A DNA stretch of 58,952 nucleotides from an uncultured Methylobacter sp. (lineage in GTDB: Bacteria > Pseudomonadota > Gammaproteobacteria > Methylococcales > Methylomonadaceae), in contig CAILCX010000069.1 in assembly GCA_903832775.1 (NCBI GenBank), positions 1-58,952 of the forward strand. Reading direction: 5' to 3'. Below the pieces are notes generated by a model. It searched no databases. It was not told the origin of the DNA and saw only the letters and a program-made list of their open reading frames with translations. Position numbers and translations under genes: made by a program. Shown here one piece after another: positions 1-58,952 of this stretch (position 1 is its first letter; each line of letters begins with the position of its first letter).

Positions 1-54
1 AATAACTAAAAAACCTGCTACCATGTAGCTCATTTTTTAATATAAAAAAGTAGT

Positions 55-100
55 GTGGGCGGGCATGTTTGCCCACCATTCATTTAATGAAAAATGGTGG
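55..100. repeat. two adjacent inverted repeats
   Basis: Two short hairpins overlap here. GTGGGC at 55-60 pairs with GCCCAC at 71-76, and CCACCATT at 73-80 pairs with AATGGTGG at 93-100. They share the CCCAC bases, so the RNA could form only one of them at a time. They lie just upstream of the DUF2333 gene. No T-run follows, so a leader structure or an intergenic repeat is as likely as a terminator. Confidence 0.4.
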
Positions 101-170
101 ACACAAAAGCGTCGTTTAATGCCTCTGCTTTGGGTCACCCTACGAAAAACCACTGCACGGGAAATCGAAA

Positions 171-1196
171 ATGGCGGCAAACGATACACTGAACGAAATC
201 AAATCTAAAGGCATACTCTGGGGCTTTGGCGTTTTTACCCTGGTTGTATTGACCGTATTGATTTTCCTGGGCGCCTGGTGGGGTAGTGAACCTGAGCAGT
301 TTAATGTTCAGGACGAAGCCGTAAAACGCGCCGAAGAAACCCATTCTACCGAAAACATGCCTGTCGGTTATGTTTATGCCAACACCCTGGCGCATATTGC
401 CGAGGTTCTGTTACATAAAAGCGGCGGTTACATTACCAACGATGTTGCGCCTCCCGGCGTATTTCTGGATAACATTTCCAACTGGGAATATGGCGCTTTG
501 GTTATGCTGCGAGATGCAACCTCCGCCTTAAGAAACCATTTTGCCAGAGACCAATCACAATCAGCCGAAGATCCCGACTTGGCAATTGCGGAACCTTATT
601 TCTATTACGAAAACGACTCCTGGGCCTTACCATCAACCGAAGCCGAATATCAAAAAGGAGTTGAGGCTTTGCATAAGTACATGGAGCGTCTGCAAGTCTA
701 TGGAGGTAATATCAAACAAGCTCAGTTTTATTCTCGTGCTGACAACTTGTGGCAATACACCGAAGTTGTTATTAAACGTCTGGGCGGACTATCTACCCGC
801 TTGACCGCAAACAGCGCCAGCAGCAACTATGGCCCCGGTTTGACTGAACTCGAAAGGGAAGCCGCAGATGAAAAAGGTACAACTGTAGCTAAAGTTACCT
901 GGCTGGAAATTGATGACGTTTTTTATGAAGCACGTGGGGCAAGCTGGGCGTTATTACATATTCTTAGGGCAATCAAACATGACTTTGAGGACATTTTATT
1001 GGATAAACGAGCCATGCGTACCGTTGACATAATGATTAAAGCACTGGAAAACGCTCTGACGCCAATTTTAAGCCCGATGATTTTAAACGGTAGCGGCTAT
1101 GGTCTATTTGCCAACTATTCACTGTCAATGGCAAATTATATCGCTCGTGCCAATGCGGCTGCACTTGATTTACGTGACATTATGAACAGAGGATAA
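171..1196 (+). CDS. DUF2333 family inner-membrane protein
   Basis: This 341-residue protein has one N-terminal membrane segment (about residues 17-38) after a short charged cytoplasmic tail, and a long soluble part expected in the periplasm. The overall pattern matches the DUF2333 family, which has no known biochemical function. I see no catalytic motif. The gene ends in TAATG, so its stop overlaps the start of the DUF4389 gene and the two are very probably cotranscribed. The ATG at 171 gives a clean N-terminal anchor. Family assignment is by recognition. Confidence 0.8.
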   Translation: MAANDTLNEIKSKGILWGFGVFTLVVLTVLIFLGAWWGSEPEQFNVQDEAVKRAEETHSTENMPVGYVYANTLAHIAEVLLHKSGGYITNDVAPPGVFLDNISNWEYGALVMLRDATSALRNHFARDQSQSAEDPDLAIAEPYFYYENDSWALPSTEAEYQKGVEALHKYMERLQVYGGNIKQAQFYSRADNLWQYTEVVIKRLGGLSTRLTANSASSNYGPGLTELEREAADEKGTTVAKVTWLEIDDVFYEARGASWALLHILRAIKHDFEDILLDKRAMRTVDIMIKALENALTPILSPMILNGSGYGLFANYSLSMANYIARANAAALDLRDIMNRG

Positions 1197-1516
1197 TGAC
1201 AATGGACGAACAGATCAATTACAACCTGACCCAAATTAGCACTTGGAAAAGAATTTTCTTCATGCTGATTTTTGCTGCTATCGGTGAACTGGTAAAACTT
1301 CTACTTTGGGCGGTTATCATTTTGCAAGTGGCTTCTACGCTAATAACAGGCAAAGCCAATGTTAATATTCTAAATTTCGGGCGTAGCCTTTCTATGTACA
1401 CCTATCATATTTTAATGTTTTTGACATTCAATACCGAAACATTGCCTTTTCCTTTTTCTGACTGGAATATGACAGCGGAACTGCAACTCCCAGTTACCAA
1501 AGACTCGACTGAATAA
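1196..1516 (+). CDS. DUF4389 family membrane protein
   Basis: A 106-residue protein with two hydrophobic segments (about residues 18-47 and 58-80) and the ending typical of DUF4389 proteins, an LTFNTETLPFPF stretch. The ATG at 1196 overlaps the upstream stop; a second in-frame ATG at 1202 is equally plausible. Function is unknown. Overlap with the DUF2333 gene suggests that the two products work together in the inner membrane, which is inference from coupling only. Confidence 0.75.
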   Translation: MTMDEQINYNLTQISTWKRIFFMLIFAAIGELVKLLLWAVIILQVASTLITGKANVNILNFGRSLSMYTYHILMFLTFNTETLPFPFSDWNMTAELQLPVTKDSTE

Positions 1517-1856
1517 TTGCCAGCGACAATACTAAATTGCTCCATGATGCAATTACCATGGAAATCATCTAACTGAGAACCCTATATAATTTAAAGATTT
1601 TATTGGTGGGAGCATCGATTACTATTTATTCATCAAGTAAACATACAAATGCATACTGGTGAAGCCCCTTAATCTAATAATCTCATGATGAAATAGAGAT
1701 ACTTTTCAAAAAAACTCCCAGAGCCACCAAATGGTAGAATTTTTTAGCAAATAGTGAAATATGAGGAACACTTCACAGTTATTTTTTCTGGCTATGCGTA
1801 CGATCATAACTGCTCGATTTATTTAATTTTTCCTCCTTGGCTATAAAACTCTAAAT

Positions 1857-1892
1857 ACCTTCAATGACAAATCGTTATTGAAGGTTTTTTTT
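1857..1892 (+). terminator. intrinsic terminator
   Basis: ACCTTCAAT (1857-1865) pairs with ATTGAAGGT (1877-1885) around an 11-base loop and is followed at once by a run of about eight T. It lies 340 bp after the DUF4389 stop, so it ends either a long 3' tail of that operon or a separate small transcript. Confidence 0.75.
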
Positions 1893-2125
1893 GTCCTGTA
1901 ATTTTTAATCATTAAGAAAATAATTATTGAAATCATTGGCAACAAGAAATTTTTTTGAATGACAATATTTACACACAAGACTCACTACCCACTAATGTGA
2001 TGACGCCTAGCCTTCAGAAAAAACCTCAAACTCCACAGTAACATCATAAGCAATTATTTATTAAAATTAAATTACTCACAACATTAAGAATTCAACAACC
2101 TCCAATATTAATTAGGTACTTAGTG

Positions 2126-2176
2126 GATTACCCAAGACATTATACACAGAGTTATCCACAGCTTTTATGGGTAATC
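2126..2176. promoter_or_regulatory. paired DnaA boxes flanked by an inverted repeat
   Basis: TTATACACA (2140-2148) and TTATCCACA (2152-2160) are both exact matches to the DnaA-box pattern TTWTNCACA. They lie in the same orientation, 12 bp apart. They are enclosed by a perfect 8-bp inverted repeat, GATTACCC (2126-2133) and GGGTAATC (2169-2176). The surroundings are AT-rich. No dnaA, dnaN or gidA is nearby, so a chromosomal oriC is not supported. Confidence 0.5.
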
Positions 2177-2461
2177 TAATTAGGGGCAACTCCGAATTAA
2201 ACCCCATAATTTAATAAACCTTAAGATTCGATAGTGATGCTGAATAGGATATTACCCTTATTAAACAGTATTTTCATGCAAAATAATGGGATAATGTCGA
2301 TGTTAGCGACTACTTTTATATGGAGCACCTTAACTCTCTATCCTGATAGAATTTGTAAAATGACAATTAATTTTTTCAGAATGAGTGTTATGGTATTCAT
2401 TCTTTATTCATAAAAATTCAAGTATTTTTAAAGAGAAATCACTTTACCTGAGGCAATCAAT

Positions 2462-2857
2462 ATGAACAAACTTTCAACTGGCATCATTTTTATAAGTAGC
2501 ATATTAATCTCTGGTTGCTATAGCCAGGGTGGATGGACACCAACTGTCGACTCCTATAATGATCCTAATGCCTATCGAATCAACCAGGATATGGCTGAGT
2601 GCAAAGATTTGGCAACTCATGCATCTGGCGGCACAGCTAAGGAAACTGCCATCGGTGCTGGAGTAGGTGGCTTGATTGGCGCGGCTGGGGGCGCTGCTCT
2701 AGGGGCAATTGCAGGAAGCCCAGGTACCGGCGCAGCGATAGGTGCAGCAGCTGGAGGCATAGGTGGCGGAGCTAAACAAGGTTTTGAATCGGAAGCCCAA
2801 TATAAAAGATCTTATTCAAATTGCATGAGAAATCGTGGCCATCACATTGTTAATTAA
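2462..2857 (+). CDS. glycine-zipper lipoprotein
   Basis: A 131-residue predicted outer-envelope lipoprotein. Residues 1-18 form a signal peptide ending in the lipobox LISG before Cys19. The middle (about residues 62-105) is a run of small residues, mostly Gly and Ala, of the glycine-zipper type seen in SlyB/17-kDa-antigen-like proteins, which can form membrane hairpins. Three further cysteines are present or near (Cys47, Cys121 by my count). It stands alone, with gaps on both sides. Specific role unknown; envelope integrity is a guess from the family. Confidence 0.75.
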   Translation: MNKLSTGIIFISSILISGCYSQGGWTPTVDSYNDPNAYRINQDMAECKDLATHASGGTAKETAIGAGVGGLIGAAGGAALGAIAGSPGTGAAIGAAAGGIGGGAKQGFESEAQYKRSYSNCMRNRGHHIVN

Positions 2858-2980
2858 GCTGATTTTATTAATAGCTCGTTAATCTCTCTGCACAGGGAAG
2901 TGCAGGTGTTTTGAATATCACCTCAATTTTTTGACCACCTCACGGCAGACCTTAATGTGTTTGTTTGGTTTGCATATCTA

Positions 2981-3006
2981 TTGACATTAAAAGTACAGCA
3001 TATAAT
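2981..3006 (+). promoter_or_regulatory. possible sigma-70 promoter for the TauE/SafE gene
   Basis: TTGACA (2981-2986) and TATAAT (3001-3006) are both perfect consensus hexamers. The spacer is only 14 bp, well short of the usual 16-18, so the pair may be weak or coincidental. It lies 170 bp upstream of the gene at 3178. Confidence 0.35.
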
Positions 3007-3177
3007 TCAGAATTGGTAACAACCCTTACTTCCCGCGTTATTCAAAAGTAAATTCCCTCCATCACCCATGAATTTTCTTTTCTCAAAAAATGCTGCTAAA
3101 GCAACAACTGCTAAATATACCGCCGCTCGGCTGTTATAATGCTCAAATTTTTGGCGTATTATCAAAAGGGCTGTTTT

Positions 3178-3987
3178 ATGAATTGGGCATATACTTTTTC
3201 CGGTTTTGCTGTAGGTATGTTGGTTGGCGTAACCGGCGTAGGAGGCGGGTCACTAATGACACCGCTACTGGTGTTTATGTTTGGCTTTAAACCCGCCGTT
3301 GCTGTAGGTACAGACCTTTTGTTTGCGGCTATCACTAAAACAGGTGGCGTCTGGGTCCATCACAATAAACATAGCTCGGTAGACTGGAAAATTGTCGGCT
3401 GGCTGGCGTTGGGTAGCATACCTTTCGCGCTGATAACCTTATTCACGCTTAAATATTTAAGCTCAATCGGCAAAGAAACAACAGGCGCGATTACTTTTAC
3501 CCTGGGCATTGCACTTCTGCTGACCGCCGCTTCCTTGATCGTCCGTAGCCTGTTATTAAGTCGGTCGGCAAAACTTAATCCCATTGATGATGAACATAGC
3601 ACTCCCGAAAACGCCGGACGATTCAAACATTTACAAATACCAGCCACAATTCTGATTGGTGCTGTTCTAGGTGTTTTAGTGACATTATCATCTGTAGGCG
3701 CTGGCGCACTGGGCACTGTCGCCTTGCTGTTTTTGTATCCCAGGATGACCACATTAAAAATTGTAGGCACAGACTTGGCTCATGCCATCCCTCTGACAGC
3801 GGTCGCAGGACTCGGCCACCTAAGTTTAGGTAATGTTGATTTAGTATTACTAAGTAGCCTTCTGGTCGGCTCTCTGCCGGGCATATGGATCGGCAGCCAC
3901 CTCAGCGCGAAGATTCCTGAGCGTTTTTTACGTCCAATCTTAGCCTCGATTCTTTTATTAATCGGATTGAAGTTTGTATTGCAATAA
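3178..3987 (+). CDS. TauE/SafE family membrane transporter
   Basis: A 269-residue polytopic protein with about eight hydrophobic segments in two halves. The N-terminal half carries the family's glycine-rich signature (VGVTGVGGGSLMTPLL) followed by AVGTDLLFAAITK, and the second half repeats a similar LSSVGAGALGTV and VGTDLAHAI. TauE/SafE proteins export small sulfur-containing or organic anions such as sulfite or sulfoacetate; the substrate here cannot be told. An upstream in-frame start at 3139 exists, but the ATG at 3178 follows an AAGGG motif and gives the normal N-terminus. Confidence 0.8.
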   Translation: MNWAYTFSGFAVGMLVGVTGVGGGSLMTPLLVFMFGFKPAVAVGTDLLFAAITKTGGVWVHHNKHSSVDWKIVGWLALGSIPFALITLFTLKYLSSIGKETTGAITFTLGIALLLTAASLIVRSLLLSRSAKLNPIDDEHSTPENAGRFKHLQIPATILIGAVLGVLVTLSSVGAGALGTVALLFLYPRMTTLKIVGTDLAHAIPLTAVAGLGHLSLGNVDLVLLSSLLVGSLPGIWIGSHLSAKIPERFLRPILASILLLIGLKFVLQ

Positions 3988-4066
3988 AACCAAAATAAGT
4001 CGGCTTTGCTCAGTCCATGTAATTACATTACTTACCGCTCATAGCTAGCAAAACAATTTATTACAC

Positions 4067-4744
4067 TTAAACCCGTTCGCCAAACAACGCCGTACCGATT
4101 CTAACTATAGTTGATCCTTCTGTAATCGCTGCCTTTAGATCACCACTCATACCAAATGAATAAGTATCTAGCTCATGCTTTTTTAGTTTCGTAACGGCTT
4201 CATACAAAACTTTATAAGATAGGCGTTGTTGCTCAAACTCCTGATGCGGAGCAGGAATGGCCATTACGCCACGTAGTTTCAAGTTTGGCAGCATAGCGAT
4301 CTGCTCATAAAGCAATGGCAATTCAGCCAAAGAGATGCCAGACTTACTGGGTTCATCGCTGACATTAATTTGCAGACAAATATTTAACGGTGGCAAATAA
4401 AGCGGTCGCTGATCACTCAGTCGTTGGGCTATCTTAAAACTGTCTACGCTGTGTACCCAATCAAAATGAGCCGCCAAGGCTTTCGTTTTATTGGATTGAA
4501 TGGGGCCGATAAAATGCCAGGTAATCGCATACACACCTAGTTCCTGTTGTTTTTTTAAAGCTTCCTGCAAATAGTTTTCGCCAAAATGGCGCTGACCGGC
4601 CTGATAGGCTGCCGCTATATCTTCTGCAGGCTTGGTTTTACTAACAGCCAGTAAAATCACCTCGCCCGGCTGACGGTTGCCAGCCAACTCAGCTTCCCTG
4701 ATTTGCTTATGTATATTTTTTAGTCTTTGAGCTATGGTGGTCAT
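4067..4744 (-). CDS. yggS: YggS family PLP homeostasis protein
   Basis: A 225-residue single-domain PLP-binding protein of the alanine-racemase-like TIM-barrel fold. The PLP-binding Lys36 lies in AVSKTKP. Other family signatures follow: FGENYLQE, HFIGPIQSNK, and near the C-terminus SFGMSGDLKAAI plus GSTIVRIGTALFG for the phosphate site. The family has no racemase activity; it buffers pyridoxal phosphate and affects amino-acid balance. In Pseudomonas it sits between pilT and proC. Here it is divergent from pilT, which starts 166 bp away, and proC is 16 kb off. Confidence 0.93.
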   Translation of the reverse strand: MTTIAQRLKNIHKQIREAELAGNRQPGEVILLAVSKTKPAEDIAAAYQAGQRHFGENYLQEALKKQQELGVYAITWHFIGPIQSNKTKALAAHFDWVHSVDSFKIAQRLSDQRPLYLPPLNICLQINVSDEPSKSGISLAELPLLYEQIAMLPNLKLRGVMAIPAPHQEFEQQRLSYKVLYEAVTKLKKHELDTYSFGMSGDLKAAITEGSTIVRIGTALFGERV

Positions 4745-4910
4745 GAGGCGGTTTCGAGTAATTTTAATACCAAGGAAAATTGCTATGAATGAACTTTAAA
4801 TCGCATCGTCGGCATCGCTATTACCACTGATGCCTTAATACACACATTCAAAACACGAAAGATAAACTATGATATAACAATAATTTTATTTTTGTCTTCA
4901 AGAGGATGTT

Positions 4911-5948
4911 ATGGATATTGCCGAATTACTGGCCTTTTCAGCTAAAAACAAAGCGTCGGATTTACATTTGTCAGCCGGACTTCCCCCTATGATCCGAGTA
5001 GACGGCGATATTCGGCGCATTAATATCCCTGCCCTCGATCATAAAGAAGTGCATGCACTGATTTATGACATTATGAATGACAAGCAACGCCGAGACTATG
5101 AAGAGTTTTTGGAAACCGATTTTTCCTTTGATCTGCCCGGTGTTGCCCGCTTTCGTGTTAACGCTTTTAATCAGGAACGAGGCGCCGCTGCCGTATTCAG
5201 AACCATTCCTTCTGTCATTTTAAGTTTGGAGGATTTAAAAGCACCCAAATTTTTTGAAGAATTATGCCAAAAGCCGCGCGGACTGGTCTTGGTAACCGGG
5301 CCGACTGGTTCCGGCAAGTCAACTACATTAGCCGCGATGATCAACCATATTAACTGCAATGATTACGCGCATATTTTAACCGTTGAAGATCCCATCGAAT
5401 TTGTTCATGAAAGCCAAAAGTGTTTAATTAACCAGCGCGAAGTTCATCGGGACACCCACGGCTTTAACGAGGCATTGCGCTCTGCCTTACGGGAAGATCC
5501 CGACATTATTCTGGTTGGAGAAATGCGGGACCTTGAAACAATCAGGCTGGCAATGACCGCAGCTGAAACTGGCCACCTTGTTTTTGGAACTTTGCATACC
5601 ACGTCTGCCGCCAAAACCATCGATCGTATTATCGACGTATTTCCTGCCGCAGAAAAAGACATGATTCGCGCCATGCTTTCCGAATCGTTACAGGCGGTCA
5701 TTTCTCAAACCTTGCTAAAGAAAAATGGCGGCGGACGAATTGCCGCACATGAAATCATGGTCGGTACATCGGCAATACGAAACCTGATTCGTGAAGCCAA
5801 GGTTGCGCAAATGTACTCTGCAATCCAGACCGGTCGTAAAGATGGCATGCAAACCTTGGATCAAAACATGAAAGAACTGGTTGATAAAGGACTTATCAAT
5901 GCAAAAATGGCCATGGAAAAAGCCGTCAATAAAGATATGTTCCGGTAG
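4911..5948 (+). CDS. pilT: type IV pilus retraction ATPase PilT
   Basis: A 345-residue secretion-superfamily ATPase, the usual PilT length, that depolymerises type IV pili from the inner face of the membrane and drives twitching. The N-terminal PAS-like domain is followed by Walker A GPTGSGKST (about residues 130-138), an Asp box, Walker B IILVGEMRD, and the His box TGHLVFGTLHT. The PilT-typical AIRNLIREAK motif lies near the C-terminus. The start has a good AAGAGGA ribosome site. pilU follows after 7 bp, so the two are one operon. Confidence 0.97.
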   Translation: MDIAELLAFSAKNKASDLHLSAGLPPMIRVDGDIRRINIPALDHKEVHALIYDIMNDKQRRDYEEFLETDFSFDLPGVARFRVNAFNQERGAAAVFRTIPSVILSLEDLKAPKFFEELCQKPRGLVLVTGPTGSGKSTTLAAMINHINCNDYAHILTVEDPIEFVHESQKCLINQREVHRDTHGFNEALRSALREDPDIILVGEMRDLETIRLAMTAAETGHLVFGTLHTTSAAKTIDRIIDVFPAAEKDMIRAMLSESLQAVISQTLLKKNGGGRIAAHEIMVGTSAIRNLIREAKVAQMYSAIQTGRKDGMQTLDQNMKELVDKGLINAKMAMEKAVNKDMFR

Positions 5949-5955
5949 GAAAATC

Positions 5956-7071
5956 ATGGATTTTAATGCTCTACTTCAACTAATGGTGCAGAAAAAAGCA
6001 TCAGATTTATTTATAACTGCAGGCCGGGCGCCAACAATAAAAGTCGATGGTAAACTGCTTGAAGTTTCCAAGACACTGCTGACCCCTGAACAGTCCTTAA
6101 TGCTGGTACAAAGCTTGATGAACCAGCGTCAACGGGATGAATTTGAAAACACCAAAGAATGCCAGTATGCCATCGGCGTCAATAATCTGGGCCGTTTTCG
6201 GATCAGCGCATTTACCCAACGTGACGCGGCCGGCATGGTGCTCAGGCGCATTGAAAATGACATACCAGATGCCGAATCATTAAATTTACCACCTATATTA
6301 AAAGATCTAATCATGGCAAAACGCGGTTTGGTGCTGTTTGTCGGTGCGACTGGCACCGGTAAGTCAACATCATTAGCGGCCCTTATCAAATATCGGAATC
6401 AAAACAGTAGCGGACATATCATCACTATTGAGGATCCTATAGAATTTCAACATCCGCATCTGGGTTGCATTGTCACTCAACGAGAAGTGGGGATTGATAC
6501 CGAATCTTATGAGGTGGCGTTGAAGAACACCCTGCGCCAAGCGCCCGATGTGATATTGATTGGTGAAATCAGGTCTCGAGAAACCATGCAAAATGCGATC
6601 ACTTTTGCTGAAACCGGACATTTATGCCTGTCTACACTGCATGCCAACAATGCCAATCAAGCCATAGACCGTATTATGCATTTCTTCCCGGATGAAATGC
6701 ATGGCCAGTTATTTATGGATTTATCGCTTAATTTACGGGGCATAGTTGCCCAGCAATTGATCAAACGAACAGACGGCCAAGGGCGTTATCCCGCAATTGA
6801 AATATTGATTAATACGCCTTTAGCCAAAGATTACATCCGTAAAGGCGAGATTAGCAAGCTTAAAGAATTAATGAAAGATTCGCGTGAACACGGCATGCAG
6901 ACCTTCGACCAGTCACTCTATGATTTATATATGACCGGAAAAATAAGTTATGAAGATGCGCTTAACTCCGCTGATTCCCGTAATGAAGTCCGCTTGATGA
7001 TCAAACTGGGCTCCGAAACAGCCGGGAGTTTTGGCGATGATGACATGACACTATCAGATACGGATAATTAA
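5956..7071 (+). CDS. pilU: PilT-like accessory ATPase PilU
   Basis: A 371-residue PilT paralogue, longer at the C-terminus, as PilU is. It carries Walker [10 protein letters not shown], Walker B ILIGEIRS and the His box [11 protein letters not shown]. PilU acts with PilT to retract pili against load. The open frame extends upstream to 5881, but the ATG at 5956 follows an AGGA site, comes 7 bp after pilT and gives the normal MDFNALLQ start. The acidic tail ([12 protein letters not shown]) is typical. Confidence 0.95.
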
Positions 7072-7117
7072 CTTAATAACTGGTAAAATTATTTTATTTA
7101 AATTCAAGCGAGAACTT

Positions 7118-8011
7118 ATGACCGCTCCAGAAGCATTATACGAATCAACACTGCCGTCTTTAAAACTTCGCGCTCGCGGAAAAGTTCGGGATATTTATGA
7201 TATTGATGACCAACACATGCTGATCGTGAGCACTGACCGACTGTCTGCCTTTGATGTGATTTTACCGGATCCTATTCCAGGCAAAGGCCGGGTTTTAACC
7301 AGTGTGTCCAATTTCTGGTTTGAAAAAATGAAGCATGTTATGCCGAATCATCTGACTGATATTCCATTGGAACAAGTCGTTCCCGATAATTCAGATCGGG
7401 CACAGATTGAAGGTAGGGCTATCGTTGTTAAATTATTAAAGCCATTGCCGGTTGAAGCCATTGTGCGCGGTTATCTGATCGGCTCCGGCTGGAAAGATTA
7501 CCAAAAAACCGGCGCTATCTGCGGCATTCAATTACCCGAGGGCTTATTACAAGCCCAACAATTACCGGAAGCGATTTATACGCCATCCACAAAAGCAGCA
7601 GTCGATCAGCATGATGAAAATGTCACGTTTGAAGCAACTGTTAACTTGATAGGCAGGGACCTAGCCGAAAAAGTGCGCGACGCCAGCTTAACGCTATATC
7701 GCGAAGCCGCAGCCTTCGCCAAAGAGCGTGGCATTATTATTGCCGATACCAAATTCGAGTTTGGCGTCGATGATGACGGTGTTTTATATTTGATTGATGA
7801 AGCCTTAACGCCTGATTCATCAAGATTCTGGCCTGCGGATCAATATCAGGTCGGAATCAGCCCGCCTAGCTTTGACAAACAGTATATCCGCGATTATCTG
7901 GAAACCTTGGACTGGAATAAAACTGCACCCGGCCCACATTTACCCTCTGAAGTAGCTGCGTATTGCGCGGAGAAATACCGCGAAGCTGAAATCAGGTTAA
8001 CGCAGGGTTGA
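7118..8011 (+). CDS. purC: SAICAR synthase (PurC)
   Basis: Phosphoribosylaminoimidazole-succinocarboxamide synthase, 297 residues, which joins aspartate to CAIR in purine synthesis using ATP. Motifs are the N-terminal GKVRDIYDI loop, [10 protein letters not shown], and the second-half signatures [25 protein letters not shown] and [13 protein letters not shown]. The length fits the long, single-chain form found in many proteobacteria and yeast rather than the 237-residue E. coli form. It starts 46 bp after pilU and ends in a hairpin shared with the convergent AMMECR1 gene. Confidence 0.95.
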
Positions 8012-8025
8012 TGCTCATATCTGCA

Positions 8026-8063
8026 GGGGCGATTCATTTACCTTCGGTGGATAAATTCGCCCC
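8026..8063. terminator. hairpin between convergent genes
   Basis: GGGGCGA (8026-8032) pairs with TCGCCCC (8057-8063). Most of the interior also pairs (ATTTA with TAAAT) around a TTCG loop. It sits between purC and the opposing AMMECR1 gene. There is no T-run on either strand, so it may act as a two-way stop or an RNA 3' end stabiliser. Confidence 0.5.
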
Positions 8064-8078
8064 CCACAGAGCCGTGAA

Positions 8079-8645
8079 TTAACTTATGTATTCTGCCTGA
8101 TAACGGGAGACCCTGATGCGTTCAGACCAATAGTCCGAGGGCAATCCTGCTTTTTGTTTTAAATGCCGTAAAAATTGCTTAGGCTCTGGTAGTGCCCCCC
8201 AAACTGAAGGCAAAAATGTTCCACGTCGATTACCTTCCTCCAAAATCAACCCGTCTATGCCCGGTTGTAACTGGGCGATTAAATCCTGCTCCGAACTAAA
8301 TGACATCGACTCAGCCGGTGTGAGCAGCGACAGATAAATTTCAAGCTCATCGAATTCATCAACTTGCAACGGTGGGAAGCGAGGATCTTTAAAAGCGGCC
8401 GAAAAGGCATTTTCGGCAATATCTTCAGCCAGCGGTCTGACCGCTTCCAACATACCAATACAACCGCGTAACTGCTGATTTAACTGCAAAGTAACAAAAG
8501 TGGCTCGTTGCTCAGTTAGCTCTTCCGGATAATCAGCCAGATTGATTGTTAGTGGTCGACCGGTTTGTAAGCCATGTTGTATGGAGTTTTTGGCTAATGC
8601 CAATAGCTGTTGCTGATTGGCTTTATTCAATGACATAAGCACCAT
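8079..8645 (-). CDS. amrA: AmmeMemoRadiSam system protein A (AMMECR1 domain)
   Basis: A 188-residue AMMECR1-domain protein. The family signature appears as LRGCIGMLEAVRPLAEDI, followed by the AAFKDPRFPPL stretch and a C-terminal LPSVWG motif. Its biochemical role is not established. It overlaps the 3' end of the MEMO-domain gene by 23 bp, and the radical SAM partner is divergent upstream, which is the standard AmmeMemoRadiSam trio. In-frame ATGs at 8645 and 8636 are both possible starts. Confidence 0.88.
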   Translation of the reverse strand: MVLMSLNKANQQQLLALAKNSIQHGLQTGRPLTINLADYPEELTEQRATFVTLQLNQQLRGCIGMLEAVRPLAEDIAENAFSAAFKDPRFPPLQVDEFDELEIYLSLLTPAESMSFSSEQDLIAQLQPGIDGLILEEGNRRGTFLPSVWGALPEPKQFLRHLKQKAGLPSDYWSERIRVSRYQAEYIS

Positions 8646-9402
8646 AACCTACTACGCTGGATTTATCTCCTACCGTGTCGCCAGAATTGCGCAAATCAAT
8701 CATATTGATCGAAAGTGATTTTTTCCGCGCGAGTTTTAACAATCCGCTAACAGGAATCATCCCGCAGGCAAATTCTGAAGCAAGCTGCTCATAATTCAAC
8801 TCCTCTATAAGTTTAGTTGTCGCCTGATCCATCAGTTTGGAAGTCGCATAATCGTGATAATGACTTAAGTCAGAACTAATAACTATCAGTGTTTCTTCAC
8901 CTCCCCACAGAGCTTCAAGAACCTGACTGACTTGAACAGGCAAAGCATCACCAACAACAACAGGCACGATTTTGAAGTCATTCAGTACCTCTTGTAAAAA
9001 TGGCAAATGCACTTCCAGACTGTGTTCATAGGTGTGTGCCTGCTCAAGATATTCAACAAAAGGCAATTGTGCGATAGCCTCTACCGCTTGCAGATCAACC
9101 GGGACATTACCCAGCGGCGTGGTGAATGTTTCCGCCCGACTCACCGCAAGTCCCCTAAAGGCAAAACGATGAGACGGCCCCAAAAGCACAACTCGGGTTA
9201 TCAGGTTTCTGGCATTTATTAGGCGGGCATAAGCGCTTGCTGCAATCGGGCCGGAATATATATAGCCAGCATGAGGCACAATAATGGCTTTGGGCGGTTT
9301 CGCATTGGTTGCGGCTTCTCTCAAAAACTGGCCAAGCATCATATGAAGTTGCTTTGGACTTTCAGGATAAAATGTACCTGCTACGGCGGGTTGTCTAATC
9401 AT
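8623..9402 (-). CDS. amrB: AmmeMemoRadiSam system protein B (MEMO family)
   Basis: A 259-residue MEMO-family protein, related in fold to class III extradiol ring-cleaving dioxygenases. The N-terminal VPHAGYIYSGPIAASAY carries the conserved His, and YEHSLEVHLPFLQ and VISSDLSHYH supply the other usual metal-site histidines. Together with AMMECR1 and the radical SAM enzyme it forms a three-part set of unknown reaction. It is upstream of and overlapping with the AMMECR1 gene. Confidence 0.9.
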   Translation of the reverse strand: MIRQPAVAGTFYPESPKQLHMMLGQFLREAATNAKPPKAIIVPHAGYIYSGPIAASAYARLINARNLITRVVLLGPSHRFAFRGLAVSRAETFTTPLGNVPVDLQAVEAIAQLPFVEYLEQAHTYEHSLEVHLPFLQEVLNDFKIVPVVVGDALPVQVSQVLEALWGGEETLIVISSDLSHYHDYATSKLMDQATTKLIEELNYEQLASEFACGMIPVSGLLKLARKKSLSINMIDLRNSGDTVGDKSSVVGYGAYVIE

Positions 9403-9612
9403 AATTTTATCTTGTTTGTTTTACCGTGAGAATCATTAATCCGGATGGTTAGTTAGAAAACATTTTAAATAATCTCGATAGTAGAGCCAGGTTCAATTTT
9501 TATCCATACGTATCAATACGTAAGACCACAAAAAACATTTATTTTCTTACTCTTATAAGTCATGCTAGAAAAGATTAAGTTAAATGATTTATATCATAAC
9601 AGGAGAATAATC

Positions 9613-10698
9613 ATGACTGACTTTATTACCCAGGATACCGTAAAAACCCGTTACTGGCATACTCTCGAAGACGGTCGGGTACAATGTGATCTGTGCCCAC
9701 GATACTGCAAGACGCACAATAACCAGCGTGGCTTATGCTTTGTCAGACAGAATGTAGATAACCAGATTGTTATGACCAGTTACGGTCGCTCCAGCGGCTT
9801 TGCCATTGATCCTATCGAGAAAAAACCATTAAATCATTTTTTGCCGGGCACCCCTGTGTTTTCGTTCGGTACTTCAGGTTGCAATATGGCCTGCAAGTTC
9901 TGTCAGAATTGGGATATCAGCAAATCCAGGGAAATGGATACCTTGATGAGCAAGGCCTCTCCCGAGGCTATCGCCCAAGCCGCAAAACATTATGGCTGCG
10001 CTAGCGTCGCATATACCTATAATGATCCGGTGATTTTTCATGAATATGCGCTGGATACCGCACAAGCCTGTCGTAGTCTGGGCATCAAATCGGTTGCGGT
10101 TTCGGCAGGTTATGTTTGTGAGCAACCCAGAGCGGAATTTTATCAATGGATGGATGCCGCCAATATTGATTTAAAAGCCTTTACCGAACGTTTTTATCAC
10201 GACTTAACCGGCGGTCATCTGGAGCCGGTTTTAGAAACACTAAAATACATTAAACATGAAACTTCGACCTGGCTGGAGCTAACCACGCTGATCATTCCGG
10301 GCGAAAATGATTCGGAAGCCGAGCTGGAAGCCATGACCCAATGGGTAGTCGAACATCTTGGACCGGAGGTGCCGATGCATTTTAGTGCATTCCATCCCGA
10401 CTGGAAGATGCAGGATAAGCCAGCCACACAGCTTTCTTCATTATTGCAGGCTAGACGAATCGCTATAAAAAACGGCGTGCGCTATGCCTATGTAGGCAAT
10501 GTGCATGACAAGTCTGCAGACAGCACCTATTGTCATAGTTGCAAACAGTTACTGATAGGTCGTGATTGGTTCGAGTTGTCCGAATGGAATTTGGATGAAC
10601 CTGGGAACTGCCGATTTTGTGAGGAACAGTGTGCGGGGGTGTTTCAATCTAAACCGGGAAACTGGGGAGCGAAACGACAAGCCGTGTTGATGGAATGA
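9613..10698 (+). CDS. amrS: AmmeMemoRadiSam system radical SAM enzyme
   Basis: A 361-residue radical SAM protein related to pyruvate-formate-lyase-activating enzyme. An N-terminal cysteine cluster (CDLCPRYC and GLCFVR) precedes the 4Fe-4S motif GCNMACKFCQNWD at about residues 90-102. A C-terminal zinc-ribbon-like block (CHSCKQLL and CRFCEEQC) ends the protein. The frame is open from 9562, but the ATG at 9613 has an AGGAG site seven bases upstream. It is divergent from the MEMO and AMMECR1 genes with a 210-bp gap that could hold both promoters. Reaction unknown. Confidence 0.92.
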   Translation: MTDFITQDTVKTRYWHTLEDGRVQCDLCPRYCKTHNNQRGLCFVRQNVDNQIVMTSYGRSSGFAIDPIEKKPLNHFLPGTPVFSFGTSGCNMACKFCQNWDISKSREMDTLMSKASPEAIAQAAKHYGCASVAYTYNDPVIFHEYALDTAQACRSLGIKSVAVSAGYVCEQPRAEFYQWMDAANIDLKAFTERFYHDLTGGHLEPVLETLKYIKHETSTWLELTTLIIPGENDSEAELEAMTQWVVEHLGPEVPMHFSAFHPDWKMQDKPATQLSSLLQARRIAIKNGVRYAYVGNVHDKSADSTYCHSCKQLLIGRDWFELSEWNLDEPGNCRFCEEQCAGVFQSKPGNWGAKRQAVLME

Positions 10699-10721
10699 GA
10701 TAAACTGATATCCGGAGAAAA

Positions 10722-10753
10722 TTTGGAGTTCAAATCTAGGCTTGAACTCCAAA
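10722..10753 (+). terminator. strong hairpin after the radical SAM gene
   Basis: TTTGGAGTTCAA (10722-10733) and TTGAACTCCAAA (10742-10753) form a perfect 12-bp stem with an 8-base loop, 24 bp after the stop codon. Only a weak CTTTAT follows. A hairpin of similar wording lies at 38019-38059. Confidence 0.6.
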
Positions 10754-10817
10754 CTTTATATGTTATTCAGCAACTTGCAAGCTGTATTCGCACCAGCAAT
10801 CTAACTTGACTTACAAA

Positions 10818-11573
10818 CTACAACGAATCACCAATATATTTTTTATAAAACGGCCAGGTTTTAACGTGCAGATGCTTTCTAATCGGAGATTTAATAACCG
10901 ATACGCACAAAGCAATCGAAAACAAACACCAAACTGCTGCATATTCGTTGGGATCGGTAGTGGTAACGTCAGAAATAAACGGCCCGATTAAATAATGAAA
11001 GCCTACGAAACGCCAGGAACCGTACATCAAAGGCAGATAAAATGCGACCAGAATATAAGTAAAAGCGTGCAAACCCCAGTTAAAGCCAAACAACCAGCCG
11101 ACAGGATCGGACATCAAGCCGTTCAGAGGCATTTGCCAAGCGATATGCCAGGAACCCGAAGTGGAGCATACACTCGGCCCACAAAAACCCTCTGTACCAA
11201 CGTGGCAAGACCCAGCCCAGACAAACGGGTACATTTTGATCAACATGAACAACGTACCGATCGCGCAGAGTGTATAGACAGTCGTGCGTATTTTCAATTT
11301 AACGCTTTCCGGAATGAAATACATCGCGACCATGTTGACAAAAAATGGTTGGAAAGAAACATGCAAATAACCTAAAAGCGTGAGAATCTGATTACTAGGA
11401 TTGTCACATAAATCGATATAAACGTAGGTAGCGGCCTGTAACAATTCCATTAAGGCAAAATAAGTTAACGGAATCCAAAGCTCTTTTGATTCCCCTTGTT
11501 TAATCGCAACATACGCTGCGGTACTAAGACCTGCGACGGCTAAAACACCAGACGCTTCACCACTCCAACACAT
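10818..11573 (-). CDS. seven-helix membrane protein, DUF5765-like
   Basis: A 251-residue protein with about seven hydrophobic segments. It starts with MCWSGEAS, a beginning I associate with the DUF5765 family, though I hold that name loosely. Between helices 4 and 5 lies a cysteine-rich loop (GSCHVGTEGFCGPSVCSTSG), likely on the outer side, and several aromatic and His residues are within the helices. No enzyme motif is visible. It stands alone: its gene runs toward the radical SAM gene and ends in a shared intergenic hairpin region. Function unknown. Confidence 0.65.
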   Translation of the reverse strand: MCWSGEASGVLAVAGLSTAAYVAIKQGESKELWIPLTYFALMELLQAATYVYIDLCDNPSNQILTLLGYLHVSFQPFFVNMVAMYFIPESVKLKIRTTVYTLCAIGTLFMLIKMYPFVWAGSCHVGTEGFCGPSVCSTSGSWHIAWQMPLNGLMSDPVGWLFGFNWGLHAFTYILVAFYLPLMYGSWRFVGFHYLIGPFISDVTTTDPNEYAAVWCLFSIALCVSVIKSPIRKHLHVKTWPFYKKYIGDSL

Positions 11574-11894
11574 AGAACTGACCTTATTTTAATTATTAAA
11601 TACCGCTTACCCATGAACAGGTAGCCGTAATGTTTTATTGGCTGTGATGTATACCATTGAGTGATCGCCAGTCAACACAGCTATAGCCTTGTTTTTTAAA
11701 ATCCGCAAGCAGAAACATAAGTGATCTAAACAAACGGTAGTAAACCTAGACATTGTATTACACTGACAGGAATTGAGAAAACGTAATCCATTTTGTAATT
11801 ATTTGACCACTCAAAATGGAATACAGATGACGTGGATTTAAACAGATGAAAAACGATACTTTTAGGTTCTGGTTAACCAGATCTCCGCGGCCAA
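11574..11894. other. 321-bp intergenic region, nothing recognised
   Basis: Lies between the start of the minus-strand DUF5765-like gene and the end of the minus-strand nadE. It is AT-rich, with no long frame, clear hairpin or named site. The promoter of the 7-TM gene should be in its left part. Confidence 0.5.
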
Positions 11895-13505
11895 CTAAAT
11901 ACCCTTATATCCCGAAGTAATCGGATAACGCCGATCGCGACCAAACGCACGCTCTGTAATTCTAATGCCTGGCGGTGATTGCCTGCGCTTATATTCGTTT
12001 CGATCAACCAGGCTGATGGCCCTGGTAACGTCTTCGCGGCTGAATCCGGCAGCGATGATTTCATCGGCAGATTGATCTTTTTCAATATAACGTTCCAAAA
12101 TCGGATCAAGCAGATCATAAGGCGGCAAGGAATCAGCATCAATTTGATCCGGTGCAAGTTCGGCCGATGGCGGTCTTGTGATAACTCGTTCGGGTATGAC
12201 CTGAGAAATCGAATTACGATAACAGGCCAGCTGATAAACCAATAGTTTAGGCACATCCTTGATTGGTGCAAAACCGCCGGACATGTCGCCGTAAAGGGTC
12301 GCATAACCGACGCTCATTTCACTTTTATTGCCGGTAGTTAACAATAATTTGCCTTGTTTGTTCGACAGTGCCATTAACACCACGCCCCGGCAACGCGCCT
12401 GAATATTTTCCTCGGTGGCGTCTTTGGCAGTGCCGACAAAAATATCAGCCAGCATGCCGGTGAACGCCGTAACAGCCGGTTCTATCGGAATGCTGTGATA
12501 ATGAACGCCCAACAGTTGCGCTTCAAGTACAGCATCTTCATTACTCATGTCCTGGGTATAACGTGACGGCAACAAAACCGCTTCAACTTTATCCGCGCCC
12601 AAGGCATCAACCGCCAAAGCCAGGACAAGCGCTGAATCAATACCGCCGGACAAACCTAAAATAGCACCCTGGAAACCGTTTTTTCTAACGTAATCTTTAA
12701 TGCCCAAAACCAGCGCCTGATATTCGCTGGAGATTTGATTATAAAGCGGTGCGCAAGTGGTTTTTATGGGCTGGTTGCCATCAAACTCAACCACACTTAG
12801 CTGTTCTTTAAACTCTGCTGCACGAAAAACGATGTCGCCATCAGCGTCCACGACAAACGATGCGCCGTCAAAAATCAATTCATCCTGACCGCCAACCTGA
12901 TTGACATAAACCAACGGCAATTGAGCAGCCTTAACCTGGCGACATACAATGTCTTCTCGTTGATGTATTTTTCCCGCGTTAAACGGTGAGGCGTTAAGTG
13001 TTAGCAATAACTCGGCACCCGCTTGTTTGTTGTCTTCAATAATCCCGGATCGCCAAACATCTTCACAAATAGTCAGCCCTATAAACCTGCCGTTGAACTC
13101 GAATACACAGGGATTGTCACCTGCCGTGAAATAACGTTGTTCATCAAAAACGCCGTAATTAGGCAAGGCACGTTTGCGATAACAGGCCACAATCGCGCCC
13201 TGATGAAGCACTGCAGCGCTGTTGTAAAGTTTGTCGCCTTCGTGTTCAGGAAACCCAATAACCAGGGCAATGCCAGGAACACGGTCGGCAATTTGATAAA
13301 GCGCGTTATTTGCGGCGGTAATAAAATCGCTGCGAAACAACAAATCTTCTGCCGGATAGCCGGTGACGGTCAGTTCCGGAAAAACGACCATATCGGAAGC
13401 CAAATGATCACGGGCATGAATTGCCGTTTTGACGATGTTGTCAATATTGGCGGCAATATTGCCAACCAGAAAGTTGGTTTGGGCCAAGGCTATTTTTAGG
13501 GGCAT
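11895..13505 (-). CDS. nadE: glutamine-dependent NAD+ synthetase
   Basis: A 536-residue two-domain enzyme that amidates nicotinate adenine dinucleotide to NAD+ using glutamine. The N-terminal nitrilase-type glutaminase domain shows the Glu44, Lys111 and Cys147 triad in FPELTVTGY, YRKRALPNYGVF and GLTICEDVW. The C-terminal ATP-pyrophosphatase domain has the P-loop SGGIDSA at about 286-292, then TTGNKSE and GDMSGGFAPIKDVPK. Length and order match the standard bacterial enzyme. It is monocistronic as far as I can see. Confidence 0.95.
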   Translation of the reverse strand: MPLKIALAQTNFLVGNIAANIDNIVKTAIHARDHLASDMVVFPELTVTGYPAEDLLFRSDFITAANNALYQIADRVPGIALVIGFPEHEGDKLYNSAAVLHQGAIVACYRKRALPNYGVFDEQRYFTAGDNPCVFEFNGRFIGLTICEDVWRSGIIEDNKQAGAELLLTLNASPFNAGKIHQREDIVCRQVKAAQLPLVYVNQVGGQDELIFDGASFVVDADGDIVFRAAEFKEQLSVVEFDGNQPIKTTCAPLYNQISSEYQALVLGIKDYVRKNGFQGAILGLSGGIDSALVLALAVDALGADKVEAVLLPSRYTQDMSNEDAVLEAQLLGVHYHSIPIEPAVTAFTGMLADIFVGTAKDATEENIQARCRGVVLMALSNKQGKLLLTTGNKSEMSVGYATLYGDMSGGFAPIKDVPKLLVYQLACYRNSISQVIPERVITRPPSAELAPDQIDADSLPPYDLLDPILERYIEKDQSADEIIAAGFSREDVTRAISLVDRNEYKRRQSPPGIRITERAFGRDRRYPITSGYKGI

Positions 13506-13577
13506 TCGTAGAGAAATTTTTTGTAGGTTGAGTGGTATTTGTTAACAAATTCAGCGAAGACTGCAAACACATGATTG

Positions 13578-13877
13578 CTATATTCTATGCTTCCAATAAT
13601 CAGGATCTCGATGCAGATGCATAACCGCACCAATATAGATTTTATCTTGTTCTTCAGCATATAAAATCCCATATGGAAATCTTCTTACCAAAGACCTTCT
13701 AATGCCATCTTCAATGATTAACCATGCTTTTGGAAACGCAATAATTCGATCAAGTGCAGCGAAGGTCTCCAGTGAAAAGTCATAACCCAAGCCTTTTTCT
13801 ATGTCTTCGTAATAATCAATAGCTGCATTAAATTCTGATTCCGCAGCAGGATGAAATAAAACGTTTACTGCTAAAAT
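13578..13877 (-). CDS. RelE/ParE-type toxin, start codon appears to be ATT
   Basis: The frame reads about 99 residues from the ATT at 13877. It includes the family's N-terminal NVLFHPAAESEF and helix AAIDYYEDIEKGLG, then GIRRSLVRRFPYGILY and the C-terminal VMHLHRDPDYW. No ATG, GTG or TTG exists at the expected start. The region just before NVLFHP reads TAG-ATT-TTA-GCA-GTA, so ATT is the only near-cognate codon in place. The next usable codon, TTG at 13790, would remove the first third. The frame overlaps the antitoxin stop, as in normal pairs. It may be a silenced toxin or a poorly translated one. Confidence 0.7.
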   Translation of the reverse strand: MLAVNVLFHPAAESEFNAAIDYYEDIEKGLGYDFSLETFAALDRIIAFPKAWLIIEDGIRRSLVRRFPYGILYAEEQDKIYIGAVMHLHRDPDYWKHRI

Positions 13878-14089
13878 CTAGCCTCAATTTTTTTAAACAC
13901 CTCATCACTGGAAACAGCAGTTATCTCCCCTGATCTCAGTTGTTGTAAGCGGTGTTTTGCAACTAAAGCCCATTTCGTATCAATTTCTAATTCCGGAGTA
14001 TTTAAACTTCGAAGATATGAATCTACCACCAATGTTCGCTCTTCGATGGGTAACGAAACAGCTTCTGCTATGAGGTCTTTGGTTTTCAT
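13871..14089 (-). CDS. addiction-module antitoxin (Unstab_antitox-like)
   Basis: A 72-residue protein with the features of the short 'addiction module component' family: IEERTLVVDSYLRSL in the middle and a basic end. Such proteins pair with RelE/ParE-type toxins and neutralise them. It precedes the toxin frame and overlaps it by 7 bp, giving a normal antitoxin-toxin order on the minus strand. The ATG at 14089 lies about 37 bp after sucD's stop. Confidence 0.75.
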   Translation of the reverse strand: MKTKDLIAEAVSLPIEERTLVVDSYLRSLNTPELEIDTKWALVAKHRLQQLRSGEITAVSSDEVFKKIEARF

Positions 14090-14126
14090 GTTTTCTCCAT
14101 TTTTTAACCACGAATATCAAGTCAGA

Positions 14127-14993
14127 TTACAAACACCCCTTCATCGCCACGCCAATATCCGTTGGCGAACTGACTACTTCAATACCTGCAGCTTTGAGCG
14201 CGGCGACTTTGCCTTCCGCAGTGCCTTTACCACCGGTCACAATTGCACCGGCATGGCCCATGCGTTTTCCGGGAGGTGCGGTTTGACCCGCGATATACGC
14301 AACCACAGGTTTGGTGACATGAGCTTTAATATATTCTGCGGCATCTTCTTCTTCGCCACCGCCGATTTCACCGACCATGACAATACCTTTGGTTTGTTCG
14401 TCAGCCTGAAAACGACTGAGCACGTCGACAAAATTCATGCCGTGAATCGGATCGCCGCCTATACCAACACAGGTGCTTTGTCCCAGGCCTTGCGCAGTGG
14501 TTTGATGTACCGATTCGTAGGTTAAGGTGCCGGAGCGCGATACGATACCTATCGAACCAGGCAAATGGATATTGGCAGGCATGATGCCAATTTTGCATTC
14601 TCCAGGAGTGATGATGCCCGGGCAGTTGGGACCAATTAACAAGGCACCGGTTTCAGCCATAGCCGCCTTAACGCGCAGCATTTGTAAAATGGGTATGCCT
14701 TCTGTGATGCAGACGATTAGTTTGATTCCGGCATCAACGGCTTCCAGGATGGCATCGGCCGCATAAAAAGGCGGCACATAAATGACGCTGGCGGTCGCGC
14801 CGGTATTATTGACTGCATCCTGTACCGTATTAAACACCGGCAAGCCCAAATGGATTTCGCCGCCGCGTTCCGGGGTCACGCCGCCAACCAATTGCGTGCC
14901 ATAGTCCAGGGCTTGTTGGGAATGAAAGGTACCTTGTTTGCCAGTAAAGCCCTGGCAAATTACTTTGGTTTCTTTATTGATTAAAATACTCAT
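14127..14993 (-). CDS. sucD: succinate-CoA ligase alpha subunit
   Basis: A 288-residue alpha subunit that binds CoA and carries the phosphohistidine. The N-terminal Rossmann part has [14 protein letters not shown], and the active His lies in [14 protein letters not shown] at about residue 247. With SucC it makes ATP or GTP from succinyl-CoA in the TCA cycle. It overlaps sucC by 4 bp (ATGA), showing translational coupling. A malate-CoA ligase (MtkA) reading is possible in C1 organisms, but no serine-cycle genes are nearby. Confidence 0.93.
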
Positions 14994-16159
14994 ACTACGG
15001 CCTCCGCCAATGCTACAACTTGTTCCGCCGCGTGTGCCAAATCATCCGCTGCGAAAAGATTTAGTCCGGTGTTGCTTAACAAGGCGCGACCCTGTTCGGC
15101 ATTAGTGCCTTCAAGCCGCACTACCACCGGTACGGTAACGTGAATTTGCTCAACTGCCGCTAAAATGCCTGCCGCGATAATATCGCATTGCACAATACCG
15201 CCAAAAATATTCACCAATACCGCTTTGACGCTGTTATCAGAAAGAATCAGCTTGAACGCTTCGCAAACTTTTTCAATACTGGTGCCGCCGCCGACATCCA
15301 GAAAATTCGCCGGTTGTCCGCCTTTCAGTTTAACCAGATCCATGGTCGCCATCGCCAGTCCGGCACCATTAACCATGCACCCAATGTTACCGTCCAGGGT
15401 GATGTAATTAAGTCCGAACTGTTGGGCTTTATTTTCTTTTTCATCTTCCTGTTCGGCATCTTTCATCGCCAGAATATCAGGATGCACCTCGACCGCATTA
15501 TCATCAAAATTGATTTTGGCATCCAGCGCCAACAAGTCACCGCTATCTGTTTCTATCAGCGGGTTAATTTCAATTTGACTAGCATCTTTGGCTATAAACA
15601 AGTCATACAAACCTTGCATGATTTTTGCCAACGCTTTGATTTGTGTGCCTTTAAGCCCCAAAGTGTAGGCGACTTTCCGGCATTGATAAGCCTGTAAGCC
15701 GGCAGCTGGATGCACAGGCACCGAGATGATTTGTTCGGGGGTTTCGTGGGCAACGGTTTCAATATCCATACCGCCCGCTGCAGATGCAACAAAAATTATG
15801 CGTTGAGAGCCGCGATCGACCAGTATGCTTAAATATAACTCACGTTTGATCGGGTAAATTTTTTCGATTAACAATGAATTAATCGGTAAGCCATGCGCAT
15901 CCGTTTGCTGGGTGGCCAGTCTCTTGCCCAACATGCCCTGACTAAATTCGGTCACTTCAGCCAGTGATTTTGCCAGCTTTACGCCGCCGACTTTGCCCCG
16001 ACCACCGGCATGAACCTGGGCCTTAACTACCCAACCATCTCCGCCCAAATCTTTGGCAACCTGTGCGGCGCTTTCAACTGTTATCGCCTGTTTGCCTTCA
16101 GGCACAGGTATGGCGTAATGCAAAAATAACTGTTTAGCCTGATACTCATGGATATTCAT
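14990..16159 (-). CDS. sucC: succinate-CoA ligase beta subunit
   Basis: A 389-residue beta subunit with an N-terminal ATP-grasp domain ([47 protein letters not shown]) and a C-terminal CoA-ligase domain with FLDVGGGTS and [14 protein letters not shown]. The last motif is characteristic of SucC. First gene of the sucC-sucD pair, with a usable GGAG site ahead of the ATG. sucAB and other TCA genes are not in the window. Confidence 0.94.
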
Positions 16160-16356
16160 TTATTACTCCTGGATAGACCGGTTAAATCCGGCGGAATTTT
16201 CATACACTGATAACAACTAAATGCTACGATTGTCCACTGACACTTTAATTAGCTTTCGGCGGTTAATCTGGCCCCTACAAACTTGCCCGTATTCAATTAA
16301 CCTATTTATCAAGCATTTTAACCAAGTCACTGTAAAACGCCATTCTAAAAACACAC

Positions 16357-17985
16357 ATGTCTGCAAATAGCACTGAAACTATCTTCCCATGTCCCTTCTC
16401 TAAAGGCTACGGCATTCCGGCCCAACAAGCCTGGCTATTGCTTAAGGTATTTTTAGGTTATCGACTAATACTTGCCGGTCTGTTTATCGCACTGTTTTAC
16501 AGCGACAAAAGCACGTCCTTACTTGGCAGTTACGATAGCGAATTATTCATTCACAGTAGCCAGGTTTATTTATTTTTCTCTTTACTTTCCTCAATCTGTA
16601 TAGGCTGGCGACTCATTAGCTATGCACTACAGGCGCAGTTTCTTATTTTTACTGACATTCTCATTCTCACCTTAATCATGCATGCTTCAGGCGGGATTAA
16701 CAGTGGTCTTGGCACTCTGCTTGCTGTATCTATCGCCGTAGGTGGTTTATTAATCGGAGGACGCTGTGCAATGTTCTTCGCAGCACTGGCCAGTTTAGCA
16801 GTCTTGGCAGAACAGGTATTTGCCGATTATTCACACAGCTTCGATTCCAATTCTTACGCTAATGCAGGTATGCTGGGCGCTTCATTTTTTACTATTGCAT
16901 TATTGTCCTATATCCTCGCAAAACGTAGCGAGCAAATATTCCAACTTGCCGATCAACAACAACAAACCATCACCAAGCTGGAAGATCTTAACAAATACAT
17001 TATCCAGCACCTGCAATCCGGCATTATTATCACCAATAAGCAGCAAGCTATACAAATGGCCAACGAGGCGACCTTAAAACTGGCTAATTTGAAAACCATG
17101 GTGGTCCAATTGGCCGATATTTCAGATTTTTTATCGCTCGCGTTTCAAACCTGGCTAACTGATCCAGAACAAAACTTTGTTTTGTTACAACTACCTAACC
17201 AATCGGAAATACACTGCCGGTTCATGCCACTACCCACTGGTCACGAAACTTATTATATGGTTATTCTTGAGGATATTGCGCTTTATAATCAGCACGTCCA
17301 GCAAAGTAAGCTGGTCTCACTAGGCCGATTGACTGCCAGCATAGCCCATGAAATACGTAATCCCTTAGGTGCAATAAGCCATGCAGGTCAATTACTCTCT
17401 GAAAATCCACTATTATCCAGTCAGGACAAACGTTTAACTGAAATAATTCAAAATCACTCTGGACGTGTTAATCATATTATCGAAGATATTTTACAACTTT
17501 CCAGAAGAACCGATTCACGCCGAGAAATGATTAACCTGAAATCATGGCTGGCCAATTACCTAAAGACTTTTTTTCTTGAAAATGCCGTCACTTCCGATAT
17601 CTTCAGCTTTTCTTTTCCAACGGAAGTTTTGGGCGCGTTCATTGATCTCGGGCATTTAAAACAGATCATGGACAATCTGTGCCGAAACGCGCTTAAATAC
17701 GGCAACCCTCAGAAAGGTAAAATTCAAATTCGTATTTTTACCCTGCAACAGTCATCCTGCCTGGAAATAATAGATAATGGAGCTATTATCAGTCGGGAAA
17801 ATCAAAATCATCTGTTTGAACCTTTTTTTACTACCTCATCCAGCGGAACAGGTCTGGGGCTTTATATCTCAAAAGAATTAGCCGAATTAAATCAGGCCAA
17901 ATTAAGCTATTATTTAACCGATGATAACCGTAACTGTTTTCGACTGTGCTTGTTAAATGCAGAACAAAATCTGATTGATTTATGA
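16357..17985 (+). CDS. pilS: sensor histidine kinase PilS
   Basis: A 542-residue membrane kinase. About six hydrophobic segments lie in residues 25-195, then a PAS-like linker (about 215-315), the dimerisation/phosphoacceptor motif ASIAHEIRNPLGAISHA with His near 331, and an ATPase domain with the N box MDNLCRNALKYG and the G box GTGLGLYISKELAEL. PilS senses PilA in the membrane and controls pilA transcription with PilR in Pseudomonas. The stop overlaps the pilR start by 4 bp. Confidence 0.93.
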   Translation: MSANSTETIFPCPFSKGYGIPAQQAWLLLKVFLGYRLILAGLFIALFYSDKSTSLLGSYDSELFIHSSQVYLFFSLLSSICIGWRLISYALQAQFLIFTDILILTLIMHASGGINSGLGTLLAVSIAVGGLLIGGRCAMFFAALASLAVLAEQVFADYSHSFDSNSYANAGMLGASFFTIALLSYILAKRSEQIFQLADQQQQTITKLEDLNKYIIQHLQSGIIITNKQQAIQMANEATLKLANLKTMVVQLADISDFLSLAFQTWLTDPEQNFVLLQLPNQSEIHCRFMPLPTGHETYYMVILEDIALYNQHVQQSKLVSLGRLTASIAHEIRNPLGAISHAGQLLSENPLLSSQDKRLTEIIQNHSGRVNHIIEDILQLSRRTDSRREMINLKSWLANYLKTFFLENAVTSDIFSFSFPTEVLGAFIDLGHLKQIMDNLCRNALKYGNPQKGKIQIRIFTLQQSSCLEIIDNGAIISRENQNHLFEPFFTTSSSGTGLGLYISKELAELNQAKLSYYLTDDNRNCFRLCLLNAEQNLIDL

Positions 17986-19325
17986 AAAAACCACTGGCTT
18001 TAATTGTAGACGACGAACCTGATATACGTGAACTGCTTGAAATAACTTTAAACAGAATGGCTATTGAAACGTGTACGGCCGAAGATATACATGGCGCAAA
18101 ACAGCTATTACAACATAATCTATTTGATGTTTGCCTTACCGACATGAAACTGCCAGATGGCAACGGTTTAGAGCTAGTTGACTTCATTCAAACCTTAGCT
18201 ACACCTTTACCGGTTGCCGTTATTACAGCACACGGAAATATGGAGTCGGCGATTTTGGCGATGAAAAAAGGTGCGTTTGATTTTGTATGCAAGCCGGTTG
18301 ATTTATCGGGACTTAGAGTCTTGATTAACAATGCCTTAAAACTCTCTGAAGCAACTACCAAAGACAGACGAAGTCGACATTTATTGCTCGGAGACTCCTT
18401 GGTCATGCAGGAGATCAGGTCAAAAATAAACAAGGTCGCCAGAAGTCAAGCGCCTGTTTATATCAGCGGTGAATCAGGAACCGGTAAAGAACTGGTTGCA
18501 AGACTGATCCATCAACACAGTTCGCGCAGCGAACATGCTTTTGTACCTATTAACTGTGGCGCAATTCCCTATGAACTGATGGAAAGTGAGTTTTTCGGCC
18601 ATAAAAAAGGCAGCTTTAGCGGCGCGATCAGCGACAAAAAAGGCTTGTTCCAGTCAGCAGAAGGCGGCACATTGTTTCTTGATGAAGTTGGCGACTTACC
18701 CTTGTCTCTCCAAGTTAAATTATTACGTGCGATTCAAGAAAAAAAAATTCGCCCCGTTGGAGACTCGCAGGAGATTTCGGTTGATATCCGTTTACTTAGC
18801 GCCACCCATAAGAACCTGAGCGATATGGTTCAAGAAGGCAGTTTCAGACAAGATTTATATTATCGTATCAATGTCATTGATTTTCACGTTCCACCCTTGC
18901 GTGAACGCCCTGAAGATATACACGGACTTGTTAATCATATCCTGGCCAGATTGACAGAAGCTAATAAGCAGGAAATACCCTTGTTATCAACTGCGGCACT
19001 GTCGGCCTTGCAGCAATATTCTTTCCCTGGAAATGTGAGAGAACTTGAAAATATTTTGGAACGGGCGCTTGCAATGTATAACGGTAGCCGCATTGAGAAA
19101 GAGGATCTTAATCTACCAAAAGATTCCTATCTTGCCAAACCGCCTGAGTTTGATCCAGACTCAAGTTCGCTGGAAATGCATCTGGAAAAAATCGAAAGAA
19201 AAGCTATCACCCAGGCACTGGAAAAAAATCAATGGGACAAAATTGCCACCGCCAAGCATTTAGGCATATCAATAAAATCATTAAGTTACCGAATGAAAAA
19301 ACAGAATATCGATGACTCAAGCTAA
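17982..19325 (+). CDS. pilR: sigma-54-dependent response regulator PilR
   Basis: A 447-residue NtrC-type regulator. The receiver domain has the phosphoacceptor Asp54 in CLTDMKLPDG. The AAA+ domain follows, with Walker A GESGTGKE near 163-170, a sigma-54 contact loop reading GSFSGA in place of GAFTGA, and Walker B GGTLFLDEVGDLP. A Fis-type helix-turn-helix ends the protein (AKHLGISIKSLSYRMKK). It is translationally coupled to pilS through ATGA. The expected target is the pilA promoter, which is not in the window. Confidence 0.94.
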   Translation: MKKPLALIVDDEPDIRELLEITLNRMAIETCTAEDIHGAKQLLQHNLFDVCLTDMKLPDGNGLELVDFIQTLATPLPVAVITAHGNMESAILAMKKGAFDFVCKPVDLSGLRVLINNALKLSEATTKDRRSRHLLLGDSLVMQEIRSKINKVARSQAPVYISGESGTGKELVARLIHQHSSRSEHAFVPINCGAIPYELMESEFFGHKKGSFSGAISDKKGLFQSAEGGTLFLDEVGDLPLSLQVKLLRAIQEKKIRPVGDSQEISVDIRLLSATHKNLSDMVQEGSFRQDLYYRINVIDFHVPPLRERPEDIHGLVNHILARLTEANKQEIPLLSTAALSALQQYSFPGNVRELENILERALAMYNGSRIEKEDLNLPKDSYLAKPPEFDPDSSSLEMHLEKIERKAITQALEKNQWDKIATAKHLGISIKSLSYRMKKQNIDDSS

Positions 19326-19341
19326 TAACTATATTGAATAA

Positions 19342-20061
19342 TTAGCTTGGCTTTTTAAATTTTACGACCTTGTTTAGAGGGCTTAGGTTAATTTCATCAA
19401 GCACTATCTTTGCACGCGAATTTAGCACATAGGATACTGTTTCTGCGACATCCTCCGGCTCGATAAAATTACTGGGTTCATCGCCAGGCTCAAAAGATAA
19501 GGAATCAAAAAATGCGGTTTTGACCATGCCGGGATTAATAAGGCAGACGCGGACATTACTTTTACCGCATTCTTCACGCAAAGACTGGGTAAAGCCGCGT
19601 AGCGCAAACTTACTGGCGCAATATAACGCTCCTTTACGACTGCCTTTTAAAGCGGCTTCCGAGCCTATAAAAATCAAATCGCTGTGCTCTTTCCGTTTTA
19701 ACGCAGGTAACAAGGCTTTAACCATAAAAATCTGACTGGTAAAGTTAAGTGTCATCAAATCTTCAATTTGTGTGTAAGAAAATTCCTCAACCGAGCCAAA
19801 CTGACCTTTTCCTGCACAAAAAATAACTGCGTCAAGCTCTGGATACGCAAGTTCCAATTCGCGCATTTTTTTCGGTATATCTTTCAATCGACTTAGATCC
19901 AGCTGCACCGGAATGAAATTATCCCCATGCTGAACAATCTGACTACAATCACGAGACACGCCGAGCACTTGGTGCCCCTGTTGCAGTAAATTTCTGGCGA
20001 TCGCGCGACCTATCCCGGAACTGGCACCGGTTACCAGAACTGTACGTTTTATAGACTGCAT
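19342..20061 (-). CDS. short-chain dehydrogenase/reductase
   Basis: A 239-residue classical SDR. The N-terminal dinucleotide motif is TGASSGIGRAIA, the catalytic Tyr and Lys lie in YCASKFALRGF, and Ser in the strand before it (FIGSEAAL). Substrate unknown. The frame is open to 20109, but the ATG at 20061 puts the nucleotide-binding strand at the usual distance and leaves only a 13-bp overlap with the upstream radical SAM gene, with which it is probably cotranscribed. Confidence 0.82.
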   Translation of the reverse strand: MQSIKRTVLVTGASSGIGRAIARNLLQQGHQVLGVSRDCSQIVQHGDNFIPVQLDLSRLKDIPKKMRELELAYPELDAVIFCAGKGQFGSVEEFSYTQIEDLMTLNFTSQIFMVKALLPALKRKEHSDLIFIGSEAALKGSRKGALYCASKFALRGFTQSLREECGKSNVRVCLINPGMVKTAFFDSLSFEPGDEPSNFIEPEDVAETVSYVLNSRAKIVLDEINLSPLNKVVKFKKPS

Positions 20062-21041
20062 GGGAAAAATTTTGCAACTGGAATATAAGTTAAAATTAGT
20101 TGCGTGCAAAACTGCATCATTTCCTGCTCCAATTCCTGTTTATAAGAAACCATACCCTGCTGGCTAAGTAGAGGTCCCGAAAAAAGTTTTTCTTCGGGAT
20201 AAAGCCGGTGAACTTTTTTAAAAAAGTTTTCCGGCAATCTGAAAACACCCAGACTGACTGAATGCAACTGTTTTAAATCAATACGGGAAAAAACCTGCTC
20301 AAAAAACTGTTGGTATTGTTGTTGATAGCCTGATTGATAAATTAGCGGATCAAAGCGCAAGCCAATTTGCCAACCTTGTTCCTGTAATTTGCACAAGGCA
20401 TCCAAACGACGCGCTACTGAAGGAGCTTTTGCCTCGACTTTTTTGGCTATTTCATCGGGAGACAGGCTGAATGCGACAATACAGCGTGGCAGCGGCTCAC
20501 GATTTAACAGACTTCTGACTTGCGTACTTTTGGTTCGTAATTCCAACCAGGCATTAGGTAAGGTAACAAAAAAAGGTAAAAACTGCTCGGCAAAGCCTGT
20601 TACCGGCTCCAAAGCCAGGCTGTCACAATCGTAACCGGAAAAAAAATGCATATTTTCGTCAGGCGCTTCGGCGCATAGTTGCCTTATATGCTGCTGAAAA
20701 TCTTCGTAATTAATAAACAACACATAATTGGCTGATTGATACATACCTTGTAAAAAGCAATAGCGACAATCGTAAAGGCAATTCAGCATGTGCGAAAAAT
20801 AATAATTTTTGCTTGCACCAATGCCATAACCCAAAGGCGCTGGCAGTGCAAAATTCTTATATTTCTCTGCCAATATCAAGGCAGGCTGCTGTTTTTGCAA
20901 ACGAAAATTTTGTGCTTTCGGGTTAAACACTTCGCCGTAACGACCGCAAATTATTTTTCGCGCTTGCGGGAATCGCCCAACAATATCAATAACACGCGGG
21001 TGTTGCAAAATAGCTTCTTCTATATAAATTGTTTCAATCAT
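20049..21041 (-). CDS. SPL-family radical SAM protein
   Basis: A 330-residue protein related to spore photoproduct lyase. The radical SAM cysteines lie in NCLYDCRYCFLQGMY, followed by a strand reading YVLFINYEDF. A Ser/Asp/Glu-rich stretch (SGYDCDSLALEP) and AFSLSPDEIAKK are typical of the non-sporulating SplB-like branch. True lyases repair a thymine dimer in spore DNA, but this organism is unlikely to form spores, so the substrate is unknown. Overlap with the SDR gene downstream suggests a two-gene operon. Confidence 0.75.
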   Translation of the reverse strand: MIETIYIEEAILQHPRVIDIVGRFPQARKIICGRYGEVFNPKAQNFRLQKQQPALILAEKYKNFALPAPLGYGIGASKNYYFSHMLNCLYDCRYCFLQGMYQSANYVLFINYEDFQQHIRQLCAEAPDENMHFFSGYDCDSLALEPVTGFAEQFLPFFVTLPNAWLELRTKSTQVRSLLNREPLPRCIVAFSLSPDEIAKKVEAKAPSVARRLDALCKLQEQGWQIGLRFDPLIYQSGYQQQYQQFFEQVFSRIDLKQLHSVSLGVFRLPENFFKKVHRLYPEEKLFSGPLLSQQGMVSYKQELEQEMMQFCTQLILTYIPVAKFFPCSL

Positions 21042-21175
21042 ATGTTTTTTTTCAGGATTCTGTTTACATAATGTAGCACAGCTTGCTCTAACGAAAGTCG
21101 ATGGCGTTATTGTGATTGATCATGAAGACCCCATATAGGGTAAAATACATTAACCTAACTAACACATTATCAAAC

Positions 21176-22003
21176 ATGAAAACAAATAAGATTGGTTTTA
21201 TCGGTGGCGGCAATATGGCGTCTAGCCTGATTAGTGGATTGATTGCCAGTGGCCATGCCCCGGAACAAATTTGGGCATCCGATATTAACCCGGATACCCT
21301 AACCAGTCTGGGTAACAGACTAAACGTTAACACCTCGGCTAACAATGCTGACATTGTAAATGCAGTTGATGTTGTTGTTCTGGCGGTCAAGCCACAAACA
21401 CTGAGTAAAGTAGCTCAAAGCCTGGCAGAACTGGTTCAGCAAAAAAAACCACTGGTGGTTTCAATCGCTGCGGGTATTAACCAAAATAGTTTAAGTAGCT
21501 GGTTAGGTGCTGAAACCGCCATAGTACGGTGCATGCCGAACACGCCTGCGCTGGTATTAACCGGCGCTACTGCCTTGCATGCCAATGATAAGGTAACGGC
21601 TGTACAGCATAATCTCGCGGAAAGTATTTTGCGAGCGGTTGGTATTGCAATTTGGGTTGAAAATGAAGCCGAACTGGACGCTGTCACAGCCGTTTCAGGC
21701 AGTGGCCCGGCCTATTACTTTTTACTCATGGAAGCTATGGAAACTACCGCCTTAGAATTAGGTTTAAGCTTGGGAACCGCTCGTTTACTGGTTCAGCAAA
21801 CAGCCTTGGGTGCTGCAAAAATTGCACTGGAATCCGCCGAATCTCCGGAAAGTCTTCGTAAACGTGTCACCTCGCCAGGCGGCACTACCCAGCAAGCTAT
21901 AGAAACGTTCGAACAAGGCGGCTTCACCCAATTGGTTTCAAAAGCCCTGCATGCGGCGCGAGACCGTTCTATTGAAATGTCTAAAGAAATGGAGAACCTC
22001 TGA
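21176..22003 (+). CDS. proC: pyrroline-5-carboxylate reductase
   Basis: A 275-residue NAD(P)H enzyme for the last step of proline synthesis. The N-terminal nucleotide site is GFIGGGNMASSL, and the C-terminal decameric domain carries AVSGSGPAYYFLLMEAM and VTSPGGTTQQAIE. The frame extends upstream to 21116, but the ATG at 21176 places the binding motif at the normal position. The stop overlaps the yggT start (TGATG), the classic proC-yggT coupling. Confidence 0.95.
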   Translation: MKTNKIGFIGGGNMASSLISGLIASGHAPEQIWASDINPDTLTSLGNRLNVNTSANNADIVNAVDVVVLAVKPQTLSKVAQSLAELVQQKKPLVVSIAAGINQNSLSSWLGAETAIVRCMPNTPALVLTGATALHANDKVTAVQHNLAESILRAVGIAIWVENEAELDAVTAVSGSGPAYYFLLMEAMETTALELGLSLGTARLLVQQTALGAAKIALESAESPESLRKRVTSPGGTTQQAIETFEQGGFTQLVSKALHAARDRSIEMSKEMENL

Positions 22004-22578
22004 TGGATTCAAGCTACATGACTGATCCTGTTATTTTTATTATCGACTCGCTTTTTTCGCTTTATATTCTGGGTGTATTACTGCGCTTTTTATTGCAATG
22101 GACCGGCGCTGATTTTTACAACCCTATCTCCCAGTTCCTAGTCAAAGCAACACATCCGCCATTAAAATTGCTACGCCGTTTTGTACCATCTATTGGAAAA
22201 ATAGACACCTCCTCTATGGTACTGGTCTTTAGCTTGCAAATGGTTGCTGATTTTTCGATATTACTGCTAAAAGGCGTGACCATCAGTATTGGAGCCTTAA
22301 CTATTCTATCGCTAACTCAACTGGTCTCGTTGCTGATTAATATTTTTATCTATGCTGTATTTGCCAGAGCCATACTCAGCTGGTTGAATCCGGGTATGTT
22401 TGGTGCCGCATCGTCTATCTTGCGTAGCCTCACCGAGCCTATGCTTGATACATGCCGCAAAGTCATTCCCGATTTGGGCGGCATCGATTTATCTCCTTTG
22501 GCTGCACTGATGTTATTACAAGTTGCAAAAATGGTGATATTGCCTCCGTTGCACCAACTAGCCAATTTGATCGGTTGA
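22003..22578 (+). CDS. yggT: YggT family membrane protein
   Basis: A 191-residue protein with two YggT repeats, each with two hydrophobic segments and the pattern LLRFLLQWTGADFYNPISQ or ARAILSWLNPGMF. Role in the inner membrane is not well defined; relatives are linked to cell shape, osmotic shock and plastid/cytochrome assembly. It lies between proC and yggU with overlapping ends on both sides, so the three are one transcript. Confidence 0.88.
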   Translation: MDSSYMTDPVIFIIDSLFSLYILGVLLRFLLQWTGADFYNPISQFLVKATHPPLKLLRRFVPSIGKIDTSSMVLVFSLQMVADFSILLLKGVTISIGALTILSLTQLVSLLINIFIYAVFARAILSWLNPGMFGAASSILRSLTEPMLDTCRKVIPDLGGIDLSPLAALMLLQVAKMVILPPLHQLANLIG

Positions 22579-22877
22579 ACTGGTATCAATGGGAACAAGG
22601 CGTTTTAACCCTGAATCTCCATGTTCAACCCAAAGCCAGTAAAGATGAATGGTCAGGGTTGCATGGAGATCGGCTAAAACTGAGAATTAAGGCGGCACCG
22701 ATTGACGGTAAAGCCAATCAGCATCTTATTGGCTTTATAGCCACTGAGTTTGCAGTGACCAAATCGGCCTGCAAACTCATCTCTGGTGAGTCCGGACGGG
22801 AAAAACGTATTGCTATTAGCTCTCCAAAGAAGCTGCCATCCCTGCCCGACAATCTAAAGTTTGACATTTCTTTATAA
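22575..22877 (+). CDS. yggU: YggU/DUF167 family protein
   Basis: A 100-residue DUF167 protein, with LNLHVQPKASKDEW near the start and GDRLKLRIKAAPIDGKANQHL in the middle. Function unknown. The open frame runs back to 22452 inside yggT, but that N-terminal extension looks like a shadow. A TTG at 22575 overlaps the yggT stop (TTGA) and gives the family's usual start just before NWYQW, so I prefer it. Confidence 0.78.
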   Translation: MNWYQWEQGVLTLNLHVQPKASKDEWSGLHGDRLKLRIKAAPIDGKANQHLIGFIATEFAVTKSACKLISGESGREKRIAISSPKKLPSLPDNLKFDISL

Positions 22878-22981
22878 AATCAAATAGCAAAGAACAGTCT
22901 TTTTTCACTGACTAACCTTCGCCTTTAATTTGCTCTACCCTATAATTAATTCTTTAAGCAAAAAAGATCATTTCGCCAACC

Positions 22982-23974
22982 ATGCAAAAACGCATTTTTT
23001 CAACCAGTATTTTTTTAGTCTGCGTCATTTTTCAATGCGGCCAACCTGCCTTTGCAAAAAAAATGTACCGATGGGTCAATGAGCAAGGTGAAACCACTTT
23101 TTCGGATCAAGTGCCACCGGAAAACTCGAAATATCGCCGTGAGTCGCTTAACGAAAAAGGTCGAGTTGTCGAAATTACTGAACAGGCAAAAACAAAAGAA
23201 CAGCAGGCCATGGATAATCGGCTCAATGAACTGAAAAAAGCCCAAGAAAAAGTTATCGCCCAGCAGACAGCCAATGACAAGGTATTACTTAGCACTTTTC
23301 GTAATCTACAAGATATGCAAGCCAGTCTTTTCGCAAAAATGCAATCACTGGATACGCAACGAAATTTGGCTCAAAGTAATTTAAAGCGCATTGAAATTCA
23401 ACTGGAAACACAACAAAAAAAGGCCGCAGAACTTGAACGAAATGGCAAGAAAGTCCCCGCTTATTTACTGAATGAAATCAAGCAAACGGAAACACAGATC
23501 CAGGCAGCTTATGCCGAAATAAACAATCATATAGAAAAAAAGAACAAAGCCAAGGCAGAGTTCGAAGCCGACATCGAACGTTTCAAATTTTTAACCATGA
23601 AAAATACTGATCCATCTATGGCCTCTGACAAAAACATGGACCAGCAGACAGCCGATCAAATTGGCTTGTATACCTGTGAAACAGAAATATTTTGCACCAA
23701 CGCCTGGCTAAGTGCACATGAATTTTTTAAGGCATATGCCACAACGCCCATTGATACTGATACCGACAAATTAATTATGGGCAGGTCGCCAGCAAATGAC
23801 AGCGACCTAAGTTTTTCAATCTCAAAAATAATAGATGAAAACAAGAAACAGCAGCTTTTTTTAGATATTCGTTGTCGTGAATCTTCCCTGGGTATAGAAC
23901 TCTGTGCAAGTCAGAAAGTTCGCGATATCAGATCTGCGTTCAGGTCATTTATTGAGGCCGCTGTGGGAAAATAA
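22982..23974 (+). CDS. DUF4124 domain protein with coiled coil
   Basis: A 330-residue exported protein. Residues 1-25 form a signal peptide ending at an AFA site. The DUF4124 domain follows (MYRWVNEQGETTFSDQVPP), then long alpha-helical heptads (about residues 60-200) suggesting a coiled coil, and a C-terminal part with four cysteines (CETEIFC and CRESSLGIELC). DUF4124 proteins are periplasmic and mostly uncharacterised. The promoter probably lies in the 104-bp gap after yggU, which has TATAAT at about 22942. Confidence 0.75.
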   Translation: MQKRIFSTSIFLVCVIFQCGQPAFAKKMYRWVNEQGETTFSDQVPPENSKYRRESLNEKGRVVEITEQAKTKEQQAMDNRLNELKKAQEKVIAQQTANDKVLLSTFRNLQDMQASLFAKMQSLDTQRNLAQSNLKRIEIQLETQQKKAAELERNGKKVPAYLLNEIKQTETQIQAAYAEINNHIEKKNKAKAEFEADIERFKFLTMKNTDPSMASDKNMDQQTADQIGLYTCETEIFCTNAWLSAHEFFKAYATTPIDTDTDKLIMGRSPANDSDLSFSISKIIDENKKQQLFLDIRCRESSLGIELCASQKVRDIRSAFRSFIEAAVGK

Positions 23975-24023
23975 TGTGTTTTCAAAAACCTGCGCCAAAC
24001 AACTTTATATGTCTTTGTTTATA

Positions 24024-24938
<915 letters not shown>

Positions 24939-25051
24939 TTATAAAAATAAAAAAAACACCGCAAGAAAGAGCAGGGGGAATTTAAGGCTGCGCTCTTACT
25001 GGGAAATAAAGGACTTTCAATAAATTATTGGTAATGGGAGTATTTTGAACG

Positions 25052-26329
25052 TTATAAGCTATAAATAATCTGGCCCGCCTGTAAAGTATGCGTTACCCGT
25101 CCTTTTAGAGTGTGGCCCCAGAACGGCGTGTTAACACCCTGACTTTTCCAGTTTTCAGCATTAACCTGCCAGTCAAGTTCCGGATCAAATATGCAAACAT
25201 CCGCTGCAAAGCCAGGTGTTAATGCGCCACTCTCTAACCGCAACACCCTTGCCGGATTGGCACTTAAGCAGCCGATGCCCTGTTCCAGTGTTATGGCGTG
25301 TTGTTTGACCAGTCTAAGCATCAATGGCAACAGAGTTTCCAGCGCTGATATACCTGGCTCCGTCTCTGGAAACGCACCCAGCTTTGCATCCAGATCATGT
25401 GGTTGATGGTCGGAACAAATGCTATTAAGTGTACCCTCAGCCAAACCTTGCCTTAAATACTGTTTATCAGCTTCAGTCCGCAAGGGCGGTAAGACATGGT
25501 AAGCACTGTCAAAAGGTTGCATGTCATTTTCAGTGAGATGGAGTTGATGAATGGCAACATCTGCACTGACTCTCAAGCCATATTTCTTGGCTTGATGAAT
25601 TTGTATCACCGAACGCTTGGAACTTAGCTGGCCAAAATGAACTCGACAACCGGTTAGCTCAGCAAGTTCCAGACATTGTGCTAAAGCAATGGTTTCTGCT
25701 GCTTCAGGAATGCTGGGCAATCCATAGCGGGTAGCGACAACACCTTCATGTGCACAACCATTATTACTAAGCCAAAAATCATTGGGGCGAAACATTAACA
25801 ACAAGTCATGACTCGCTGCATACTCCATGGCTCGTCTTAATATCAACAGATTTTTAACCGGTTGATTAGCATTACCGACCGCAATACAGCCAGCATTTTT
25901 AAGCGACAACATCGAACTCAGCTCCACGCCATCCAGCTTATGGGTAAGCGCTCCAATTGGATAGATTTGCCGATAACCGGCTATTTGGGCCAAATCCTTG
26001 ATCAGTTCCGCAACAGCGGGCGTATCGATAACCGGCACAGTATCCGGCTGTAGACATAAAGTAGTGACACCGGCACTGGCTGCGGCAATAACTTCGCTCT
26101 TAAAGGTCGCTTTACGACTGTGTCCCATATCCCGCAAGCGAGTACTTAAATCGATAAAGCCCGGACATACGATTTGATCGCTGGCATCAATCACTTTATC
26201 AGCTTTAAATCCGGCCTGCTCATCGGTAACAGAAACAATTTTTCCATTTTCTATATAAATCGAACCTACACGATCCATGTCGTTGGCGGGATCAATGATT
26301 CTGCCTTTGGCTATGCATATACGGGTCAT
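25052..26329 (-). CDS. pyrC: dihydroorotase homologue PyrC', catalytic His pair lost
   Basis: A 425-residue amidohydrolase-fold protein. Active type I dihydroorotases read D-x-H-x-H after PGxID. Here the stretch is CPGFIDLSTRLRD, with Ser62 and Arg64 in place of the two metal-binding histidines. The SDHQPHD block near the C-terminus is kept. This is the pattern of the Pseudomonas PyrC', which has no activity but is needed to assemble aspartate carbamoyltransferase. It overlaps pyrB by 1 bp, in line with a structural role. An active dihydroorotase must be encoded elsewhere. Confidence 0.9.
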   Translation of the reverse strand: MTRICIAKGRIIDPANDMDRVGSIYIENGKIVSVTDEQAGFKADKVIDASDQIVCPGFIDLSTRLRDMGHSRKATFKSEVIAAASAGVTTLCLQPDTVPVIDTPAVAELIKDLAQIAGYRQIYPIGALTHKLDGVELSSMLSLKNAGCIAVGNANQPVKNLLILRRAMEYAASHDLLLMFRPNDFWLSNNGCAHEGVVATRYGLPSIPEAAETIALAQCLELAELTGCRVHFGQLSSKRSVIQIHQAKKYGLRVSADVAIHQLHLTENDMQPFDSAYHVLPPLRTEADKQYLRQGLAEGTLNSICSDHQPHDLDAKLGAFPETEPGISALETLLPLMLRLVKQHAITLEQGIGCLSANPARVLRLESGALTPGFAADVCIFDPELDWQVNAENWKSQGVNTPFWGHTLKGRVTHTLQAGQIIYSL

Positions 26330-27342
26330 TACAGCCCCCCTGTTATAGCCAAGGATGGCGCTTGTGTAACCGGCCTTCCTGGACTGGAAGGTAATGTTTG
26401 CATCGCCATGGCCATAATCGCCATGCGCACCGCGATACCGTTACTAACTTGTTTGAGTATCACCGACTGCGGTCCATCAGCGACTTTGGAATCAATTTCA
26501 ACACCCCGATTAATAGGTCCTGGATGCATAACGATTGCATCGGGCTTGGCAATTTTCAGCTTTTCTTCGGTAAGACCAAAACATTTGAAATATTCACTCT
26601 CACTGGGCAAGAGTGCCGAGGTCATACGCTCCTTTTGCAAGCGCAGCATCATAACCACATCAATATCTTTCAGCCCTTCGTTTAAATTATGTGAAACACT
26701 GACACCCAAGCTTTCCACATGTGCCGGCAGCAAGGTTTTCGGTGCAATAACCCTGACTTCAGCAACACCAAGAGTATTCAAAGCTTGTATCTCTGAACGT
26801 GCCACTCTGGAATGCAATATATCGCCAATAATGGCGACCCTTAAGTTTGAAAAATTTGGTTTGAGCTGCCGTATAGTAAACATGTCAAGCATCGCCTGAG
26901 TCGGATGGGCATGCTGCCCGTCTCCGGCATTGATAACGCTGATATGTGAGGCCGTCTGTTGAGCAATAAAATGCGCAGCACCGCTAAGCGCATGGCGCAC
27001 CACAAACATATCGACAAACATGGCTTCCAGATTGCGGATGGTATCAAGCAGACTTTCACCCTTTGAGGTTGCCGACGTGGCAATATTCATATTGATCACA
27101 TCAGCAGAAAGACGTGTTGCTGCCAGCTCAAAAGTAGTACGAGTACGGGTACTGTTTTCAAAAAACAGATTGACGATAGTCTTGCCTCGCAACAGAGGAA
27201 CTTTTTTAACCTGTTGTGCTGACATGCCAGCGAAAGACTCGGCGGTATCGAGAATTTCTGTCAACAAACACTTATCCAATCCCTCAATACTCAAAAAATG
27301 CTTGAGTTTACCTTCATCGTTTAATTGCATGTTACCAATCAT
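26329..27342 (-). CDS. pyrB: aspartate carbamoyltransferase catalytic subunit
   Basis: A 337-residue enzyme that makes carbamoyl aspartate, the first committed step of pyrimidine synthesis. The carbamoyl phosphate site is [13 protein letters not shown], followed by DMFVVRH and the C-terminal [12 protein letters not shown] motif. Length fits the Pseudomonas type, which forms a dodecamer with PyrC'. The start is either 27342 or the in-frame ATG at 27330. It lies between pyrR (3-bp gap) and pyrC' (overlap). Confidence 0.95.
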
Positions 27343-27345
27343 TAC

Positions 27346-27876
27346 TTATGCCACCGAATCAATGGTTTCCAATTGAACACCCAAAGGCTCGGGACCGGTA
27401 ATCTTGATCCTCTGGTTTGCATTCAAGATAATACTGGCACCAACGCAATCAGGATTTAGTGGAATTTGTTTGCCATCCCGAGCTATCAGAACAGCCAAAA
27501 CAATTTGACTGGGCCGGCCATAATCAAAAATTTCATTCATTGCTGCACGAATGGTTCTGCCGGTATAAAAAACATCATCCACCAGAATAATATCGCGCCC
27601 TTCAATGTGCCTTGGTAACTGACTGGGTTTAACATTGGGATTAACACCGATTTGCGAAAAATCGTCTCTGTAAAACGAAATATCCACTAAGCTCAAAGGC
27701 TCGCTTATGGCCAAACGCGCATGCATTTGCTCAGCAATCCAAACTCCCCCGGTACGAATACCGATCATCAAGGGATTGCTAAGTTGTCTCTGGATGATGA
27801 TATCTTTAAGCTCAGCTTCCAGGTTATTTAATAGTTCAGAAATTTCTAACACTTGAATCCTTTTAGATACGATCAT
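27346..27876 (-). CDS. pyrR: PyrR bifunctional regulator/uracil phosphoribosyltransferase
   Basis: A 176-residue phosphoribosyltransferase-fold protein. The PRPP-binding loop is IILVDDVFYTGRTIRAAM, and GIRTGGVWIAEQM near the N-terminus fits the family. In Bacillus it binds pyr mRNA and regulates attenuation; in Pseudomonas the role is less clear. I saw no obvious attenuator here. The start overlaps the ruvX stop by 14 bp, and pyrB follows after 3 bp. Confidence 0.92.
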   Translation of the reverse strand: MIVSKRIQVLEISELLNNLEAELKDIIIQRQLSNPLMIGIRTGGVWIAEQMHARLAISEPLSLVDISFYRDDFSQIGVNPNVKPSQLPRHIEGRDIILVDDVFYTGRTIRAAMNEIFDYGRPSQIVLAVLIARDGKQIPLNPDCVGASIILNANQRIKITGPEPLGVQLETIDSVA

Positions 27877-28309
27877 TTAGCCAGGTTTGCAAAATAAGCT
27901 GGGCAGCCAGTTGATCCTGAACTTCCCATAATTTGCCAGCACTGACACTTACTTCTTCAAACAACATTTGTTTAGCTTCAAAAGTTGATAACGTCTCATC
28001 CTGATGAAAAACAGGCAATTGATAACGTCCTTCCAATTGTCTGCAAAACTTTAACATGCGAGGAGTTACCGGATTGTCTGAGCCATCCGTCTGTTTAGAA
28101 ATTCCGACCACCAAACCGGCAGGACGCCATTCCTCTATTAATTTTCCTATGATGTTCCAGTCAGGATTTTGGTTAATCGAACGTATGGTTTGTAGTGGAC
28201 TGGCTGACACAGTGATCGTTTGACCGACGGCTACGCCTATCTTTTTAGTTCCAAAATCAAAACCCAAATAGGTATCGGTATTCGCCTTCGTTAGCAATGG
28301 ATCGTGCAT
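27863..28309 (-). CDS. ruvX: RuvX/YqgF Holliday-junction resolvase-like protein
   Basis: A 148-residue RNase H-like protein. The signature residues lie in LGFDFGTKKIGVAVG (first Asp), GLVVGISKQTDGS, FHQDETLSTFEA (Glu) and DQLAAQLILQTWL (last Asp). YqgF is involved in pre-16S rRNA 5' end processing and perhaps junction resolution. It sits in the conserved order algH-ruvX-pyrR, with an overlap into pyrR. Confidence 0.92.
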   Translation of the reverse strand: MHDPLLTKANTDTYLGFDFGTKKIGVAVGQTITVSASPLQTIRSINQNPDWNIIGKLIEEWRPAGLVVGISKQTDGSDNPVTPRMLKFCRQLEGRYQLPVFHQDETLSTFEAKQMLFEEVSVSAGKLWEVQDQLAAQLILQTWLNDRI

Positions 28310-28349
28310 ATTGTATCTTGGATTACAGGCAAAAGAATGATCGCATTAA

Positions 28350-28928
28350 TCAGCCGTGACCCGCTGGCGCGGTCAATTTGTTAATATCAATGCCAATCTG
28401 CTCGGCCGCTGCGCTCCAGCGCAAATTGATCGGAGTATCAAACATCACTTTTTTTCCGCAAGGCGAATTAAGCCAGGCATTATCCATGATTTCTTTTTCC
28501 AGTTGACCTGCTCCCCAGCCAGCATACCCTAAAGCTACCAGATAGTGTTCAGGGCCTTCACCTGCCGCAATGGCTTCAAGCACATCCCGTGAAGTTGTCA
28601 GAGAAATGGTCTCTGAGACAGCCATTGTTGCCTGCCAGGCCCCGCAAGAAGTATGCACTACAAAGCCGCGTTCCTGATGAACAGGGCCTCCTGCATAAAC
28701 AGGAGCTTCAGAAGAAACAGGTGTCGCGACTTTTATATCCATCTGTTTAAAAATTTCGCCCAGCTTCATATCGGTCGCCCTATTAATGACAATGCCTAAT
28801 GCCCCTTCCTCATTGTGTTGACACAAATAGGCAACTGTATGAAAAAAATTAGGGTCGGCCAACATTGGCATGGCGATAATAAACTGGTTATTTAAATAAT
28901 TAGTTTGATTCATGTGACTAAGTATCAA
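28350..28928 (-). CDS. algH: YqgE/AlgH family protein
   Basis: A 192-residue UPF0301 protein. It has NNQFIIAMPMLADPNFFHTV at the start, NEEGALGIVINR, then a GYAGWGAGQLEKEI core and a final WSAAAEQIGID. Function is still uncertain; it is named for an alginate phenotype in Pseudomonas. An in-frame ATG at 28913 is likely the real start, since it precedes NQTNYLNNQF directly. It lies between tonB and ruvX in the conserved cluster. Confidence 0.9.
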   Translation of the reverse strand: MILSHMNQTNYLNNQFIIAMPMLADPNFFHTVAYLCQHNEEGALGIVINRATDMKLGEIFKQMDIKVATPVSSEAPVYAGGPVHQERGFVVHTSCGAWQATMAVSETISLTTSRDVLEAIAAGEGPEHYLVALGYAGWGAGQLEKEIMDNAWLNSPCGKKVMFDTPINLRWSAAAEQIGIDINKLTAPAGHG

Positions 28929-28953
28929 AGTTTATGAGGCCTTAAGCAACTTT

Positions 28954-29838
28954 TTATCGCGCAGTCATACCTGATTCATCAGAAAACTTCCAAACCCGAG
29001 TAATCACCAGAACATCAAGTTCTTTCAGTAAATCCAAAGGCAACGGTGCAAAGGGGGCGCTCATCCTGACTATTTTTTTAGCTGCTTCATCCAGCTCTGG
29101 ATTTCCCGAAGATTGATTAATGCGTATGCTATAAATACTGCCGTCAGCTTTAACTCCGACATCCATCGTTAAGCTACCTGAAAAATTCTGCTTGGCGGCA
29201 ACCTCAGGATAATTAAGATTACCGGTACGCTCCACCTTATCTTCCCAATCTTTCATATATTGAGCTGCGACATATTTATTGGCGCTCACCGAATCAACAA
29301 ATTTTATTTTATCCTGCTCCGGACTTTGCTGGCTGTGCCTGATTTCGGCACCGAGTTGTGCGACTTGTTGCTGCAGCATCTCGGCCGATAAATGTGGATG
29401 CTCTTCAGTCTTCTCTTTAGGCTCTGGCTTGGTTGCGGTTACTATCTTTTTTTCTGCAATTTTTTGGGTAATCACTTTTTTCTGGACTTTAGGTTTTGGC
29501 GCAACTGGTTTGGGCAAGCTCTTTTTGATCGGATTAACCTCAGCCAAACTCGGACTTGGCTCCTTTGGAGCTGGCGGCTCAGGTTTTCTATCTTGCTCCA
29601 CCTCTGCAATCTGATTTTCCTGGGCCAAAACCGTTGCCTTTTCTGGCGCTTTTGGGCTGGGCATATTAACCAGGGTAATATCAAAAGTCCGGCTGACAGT
29701 CTCAGGCTGTGGGCTGGTAAAATTGACACCAAACCCAATAAGAACATGAATGACTGCAGCTATAAACAGCGCAATCAATAATGAGTCATTATTGGACAGG
29801 GGTGTAGGTGGCTCAAACAGTATGTGTTGCACTCTCAT
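28954..29838 (-). CDS. tonB: TonB-like energy transducer
   Basis: About 294 residues. One membrane anchor (about residues 22-42, LLIALFIAAVIHVLIGFG) is followed by a long Pro/Lys/Glu-rich spacer and a C-terminal TonB domain with YPEVAAKQNFSGSL, SIRINQSSGNPELDEAA and a final VWKF. It passes proton-motive force from ExbBD to outer-membrane receptors. The frame is open to 29916, but the ATG at 29838 overlaps the gshB stop as ATGA and precedes the anchor at the normal distance. exbB and exbD are not nearby. Confidence 0.9.
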   Translation of the reverse strand: MRVQHILFEPPTPLSNNDSLLIALFIAAVIHVLIGFGVNFTSPQPETVSRTFDITLVNMPSPKAPEKATVLAQENQIAEVEQDRKPEPPAPKEPSPSLAEVNPIKKSLPKPVAPKPKVQKKVITQKIAEKKIVTATKPEPKEKTEEHPHLSAEMLQQQVAQLGAEIRHSQQSPEQDKIKFVDSVSANKYVAAQYMKDWEDKVERTGNLNYPEVAAKQNFSGSLTMDVGVKADGSIYSIRINQSSGNPELDEAAKKIVRMSAPFAPLPLDLLKELDVLVITRVWKFSDESGMTAR

Positions 29839-30782
29839 TGCAGAGTTATTTCTATATGATCCATGAGTTGACCACAAATATTCAGCCCAAACTGCCGATC
29901 CAGTTCTTGAACGCAAGTAGGGCTGGTTACATTAATTTCAGTCAGCGTATCACCGATCACATCGATTCCAACAAAAACCAAACCTTTCTCCCGCAAGGTA
30001 GGTCCAACTTGCCCGGCTATCCAGCGATCCCGCTCGGTTAATTCCCTGCCTTCAGCACGGCCACCCGCAGCCAGATTGCCACGCGTTTCACCTTGCGCAG
30101 GTATACGTGCCAAGGCGTAAGGTATAACCTCGCCATTTACCAGCAAAATACGCTTGTCACCGTCTACAATTTGCGGCAAATATTTTTGCGCCATGACATA
30201 ACGGCTGTTGTATTCAGTCATAGTCTCCAAAATCACGCTAAGATTGGGATCGTTCTGACGCAAGTGAAAAATTGAAGTGCCGCCCATCCCATCCAGCGGT
30301 TTTAAAATAATTTCACCTTGTTCCTGCAAAAAACTGCGGATTCTGGTGGGCTCCCTGGCAACCAATGTTTCGGCGCAACACTGGGGAAACCAAGCGGTAA
30401 AAAGTTTTTCATTGGCATCCCGCAATGACTGGGGTTTATTAACCACATAAACGCCCATACTTTCTGCACGTTCCAGCAAATAAGTGGCATAAATATATTC
30501 CTGATCGAATGGCGGATCCTTGCGCATCATAATTACATTCAAGTCATCTAAAGGGATGTCCTGTTCTGTAACAAAATCGTACCATTTTTCTTCATTCTTC
30601 TGAACATTAATGAGGCGGGTTCGAGCATAAGCTCTTCCATTTCTCATATATAAATCATTGAGTTCCATGTAATGCAGCTCCCAGCCTCGGGCTTGAGCTT
30701 CAAGTAACATTGCAAAACTGGTGTCTTTTTTAATATTGATATGGTCAATGGAATCCATGACCATGCCGAGTTTAATATGCAT
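29835..30782 (-). CDS. gshB: glutathione synthetase
   Basis: A 315-residue ATP-grasp ligase that adds glycine to gamma-glutamylcysteine. It has MRKDPPFDQEYIYATYLLE, NKPQSLRDANEKL, the glycine-rich loop KPLDGMGGTSIF and the C-terminal metal site INVTSPTCVQELD. The length is normal. First gene of the operon gshB-tonB-algH-ruvX-pyrR-pyrB-pyrC', with a heptamer-repeat region directly upstream. Confidence 0.95.
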   Translation of the reverse strand: MHIKLGMVMDSIDHINIKKDTSFAMLLEAQARGWELHYMELNDLYMRNGRAYARTRLINVQKNEEKWYDFVTEQDIPLDDLNVIMMRKDPPFDQEYIYATYLLERAESMGVYVVNKPQSLRDANEKLFTAWFPQCCAETLVAREPTRIRSFLQEQGEIILKPLDGMGGTSIFHLRQNDPNLSVILETMTEYNSRYVMAQKYLPQIVDGDKRILLVNGEVIPYALARIPAQGETRGNLAAGGRAEGRELTERDRWIAGQVGPTLREKGLVFVGIDVIGDTLTEINVTSPTCVQELDRQFGLNICGQLMDHIEITLQ

Positions 30783-30792
30783 AATTATTTTA

Positions 30793-30853
30793 GGTTCGAG
30801 GTTCGAGGTTCAAGGTTCAAGGTTCAAGGATTTAAAGACCATGCCTTGAACCT
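30793..30853. repeat. GGTTCRA heptamer array with inverted copy
   Basis: Five tandem 7-base units run from 30793 to 30827: GGTTCGA twice, then GGTTCAA three times. An opposite-facing CCTTGAACC follows at about 30844-30852, so the RNA could fold into a hairpin. A related block with GGTTCAA, CCTTGAA and TCTTTTAT lies at 34306-34362. The unit resembles a tRNA T-loop sequence, but no tRNA is present. Confidence 0.65.
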
Positions 30854-30960
30854 TACGTCTTTTATCTTTTCTATTTTATAGATTCTTGTTTACCTTGAAA
30901 AGATTTTTTGGTATAAAGCACGGCTAACTTTTGAATTTAGGCACGCATTAGGGGTTAATC

Positions 30961-31197
30961 ATGTCCAGAGTATGTCAAGTAACAGGCAAACGCCCAGTTA
31001 CAGGTAATAACGTTTCACACGCAAACAATAGAACTAAAAGACGCTTTTGTCCAAATCTGCAACATCACAGATTTTGGGTAGAAAGCGAAAACCGTTGGGT
31101 TCGTCTTAGAATCTCCACCAAAGCCATGCGCATTATTGACAAAAACGGCATTGATGCTGTTCTTGCCGACCTGCGCAAAGCTGGCTATAACGCTTAA
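30961..31197 (+). CDS. rpmB: 50S ribosomal protein L28
   Basis: A 78-residue L28, standard length, starting [20 protein letters not shown] and with [12 protein letters not shown]. The zinc-binding four-Cys set is not complete: only Cys5 and one more are seen, so it is a C- or partly C- form. It is followed after 12 bp by rpmG, as usual. Confidence 0.97.
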
Positions 31198-31209
31198 GAG
31201 GATAAAAAA

Positions 31210-31365
31210 ATGCGCGATAAAATCAAATTGATTTCGACTGAAGGCACCGGGCACTTTTACACAACCACAAAAAACAAAAGAACCATGCCGGAAAAAATGG
31301 AGATCAAGAAATTTGATCCTGTTGTTCGTAAATATGTAATCTATAAAGAAGCTAAAATCAAATAA
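31210..31365 (+). CDS. rpmG: 50S ribosomal protein L33
   Basis: A 51-residue L33 read by hand because it is too short for a long-frame list. The translation begins [18 protein letters not shown] and contains [19 protein letters not shown] and a basic end. It has no cysteines, so it is the zinc-free form. An AAGAGG site lies about nine bases before the ATG. It is the second gene of the rpmB-rpmG operon. Confidence 0.97.
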
Positions 31366-31388
31366 TCTGATTTTTAACCAGCTTTTTT

Positions 31389-31415
31389 GGGTTTGTGCTC
31401 CATGAGCACAAACCC
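31389..31415 (+). terminator. 12-bp perfect hairpin after rpmG
   Basis: GGGTTTGTGCTC (31389-31400) pairs with GAGCACAAACCC (31404-31415) around CAT, a very stable stem 23 bp after rpmG. The T-run (TTTTTT) is before the stem on this strand, not after it. It is therefore not a textbook intrinsic terminator, but it is well placed to end rpmB-rpmG and shield the opposing gene. Confidence 0.55.
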
Positions 31416-31487
31416 AATATTTGATACCACGTTTTTAACACTCATCATCCAATCAACTCTCGCACTGACCTTGAGAAAATCCTATTC

Positions 31488-32786
31488 TCAGGCTCCTTTT
31501 AGTTTGTCCAAGACTTGCGTTAATTTTTCCATCTGTTTGTGAAGTATTCTGTACTGCTTTTCAGCCTCTAGCTTGTCAAGCTCCAGGCGCATGCATTTAT
31601 CATTAAGCTGTTGATTCGAGCTTTTAAGCGCTTCATTTTCCAGCCGAAGCACTACAATTTGATCCTCAAGCCCGTTCGTAGACTCTTGTTGATTATCAGA
31701 AGTCGAAATTTCCTCCACTTCCTCATCAGAACCTTCTATTTCTTGATGAAGACTTTCCATGCCTCCTTTCAAAATCATCGCGCCAATTTTGTTCCTGAGC
31801 AACAAAAATGCGGCTGCCTCACTAACTTTGCCATCACGACAAACAACAATAACCGGCTTGTCATGACTTAGCGTTTTAAGCTGCATTCTTAAGGAAAAAA
31901 AAGGTGCGTTTATACTGCCCTCAATATGCTTAATCTCATAATCATCCTGCGAACGAACATCCAGCAAAACCGTACCCTGCTTTAGCGCCTCTTGCATCCC
32001 AGCATAATCGATAAACTTTAAAGAGGGCTCTTTAATTAGTGATACAAATTGCTTTTTGTCCAGCCGTAATAAAACGATGTCAGTTAACGCAGTAATGGTT
32101 ACGTTTCTAGGCGCACCTGAAAGCAAGGAGTCCTCACCAAAGGTATCCCCATTTGCCAGTTGAGCTAATTTAATCTCTTTGGCGTTAGGTGAGGGCTTTC
32201 GGGTTAATAGGCATTGTCCATTTTTAATCAAATAATAATAATCGCCCGTTCCACCTTGCTCCAGGAGTACCTCCCCTTTTTTAAAATAAACGGCCTCTAG
32301 GCTCATTAATATTTTTTGTAAATTAGCGGGTGGGAGACGTTGAAAAATAGGTGAGCGTAATAATGCTGTCATCCAGTCATCTGGATCGTCTTCAGTCTCG
32401 TCAATGACCATGTAGCCGCTGTCCTCTTTATCAACAAGGGGGGTAAGATTTTTAACAATATCCGCATTTAACCGCAAAAAACGCACTCTTCCGTTTGCCA
32501 AGGCATCAATTTTCCTTGGTATTTGATGTGCCAAAGCAAACTTGGCAGAATCACTATCGGAAGCAATACGCTCAACAACCAAGCCTGAAGCCTGAAGGGT
32601 AATTTCTCCATTTATCAAGTAAATCAATTGAGAGGCTAGGTCACCTTTTTTGAACAAAAAATCATCGTGCAACTCCTCTACCGATACTTCAGAGCATAAC
32701 GCATTAAACTGAACGCCCGACAAGGTTGCCAAAGGAATTAGTTTACGAATAACGAGCCCGTCTTCAGAGTTAACATCTACAGTCAT
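31488..32786 (-). CDS. double cyclic-nucleotide-binding protein with rhodanese domain
   Basis: A 432-residue soluble protein. A degenerate cNMP-binding-like fold occupies about residues 15-130. A clearer one follows at about 140-255 (FKKGEVLLEQGGTGDYYYLI, then GDTFGEDSLLSGAPRNV). A rhodanese domain covers about 265-350 with the loop VVCRDGKVSEAAA, whose Cys could take sulfur. A Glu/Ser-rich stretch and a C-terminal coiled coil end the protein. No DNA-binding or kinase domain is present, so it probably works through partners. It faces rpmG and is divergent from the DegQ-like gene. Confidence 0.8.
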   Translation of the reverse strand: MTVDVNSEDGLVIRKLIPLATLSGVQFNALCSEVSVEELHDDFLFKKGDLASQLIYLINGEITLQASGLVVERIASDSDSAKFALAHQIPRKIDALANGRVRFLRLNADIVKNLTPLVDKEDSGYMVIDETEDDPDDWMTALLRSPIFQRLPPANLQKILMSLEAVYFKKGEVLLEQGGTGDYYYLIKNGQCLLTRKPSPNAKEIKLAQLANGDTFGEDSLLSGAPRNVTITALTDIVLLRLDKKQFVSLIKEPSLKFIDYAGMQEALKQGTVLLDVRSQDDYEIKHIEGSINAPFFSLRMQLKTLSHDKPVIVVCRDGKVSEAAAFLLLRNKIGAMILKGGMESLHQEIEGSDEEVEEISTSDNQQESTNGLEDQIVVLRLENEALKSSNQQLNDKCMRLELDKLEAEKQYRILHKQMEKLTQVLDKLKGA

Positions 32787-32924
32787 TTGTGTATTTTAAG
32801 CAAGATAACAGTTAAATGACAGCGTTGGTTAATTTTAAAATTCACTTTAACACACCTTGCATTAAAGATTTTTAATCATATATTGTGAGACTTAACCCGA
32901 CTAACACTCACCGGAAAAACAATA

Positions 32925-34292
32925 ATGAATACTAAATCAGTAAAACAACTCCTAGTTATAACTTTTTTACCTATTTATTTCTGCCTGACACCCATATCGC
33001 AAGCAGCAAGCTTACCTGCTTATTTAGAGGGGCAGCCCTTACCCTCTCTGGCCCCCATGCTAGAGCGAAGTATGCCGGCAGTCGTTAATATCTCAACTTC
33101 AACAAACATTCAGGTAAACGAAAACCCATTGATGCAAGACCCGGTCTTTCGGCAATTTTTTAATGTACCAGGCCAACTTAGGCAACAGCAACAAAAAAAC
33201 AGCCTGGGATCTGGCTTTATTATCGACAGTAAGCAAGGCTTGGTGATGACCAATAATCATGTCATCGATAAAGCCGATAAAATCGTGGTCACCTTGAATG
33301 ATGGCCGCCAGCTTTCCGCGAAACTCATCGGCACCGATCCCGAAGCAGATGTCGCCATCATTCAGATTCCCGCAGAAAACCTAACCATGTTACCCATTGC
33401 CGACTCCAGCCAACTAAAAGTCGGTGATTTTGTTGTCGCTATTGGCAATCCGTTTGGCTTGGGACAGACTGCAACTTCGGGCATTGTCAGCGCTTTGGGA
33501 CGCTCCGGTCTAGGCATTGAAGGCTACGAAGATTTTATCCAGACCGATGCTTCGATTAACCCCGGTAATTCAGGTGGCGCTCTGGTTAACTTGCGAGGCG
33601 AATTTATTGGTATGAATACCGCAATCCTGGCGCCCAACGGAGGCAATGTCGGCATCGGCTTTGCCATTCCCTCCAATATGGTGATGACCATTAAAGAATC
33701 ACTGCTCAAGCACGGTGAGGTCAGACGCGGCTTGTTGGGCGTAACCACGCAGGATTTGACACCTGAACTGGTCAATGCCTTTAATTTAAAAAACAAACAA
33801 GGTGCAGCCATTAGCCGGATTGAAAGCAATTCACCCGCAGCTAAAGCAGGCCTTGAGCCCGGAGACATTATTGTTTCGGCCAATGGCAGGCCCATTAAAA
33901 ACAGCCATGACATTCGTAATATCGTTGGTCTGATGCAAATTGGCGATAATGTTGAACTGGAATATTTCCGTGACAATGAAAAAAAACAGGTAACCGCCAC
34001 CATTGGTAAACAGGAATTGCCACAACTGGTTGGAGATAAATTGCACCATACTTTACAGGGAACAGTATTAAGCACTCCCTTGAAAAGCCAGATTGAAGGT
34101 GTTTTACTTGAAAAAATAGACACCACATCCAATGCCTGGCGTGTAGGTTTGCGTCCCGGCGACGTTATTGTGTCAGCAAATCGTTATCGCGTACGTAACT
34201 TGGAGGAGTTAAAACAGGTAGTCGATCCCAAGGGCGCATTGCTCATTAATATCCAGAGAGGACAGGAAGGCTTCTTTGTTGTGTTAAAGTAA
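32925..34292 (+). CDS. degQ: Do-family periplasmic serine protease (DegQ-like)
   Basis: A 455-residue HtrA-family protease for envelope protein quality control. A signal peptide of about 28 residues is followed by the trypsin-like domain with His about 111 (MTNNHVID), Asp about 142 (DPEADVAI) and Ser about 215 (GNSGGAL). Two PDZ domains follow (about 255-345 and 365-455). The length and short LA loop suit DegQ or MucD better than DegP. It is divergent from the cNMP/rhodanese gene and ends in a hairpin. Confidence 0.93.
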   Translation: MNTKSVKQLLVITFLPIYFCLTPISQAASLPAYLEGQPLPSLAPMLERSMPAVVNISTSTNIQVNENPLMQDPVFRQFFNVPGQLRQQQQKNSLGSGFIIDSKQGLVMTNNHVIDKADKIVVTLNDGRQLSAKLIGTDPEADVAIIQIPAENLTMLPIADSSQLKVGDFVVAIGNPFGLGQTATSGIVSALGRSGLGIEGYEDFIQTDASINPGNSGGALVNLRGEFIGMNTAILAPNGGNVGIGFAIPSNMVMTIKESLLKHGEVRRGLLGVTTQDLTPELVNAFNLKNKQGAAISRIESNSPAAKAGLEPGDIIVSANGRPIKNSHDIRNIVGLMQIGDNVELEYFRDNEKKQVTATIGKQELPQLVGDKLHHTLQGTVLSTPLKSQIEGVLLEKIDTTSNAWRVGLRPGDVIVSANRYRVRNLEELKQVVDPKGALLINIQRGQEGFFVVLK

Positions 34293-34305
34293 TTAGACAA
34301 AAGCT

Positions 34306-34338
34306 GAAAGGTTCAAAGTGTGTACTTTTGAACCTTTC
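34306..34338 (+). terminator. hairpin after degQ with GGTTCAA arms
   Basis: GAAAGGTTCAAA (34306-34317) and TTTGAACCTTTC (34327-34338) form a perfect 12-bp stem 14 bp after the stop. The arms include the same GGTTCAA word as the heptamer array at 30793, and the sequence after it (CCTTGAATCTTGTATCTTTT) also resembles that block. It is thus both a likely terminator and a copy of a dispersed repeat. Confidence 0.55.
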
Positions 34339-34373
34339 ACTTCAAACCTTGAATCTTGTATCTTTTATTAAAC

Positions 34374-34895
34374 ATGACTACAGAAAAACCTTTCATCCCC
34401 TTAATCATCGCTATACTGGTCGTGTCCGACAGCCGAAGTGATGACGATGACGTTTCCGGTAAAACCCTGGTTGAACGGGCTCTTGAAGCGGGGCACCAAG
34501 TCCTTGAAAAAAAAATAGTGCCTGACGACATTTATCAAATCAGAGCGGTCGTCTCCAACTGGATTGCCGACGACAAGGTTAATGTCATCATCACTACGGG
34601 GGGCACGGGAGTAACGGGAAGAGATGGTACGCCTGAGGCCGTTACGCCGTTGCTGGACAAGATCCTGAACGGTTTTGGCGAAATCTTCAGGATGCTGTCT
34701 TATCAGGATATTAAAACCTCTACCATCCAATCCAGAGCACTTGCCGGCGTTGCCAATGCGACCTATCTATTTTGCCTGCCCGGCTCTTCCGGTGCCTGCC
34801 GCACTGCCTGGGATGCCTTAATCAAAGATCAACTCGATCATCGCACTCGCCCCTGTAATCTGGTTCAGCTGATGCCCAGACTGATGGAAAAGTAA
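34374..34895 (+). CDS. moaB: molybdenum cofactor biosynthesis protein MoaB-like
   Basis: A 173-residue MoaB/MogA-fold protein, with VVSDSRSDDDDVSGKTLVE, the TTGGTGVTGRDGTPEAV loop and the C-terminal FCLPGSSGACRTAW. The family adenylylates molybdopterin or assists it. The frame is open to 34356, but the ATG at 34374 gives the family's normal start. It overlaps the DUF423 gene at TAATG, so these and pepN form an operon. Confidence 0.9.
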   Translation: MTTEKPFIPLIIAILVVSDSRSDDDDVSGKTLVERALEAGHQVLEKKIVPDDIYQIRAVVSNWIADDKVNVIITTGGTGVTGRDGTPEAVTPLLDKILNGFGEIFRMLSYQDIKTSTIQSRALAGVANATYLFCLPGSSGACRTAWDALIKDQLDHRTRPCNLVQLMPRLMEK

Positions 34896-35299
34896 TGAAT
34901 CCAATCTTTCTTCTCCTTGGCGCGTTAAGCGCAATGCTCGGCGTAGGCTTAGGCGCGTTTGGTGCGCATGGTTTAAAAACCATCATCAGCCCTGAATTGT
35001 TGGCGGTTTATCAAACAGGAGTGACTTATCAAATGTGGCATGCCTTGGGATTGATTGGCCTTGCCCTGATTCAGCCGCAAGCCCCTGACTCAAAACTATT
35101 AAAATGGTCCGGCTGGTTGATGTTCGTTGGCATTTTACTTTTTTCTGGTAGCTTATACTTACTGGCTTTGCTTAATCTGAAATGGCTAGGCATGATTACC
35201 CCGATCGGTGGCGTTTGTTTTTTAACCGCCTGGTTTTTAATCACATTGTTCGCCACCCAACATATCAGACATTCTGATCACAATAACAGGAATAAATAA
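34895..35299 (+). CDS. DUF423 family membrane protein
   Basis: A 134-residue protein with four hydrophobic segments and the DUF423 signature near the start (LGVGLGAFGAHGLK) plus YHALG-like YQMWHALGLIGLAL. Function unknown. Starts within the moaB stop and ends in the pepN start (TAATG), giving tight three-gene coupling. Confidence 0.88.
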   Translation: MNPIFLLLGALSAMLGVGLGAFGAHGLKTIISPELLAVYQTGVTYQMWHALGLIGLALIQPQAPDSKLLKWSGWLMFVGILLFSGSLYLLALLNLKWLGMITPIGGVCFLTAWFLITLFATQHIRHSDHNNRNK

Positions 35300-37965
35300 T
35301 GCGCGACCCTAATCCTCAAACGATTTATCTAAAAGATTACACCGTACCTGACTATTTGATTCACAATGTCGCCCTAAATTTTACCTTGGATGAGGAATGC
35401 ACCGTCGTTAGTTCCAGACTTACGTTAAGTCGCAATCCAGCCAGCAAAGCTCTAATCAACTCGCTAACTCTTGCTGGTGAAAACCTCAAGCTGCTTAGCG
35501 TTAATCTGGATGACGGAACTGATTTAAGCAAAGAACAATATTTGCAAACCCAGGATTCCTTAATCATAAATAATGTTCCACAGCAACAAGCTTTTGTATT
35601 GTGTATCGAAAACACCATCAATCCAAAAGCCAACACCGCATTGGAGGGACTGTATCTTTCCAACGACATGCTCTGTACCCAGTGCGAAGCGGAAGGTTTT
35701 AGAAAAATTACCTATTTTCTGGACCGCCCCGATGTGATGAGCCTGTTTACAACAACTATTACCGGTGATAAAAATCGATATCCGGTACTCTTATCCAACG
35801 GCAACAAAATCGCACAAGGCGAACTGCCCGATAATCGCCATTGGGTAACTTGGGAAGACCCGTTTAACAAGCCCTGCTACTTGTTTGCACTGGTTGCCGG
35901 ACAACTTGAATGTATAGCAGACCGTTTTACCACACAGTCCGGTCGTGAAATTGACTTGCAAATCTTTGTCGAAAAACACGATATGGACAAATGCGACCAT
36001 GCCATGCAATCGCTGAAAAACTCCATGATCTGGGATGAACAAGTTTATGGTCGTGAGTATGATCTGGATTTGTACATGATCGTCGCCGTCAGTCATTTCA
36101 ACATGGGCGCGATGGAAAACAAAGGCCTCAACGTTTTTAATACCAAATTCGTGCTGGCCCGCCCCGATACGGCGACAGACTCCGATTATGAACATATTGA
36201 AGGCGTGATCGGTCATGAATATTTTCATAACTGGACGGGTAATCGAATTACTTGCCGGGATTGGTTCCAGCTCAGCCTTAAAGAAGGCTTTACCGTGTTC
36301 CGTGACCAGGAGTTTACCGGCGATCGTACCTCAAAAGCCGTAAAGCGTATCGAAGATGTCAACATGCTGCGCACCCGTCAGTTTGCTGAAGACGCCGGCC
36401 CGCTGGCACATCCGATTCGTCCCGATTCCTACATGGAAATCAACAATTTTTACACCTTAACCGTCTATGAAAAAGGCGCCGAAGTGGTACGTATGATCCA
36501 CACATTGGTGGGTGCGGAAGGTTTTCGTAAAGGCAGCAATTTATATTTTGAGCGACATGACGGACAAGCGGTGACCTGTGATGATTTCGTCAACGCTATG
36601 GAAAGTGCCAACAATATTGATTTAGGCCAGTTCCGCCGCTGGTACGCACAAGCCGGCACGCCAGTATTAACTGCGCATCAACACTATGATTCAACCGCAC
36701 AAACGTTAACTTTGACCTTAAGTCAAAACTGCCCTGCGACACCCGGTCAAACGCATAAAGAGCCTTTACACATCCCGGTAACACTGGGTTTACTTCACAA
36801 AGATGGTTCTGTGGCGCAATGCAAATTGCAAGATAACGCTGCCAAAGAAGCTCAAAACCAAGTCATTTTGCAACTCACTCAGTCTGAACAGGTCTTTGTT
36901 TTTGAGAATTTGGCCGAACAACCTGTGGTTTCCATACTGAGAGGTTTTTCAGCGCCGGTTAAACTCGAAATGGAACGCAGCCTGGAGGAACTGGCATTTT
37001 TGTTGAGTTATGACAGCGATACCTTCAATCGCTGGGAAGCAGGACAGCAATTGGCCGGACAGGTGATTGCAGGCTTGATTGCCGATGTCCAAAATGACCA
37101 GAAAATGCAGCTTAACCCCATTATAGTCACGGCCTTTAAACAAGTGCTGGAACACGCTTGGGATGATTTATCGTACTTTGCTTTACTATTAAGCCTGCCC
37201 TCTGAAAATTATCTTGCCGAGCAGATGCCGGTGGTCGACGTAAATGCGATTCATGCCGCTCGAGAGTTTCTTGTTCAGAATTTAGCCGAACAATTGCAAC
37301 CCCAGTTTCAGGCTTTATACGAAAACAATCATCGAGACGAGTCAGGACAATTCGATTCAGGTGCAATTGGTCGCAGACGCATTAAAAACACTTGCCTCAG
37401 TTATTTAAGCAAGCTGGAAAATAAAGATATTCAGCAATTGTCGCAACTGCAATTTAACAGCGCAAAAAACATGACTGACCAGCTTGCGGCTTTAACAGTG
37501 ATTGTCAATAATCCGCATCCCGCCAGCCAGCAGTGTTTGGCCGATTTTTATCATCAATGGCGAACTGAAGCACTGGTCATCGATAAATGGTTCGCCTTAC
37601 AAGCTGCAAGCAATATGCCTGATACTTTTGCGACAGTTCAATCGTTAATGAACCACCCTGCGTTCGACTTAAAAAACCCTAACCGCGTCAGATCGTTGAT
37701 TGGTGCTTTCAGTCAGGCTAATCCGCTCCATTTTCATGCCAAAAATGGCCAGGGTTATCAATTTCTTGCTGACCAGATTATTGCCCTCAACACTTTAAAT
37801 CCTCAGGTTGCCTCTCGCATGGTAAGCGCCTTAACATCTTGGCGTCGGCATGATATAAGCAGACAGACATTGATGAAAGCACAACTGGAACGCATTATAA
37901 GCACTGAAGATATTTCAAAAGATGTTTATGAAGTGGCGAGTAAGAGTCTAAATTACGAGGCTTAA
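35299..37965 (+). CDS. pepN: aminopeptidase N (M1 family)
   Basis: An 888-residue zinc aminopeptidase, the E. coli PepN length, that trims N-terminal residues from peptides in the cytoplasm. The substrate-binding GAMENKGLNVF motif is followed by the zinc site HEYFHNWTGNRITCRDW (His-Glu-x-x-His near residue 305) with the second Glu in LKEGFTVF. The N-terminal beta domain and the large alpha-helical C-terminal domain are complete. Third gene of the moaB-DUF423-pepN run. Confidence 0.95.
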   Translation: MRDPNPQTIYLKDYTVPDYLIHNVALNFTLDEECTVVSSRLTLSRNPASKALINSLTLAGENLKLLSVNLDDGTDLSKEQYLQTQDSLIINNVPQQQAFVLCIENTINPKANTALEGLYLSNDMLCTQCEAEGFRKITYFLDRPDVMSLFTTTITGDKNRYPVLLSNGNKIAQGELPDNRHWVTWEDPFNKPCYLFALVAGQLECIADRFTTQSGREIDLQIFVEKHDMDKCDHAMQSLKNSMIWDEQVYGREYDLDLYMIVAVSHFNMGAMENKGLNVFNTKFVLARPDTATDSDYEHIEGVIGHEYFHNWTGNRITCRDWFQLSLKEGFTVFRDQEFTGDRTSKAVKRIEDVNMLRTRQFAEDAGPLAHPIRPDSYMEINNFYTLTVYEKGAEVVRMIHTLVGAEGFRKGSNLYFERHDGQAVTCDDFVNAMESANNIDLGQFRRWYAQAGTPVLTAHQHYDSTAQTLTLTLSQNCPATPGQTHKEPLHIPVTLGLLHKDGSVAQCKLQDNAAKEAQNQVILQLTQSEQVFVFENLAEQPVVSILRGFSAPVKLEMERSLEELAFLLSYDSDTFNRWEAGQQLAGQVIAGLIADVQNDQKMQLNPIIVTAFKQVLEHAWDDLSYFALLLSLPSENYLAEQMPVVDVNAIHAAREFLVQNLAEQLQPQFQALYENNHRDESGQFDSGAIGRRRIKNTCLSYLSKLENKDIQQLSQLQFNSAKNMTDQLAALTVIVNNPHPASQQCLADFYHQWRTEALVIDKWFALQAASNMPDTFATVQSLMNHPAFDLKNPNRVRSLIGAFSQANPLHFHAKNGQGYQFLADQIIALNTLNPQVASRMVSALTSWRRHDISRQTLMKAQLERIISTEDISKDVYEVASKSLNYEA

Positions 37966-38018
37966 CGGTTGATCCAGAAAATCTGCCACTCATTTAATTT
38001 AAGACAGATAATGACCCA

Positions 38019-38059
38019 AAGCCAGCTTTGGACTCCACACCAGAGTTCAAAGCTGGCTT
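38019..38059 (+). terminator. 17-bp hairpin after pepN
   Basis: AAGCCAGCTTTGGACTC (38019-38035) and GAGTTCAAAGCTGGCTT (38043-38059) pair over 17 positions with a single G-T wobble around a 7-base loop. It ends the pepN operon. The GAGTTCAAA/TTTGGACTC wording recalls the hairpin at 10722-10753, so both may belong to one repeat family. Confidence 0.6.
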
Positions 38060-38146
38060 CGAACAAATCGCGTTGAGCGAATGCGCTAGGTAACCGATGT
38101 GTTATTTAATTTTCATAGCTTAGCCCGTTTTTAGCAAATTGACATT

Positions 38147-38884
38147 ATGAAAAATTCCCCCAAAAACGTCCTGATTACCGGTGCCGCAAAACGCATCGGT
38201 GCTGCTTGCGCAAGGTTACTGCACAAGGAAGGTTACAATATTTTTCTGCATTACCGCTCATCTTCAACAGAAGCGATGCAACTTTGTGACGAACTTAATC
38301 AACAGCGCGCCAATTCAGCAAAAATCATGCAGGCTAATTTACTCAACATGACTGAACTGGAGTCGCTTGCCAAAGCAGCGTGTTTGGCGTGGGGCGGTAT
38401 TAATGTTCTAGTTAACAATGCCTCAGCTTTTTATCCAACAGAAATAATCGATGTCACAGAACAACAGTGGGATGAATTGATGGGCAGTAATTTGAAATCA
38501 CCATTTTTTTTGGCCAAAGCCCTGGCCAAAACTTTGGTAGACAATAAAGGCTGTATTATCAATATTGTCGATATTCATGCCGAACGCGGACTGAACGGTT
38601 ATTCCGTTTACAGTATTGCAAAAGCAGGACTTGCAGCAATGACCAAGATTTTGGCCAAAGAATTGGGCCCCACTGTCAGAGTCAACGGCGTGGCTCCCGG
38701 CGCAATACTGTGGCCGGACCAGTTGCCTGAACCGACTCGGCAAGAAATTCTCCAACGAGTAGCCTTAAAACGTAGCGGTGAACCGAATGATATTGCCAAA
38801 GCAGTGCTTTTTTTAATCAACGATGCCGATTATATGACTGGTCAAATCCTGACTGTCGACGGTGGCCGCAGTTTATTTTGTTAA
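38147..38884 (+). CDS. folM: pteridine reductase (FolM-like SDR)
   Basis: A 245-residue SDR with the pteridine-reductase nucleotide signature TGAAKRIGAACA (an Arg where ordinary SDRs have Gly), NNASAFYP, and the catalytic YSVYSIAKAGLAAM. It reduces dihydrofolate, dihydrobiopterin or dihydromonapterin with NADPH. It runs toward folK and folB and overlaps the folK stop by 12 bp, which supports a pterin role. Confidence 0.85.
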   Translation: MKNSPKNVLITGAAKRIGAACARLLHKEGYNIFLHYRSSSTEAMQLCDELNQQRANSAKIMQANLLNMTELESLAKAACLAWGGINVLVNNASAFYPTEIIDVTEQQWDELMGSNLKSPFFLAKALAKTLVDNKGCIINIVDIHAERGLNGYSVYSIAKAGLAAMTKILAKELGPTVRVNGVAPGAILWPDQLPEPTRQEILQRVALKRSGEPNDIAKAVLFLINDADYMTGQILTVDGGRSLFC

Positions 38885-39373
38885 AGCCCAGGTCGGCGTA
38901 GTTCGCTTTTGTTTTAAATCCGTTTTGTCGAATTTTTTCCAAAGCTCTGCATAACTTAAGTGACTAACCGGATGTTTCAGGTCAGGCGCACAAGCAGCTA
39001 AAGGCTCAAGCACAAAAGCATAATGCTCAATTTCATCACGGGGTATCTGTAAGCGACCATCGTTAATGATTAAATCTCCGTATAAAATCAAATCCAAATC
39101 GAGGGTACGCGACGAAAACTTCTGGCTGTCCCGTGTACGACCATTATCCAATTCGATTTGCCTGAGCTGCCTGGCAACGTCCTTCACTTCCAAATCAGAC
39201 TCAAAACCAACGACAAGATTGTAGAAAGCGTCGCCGGCAAAACCCACCGGCTCCGATTCATAAACATCTGAGATTATCAATTTCCCAAAAATTCTCTCAA
39301 GCGCAATAAGGCTGGCAGGAATATGTACGTCCTTGTCAATGTTACTGCCTATACTGATGTAGCCTTTAGTCAC
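38873..39373 (-). CDS. folK: HPPK, 6-hydroxymethyl-dihydropterin pyrophosphokinase
   Basis: A 166-residue enzyme of folate synthesis. It starts with YISIGSNIDKDVHI, has EPVGFAGDAFYNLVVGFE, and carries SRTLDLDLILYGD, the usual ATP/Mg loop. It overlaps the folB stop by 4 bp (ATGA) and its 3' end overlaps the convergent folM. Tail length is normal. Confidence 0.94.
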   Translation of the reverse strand: MTKGYISIGSNIDKDVHIPASLIALERIFGKLIISDVYESEPVGFAGDAFYNLVVGFESDLEVKDVARQLRQIELDNGRTRDSQKFSSRTLDLDLILYGDLIINDGRLQIPRDEIEHYAFVLEPLAACAPDLKHPVSHLSYAELWKKFDKTDLKQKRTTPTWALTK

Positions 39374-39729
39374 GATGACTTAGCTCCACGTTCAATAACA
39401 ATACCCACATCACTGGCTCCACGAATGGCGCCTTTTTTGTTGAGGGTTATTTTCACCCACGACACATTAAATTCGTTGCGGATGATATGGGCTATTTCCG
39501 ATATTAATTTTTCAACCAGCAAAAACTGACTGCCCTCAACAAAAGCAATAATGCGGTGAGAAACTGTTTTATAATCAAGTGCGTATTGAATGTCGTCGGT
39601 TTCAGCCGCTTTTTGTATATCAAAAGCCATTTCAATATCAAGAATCACTGTTTGTTTGGTTACTCTTTCCCAATCATAAATGCCAATGATGGTTTGAATT
39701 TCCAGACCGCCTAAAAATATGATGTCCAT
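39370..39729 (-). CDS. folB: dihydroneopterin aldolase
   Basis: A 119-residue FolB of the tunnel-fold family, with IFLGGLEIQTIIGIYDWER near the start and a conserved Lys late in the chain (VKITLNKKGAIRGASDVG). It splits dihydroneopterin into hydroxymethyl-dihydropterin and glycolaldehyde. First gene of folB-folK, divergent from plsY with 191 bp between them. Confidence 0.93.
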   Translation of the reverse strand: MDIIFLGGLEIQTIIGIYDWERVTKQTVILDIEMAFDIQKAAETDDIQYALDYKTVSHRIIAFVEGSQFLLVEKLISEIAHIIRNEFNVSWVKITLNKKGAIRGASDVGIVIERGAKSS

Positions 39730-39920
39730 TATGATTTCCGGTTATGATGCATGTTTTTTAAAAGTCGCTTGGTTTGTGCTCCTGTATCAACCTATCGTCT
39801 GCCTATGCCACACTGATGCAGTACCTGCAGATATTGCAGGAGCAAATAGCTGTCCAGGCAGCCGGTAAGTATCAAGGAAACGGTCTAAGCTTTCAAGTTC
39901 AAAATAATAAAGGTTACCCA
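39730..39920. promoter_or_regulatory. divergent folB/plsY intergenic region
   Basis: The gap between the opposed folB and plsY starts, expected to hold both promoters. CCTGCAGATATTGCAGG (39824-39840) is a 6-bp perfect inverted repeat with a GATAT centre and could be an operator or leader hairpin. No regulator can be assigned. Confidence 0.4.
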
Positions 39921-40490
39921 ATGGTCGAATGGTTGTTTGTTCCCGCTGCTTATTTAATAGGCTCAATTTCAAGTGCTATCATAATTTGTCGCCTGATGAG
40001 CTTACCTGATCCTCGCGAACAGGGCTCGGGTAATCCAGGCGCAACTAATGTGATGCGTATTGGTGGAAAAAAAGCGGCCGCGATTACCTTGTTGGGCGAT
40101 ATGCTTAAAGGTTTAATTCCGGTCTATCTCGCAAAAGCATCCGGATTGCCCACAGAACTGGTCTCTATAACCGGCTTGGCAGCTTTTATGGGGCATTTAT
40201 ATCCTATTTTATTCGGCTTTAAAGGTGGCAAGGGGGTCGCCACATCAGTCGGTGTTCTTCTGGGCTATTCCTGGCTCCTGGGTCTTGCCTTTATGGTGAC
40301 CTGGTTTTTAGTTTATAAGTTGGGCAAAATTTCGTCTCTATCGGCATTAGTTGCTTCGATCCTATCGCCTGTTTTTGCCTGGTTTATTGCGGGAAATGAA
40401 GCTTTTGTTATCGCGTCAGTCATCATGATGATTTTTTTATTATGGCGACATAAAAGCAACATTCAGCGTTTAATGGCTGGGGAAGAATAA
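39921..40490 (+). CDS. plsY: glycerol-3-phosphate acyltransferase PlsY
   Basis: A 189-residue inner-membrane acyltransferase with about five membrane segments. The three PlsY motifs are seen as YLIGSISSAI, GSGNPGATNVMR and GFKGGKGVATS. It makes lysophosphatidic acid from acyl-phosphate. The frame extends to 39774, but the ATG at 39921 follows AAAGG nine bases upstream and matches the family start. The folB-plsY neighbourhood is typical of gammaproteobacteria. Confidence 0.93.
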   Translation: MVEWLFVPAAYLIGSISSAIIICRLMSLPDPREQGSGNPGATNVMRIGGKKAAAITLLGDMLKGLIPVYLAKASGLPTELVSITGLAAFMGHLYPILFGFKGGKGVATSVGVLLGYSWLLGLAFMVTWFLVYKLGKISSLSALVASILSPVFAWFIAGNEAFVIASVIMMIFLLWRHKSNIQRLMAGEE

Positions 40491-40503
40491 CGGCAGTTCA
40501 AGC

Positions 40504-41415
40504 CTATAGCCAATTGGAGATACTCATTTCCTTGGCCGCAAGCAGCATCTCGTCGATAAAGTGCTGAGTATATAAAGGCAAATAATTGTTTTTCAGATAG
40601 GCGATCTTGGTTCTTGAACAGGGAATCAGTAGCGATAAATCCCGCGCAATCAGATCCTGATCTACCAAAGGATCATAAGCCATGCCAGCAATAATACCGA
40701 CACCCATTCCCAGACGAACATAAGTTTTAATCACGTCGGTATCTGCAGCAGATAAGATAACATCAAGCTCCATGCCCGTATTTTTAAGCGCAATCTCAAT
40801 ATTTGAGCGCCCAGTAAAACCAAAACTGTATGTCAATATGGGGTAGGACGCCAGTCGTTCAAGAGAAAGCTCTCCCTCACTTAGCGGATGATTTTTTGGC
40901 ACCACCACTGCATGATGCCATTCGTAACAAGGTTTAACGATCAACTCAATATCTTCAGCGACTTTTTCCGTACATATAGCAATATCCGCATTTCTGGTGT
41001 GTAGCTTATTAATCAATTGTTCCGGTGAGGCTTCAACCATGTAAATTCTGACACCAGGATATTTTTTCCTAAAGCTCAGGATTGGTTTCGGTAAAAAGTA
41101 TTTTGCCTGAGTATGCGTTGTAGCAATTTGTAAAACACCCTGAGTACAGTCGACATAATCAGCAGCGATGGTTTGTATATTGTTTTTGGCGAGATTAATC
41201 GTGGCAACCTGCTCGATGATGCGTTGCCCCAAGGTAGTCAAACCAACCAGTCTTTTACCCTGTCTTTCATAAACTGGGGACCCTAGCTCTGCTTCAAAAA
41301 GCTGCAATTGCCGACTAACCGCTGATTGCACGATATGCATTTTTTCGGCCGCTTTTGAAAGGCTAAAATCATTTTCCTGAAGAATTCGAAGTAATTCTAT
41401 TTGGCTTAGGTTCAT
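40504..41415 (-). CDS. LysR-type regulator, CysB-like
   Basis: A 303-residue LTTR. The helix-turn-helix is in the first 60 residues (SLSKAAEKMHIVQSAVSRQL). The effector domain begins LQIATTHTQAKYFLP, which matches the sulfur-responsive CysB/Cbl branch. CysB-type proteins respond to sulfur availability through O-acetylserine or adenylylsulfate; the ligand here is not known. Downstream of the FMN/porin cluster on the same strand, with a 174-bp gap, so it could regulate it. Not adjacent to classical cys genes. Confidence 0.85.
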   Translation of the reverse strand: MNLSQIELLRILQENDFSLSKAAEKMHIVQSAVSRQLQLFEAELGSPVYERQGKRLVGLTTLGQRIIEQVATINLAKNNIQTIAADYVDCTQGVLQIATTHTQAKYFLPKPILSFRKKYPGVRIYMVEASPEQLINKLHTRNADIAICTEKVAEDIELIVKPCYEWHHAVVVPKNHPLSEGELSLERLASYPILTYSFGFTGRSNIEIALKNTGMELDVILSAADTDVIKTYVRLGMGVGIIAGMAYDPLVDQDLIARDLSLLIPCSRTKIAYLKNNYLPLYTQHFIDEMLLAAKEMSISNWL

Positions 41416-41589
41416 GTCCTTTAGGTTTCCTGTCTAATTTGCACATCAAATTTAAACAGATCATTACAAATAAACCTATAAAAATTCGTCCTTCATTCAA
41501 TTGCCAATAGGCTGACTTGTCTGGTAATTTAAAGTGTCGGTTGAAAATAGCAATTACCAGAAGTGTTATTTTTTGAATACACCAAATAA

Positions 41590-42093
41590 TTATTCGGTGC
41601 TGACTTTTCCCATTTTAACTCTGGCACGAACCAACGCAGTAATAACCACCAGCAGCAATGCGCCCAGTGACAATTCAAGCACGACAAAAGCCGCAATTTT
41701 AAAATAGGCAAACAGTGGATCGACAAATCTAACCAGCCAGCCACCTGCCTCATCAGCCAGCGCGGCACCGTAAGTCAAGGTACTAAGCCAGATTTTAAGC
41801 CTTACTGAGAACTCGGTCATCAGCATTAAATGAGTCAAAGTCAGAACCAGCATGCCCATCGAGAACAAATGAAAATGCGAGACTTCCAACATTCCCTGAT
41901 AGCTGCGTGGCTGGGTAAACTGTTCTTCTGAACCCAGATAATAGGCAATAACCGAATCCGGAGTTAAATCCATATGATGAAAATACATCATGCCGTTACT
42001 GACCCATAATAATGCGATATACACCAAGAACATTAACACCAAGGTGTTTAACAAGGATTTTCGATGTTGTTCCCCAGTTACAAAATAACGCAT
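41590..42093 (-). CDS. four-helix membrane protein coupled to FMN-binding protein
   Basis: A 167-residue protein with about four hydrophobic segments. Histidines occur at helix edges (MMYFHHMD and VSHFHLFSMGMLVLTLTHL), an arrangement compatible with heme or quinone contact but not proof. I do not recognise the family. It overlaps the FMN-binding gene by 1 bp, so it is likely the membrane partner of that protein. The start is at the ATG immediately inside the FMN gene stop. Confidence 0.65.
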   Translation of the reverse strand: MRYFVTGEQHRKSLLNTLVLMFLVYIALLWVSNGMMYFHHMDLTPDSVIAYYLGSEEQFTQPRSYQGMLEVSHFHLFSMGMLVLTLTHLMLMTEFSVRLKIWLSTLTYGAALADEAGGWLVRFVDPLFAYFKIAAFVVLELSLGALLLVVITALVRARVKMGKVSTE

Positions 42094-42647
42094 TAATGCT
42101 TACCCTGCTCTTTTACCAAAACCTGATAAATCGCCATAACCTTACGAACACTGCTGACAGTCGCGCGAGTGCTTAAAGTCGCACCGCTGATACCGTCAAC
42201 GCCCTTATTAAAATCCATATCAGCTAGCGGCCGCTTATATAGTTGCTCGAACCAACGCTCAGGCGGCTGATATTCTGGTGGCTCATGGAAAGCCAGCGTG
42301 GTGATATTACGCAATTCTCCCTCTGGTGTTAGCACTATCATCAATGTTTCCGGTTTGGTTCTAACTGTGACAGTTTCAAGCGCTGCATATCCAAGAACAT
42401 TGTCTTTTTCTTTGCCTACATAAAAGGTAAACAGACCTGATTCAAGCTTGGTTTTAGCTATTTCCTGAATCTTCGCGGCTTGTTGCTCATCGGGAAATAG
42501 CGATAATTGTTCAACTTGAACATCTTTGCCGAATGCCAACTCCAGCGCCTCATTTTTACTGAAAAATATTTTGGCAAAGCTGGAGTTTACAGTACCTAAC
42601 AACACTAAAAAGAGAATAAAAAACCCTCCTAGTCTGATTGTTTTCAT
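42093..42647 (-). CDS. exported FMN-binding domain protein with flavinylation motif
   Basis: A 184-residue protein. Residues 1-25 form a signal peptide ending in an SFA site. The FMN-binding domain carries the ApbE flavinylation motif SGATLS (residues 154-159), where Thr157 would carry FMN through a phosphoester bond. Such proteins move electrons outside the cytoplasm, as in NqrC and RnfG. The membrane protein gene follows directly, and the porin lies 251 bp upstream. No apbE is in the window. Confidence 0.85.
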   Translation of the reverse strand: MKTIRLGGFFILFLVLLGTVNSSFAKIFFSKNEALELAFGKDVQVEQLSLFPDEQQAAKIQEIAKTKLESGLFTFYVGKEKDNVLGYAALETVTVRTKPETLMIVLTPEGELRNITTLAFHEPPEYQPPERWFEQLYKRPLADMDFNKGVDGISGATLSTRATVSSVRKVMAIYQVLVKEQGKH

Positions 42648-42792
42648 AGTAGTTCTCGTTGTGGAGTTTATTAAATTTAACAGGATAACTTGGGATAGTT
42701 TAACACCACCAATAAAGAATGGATTTTACTTAAAATAATTGATCGGCATAGCAGGCACGACATAAAGTTTCACAATCCGTTTTTAAGTAAAA

Positions 42793-42809
42793 GGTGCGCG
42801 ATGCGCACC
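42793..42809. repeat. GGTGCGC palindrome (REP-like)
   Basis: GGTGCGC (42793-42799) and GCGCACC (42803-42809) form a compact 7-bp stem around GAT, in the gap between porin and FMN genes. The sequence has the look of common intergenic REP-type repeats. It may limit transcription from the porin into the FMN operon. Confidence 0.45.
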
Positions 42810-42898
42810 CTACAGAACCCTAAATCCTGGAAACGTCGTTGTTTGGCGCGCATGGTACGCCCAACTTAGTTTAGCTTTCATATCTACGAAGCGAATCA

Positions 42899-44380
42899 CT
42901 AGAAAATAAATCCAAAGCCCAGATTAAAATCATCCGGCAACGGGCCCTGTTTAGCGACATAATTACGATAATCCGCCTTGATCACGACATTGGGAATAGG
43001 TTTGTATTGCAAACCTACCTGAAAGATTTGCCAATCTTTCGTTGGGTCGCTGGCAAAACCCGCTGGAGCTTTGGCCATAGTGTTAAGCCTTTCATAACGA
43101 AAGAACGGCGCCAAATATTGGGTGGTATCTTGCCAAAGCAAAGGCAATACATCGTAACCAGCTTCTGAATACCAGCCGTAGTTTTGTGAACCAACAATTA
43201 GCCCTGAGACATCGGTAGGATTAGCTCTATTTGCGATACCTATATTTGCTTGACTTAAAGCCCCAGCATCACCAATAAATCCCCATGACCCCAAGGTCCT
43301 AAACTCCAGTCCGCGATATTTCCACTGAACATGAGCTTCATAAAGCTGCGTAAAGACATTGGCTTTTTGTCCGGCAAAAGTCTGATTTTGCCCAGAATTT
43401 CCCAGATAGCCCGAACCACCGACCGTAACACCAGGTAACGCATCTGGGTCATAATCCACACGTGCTACATAACCAAAGTTTTCGGCTTTGGCATTACTAC
43501 CGCCGCCACGACCCTCGCGAATACCATCTGAAGTAAATCCCGTTGCATCCAACCCATTAACCACATAAGCCGTATAAGTCAGATTTGGCGTAATAGCGCC
43601 AAACAAACCTGCACCCATTTCGCGCCAGGTACTCGGTATGATGCGTTGTTCAACTTCAGGCCGATGATTACCAAAGTAAAACAGCGGCTCATGAATCCGG
43701 TTAACCAAACCCATCGGAATTAATACTAAACCGGCCCTGGCATTGGCTCTTTGGTCCATAAAGAAATCCAGAGAGGCAAATTCGACGGAAACTTCGCCTT
43801 TTGTTTCCGATCCTTCACCGGTTGAGCCATGTTCAAACTCAATTTCACTGTTAAACAATATTTTATCGGTGAATTTATAGCCGACATACATAACCATTCT
43901 TTCCATGTCTGCAGTGTCATTGCTTGTGCCTCTATCACCGACTTTAGCTGAATAATTACCCTCACCATAACCACCAATAGACAAGCCTTTGCCAGCGCCA
44001 TAAACCTTGGAAGCAGCAGGCCCCATACCATAAGCACTTTTATATTTTGCTTCTTCGGGGATAGACAAATTGGTGCGTAACTTTTCAACTTCCTGAGTCA
44101 AAACATCCGTTTTACGTTTGAGAGTCTTGACTTCGTTGCTGGTGGTTTTTACTTCAGCGGTAGCTTGAGGCTCGGCTTTAGTCGCATCGACATTAGTTAC
44201 TTTGGTCTGAGTCGCAGCTTGCAGTGCAGATTTCATATCGTCAATCTGCTTTTGTTGTGCCTGAATGATTTTCCACATATCGTCCATAGTCTGTGGTTTC
44301 TCTAGGGCATTAACAGATAAACTTATAGCGGCTAGCACTAACAACAAGCCACCTTTCAATAAGTGTTTGTTTTTTTTCAT
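42899..44380 (-). CDS. outer-membrane porin with coiled-coil head
   Basis: A 493-residue exported protein. Residues 1-25 form a signal peptide. About 30-105 is a periplasmic coiled coil (MDDMWKIIQAQQKQIDDMKS and LTQEVEKLR), and the rest a beta-barrel rich in alternating aromatic strands that ends in the C-terminal Phe (GFGFIF) needed for assembly. It resembles the phosphate-selective porin O/P type and the coiled-coil porins of methylotrophs. The substrate is unknown. It sits upstream of the FMN/membrane pair. Confidence 0.8.
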   Translation of the reverse strand: MKKNKHLLKGGLLLVLAAISLSVNALEKPQTMDDMWKIIQAQQKQIDDMKSALQAATQTKVTNVDATKAEPQATAEVKTTSNEVKTLKRKTDVLTQEVEKLRTNLSIPEEAKYKSAYGMGPAASKVYGAGKGLSIGGYGEGNYSAKVGDRGTSNDTADMERMVMYVGYKFTDKILFNSEIEFEHGSTGEGSETKGEVSVEFASLDFFMDQRANARAGLVLIPMGLVNRIHEPLFYFGNHRPEVEQRIIPSTWREMGAGLFGAITPNLTYTAYVVNGLDATGFTSDGIREGRGGGSNAKAENFGYVARVDYDPDALPGVTVGGSGYLGNSGQNQTFAGQKANVFTQLYEAHVQWKYRGLEFRTLGSWGFIGDAGALSQANIGIANRANPTDVSGLIVGSQNYGWYSEAGYDVLPLLWQDTTQYLAPFFRYERLNTMAKAPAGFASDPTKDWQIFQVGLQYKPIPNVVIKADYRNYVAKQGPLPDDFNLGFGFIF

Positions 44381-44466
44381 AGTTACACTCTTTCACAAAT
44401 AAATTAAGTTAAAGCAGTATAGGGCAAATAACAGCCCAAATGCAAACTGTTCTTATTTGAATAAAA

Positions 44467-45540
44467 TTATAGGGTTTTAAGAGGACTATGGTTTTTGATG
44501 CTTAAGCCCAAAATAAGCGCTTTAATAGCTCTTTCTTGGGCCATAATGCTTGCGCATAATTTGAATTGATTAACAGCTCTTTGTAAATTCTGTTCGGGCT
44601 CAACAACTTTAAAATACTGATTGCCTTCGAGATAATCGGTATAAAAACGAAGACCCAGTTCAAAGGGGATCAACCGAATAGCTGGGTACAAATAACGATA
44701 ATCCTGCTCGCTAAAAAAAACACCCGCTTCACACAGATAGCTTTTCAACAACACGGCACAAACTTCAAGATTAAAACTGACTACAGGATCACTCTCAAAA
44801 CAACAGGAACGTAGACAGTCACCAATATCATAATGAATCAGGCCTGGCTTTACTGTATCCAGATCGATAATGCTGATGATGTTGTGAGTCTGTTTATCAA
44901 ACAAAAAATTGTTTAGCTTGGGGTCGCCATGAATAACTCTTAAAGACAAAAAACCCTGGTTAATTGCAGATTCCAGATCGTTTGTAATATGTTCAAACTG
45001 ACTAATAAAGTCGGCGCAAAAGGCATTTGGTGTTTGGGTTGAATTGAGTAAAACCTGTCGATAATACTTTAAATAGTTCGGCGTGATATGAAAACCGGGC
45101 AAGGTATCATGCAATAGCGAAGGCTCAAGATCACTCACCAAACGATGAAAATGCCCTAGCGCAAAGCCGACCTGCTCAGCATTATTAAAAGAAACCATTG
45201 TTTCAAGGCTTTCGCTTTCGGGAATATAACTTATAGAGCGCCAGCAATCGCCGTTTTCAGACTGATAAAACGACTCATTAGTGAGCGTGTTTAAAAGCTC
45301 AGGAATTTGCAATTTAACCGATGCGCTATCTTTTCGTGCAATATGCTCAGTAAGCGTGCTCAGATTCGCCATGATTTGCTCTGGCCTTGAAAAAACCGTG
45401 CGATTTATGCGTTGCAGAACAAAAGACAAGGAAGTCGAATCAACCAGATAAGTGTCATTAATCAGGCCATGACCGAGCGGGGTTATGTGAGTAACCCCGT
45501 TTATAAAGTGGCCAGCAATAGAAAATAGTATATTCATCAA
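44467..45540 (-). CDS. phosphotransferase of the APH/NahK type
   Basis: A 357-residue kinase-fold protein. The catalytic loop is VIHGDPKLNNFLFD and the metal site IIDLDTVKPGLIHYDIGD. These match N-acetylhexosamine 1-kinase (NahK), which has nearly the same length. It could phosphorylate a sugar or amino sugar, or it may be a different small-molecule kinase. It stands between porin and rdgB, with no sugar pathway visible nearby. Confidence 0.75.
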   Translation of the reverse strand: MMNILFSIAGHFINGVTHITPLGHGLINDTYLVDSTSLSFVLQRINRTVFSRPEQIMANLSTLTEHIARKDSASVKLQIPELLNTLTNESFYQSENGDCWRSISYIPESESLETMVSFNNAEQVGFALGHFHRLVSDLEPSLLHDTLPGFHITPNYLKYYRQVLLNSTQTPNAFCADFISQFEHITNDLESAINQGFLSLRVIHGDPKLNNFLFDKQTHNIISIIDLDTVKPGLIHYDIGDCLRSCCFESDPVVSFNLEVCAVLLKSYLCEAGVFFSEQDYRYLYPAIRLIPFELGLRFYTDYLEGNQYFKVVEPEQNLQRAVNQFKLCASIMAQERAIKALILGLSIKNHSPLKTL

Positions 45541-45576
45541 ATGGGTGTGGCGAAAGACAATCGCCAGAGATAATCC

Positions 45577-46185
45577 CTACGGATGTAATAATGCGGTTAA
45601 ATGCCTTAAAGCCTGGCCGCGATGACTTAACGAATTTTTAACTTCAGCACTTAATTCTGCCGAAGCACAGTTCTGCTCAGGCACCCAGAACACTGGATCA
45701 TAACCAAAACCGTTTTCACCAATAGGCTGTTTTAAAATCAAGCCCTCCCAAACACCTTGGGCAATCACGGGACAAGGATCATTGGCATGCTCAATGTACA
45801 CCATGACACAGACAAACCGCGCGGTTCGAAGGTGTTCTGGAACGCCTGCCAATTCATGAAGCAGCTTGTCAATATTATCCTGATCGGTAGCGCCCAGACC
45901 TGAATATCTGGCCGATATCACGCCTGGCGAACCGTGCAGAGCATCCACGACCAACCCGGAATCATCTGCGATTGCTGGCAAATTGCAATGTAACGATGCA
46001 TTTCGTGCTTTTAAAATGGCATTTTCTACAAACGAAATGCCGGTTTCCTCGCACTCGACCACATTAAAAGCGGACTGTAAAACAATAGGATGTTCTGCAA
46101 CAATGGCCTGAATTTCCCTGATTTTGCCCGCATTACCACTGGCCAATACAACTTCGGATTTGTGCTGGAAACTTGAAAATGTCAT
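45577..46185 (-). CDS. rdgB: XTP/dITP diphosphatase RdgB
   Basis: A 202-residue HAM1-type pyrophosphatase that removes non-canonical purine nucleotides such as ITP and XTP. It has [13 protein letters not shown] at the start, [15 protein letters not shown] with the base-site Asp, and [12 protein letters not shown] plus [11 protein letters not shown] late. Its start overlaps the rph stop by 4 bp, the usual rph-rdgB order. Confidence 0.95.
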
Positions 46186-46904
46186 TGATGATTTTCTAAG
46201 GCTATACGTTGTTTTTCGAGTAAGTCCTTGATGCCTGCGCTTGCAAGCTCCAGCATTGCATCCAGCTCTTCTTTCCTGAAAGCATGACCTTCAGCAGTAC
46301 CTTGTACTTCAATAAATGCAGCCGCATCATTCATGACGACATTCATATCGGTTTCAGCGTTACTGTCTTCGGCATAATCAAGATCAAGCACTGGTATGCC
46401 GTTATAAATACCCACAGAAACGGAGGCAACTTGTCCATGTAAGGGATTAGTCTTGATTTGTTTACGCTTGAGCATTTTTTGTATGGCCAAAGACATGGCA
46501 ACAAAACCACCGGTAATCGATGCGGTTCGAGTACCGCCATCAGCTTGCAATACATCACAATCGATCATTATAGTATGCTCACCCAAGGCTTTTAAATCAA
46601 TTGCAGCCCTTAAGGATCGGCCTATCAAGCGCTGAATTTCCAAAGTGCGCCCGCCCTGTTTACCATGACTGGCCTCGCGTCCCATACGGGTATGAGTAGA
46701 ACGAGGCAACATGCCATATTCCGCAGTAATCCAGCCTTCACCTTTACCTTTAAGAAAGCGGGGAACGCTTCTGTCAACACTGGCGGTACAAAGCACTCGG
46801 GTGTCACCAAATTCAACCAGAACTGAGCCTTCTGCATGTTTGGTGTAACCGCAGGTAAATTTTATTTCTCTTAGTTGATCGGGATTGCGTCCGCTAGGTC
46901 TCAT
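46182..46904 (-). CDS. rph: ribonuclease PH
   Basis: A 240-residue phosphorolytic exonuclease that trims tRNA 3' ends. It begins [14 protein letters not shown], has the phosphate-binding [21 protein letters not shown] and [15 protein letters not shown], then [17 protein letters not shown]. The length is complete, unlike the truncated rph of E. coli K-12. It is coupled to rdgB. Confidence 0.95.
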
Positions 46905-46979
46905 AGTTGTTCCGCTGAATTGAAAAACCGTACAGTATACCTGAATGACTTCTCCGATGATTGTTCAATTGCGAATTAA

Positions 46980-47879
46980 TCACTCGCCATCAAATACCTT
47001 TAGTAATTCGGCAACCGATTGCGGGCGATCTTCGGGCTGCAACGCCATTGCCCAATCAATGGCATTTAAGAGATATTCCGGATATTTTTTTTTAAACGCC
47101 TTTACAGCAGGAATTAGCGTATCTTCTACCGCTCTATCTTGGGCAGGAACAGGAATTTTATTATCCAAACAGGTTCGCATACTTGCACCCACGGCGTAAA
47201 TATCTGTCCAAGGGCCAAGCTGAGCACTTAGATTATGTTGTTCTATCGGTGAATAGCCTTTAGTTAAAACTTTACTTTGTTTGCCTAAATGAGATTTCGG
47301 GAAACTTTGAATCGCACCAAAATCCAGAAGTAACGCTTCATTACCAGGCCGCACTAGGATATTGGAAGGTTTAATGTCAAGATGAACAAAATGTTGATTA
47401 TGAATATGTCCAAGTCCGGCCAATAAGGTTTTAAATAGTGTCAATAGTAACTCTTCAGAAACAGGCAGTAATTTATTGCTCAGTAGCTTATTCAAGGTCA
47501 CGCCATAATCATAGGTCATCACCATATAAACAGTTGAGTTGGCCTTAAAAAAACCGATTACTTCGACAATATTGGGATGTTTTAGCTTTGATAAGACTTT
47601 CGCTTCCTCAAAGAACAGCACTCGTCCCCGTTTAAAAAAAGTCTCGGCCTCTTCGCTGTTCGCCACTACCTGATTGTTCCAGGTGCGATGGGCAAATTTG
47701 CGGGGCAGATATTCTTTTATTGCAACTTGAATCTGATCTGCTATTTGCCTTGCCAGATATACCGAACTAAAACCGCCGTGCGCCAACTCCCTCTCAATCA
47801 CATACTGGTCTATAATAGTGCCAGTTTGCAGGTAGTTCCACTGTTTGGGATAGGTTTGCGGATCGTAATATTCAGGCAT
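46980..47879 (-). CDS. Hanks-type serine/threonine protein kinase
   Basis: A 299-residue soluble kinase domain with no membrane segment or PASTA repeats. The Gly loop is LAHGGFSSVYLARQ with Lys in VAIKEYLP, the catalytic loop HLDIKPSNILV, the metal motif DFGAIQSF, and KGYSPIEQ as the activation segment end. The HRD arginine is Leu here, which marks it as an RD-negative variant and may lower activity. Substrate unknown. It lies between rph and the divergent yicC; no phosphatase partner is adjacent. Confidence 0.88.
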   Translation of the reverse strand: MPEYYDPQTYPKQWNYLQTGTIIDQYVIERELAHGGFSSVYLARQIADQIQVAIKEYLPRKFAHRTWNNQVVANSEEAETFFKRGRVLFFEEAKVLSKLKHPNIVEVIGFFKANSTVYMVMTYDYGVTLNKLLSNKLLPVSEELLLTLFKTLLAGLGHIHNQHFVHLDIKPSNILVRPGNEALLLDFGAIQSFPKSHLGKQSKVLTKGYSPIEQHNLSAQLGPWTDIYAVGASMRTCLDNKIPVPAQDRAVEDTLIPAVKAFKKKYPEYLLNAIDWAMALQPEDRPQSVAELLKVFDGE

Positions 47880-47932
47880 TATCTTGATATTTTTATACTA
47901 AAAACCCATCAATTATAGGTTAAAGGTGAAAA

Positions 47933-48799
47933 ATGATTAAAAGCATGACCGCATTTGCAGGTAATGAAATTGAAATAGGTGAGTTAACCTTAAGCTGTGA
48001 ACTGCGGACAGTCAATCATCGTTACTGTGATATTAGCTTAAGATTGCCGGATCGTCTCCGTTTTGTTGAAGCCGAACTACGAACCGCTATTACAGATAAG
48101 ATTAATAGGGGCAAAGTCGAGCTGTCATTGAATTATAAAAAGCAGGCTAAAAACGGCATTAGTTTTAGTATTAATAAGGATGCCGTAACTTCGTTACTTG
48201 CGGCGGCGGCTGGCATAGAGCAGCAAATGCAAGGCTGCCTGTCATTTTCAGCATTGGATGTACTTGCGTTCCCTGGCATTCAACAGGAACCCGATATTGA
48301 CAAAGTTCAACTAAATGATGCACTCATTACTCTCGTTAATCAAACGCTGACGCAACTGTTGGAGGCACGAGAAAGAGAAGGAACCCAACTTAGATTATTG
48401 ATCGAAGAGCGCTGCACAAAGATGCTGGGCTTTGTAGTATTAGCCGGCAAACGAATGCCCGAAGTACTTTTGTCAATTCGCAATAAATTAATAGCACGCA
48501 TTACCGAACTGGTAGCACAACCTGATTTTGACCGCCTGGAACAGGAACTTGTTTTACTAACTCAAAAACTGGACATCACAGAAGAGCTTGACCGGCTAGA
48601 AACACATATCAAAGAAGTATTGCGGGTTGTTAAACAAAACGTCCCCGTTGGCAGGCGTCTAGATTTTTTAATGCAAGAACTAAACCGCGAAGCCAACACC
48701 TTAGGTTCTAAGTCTACAGACAAAGAAATGACCCAAATAGCAATAGAACTTAAGGTGTTAATTGAGCAAATTCGCGAACAGATACAAAATATTGAGTGA
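47933..48799 (+). CDS. yicC: YicC family endoribonuclease
   Basis: A 288-residue YicC-like protein, with MIKSMTAFAG at the start, LRTVNHRYCDISLRLPDR, and RLDFLMQELNREANTLGSKS near the end. YicC relatives act in RNA decay (sRNA/RNase activity reported in E. coli). Its stop TGA lies inside the 23-bp attL repeat, so the integrated element uses the 3' end of this gene and rebuilds the last codons exactly. In most relatives gmk follows; here the element does. Confidence 0.93.
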   Translation: MIKSMTAFAGNEIEIGELTLSCELRTVNHRYCDISLRLPDRLRFVEAELRTAITDKINRGKVELSLNYKKQAKNGISFSINKDAVTSLLAAAAGIEQQMQGCLSFSALDVLAFPGIQQEPDIDKVQLNDALITLVNQTLTQLLEAREREGTQLRLLIEERCTKMLGFVVLAGKRMPEVLLSIRNKLIARITELVAQPDFDRLEQELVLLTQKLDITEELDRLETHIKEVLRVVKQNVPVGRRLDFLMQELNREANTLGSKSTDKEMTQIAIELKVLIEQIREQIQNIE

Positions 48800-48801
48800 T
48801 G
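48779..48801. repeat. attL, 23-bp direct repeat at the yicC 3' end
   Basis: The 23 bases starting CAGATACAAAATATTGAG match 55933-55955 exactly. They include the last codons and stop of yicC. A repeat that ends a host gene and recurs at the far end of an integrase-bearing segment is the normal sign of site-specific integration. Similarity past the core continues in both copies because a second element left end follows attR. Confidence 0.88.
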
Positions 48802-48841
48802 TTTTAGACTGTCTCAGACCTACCCACAAACCCACTTAAGG

Positions 48842-48863
48842 CCGCGTATATCGCGGTTTTTTT
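48842..48863 (+). terminator. intrinsic terminator after yicC, element copy 1
   Basis: CCGCG (48842-48846) and CGCGG (48852-48856) form a 5-bp stem around TATAT with seven T after it. It lies in the element, 43 bp after the yicC stop, so it can shield the element from yicC transcription. A diverged copy follows attR at 55995-56017. Confidence 0.78.
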
Positions 48864-48882
48864 GTGTCTATCGGTTTCATGC

Positions 48883-48916
48883 AATCCCACGAAAGCGCAC
48901 AATAAAGGTGTACCAA
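48883..48916. repeat. subterminal repeat copy 1 (possible integrase arm site)
   Basis: AATCCCAC, then AAGCGCACAA and AAAGGTGTACCAA with slight spacing, 34 bases in all. GGTGTACCAA occurs twice here (48907-48916 and 48919-48928, 12 bp apart). Copies 2 and 3 are at 55827-55860 and 56037-56070. Position at both element ends suggests integrase arm-type binding. Confidence 0.6.
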
Positions 48917-48978
48917 TAGGTGTACCAAGCGCATAATTATTTAAAATTTGGTGGTACATACCCAGAAGGGGATAGATC

Positions 48979-50238
48979 GTGGCTAAACTGACTGACAGAC
49001 AAATAAAGGCTTGGATAAAAAATGGCGAGTATTTCGAGGGGCGTAGCGATGGTGACGGCCTTTATATAAGCTATCGAGAAAACTTTGCAATTCCTATCTG
49101 GCGGTTTCGTTACAAAATAAAAGGAGCATCAAGATGGATGACCATTGGCAGCTATTCCGACCTATCCCTTGCTGACGCCAGAAGAACGGCTAAAGAGTTA
49201 CGAGCAAGAGTTGCCTTAGGTTATGACGTAGCAACTGAAAAACAGGAGCGTAAAGCAGAGGCAACCGGTAAGATTGAAGCCAAGAAAAACGCTTTTACCA
49301 CCGGCGACTTAGCTGATGAGTTTTTCGCCAAAAATATACTTGGCCGCTGGAAGCATCCCAATATTGTTAGGTCAAGAATAGAAAAGGACATTAAGCCCAA
49401 TATTGGAAAAATGCCTATTGACCAAGTTAAACCCATGCATATAGCAAAAATGCTCGATAGCATTAACGAGCGTGGAGCGCCAACCGTATCAACCAATGTT
49501 CTTAGGTGGACAAAGAAAATATTTGATTATGCAATCAAACGCCACTTAATCGAGTTTAATCCTGCATCAGCTTTTGACCTGTCCGATGCTGGCGGTAAAC
49601 AAGAAGCCCGAACCCGCACTTTATCGCATGACGAACTGGTAAAATTGTTTGTTGCTATGCGGAAAACAAAAGGTTTCTCCTCAATCAATACTCTGACTAT
49701 TAGCCTGTTGTTAATGCTTGGCGTTAGAAAAGGCGAGTTGGTTACCGCAAAAATATCGGCTTTTGACTTGGAGGCCGCAACTTGGAAATTAACAACTTTC
49801 GACACAAAAACCAGCGCCGAAATTATCATCCCTTTACCAGATCAGGCAGTTGAGGCGTTGCGCAATTTAATCCGATTATCTGATGGTAACGATTACCTGT
49901 TACCGGCGCGGCAATATCAGGATAGACGATTGCCTCACATTCATGAGAATACTTTAAACGTGGCACTGTCTAAGGTTAAAGCCAACATGATCGGCGTGGA
50001 GCCTTTTACAATTCATGACTTTAGGCGCACAGCAAGAACCCATTTAGCCGCGCTTGGAGTTGAATCACATATCGCTGAAAGATGCCTTAATCACAAGATC
50101 AAAGGCATTGAGGGCATTTATAACCGGCATGATTATTTTGAAGAACGTAAGGCCGCATTGCAAAAACTGGCGAATTACCTTGAAGCTTGCGAAGCTGGCA
50201 AAGATTGGAACGTAACGCCAATAAGAAAAGCCGTATAA
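48979..50238 (+). CDS. int: tyrosine integrase with DUF4102 arm-binding domain
   Basis: A 419-residue P4-type recombinase. The N-terminal DUF4102-like domain (about 1-95) ends in SYSDLSLADARRTAKELR. The core-binding domain is at about 105-200. The catalytic domain has Arg about 251 (LGVRKGEL), His-x-x-Arg at about 346-349 (HDFRRTARTH), LNHK at about 371, and the Tyr in GIYNRHDY (381 or 386). It directs integration and excision at the yicC repeat. A partial copy lies at 56093. Confidence 0.92.
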   Translation: MAKLTDRQIKAWIKNGEYFEGRSDGDGLYISYRENFAIPIWRFRYKIKGASRWMTIGSYSDLSLADARRTAKELRARVALGYDVATEKQERKAEATGKIEAKKNAFTTGDLADEFFAKNILGRWKHPNIVRSRIEKDIKPNIGKMPIDQVKPMHIAKMLDSINERGAPTVSTNVLRWTKKIFDYAIKRHLIEFNPASAFDLSDAGGKQEARTRTLSHDELVKLFVAMRKTKGFSSINTLTISLLLMLGVRKGELVTAKISAFDLEAATWKLTTFDTKTSAEIIIPLPDQAVEALRNLIRLSDGNDYLLPARQYQDRRLPHIHENTLNVALSKVKANMIGVEPFTIHDFRRTARTHLAALGVESHIAERCLNHKIKGIEGIYNRHDYFEERKAALQKLANYLEACEAGKDWNVTPIRKAV

Positions 50239-50339
50239 TCAAATTTAACCGGATAGCCTTAGCGGGCGATAAGTGGGACTCGTTACCCTGCTTCCGGTTA
50301 ATCCAATCGTAACGATTACACTTTAACGAGGTGTTTATT

Positions 50340-50843
50340 TTGGCTAACCTGTCATTCACTTTTAAGAATTACATCAATCTGCATGCAGATGAATGGAGCG
50401 CAATAGATGACTTCATGGACCGGAACGACTCAACTGCATTATCTGTCATCATTCAACATAACCATGAAATTACATTCCATATGAGGCGCTTCATTGCCGA
50501 CCTTGTGACCGGGAAACTAAAACGCGACCCCAATAAAAAAGCATCTACCTTTAAACGTGACTATGAAATTTATCAGGAAATTGACAGCTTGATAAATGAG
50601 GCGGATAAAAAAAATGAAAAGTGTACATTAATATCCTGTAAAGAATTGATCGCAGCTAGGATGTTTTTAACCGTTGATGCAGTTGATAAGATGTATCGCC
50701 GAGGGAAAAGAGCATGGGAAGAATACCGAGAAGATGAAAATCATGAATGTAATGAGCTGACTATAGAGTTAGATCGGGAAGCCAGGCAAGCTGAACAAGA
50801 CGCTTATATTGAATGGATGGAGAGCATGGAAAATCTAAACTAG
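50340..50843 (+). CDS. hypothetical protein in element
   Basis: A 167-residue protein I do not recognise, read from a TTG at 50340 that follows GAGG with eight bases of space; a GTG at 50331 in the same frame has no ribosome site. It is acidic at the C-terminus (EEYREDENHE and EAEQDAYIEWMESMEN-like), with a Lys/Arg-rich middle. No transmembrane or catalytic motif. It lies between int and alpA, where satellite elements often carry host-interaction genes. Confidence 0.6.
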   Translation: MANLSFTFKNYINLHADEWSAIDDFMDRNDSTALSVIIQHNHEITFHMRRFIADLVTGKLKRDPNKKASTFKRDYEIYQEIDSLINEADKKNEKCTLISCKELIAARMFLTVDAVDKMYRRGKRAWEEYREDENHECNELTIELDREARQAEQDAYIEWMESMENLN

Positions 50844-50935
50844 GTTTTTCAATAGAGTAAATTGTAAGTCATCATTAAAGTGTAGCCATAGGCCTACACA
50901 ATCCCGCGTAGGCGCTAACCTGAACAGGAAAGCAC

Positions 50936-51202
50936 ATGGCTATGACCAGCGCAAATTTACCCGTAATCAATCCACTTTTACGCCGACCAATTATTGAACA
51001 GGTAACCGGCGACAGCAGGTCAACCATATACCGCAAAATCGGAAAAGGCTTATTCACTAAGCCGGTTCAAATTGGCGGTGATCGTGTTGCTTGGCCTCAA
51101 AATGAAATAGTAGCCATTAACGCCGCCCGCATTGCTGGCAAGTCTGATGCTGAAATTATGGCATTGGTTATTGAACTTGAAGCAGCGAGGATAAATCTAT
51201 AA
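50936..51202 (+). CDS. alpA: AlpA-family transcriptional regulator
   Basis: An 88-residue helix-turn-helix protein. STIYRKIGKGLFTKPVQIGG and RVAWPQNEI are the AlpA signature. In P4-like elements and Gram-negative PICIs AlpA activates the element's excision or replication genes. Its stop overlaps the next small frame (TAATG), so it begins the replication operon. An earlier internal ATG at 50942 is also possible. Confidence 0.85.
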   Translation: MAMTSANLPVINPLLRRPIIEQVTGDSRSTIYRKIGKGLFTKPVQIGGDRVAWPQNEIVAINAARIAGKSDAEIMALVIELEAARINL

Positions 51203-51360
51203 TGGCAGAGGGCATAAAAAAGGCCGCTATCTGTCCGACCAGAGCAGCGACCCACTACAAAAACTTTCACATTCATTTTACATCAACTGCCAAACGGGTA
51301 AAGGCCAAACTTAGCAAAGCTTTAGCATGGTTATCTGTTGTAGGGGGTTCGATATGTTAG
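51202..51360 (+). CDS. small 52-residue protein between alpA and the replicase
   Basis: ATG at 51202 overlaps the alpA stop, and TAG at 51358-51360 overlaps the replicase start at 51354. Its N-terminus reads MAEGIKKAAICPTRAA, with a basic middle and a hydrophobic end. Coupling on both sides and a clean frame argue that it is translated. It may simply carry ribosomes from alpA to the replicase. No family recognised. Confidence 0.55.
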   Translation: MAEGIKKAAICPTRAATHYKNFHIHFTSTAKRVKAKLSKALAWLSVVGGSIC

Positions 51361-53579
51361 GGCAAGTCGATATTACATTTTTACCAAAACTCAACCACAC
51401 GACAAATTTTAAGGCTCACTCTTTAATATCGGCATTGGATGAAATAGCCGGTGATAAATATGCCTCAGAAATAAATAGACTCAGATTACTTAATCTTGAT
51501 GAGTACAAAGAACAGAAAAAAAAATTACCGGCATTTTGTTTTAATGGAACCTTTAACGGCATTCTGACAAACGATAACTTCAAGCAATCCAGCGAGCTAT
51601 TTAGTTTTGATATTGATGGATTAGGCGCGGCAACGATTGAAGCAGACAAAGCAAAAATTGCATCAATACCAAGTACGGTTTTCTGTTTTGTCAGTCCAAG
51701 CGGAAAAGGCTTAAAAGGTGCGCTACGCATTGCACCCGATACAATCAAATCTGATGCGGATTTTAAGCAGGTATATCCCCAAGTTGAGGCAATGTTTGCA
51801 AAAGCCGGCTTCAAGCTGGATAAAGCCTGTAAAGACGTTAGACGAATCTGTTTTGTTAGTCATGACCCGAAACTATACAGTAATTATGATGCAGAAATAT
51901 ATTCGGTATCTGCCCCGCTTCAAACAAAACAGGACCCAGCAAAACCACCTATAAAGATAAAGCAACAATCAATTAACTTTAGCAACGAGTTATTGTGTAT
52001 TGATCTATGCACAGCTATTTTACAAAATGCCAGCGCCGGCAATCGACACGAAGCAAGGCTTAGAGCTGGAAAGCTGGCGGGCGGTTATATAGCCGCCGGT
52101 CAAGTCGATGAGCAAAAACTGACTGATATTTTATTAAGTGCTTCAGATGGTATTTCAAAAGGCGGGATGACCTCAGCCTCAGAAAGAAAAACAATTTTTG
52201 AGGCTATTAATAAAGGCAAGTTAAGCCCACTGGATAAGCCGGCTTATTCCGTAGAAATGGATTTTGAGGCAATGCTCACTAATCAGAAGCAAAGAAAAGA
52301 GCAAAGTAACCAAAATACCGACCAGAACAGCGCCACAAGCGATTTTAGCGAAGAATCAGAAAGTGAGCCGCCCTTTAAGCGTGTAAGCCTTGCTGATGCC
52401 CTCAGTAACCCACCTGAACAACAGCGTTATATTTGGGGTGAACGTATTCCCGCCGATGAATTAACGCTTTTGGCTGCGCATGGCGGGACAGGAAAAAGCT
52501 TGCTTGCCTTGCAACTTGGAGCGCATACCTCAACCGGTAATCTGTTTTTGGGGCTTGCGACTGAACAGGTCAAGACGCTGTTTTTTAGTGCTGAAGATGC
52601 CACTAACACCATACGCCGCCGTATTGGTGCAATCTGTAAAGCTGATGCTTTAGACCTTGCTCAGGTTGCAGAAAACTTGATTGTATTGGATGCCACAGAA
52701 ACACCTTGTTTGTTTCATGAGGTGAGCGACAAAGGCGTTAGGCGCGGAGAAATCACACGATATTATTCAGAGTTAAAAAAGATAATTTTGGATGAGGGCA
52801 TAAGGTTTTTGATCGTGGACAATGCCAGTGATACGTTTGGCGCTAATCCCATTGATCGGCAAGCCGTAACCAAATTTATCAGGGCATTGGTGGGACTTGT
52901 GAGAAATGCGGGCGGTGCAGTGTTGCTGTTGTCGCATGTGAATAAAAACACGTCTAAGGCTGGAAAAAATCAATCTGATACAGAGGGCTATGCTGATAGC
53001 GCGGCATGGCATAACGCCGCACGTAGCCGGTTATTTTTAAACGCCATTGATGAGCTTGGCAATCTGTCATTAACCCATCAAAAAAACAATCTTGGAACAA
53101 AACAGCCGGTTTTGAATATTGCCTTTCGTGATGAGGGTTCGAGCTTATACGCCGCCGATTCAGATCAGTTAATCGAAGCGGGAGCTGGTAAAGCGTTAGT
53201 AACTTCCATGATGCGTAACCTACACAAAAAACCCATACTCAAGTTAATACATGAGTTTTATTGCCGTGAGGAATGGATAAGTCCATCACCAAACAGCGCC
53301 CAAACTAACGCTTTCGCTTTGCTAAAGAATGAAGCTGACTTCCCACTCAGTACAAAACACGCTGATAAAGCGGAGTGCCTTGCAATCGTGAGGGAGTTGG
53401 AGCGTGATAGTTTTTTGATAAAAGAAACTTATAAAAAACTTGATCGGCATGACGGGCAGCGGTGGGCGTTGACTGATGCAGGATTGACTTTTATTGATGA
53501 GCCGCTACCAGATCGCATAACTGTTGAAACGCTAGAACCGGCTGAACTGATACCTGATGAAAATATTGAAATCTTGTAG
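51354..53579 (+). CDS. primase-helicase fusion (replicase)
   Basis: A 741-residue protein from ATG 51354 (GGGGG site ahead; the frame is open to 51327). The N-terminal half has a VirE-N/BT4734-like domain (about 65-180), FSFDIDGLG and SPSGKGLKGALRI. The C-terminal half is a RepA-like AAA/RecA ATPase, with Walker A HGGTGKS at about 377-383 and Walker B FLIVDNASDTF. A final winged-helix-like region follows. The repeat array directly after it would be its origin. Confidence 0.82.
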   Translation: MLGQVDITFLPKLNHTTNFKAHSLISALDEIAGDKYASEINRLRLLNLDEYKEQKKKLPAFCFNGTFNGILTNDNFKQSSELFSFDIDGLGAATIEADKAKIASIPSTVFCFVSPSGKGLKGALRIAPDTIKSDADFKQVYPQVEAMFAKAGFKLDKACKDVRRICFVSHDPKLYSNYDAEIYSVSAPLQTKQDPAKPPIKIKQQSINFSNELLCIDLCTAILQNASAGNRHEARLRAGKLAGGYIAAGQVDEQKLTDILLSASDGISKGGMTSASERKTIFEAINKGKLSPLDKPAYSVEMDFEAMLTNQKQRKEQSNQNTDQNSATSDFSEESESEPPFKRVSLADALSNPPEQQRYIWGERIPADELTLLAAHGGTGKSLLALQLGAHTSTGNLFLGLATEQVKTLFFSAEDATNTIRRRIGAICKADALDLAQVAENLIVLDATETPCLFHEVSDKGVRRGEITRYYSELKKIILDEGIRFLIVDNASDTFGANPIDRQAVTKFIRALVGLVRNAGGAVLLLSHVNKNTSKAGKNQSDTEGYADSAAWHNAARSRLFLNAIDELGNLSLTHQKNNLGTKQPVLNIAFRDEGSSLYAADSDQLIEAGAGKALVTSMMRNLHKKPILKLIHEFYCREEWISPSPNSAQTNAFALLKNEADFPLSTKHADKAECLAIVRELERDSFLIKETYKKLDRHDGQRWALTDAGLTFIDEPLPDRITVETLEPAELIPDENIEIL

Positions 53580-53582
53580 TTA

Positions 53583-53801
53583 TGCGGGAGGTGCGGGAGG
53601 TTGCGGGAGCTTATTATTTTTCTTAACTTAACGCACTTCCCGCACCCGTTCGCCGAACCTGCGGGAGGTTCGTGCGGGAGCACCTCAGGGGGTATGGGGG
53701 GGACGCGCCGCCGCACACTTCCTAAATAGTGCCCGCCACAAAATCACATGATTACCTGCAACCTGCCCGTAATTAAATATCAAAGTTGGGAACTTCCCGC
53801 A
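53583..53801. repeat. TGCGGGAG iteron-like array, candidate origin
   Basis: TGCGGGAG occurs at 53583, 53592, 53602, 53660 and 53673. The reverse form TTCCCGCA occurs at 53637 and 53794. The first three are 9-10 bp apart, close to one helix turn. A 7-bp inverted repeat (53654-53660 and 53666-53672) is embedded. The block is richer in GC than its surroundings and lies between the replicase stop and the OB-like gene, where an origin for a replicase-bearing element is expected. Confidence 0.65.
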
Positions 53802-53824
53802 CTTTCAAACAGGAAATATAAAAA

Positions 53825-54169
53825 ATGACTAATGAAAACAACAGCGAAAAAACAATCTTTTCCAGACTTCAAGAACTAAAGCAACAGGCGGAATCTCAGC
53901 CGTTAACGTGGAATCCAAAAAAGGGCGATTATCTTATAGGGACTTTCAAGTCTTACGGGCGCAACGAAGAAAACCGTTTCACTCATATTGTTATTGAAGA
54001 TCAGAAGAAAATTCCCCATCGTGTCAGTGTTGACGCTGGACGGACTAAACAGCTTTTAGAAGCTAAAGTAACAAAAGGCGATTTAATCTCAATTCAGTTT
54101 TTAGGAAAGGAGAGGAATTATTATGGCCGTAATTCAGAAGTTTTTAATTGGATAATCGACAAAGCATAA
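53825..54169 (+). CDS. probable OB-fold (ssDNA-binding-like) protein
   Basis: A 114-residue protein with beta-strand rhythm: KKGDYLIGTFKSYGR, HIVIEDQKKIPHRVSVDAG, VTKGDLISIQFLGKERNY. GD-x-x-x-G-x-x and a closing GKE turn resemble small OB-fold proteins of phages and plasmids. A role beside the replicase as single-strand binder is inference. Ribosome site AGGAAAT just before the ATG. Confidence 0.6.
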   Translation: MTNENNSEKTIFSRLQELKQQAESQPLTWNPKKGDYLIGTFKSYGRNEENRFTHIVIEDQKKIPHRVSVDAGRTKQLLEAKVTKGDLISIQFLGKERNYYGRNSEVFNWIIDKA

Positions 54170-54233
54170 CCAGTTTGGGCAGTTGGTCATCAGATCATGA
54201 CTGCCCTGTTATCTAAAGTAGATAAAAGTAGAT

Positions 54234-54413
54234 ATGCAAATGAATGATGATGACACTTATTTTAACCAGTCAGCAGAGAGCCTGGCACTGTTTACCCTGT
54301 TTGATGCTGTACCGGATTATTGCCTTACGCAGAAATTCTGGGAGCAGATCGGGAAGCTATGCCCTGATGACTTAATCCATAAATTGCAAAATAGACGAGC
54401 GAACAATGGCTAA
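54234..54413 (+). CDS. small 59-residue protein
   Basis: Read by hand from ATG 54234. It is acidic at the start (MQMNDDDTYFNQSAESLALF) and has KFWEQIGKLCPDDLI. It overlaps the next frame by 8 bp (ATGGCTAA). Coding status is uncertain, but the overlap and length suggest a real pair of small genes. Confidence 0.4.
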   Translation: MQMNDDDTYFNQSAESLALFTLFDAVPDYCLTQKFWEQIGKLCPDDLIHKLQNRRANNG

Positions 54414-54558
54414 ATTTAATTACATGGCTTACTGGCAGAAACAACAGAAGAAGTTGCTCGACAGTAAGCTAGGTTCGCAAAAAATACCGACTAAAAAGGG
54501 CAATTCAAATTCAACACCTGATAGATATCTTAATTCAGCAGTGGCGCTGGTTAGGTGA
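54406..54558 (+). CDS. small 50-residue basic protein
   Basis: Read by hand from ATG 54406, overlapping the previous frame by 8 bp. It has MAKFNYMAYWQKQQKKLLD and is rich in Lys and Gln. No family recognised. A third frame (54561-54653, 30 residues) follows three bases later, but I leave it as unsupported. Confidence 0.35.
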   Translation: MAKFNYMAYWQKQQKKLLDSKLGSQKIPTKKGNSNSTPDRYLNSAVALVR

Positions 54559-54704
54559 TCATGGTTGACGCAAAATCAACACCTGTTATTCAACAAAATA
54601 GTGGTGCGCTTTGGGCCAGTATCGGTGCGGTTTGGTGCGCAGGTTTCCGTTAATAAAGTTACGCTTTAAACCTAATAAAAATTAACATCACAGGATAAAA
54701 ATAT

Positions 54705-55298
54705 ATGGCGACTAAAAAGAAAGCTCCACCCGAACCACCCAAGAATAAGCGCATATTGAATGTCTACCAACAAGCGGATGATGACCCAGACGAGGTGCTT
54801 AGTAAAACCCTACTCAGTCCATTGGTGACGGCGGCGAATACTATGCAGACCTGGGAGAACATGAACACTGTCTCAGGATTACGCGCGGCCCTGGTTGATC
54901 AGGTTACAAAGGTACATGATGGTGATTTGAGTAGACCTGAATCTATGCTATTGACTCAGGCGCACACCTTAGACCTACTTTTTAACAAGCTGGCAGAAAA
55001 GGCGCACATTCAATCACACATGCCACACTACGAGTCATTCTTACGGCTGGCATTTAAGGCTCAAGGCCAATGCAGAGCGACACTTGAAACGCTGGCAGCA
55101 ATCAAGAACCCACCTGTCATCTTTGCCAAGCAAGCGAACATCAGCAATGGTCATCAACAGATCAATAACGGTACGCAAGCGGCAAACAATCAAAAACAAC
55201 CAAACGAACTTTTAACGGAGATACCTAATGCGACACTGGACAGCAGAGGAACGGGCCAAGCAATCGGCATTAATTCAGAACTGGCGACCGTGGGATAA
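54705..55298 (+). CDS. conserved-looking protein of unknown function
   Basis: A 197-residue soluble protein. The N-terminus is Lys/Pro-rich (KKKAPPEPPKNKRI), the middle helical (LDLLFNKLAEKAHI, AFKAQGQCRATLETLAAI) and a tail with KNPPVIFAKQANISNG and HQQINNG. I associate the KNPPV-FAKQANI-NG wording with short unannotated genes of integrated elements in proteobacteria, without a function. Its 3' end overlaps the next frame by 71 bp. A DNA packaging or regulatory role is possible; I see no proof. Confidence 0.6.
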   Translation: MATKKKAPPEPPKNKRILNVYQQADDDPDEVLSKTLLSPLVTAANTMQTWENMNTVSGLRAALVDQVTKVHDGDLSRPESMLLTQAHTLDLLFNKLAEKAHIQSHMPHYESFLRLAFKAQGQCRATLETLAAIKNPPVIFAKQANISNGHQQINNGTQAANNQKQPNELLTEIPNATLDSRGTGQAIGINSELATVG

Positions 55299-55434
55299 AT
55301 CGACAGGGGCTAAGACGAAAGAGGGCAAAGCCATATCTGCACAGAACGCATTTAAGGGCGGTTGGCGACAGGAATTTAAAGAACTGGCGGCAATGCTTAA
55401 GGAACAAAAAGGCGCTATGAAGTTGATCAGGTAA
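55228..55434 (+). CDS. small protein with STGAKTKEGKAISAQNA motif
   Basis: A 68-residue basic protein from ATG 55228, overlapping the end of the previous gene by 71 bp in another frame. It has RHWTAEERAKQSALIQNW and the motif STGAKTKEGKAISAQNAFKGG, which recurs in short element-borne proteins I cannot name further. The long overlap with a preceding gene in a second frame suggests these two go together in evolution. Confidence 0.6.
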   Translation: MRHWTAEERAKQSALIQNWRPWDKSTGAKTKEGKAISAQNAFKGGWRQEFKELAAMLKEQKGAMKLIR

Positions 55435-55932
55435 ATTGAGTGCAATGGTTACGGGCAAGGTTACACCCGGGCGCGCGTGGATTGAGAGATAGTGTGGTTT
55501 CCAGACTATCTATTCCAGCGTTACACCCTAAAGTAGGGTTAAATAGGATTAGTTTCGGAGTAATAAAAGATCGGGCGCAAATCGGCGTAATCTTTTGCGC
55601 TTGAAATCATCCTGGGAGAATTTACCCAAGTTAACAAAGTACGGGAAAGTGATACCAGTCTGGTTAAAAATATGTGACAGCAAATAATCCTGCACTCAAA
55701 TTGAGGGCGGGAAATGTTGGCAAATGTTAGCATTCAGTCGGCAGTCATTGGCGCTGTTTTTGGGGCGTAAAACTCTAACGTATTACAGAATTATTTTACT
55801 TTTTTTCACTGATTTTAGACTTTTATAATCCCACCTAAGCGCACAAAAAAGGTGTATCAATGCGTGTACCACCATTTCATTTTAAATATTAAATAATTTA
55901 AAAATCAATGGCTTTATCGCTTAATATGTATT
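55435..55932. other. 498-bp right-end region of the element
   Basis: No convincing gene. A diverged copy of the subterminal repeat lies at 55827-55860, and GTGTACCACC at about 55864-55873 mirrors the GGTGGTAC seen at 48951. TTTTAGACT at 55813-55821 echoes the bases after the attL core. The rest shows no clear structure. Confidence 0.5.
55827..55860. repeat. subterminal repeat copy 2
   Basis: AATCCCAC, AAGCGCACAA and AAAGGTGTATCAA, 34 bases, the right-end counterpart of 48883-48916 in the same orientation. It is close enough to attR to be an integrase arm site, or it may be the left-end relic of an older insertion. Confidence 0.55.
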
Positions 55933-55955
55933 CAGATACAAAATATTGAGTGATG
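55933..55955. repeat. attR, 23-bp direct repeat
   Basis: An exact copy of 48779-48801, including the yicC stop context, here outside any gene. It marks the right end of the element and doubles as the attL of the tandem remnant that follows. Confidence 0.88.
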
Positions 55956-55994
55956 CTTCAGACTATCCCGACCTGACCCACTAACCCATTCAAA

Positions 55995-56017
55995 GCCTCG
56001 TAAATCGGGGCTTTTTT
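55995..56017 (+). terminator. intrinsic terminator, element copy 2
   Basis: GCCTCG (55995-56000) and CGGGGC (56006-56011) pair with one G-T and are followed by six T. It is the diverged counterpart of 48842-48863, which confirms that the sequence after attR is another element's left end. Confidence 0.7.
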
Positions 56018-56036
56018 GTGCCTGTTGGTTTCATGT

Positions 56037-56070
56037 AATCCCACACAAGCGCACAATAAAGGTGTACCAA
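56037..56070. repeat. subterminal repeat copy 3
   Basis: AATCCCAC, AAGCGCACAA and AAAGGTGTACCAA, 34 bases, nearly identical to copy 1 at 48883. It lacks the second GGTGTACCAA of copy 1. Confidence 0.6.
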
Positions 56071-56092
56071 GTGCATAATTATTTAAAATTTG

Positions 56093-56472
56093 GTGGTACT
56101 GACTATTAGCCTCTTGTTAATGCTTGGCGTTAGAAAAGGAGAGCTGGTTACTGCAAAAATATCGGCTTTTGACTTGGAGGCCGCAACTTGGAAATTAACA
56201 ACTTTCGACACAAAAACCAGCGCCGAAATTATCATCCCTTTACCACATCAGGCAGTTGAGGCGTTGCGCAATTGTTCGATTATCTGATTGTAACGATTAC
56301 CTGTTACCTGCGAGGCAATTTCAAGATAGACGATTGCCACACATTCATGAGAATACTTTAAACGTGGCACTGTCTAAGGTTAAGGCCAACATGCTCGGCG
56401 TGGAGCCTTTTACAATTCATGACTTCAGGCGCACAGCAAGAACCCATTTAGCCGCACTTGGAGTTGAATCAC
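56093..56472 (+). pseudogene. integrase remnant of a second tandem element
   Basis: About 374 bp nearly identical to 49693-50068 of the intact integrase. The GGTGGTAC that lies before the integrase gene is joined directly to CTGACTATTAG from the middle of it, a deletion equal to 736 bp of copy 1. A 2-base loss near 56274 shifts the frame. Similarity ends just after GAGTTGAATCAC, so the catalytic Tyr end is also absent. It cannot make a working enzyme. Confidence 0.88.
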
Positions 56473-56739
56473 TACGCTCTGTTTTTATAGGCAAGTGGAC
56501 TAAATTTCAAATCTGAAGTTTTTTGTGCGTTTTGATGCACCTTGGGCCAAATGGGGTCCGACGGTTACGATCAGCCAACGATTGCAATAGGTGCGCTGCT
56601 ATCACTAGGCTACAAATAGCAAGCGTATGCCAATATATTTTCTTATAAAATTTATTCAGACTAACCATAGCCTACAAAAACTGAAGTTAAAACGATCTGA
56701 TACAATAGCTGTTACTAGTTACCTCTTATCGAGTGAATA

Positions 56740-58952
56740 ATGGCAAAACATTCTGTTGAGAAAACTCGACGTCAATATAATAGATGGGTTGCAACTGAAA
56801 CCCTTGAAGACTATGCGCTTCGCTATTCACCTGCCAGCTTTCGAAAATGGTCGCCTCTATTGCTGGCTAATACAGCCATAGGCAGTATCTCTTTTTTAGC
56901 ACTGGAAGCTATTGGGGCTAGCCTTTTACTGAGCTATGGCTACAGCAATGCAGTATGGGCCATTCTTTTTGCATCGGTCTTCATATTTGGCGCTGGTTTA
57001 CCTATTTCATACTACGCTGCACGTTATAATATTGATATTGACTTATTAACCCGTAGTGCCGGATTTGGTTATGTAGGCTCAACGATTACCTCGTTAATAT
57101 ACGCGTCCTTCTGCTTTATTTTTTTTGCTTTGGAAGCCTCTATTATGGCACAGGCACTTGAATTATATTTTAAGCTGCCTTTGTATTTGGGCTATGTTCT
57201 GTGTTCACTGATCATTATTCCTATTGTTTTCTATGGCATTACTGCTATCAACCGCTTACATTTGTGGACGCAGCCTATATGGCTAATTTTGATGTTACTT
57301 CCACTTTTTTTTCTCTATACACAAGTTCCAGATACCATGGAAGCTTTAAGTCAGTTTAAAGGGCAGCTTTCTGGCAGTAATGAATTTGATCCCTATTTTT
57401 TTGGTATTGCTACCGGAATTTCATTTTCATTGATTGCTCAGATTGGCGAGCAAGTAGACTATTTACGTTTCATGCCGGATAAGCACCAAGGTAATCGTTC
57501 AATCTGGTGGATGTCCATGTTAGCGGCCGGCCCCGGCTGGATTATTTTAGGGTGTTTCAAACAACTGGTAGGCGTACTGCTCGCTTCAGTTGTGGTATTG
57601 GCTGGTTTAGCTTATACAGAGGCAAAAGAACCGGTACACATGTATTATATTGCATATCGCTATGTGTTTGATCATCCTGGTCTTGCCCTTTTATTCAGTA
57701 CGTTTTTTGTTATTACCTCTCAAGTCAAGATCAATGTCACCAACGCTTATGCCGGATCATTGGCTTGGTCAAATTTTTTTTCCAGAGTTACCCATGCACA
57801 CCCGGGACGCGTGGTATGGTTGATATTCAATATTGGCATTGCCTTGCTATTGATGGAGATGGGCATTTTTCAAGCCTTGCAAAAAGTACTCGGACTGTAT
57901 TCCAATGTCGCAATTGCCTGGATTTCGGCAGTTGTCGCTGATTTAACCATCAACAAAGTTTTAAAGCTCAGTCCGCCTATTGTTGAATTCAAACGCGCTC
58001 ATCTCTACGACTATAATCCTGTCGGCTTTGTAAGTATGTTAGTCGCTTCGTTAACATCTATTATTGCCTTTACCGGTGCATTTGGGCTTTATGCACAAGC
58101 CTATTCATGGTTAATTGCGATGACTATGAGTTTTATGTTGGTTCCTGTTATCGCTAAACTAACTAAGGGCAAATATTATATTGCCAGACATAACGTGCAT
58201 TTTAAAAACTCGGATCAATTACATACCTGTGGGGTATGTGATCAGCAATATGTTCAAACCGATTTTGCCTACTGCACTTTTTATGATGTGCCTATTTGTT
58301 CACTATGCTGCACGCTAGATTCAAATTGTAAGGACTCATGTAAACCTAAAAACGTTATGCCCTTTCAGCAGTTTGCAATCTATGTGATTGATGCCATTTT
58401 CAAGCATAGGCTATCAAGGCTAGCAACCCTTAGAGTTGTTAGATTCTGCAAGTTGTCAGGCTTTGGGCTGGGAATCGTAGCCATTGCTTTCTGGTCGACT
58501 TATACGTTAACTAACGATTTACTCGCTCCTGAATTTCTTGCAGCGTTAAAAGTTAACTTACTGATCCTGTTTTTTGTTCTGGGAATCATGATCTGTATTT
58601 TCGCTTGGTGGGTTATTCTCGGACAAGAAAGTCAGGTATTGGCAGAAACCGAACTTGAAGAACAAAATGTACAATTGTCGGTTGAAATTGCCGAGCGCAA
58701 ACAGATAGAAGGCAAGTTAAAACACAGTGAACAACAATTTCGGGCATTACTTGAATCAACTCCAGATCCGATGGTAATTGTCAATAGTAGCGGCATTATC
58801 AATATAGCAAATCATCAAGCATTAGATTTATTTGGCTATACAAAAAGCGAATTGCTTGGGCAATCCGTTGATATTTTGTTTAAAGATGGGTTAAGTTACT
58901 TGCGTACCAAATTGAGTGAACATGACATTGATGATACTCAGCCTGCATCGCC
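56740..58952 (+). CDS. permease-like sensor with PAS domain, truncated by window
   Basis: An unbroken frame of 737 codons from ATG 56740, running off the window. Residues about 37-480 hold about twelve hydrophobic segments resembling NCS1 purine/cytosine permeases (EQVDYLRFMPD and NVTNAYAGSLAWSNF). About 495-535 is cysteine-rich (TCGVCDQQY, ICSLCC, CKDSC), possibly a zinc site. Two more segments follow at about 570-625, then a coiled coil and a PAS domain from about 660 (LLESTPDPMVIV). A histidine kinase probably follows. Analogous in plan to CbrA, which uses an SSS-type permease. Confidence 0.8.
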   Translation, partial: MAKHSVEKTRRQYNRWVATETLEDYALRYSPASFRKWSPLLLANTAIGSISFLALEAIGASLLLSYGYSNAVWAILFASVFIFGAGLPISYYAARYNIDIDLLTRSAGFGYVGSTITSLIYASFCFIFFALEASIMAQALELYFKLPLYLGYVLCSLIIIPIVFYGITAINRLHLWTQPIWLILMLLPLFFLYTQVPDTMEALSQFKGQLSGSNEFDPYFFGIATGISFSLIAQIGEQVDYLRFMPDKHQGNRSIWWMSMLAAGPGWIILGCFKQLVGVLLASVVVLAGLAYTEAKEPVHMYYIAYRYVFDHPGLALLFSTFFVITSQVKINVTNAYAGSLAWSNFFSRVTHAHPGRVVWLIFNIGIALLLMEMGIFQALQKVLGLYSNVAIAWISAVVADLTINKVLKLSPPIVEFKRAHLYDYNPVGFVSMLVASLTSIIAFTGAFGLYAQAYSWLIAMTMSFMLVPVIAKLTKGKYYIARHNVHFKNSDQLHTCGVCDQQYVQTDFAYCTFYDVPICSLCCTLDSNCKDSCKPKNVMPFQQFAIYVIDAIFKHRLSRLATLRVVRFCKLSGFGLGIVAIAFWSTYTLTNDLLAPEFLAALKVNLLILFFVLGIMICIFAWWVILGQESQVLAETELEEQNVQLSVEIAERKQIEGKLKHSEQQFRALLESTPDPMVIVNSSGIINIANHQALDLFGYTKSELLGQSVDILFKDGLSYLRTKLSEHDIDDTQPAS

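Follow-up and report, generated by a model that had tools for sequence, protein, structure and literature searches.

A compact block of genes lies directly behind yicC in the window, the 58,952-nucleotide stretch of DNA analysed here. The genome measures 3.86 Mb in 215 contigs, and the window is its contig 69. The integrase, AlpA regulator and replication protein of the block raise two questions: is the block a mobile island, and, if so, by what means would so small an element travel?

Boundaries and gene content of the island

Direct repeats of 23 bp, identical at 48779-48801 and 55933-55955, enclose an element of 7,154 bp, which bears out the initial annotation of a repeat-bounded segment of about 7.2 kb. 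By an arithmetic estimate, the chance of an exact 23-mer pair within 9 kb is ∼1e-6. Because the first repeat copy is the end of yicC including its stop codon, the gene stays whole. The GC content of the element is not distinct from its surroundings, while its AT skew is positive throughout (0.09–0.16) and about zero or negative outside. The features are as follows.

47933..48799, +, yicC, host target gene, intact (TIGR00255, E 4.4e-76)
48779..48801, +, attL core, 23 bp, spanning the yicC 3′ end and stop (exact copy at 55933)
48907..48927, +, left doubled arm site, GGTGTACCA twice with a 12-bp period (TRF period 12 at 48906-48928)
48979..50238, +, tyrosine integrase, 419 aa (Pfam Arm-DNA-bind_3, Phage_int_M, Phage_integrase)
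50246..50314, +, int-alpA RNA, RF02996 (40.3 bits against a gathering cut-off of 35.8)
50331..50843, +, orf170, no assigned function (38% identical stretch at the same position in genome G149)
50936..51202, +, AlpA regulator/excisionase (PF05930, E 3.5e-9)
51202..51360, +, orf52, small ORF (ORF call; PHROGs without a match)
51327..53579, +, replication protein, 750 aa, prim-pol (BT4734_N) and AAA_25 helicase in a single ORF (Pfam)
53583..53680, no strand, candidate origin with GCGGGAGG repeats (repeat count and TRF)
53825..54169, +, orf114, position matching a G149 gene read as SSB-like (by placement and reading only)
54234..54413, +, orf59 (ORF call only)
54406..54558, +, orf50 (ORF call only)
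54705..55298, +, orf197, conserved helical protein with a QAN..G.QQ(V/I)NNG-type motif (relatives in 250 places)
55228..55434, +, orf68, overlapping orf197, with a W.PW..STG..T.EGKA-type motif (recurs 3′ of orf197)
55851..55871, +, right doubled arm site, GGTGTATCA/CGTGTACCA (similar to the left site; 0/30 shuffles reach the score)
55933..55955, +, attR core, 23 bp (exact copy of the attL core)
55933..56472, +, putative second element in tandem, related and reduced to a left arm and an internal int fragment (repeats and alignment)

Reading away from yicC, the gene order is int, int-alpA RNA, orf170, alpA, orf52, prim-pol/helicase, repeats, orf114, orf59, orf50, orf197 and orf68. The doubled arm sites, the int-alpA RNA, the decayed tandem element and the overlapping pair orf197-orf68 go beyond what the initial annotation had noted. 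The integrase, AlpA and fused primase-helicase proposed earlier are all matched by Pfam domains, with BT4734_N and AAA_25 sharing the one 750-aa ORF. This ORF contains the words FDID, SGKG, DVRR and GGTGKS, which we take to be motifs. At the candidate origin, GCGGGAGG occurs three times, these being all its copies in the window, where 0.88 are expected; the statistics are weak, as 4 of 100 shuffles also reach three. None of 10 island ORFs matched a head, tail or packaging family in PHROGs, and the ORFs scanned with Pfam, PHROGs and NCBIfam yielded no family for capsid, tail, terminase, relaxase or secretion/conjugation, in keeping with the earlier statement that structural and transfer genes are absent.

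yicC as an integration site

Empty yicC sites, which the initial annotation had proposed looking for in close relatives, are present in G120, G128 and G129, where gmk directly follows yicC, and in G106, where another gene lies ∼80 bp downstream. Occupied sites bounded by repeats are seen in G149 (6.3 kb), G076 (∼9.0 kb, 25-bp repeats) and G098 (∼10.4 kb, 20-bp repeats), and in G098 the element is followed by gmk. The integrase behind yicC in G149 is 78% identical to that of the island, and homologous integrases, 56–77% identical, stand behind yicC in five of five genomes examined (G067, G076, G130, G098 and G055); bounding repeats were not found within the stretch examined in G067, G130 and G055. 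Scars or integrase fragments follow yicC in G015, G115, G132 and G032. Within the order, yicC is an integration hot spot. Five integrase matches come from other families within the class, and two of these (44% and 39%) likewise lie behind yicC.

The site itself is not new. It had been thought non-standard for such islands, but integration at the yicC 3′ end has been published for MGIVflInd1, MGIVmi1 and SGI1-like elements linked to SXT or IncC helpers (PMC8409611, PMC5397120), and likewise for Shewanella islands (PMC8978831).

The replication protein of the island is matched in 17 of the 151 genomes of the order, mostly partially. The replication module of G149 is a primase and helicase pair, unlike the prim-pol/AAA_25 protein of the island; we read this pair as probably of TOPRIM type and G149 as carrying a putative SSB. 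Matches to the G149 primase occur in G076 and G055.

From the right repeat onwards, 55933-56070 repeats 48779-48916 at 83%, and the int stretches 49693-49867 and 49873-50068 are repeated at 56099-56273 (97%) and 56277-56472 (95%). We read 55933-56472 as the likely remains of a decayed second related element that once stood in tandem with the island.

Paired arm sites for the integrase

Both flanks of the island carry doubled arm sites, at offsets from the core centre of +128 (left) and -82 (right). In G149 the motif differs (GGGCACCA type), both arms having changed in concert, and the offsets are +126 and -86. The comparison set held ten bounded elements, namely eight repeat-bounded placements, the window island and G149; four placements in L182 and L202, which are repeated units, were omitted. 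Periods of 11–13 were permitted in the search, and the shuffles preserved base content only. Paired doubled arm sites were found in nine of the ten, with a motif particular to each and a score that 0/30 shuffles reached, L193 being the sole element without them. Total arm spacing is 210–212 bp in four elements (the window island included), 252–256 bp in four and 276 bp in one. For helper-embedded PICIs (HE-PICIs), PMC10111431 describes a doubled motif that stands 81 bp ahead of the attP centre and 132 bp behind it, and states that other PICIs lack it.

As far as can be read from the DNA, the island is inserted at the yicC stop, restores yicC, bears doubled arms on both sides and keeps an open integrase, AlpA, RNA and replication module. 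The element behind yicC is a real and probably live mobile island.

The int-alpA RNA

RF02996 was found in 10 of 23 chosen sources, comprising the window and then 3/8, 5/7 and 1/7 of three further sets. Across the order it exceeds the gathering cut-off in 79 of 151 genomes and reaches E ≤ 0.001 in 84. By coordinates, it lies 1.4–2.6 kb behind yicC in at least seven of the 151 (G000, G149, G067, G076, G130, G098 and G055), and in at least six of the 26 orf197 places listed for the order it stands 2.3–4.4 kb upstream. Its range extends beyond the elements that carry orf197.

The orf197-orf68 pair and its element family

In 84,980 species genomes, relatives of orf197 were located at 250 places, with 28 more in IMG/VR; cultured bacteria with the pair include Methylobacter psychrophilus Z-0021, Methylomonas methanica R-45363 and Thiobacillus thioparus DSM 505. 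Within the order, 21 of 151 genomes carry the gene, and a phylum-wide sample gives 5 of 398; the genome studied here is counted in both. From the 250 genome places, 80 were taken into the pair analysis. Matches to the orf68 model lie 3′ of orf197 in 78 of these 80 and in 26 of the 28 IMG/VR loci; both genome loci without orf68 are at contig ends. The distance from the start of the orf197 match is at most 0.6 kb in 77 of the 78, and 1.7 kb in L206. Sequence set A1 holds 21 of 26 sequences (L099, L103, L113, L121 and L126 were omitted, mostly as incomplete), and protein sets A3 (n = 78) and A4 (n = 110) are selections. The predicted structure of orf197 has a pLDDT of 78.8.

The surroundings of the pair were compared at 38 well-flanked genome loci out of 108 loci. 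The integrase is upstream of orf197 in 27 cases and downstream in 3, the replication protein in 20 and 2, and AlpA in 9 and 1; the models for these three were built from the clusters of these same loci. Direct repeats of at least 14 bp surround 12 of 46 integrase placements, in 10 loci, with sizes of 5.3–11.0 kb; the 46 include three from IMG/VR, and short-flank placements were skipped. Six of the 10 repeat-bounded loci are at tRNA genes (L138 Pro, L161 Lys, L165 Thr, L187 Arg, L194 Met and L197 Thr), and L182 contains a pair of units 7,439 bp apart, with RF02996 in each. Small islands of similar build in other Proteobacteria carry the pair too. In the window island the overlapping pair forms the last genes, with int upstream on the same strand, which places the island in the orf197-orf68 element family as we define it here. 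The pair is also present on two small Polaromonas plasmids. Neither gene of the pair is convincingly matched by Pfam, NCBIfam or PHROGs, none of 50,697 phage records contains orf197, and a text search of the open-licence literature returned no description of the pair.

Genes near the pair in several relatives point towards virion entry. In L187 (repeat-bounded, 11 kb, at tRNA-Arg), a 689-aa protein just upstream of orf197 matches six phage records, including a ‘putative internal virion protein’ (30%) and a ‘lytic tail protein’ (41%). Proteins of L217, L219 and L226 match, respectively, the PHROGs family ‘DNA ejection protein’, a phage protein ‘released from the phage upon host infection’ and, by tblastn, a phage ‘ejection protein’. 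The large proteins of L216 and L226 gave no PHROGs family, L217 being the only one of three L216–L227-group proteins scanned to give an ejection family. In L203 a 684-aa protein in the same position upstream of orf197 belongs to phrog_5880 (function not assigned), and a 407-aa protein there has no match. Tape-measure genes lie 5′ or 3′ of the pair in L212, L215 (weak, E 5.5e-5), L228/L229 and L233 with its kin, among the part of the contig genes scanned, and L233 additionally carries a tail protein. IMG/VR is biased towards viral genes; no bounding repeats were found on the L212 and L215 contigs, and the tape-measure and ejection queries had no match among the 80 genome loci. Among 110 proteins upstream of orf197, Rha and anti-repressor families have 4–5 members each and the Mob_Pre relaxase has three. 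A motif scan puts Mob_Pre in the Nitrosomonas loci L159, L192 and L202 and also flags L203, and pH8NP1 is typed MOBV.

How the island may move

Our preferred reading, with a probability of roughly 0.6, is a phage satellite of the Gram-negative PICI/PICMI type: an integrative element that is small and probably still functions. In its favour are the boundaries and gene set, the sister elements in yicC with repeats of their own, the paired arm sites, the int-alpA RNA, the integrase upstream of orf197 at most well-flanked loci, the Rha and anti-repressor families and the virion-entry genes beside the pair. In the earlier reading as a minimal phage-satellite-like island, the gene plan, the repeats and the empty sites stood, while yicC as a new site did not; dependence on a phage is putative and may be argued by analogy. 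If the island follows PICIs and PICMIs, a helper would switch on AlpA and so bring about excision, the fused prim-pol/helicase would replicate the excised circle, and the island DNA would then travel in helper-phage virions. In the host genome, Phage_portal, the sole phage family sought there, was not found, and scans of IMG/VR with the island integrase and replication protein, sensitive to close relatives only, gave no match. Also counting against a satellite are the lack of packaging, capsid and tail genes in the island, the absence of orf197 from the phage records, and Mob_Pre and small plasmids among the relatives with the pair. More tentatively, orf197-orf68 might be a transfer module linking element DNA to a borrowed delivery machine, because the conserved part lies beside virion-ejection or tape-measure genes in some relatives and a relaxase in others. 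A bolder and rather doubtful extension is that the pair forms the core of an undescribed DNA-delivery adaptor with which Proteobacteria satellites load their DNA onto borrowed machines, some bringing their own ejection or tape-measure protein and others a relaxase, through a port that could switch between phage and conjugation.

The same relaxase genes also suit an integrative mobilizable element that would rely on a conjugative helper for its transfer, through a hidden oriT and a helper relaxase, as for the yicC MGIs. Three of the 110 upstream proteins, the MOBV typing of pH8NP1, a single TraG-D_C protein in the host genome, the published use of yicC by MGIs (PMC8409611, PMC5397120, as far as available) and the two integrases behind yicC in other families of the class all fit this explanation. 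We nevertheless hold it to be somewhat unlikely: the island ORFs scanned include no relaxase or transfer family, its 7.2 kb compares with 22.8–26.0 kb for three yicC SGI1-like elements, AlpA, the int-alpA RNA and the prim-pol plan fit satellites, and other relatives carry virion-entry genes. These last genes, near the pair in several lineages, would also go unexplained if the island were a replicative integrative element with no dedicated partner, spread by rare transduction, vesicles or uptake and using orf197-orf68 for maintenance (copy control or stability). The small plasmids bearing the pair, one of them typed non-mobilizable, and the 0/50,697 phage records with orf197 are in line with such an element, and we regard it as improbable. 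Decayed copies occur behind yicC in the same genome and in relatives, and the island might itself be a dead one, like the fragment beyond attR; its main genes are open, the motif words are present, the repeats are exact and both arms are retained, which makes this highly improbable.

The island joins pieces that had stood apart: an Rfam RNA between int and alpA named for its location only, a doubled attP arm code first described as peculiar to one satellite group (PMC10111431), and a conserved pair with no convincing family. A text search of the open-licence literature found no linkage of the three. What is new is the pair with its element family, together with the geometry of the arm sites and the link to the RNA; the yicC site is known. 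As a transfer module, the pair would offer a handle on a class of hidden satellites in environmental bacteria, methane and ammonia oxidisers among them, and the question of how such tiny elements travel would become approachable.

Comparison with known systems

As in other elements with the int-alpA RNA (RF02996), the RNA of the island adjoins int, ahead of alpA; the set of elements with this RNA is broader than the set carrying orf197. The yicC MGIs and SGI1-like elements (MGIVflInd1, MGIVmi1 and IEEcoMOD1; PMC8409611, PMC5397120) share the yicC 3′ end as target. They are described with an oriT mimic, MobI or transfer-gene homologs, the MobI-like or transfer proteins belonging to the MGIVmi1 and SGI1-like types and an SXT-like oriT, SetCD/AcaCD sites and RdfM to the MGIVflInd1 type, whereas the island has no such protein families in Pfam, PHROGs or NCBIfam (proteins only), and those with a given size, including three yicC SGI1-like elements of 22.8–26.0 kb, are larger.

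The minimal PICMI plan, as given in the accessible part of PMC10803314, consists of int, alpA and prim, with a fis site called a hallmark and a DUF3987/DUF5906 primase. The island resembles it in the succession of int, a gene, alpA and primase, in its very small size and in the lack of recognised packaging genes. It differs in lying at yicC instead of fis, in its BT4734_N/AAA_25 primase, in having no gene overlapping the int end and in ending with orf197-orf68.

Gram-negative PICIs have an int-alpA-primase/helicase order with one-way transcription (PMC6092414, PMC10111431, as far as available), and the PICI-like int-alpA-pri/rep order noted in the initial annotation agrees with this as well as with the PICMI plan. 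Set against the four-zone plan of PMC10111431, the island likewise has int and AlpA inward with co-oriented genes, a primase/rep (BT4734_N and AAA_25 in one ORF), a variable region separating int from the replication genes and no structural set, and it shares with HE-PICIs a doubled attP motif of similar spacing, which their authors, in the same available text, reported in HE-PICIs only. PICIs have an origin downstream of the primase, where the island shows its three GCGGGAGG repeats, a candidate with weak statistics. The differences are a length of 7,154 bp against 10–20 kb for PICIs (PMC10111431) and the lack of a capsid or other late gene. Because it lies away from the fis hallmark and below the published PICI size, we file the island as a member of neither group; it is built like a minimal PICI and probably works like one.

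Mobile-element traces in the host genome and in others of the order

The genome that carries the island (G000) holds another small element with an integrase and a prim-pol gene, on contig C86 (L115:7432-11852). Its rep is 809 aa long and has about 42% in common with the rep of the window island in the prim-pol part, and the two proteins look different outside it. The window's own copy is the single orf197 match in this genome. A further int-alpA RNA, besides that of the window, lies at C89:651-717 (51.1 bits).

To the right of the island, an incomplete gene (56740-58950) extends past the contig end. We read its product as permease-like, with a C-terminus that resembles a sensor, and the gene had no match in the compared stretches of 20 relatives' loci. 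Copies of the yicC 3′ end were also seen away from yicC in two genomes of the order, and are possibly old attachment scars:

G084:C26 (L093:8670-8837)
G125:C1:205173-205325

Genomic settings of orf197 and orf68 homologs

In a proteobacterial assembly (L182), two orf197 elements lie in tandem at a spacing of 7,439 bp, with a 170-bp repeat. Near orf197 on three IMG/VR contigs, for each of which part of the genes was scanned, are tape-measure genes:

L212:11680-17016, tape-measure gene
L228:6711-9506, tape-measure gene
L215:13118-14953, tape-measure gene (weak match)

Two Polaromonas plasmids encode orf68 homologs that have no entry among the listed rows of the plasmids' gene tables and that adjoin or sit near annotated orf197 homologs:

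L129:4582-4797, orf68 homolog, pW9NP1
L130:8704-8919, orf68 homolog, pH8NP1
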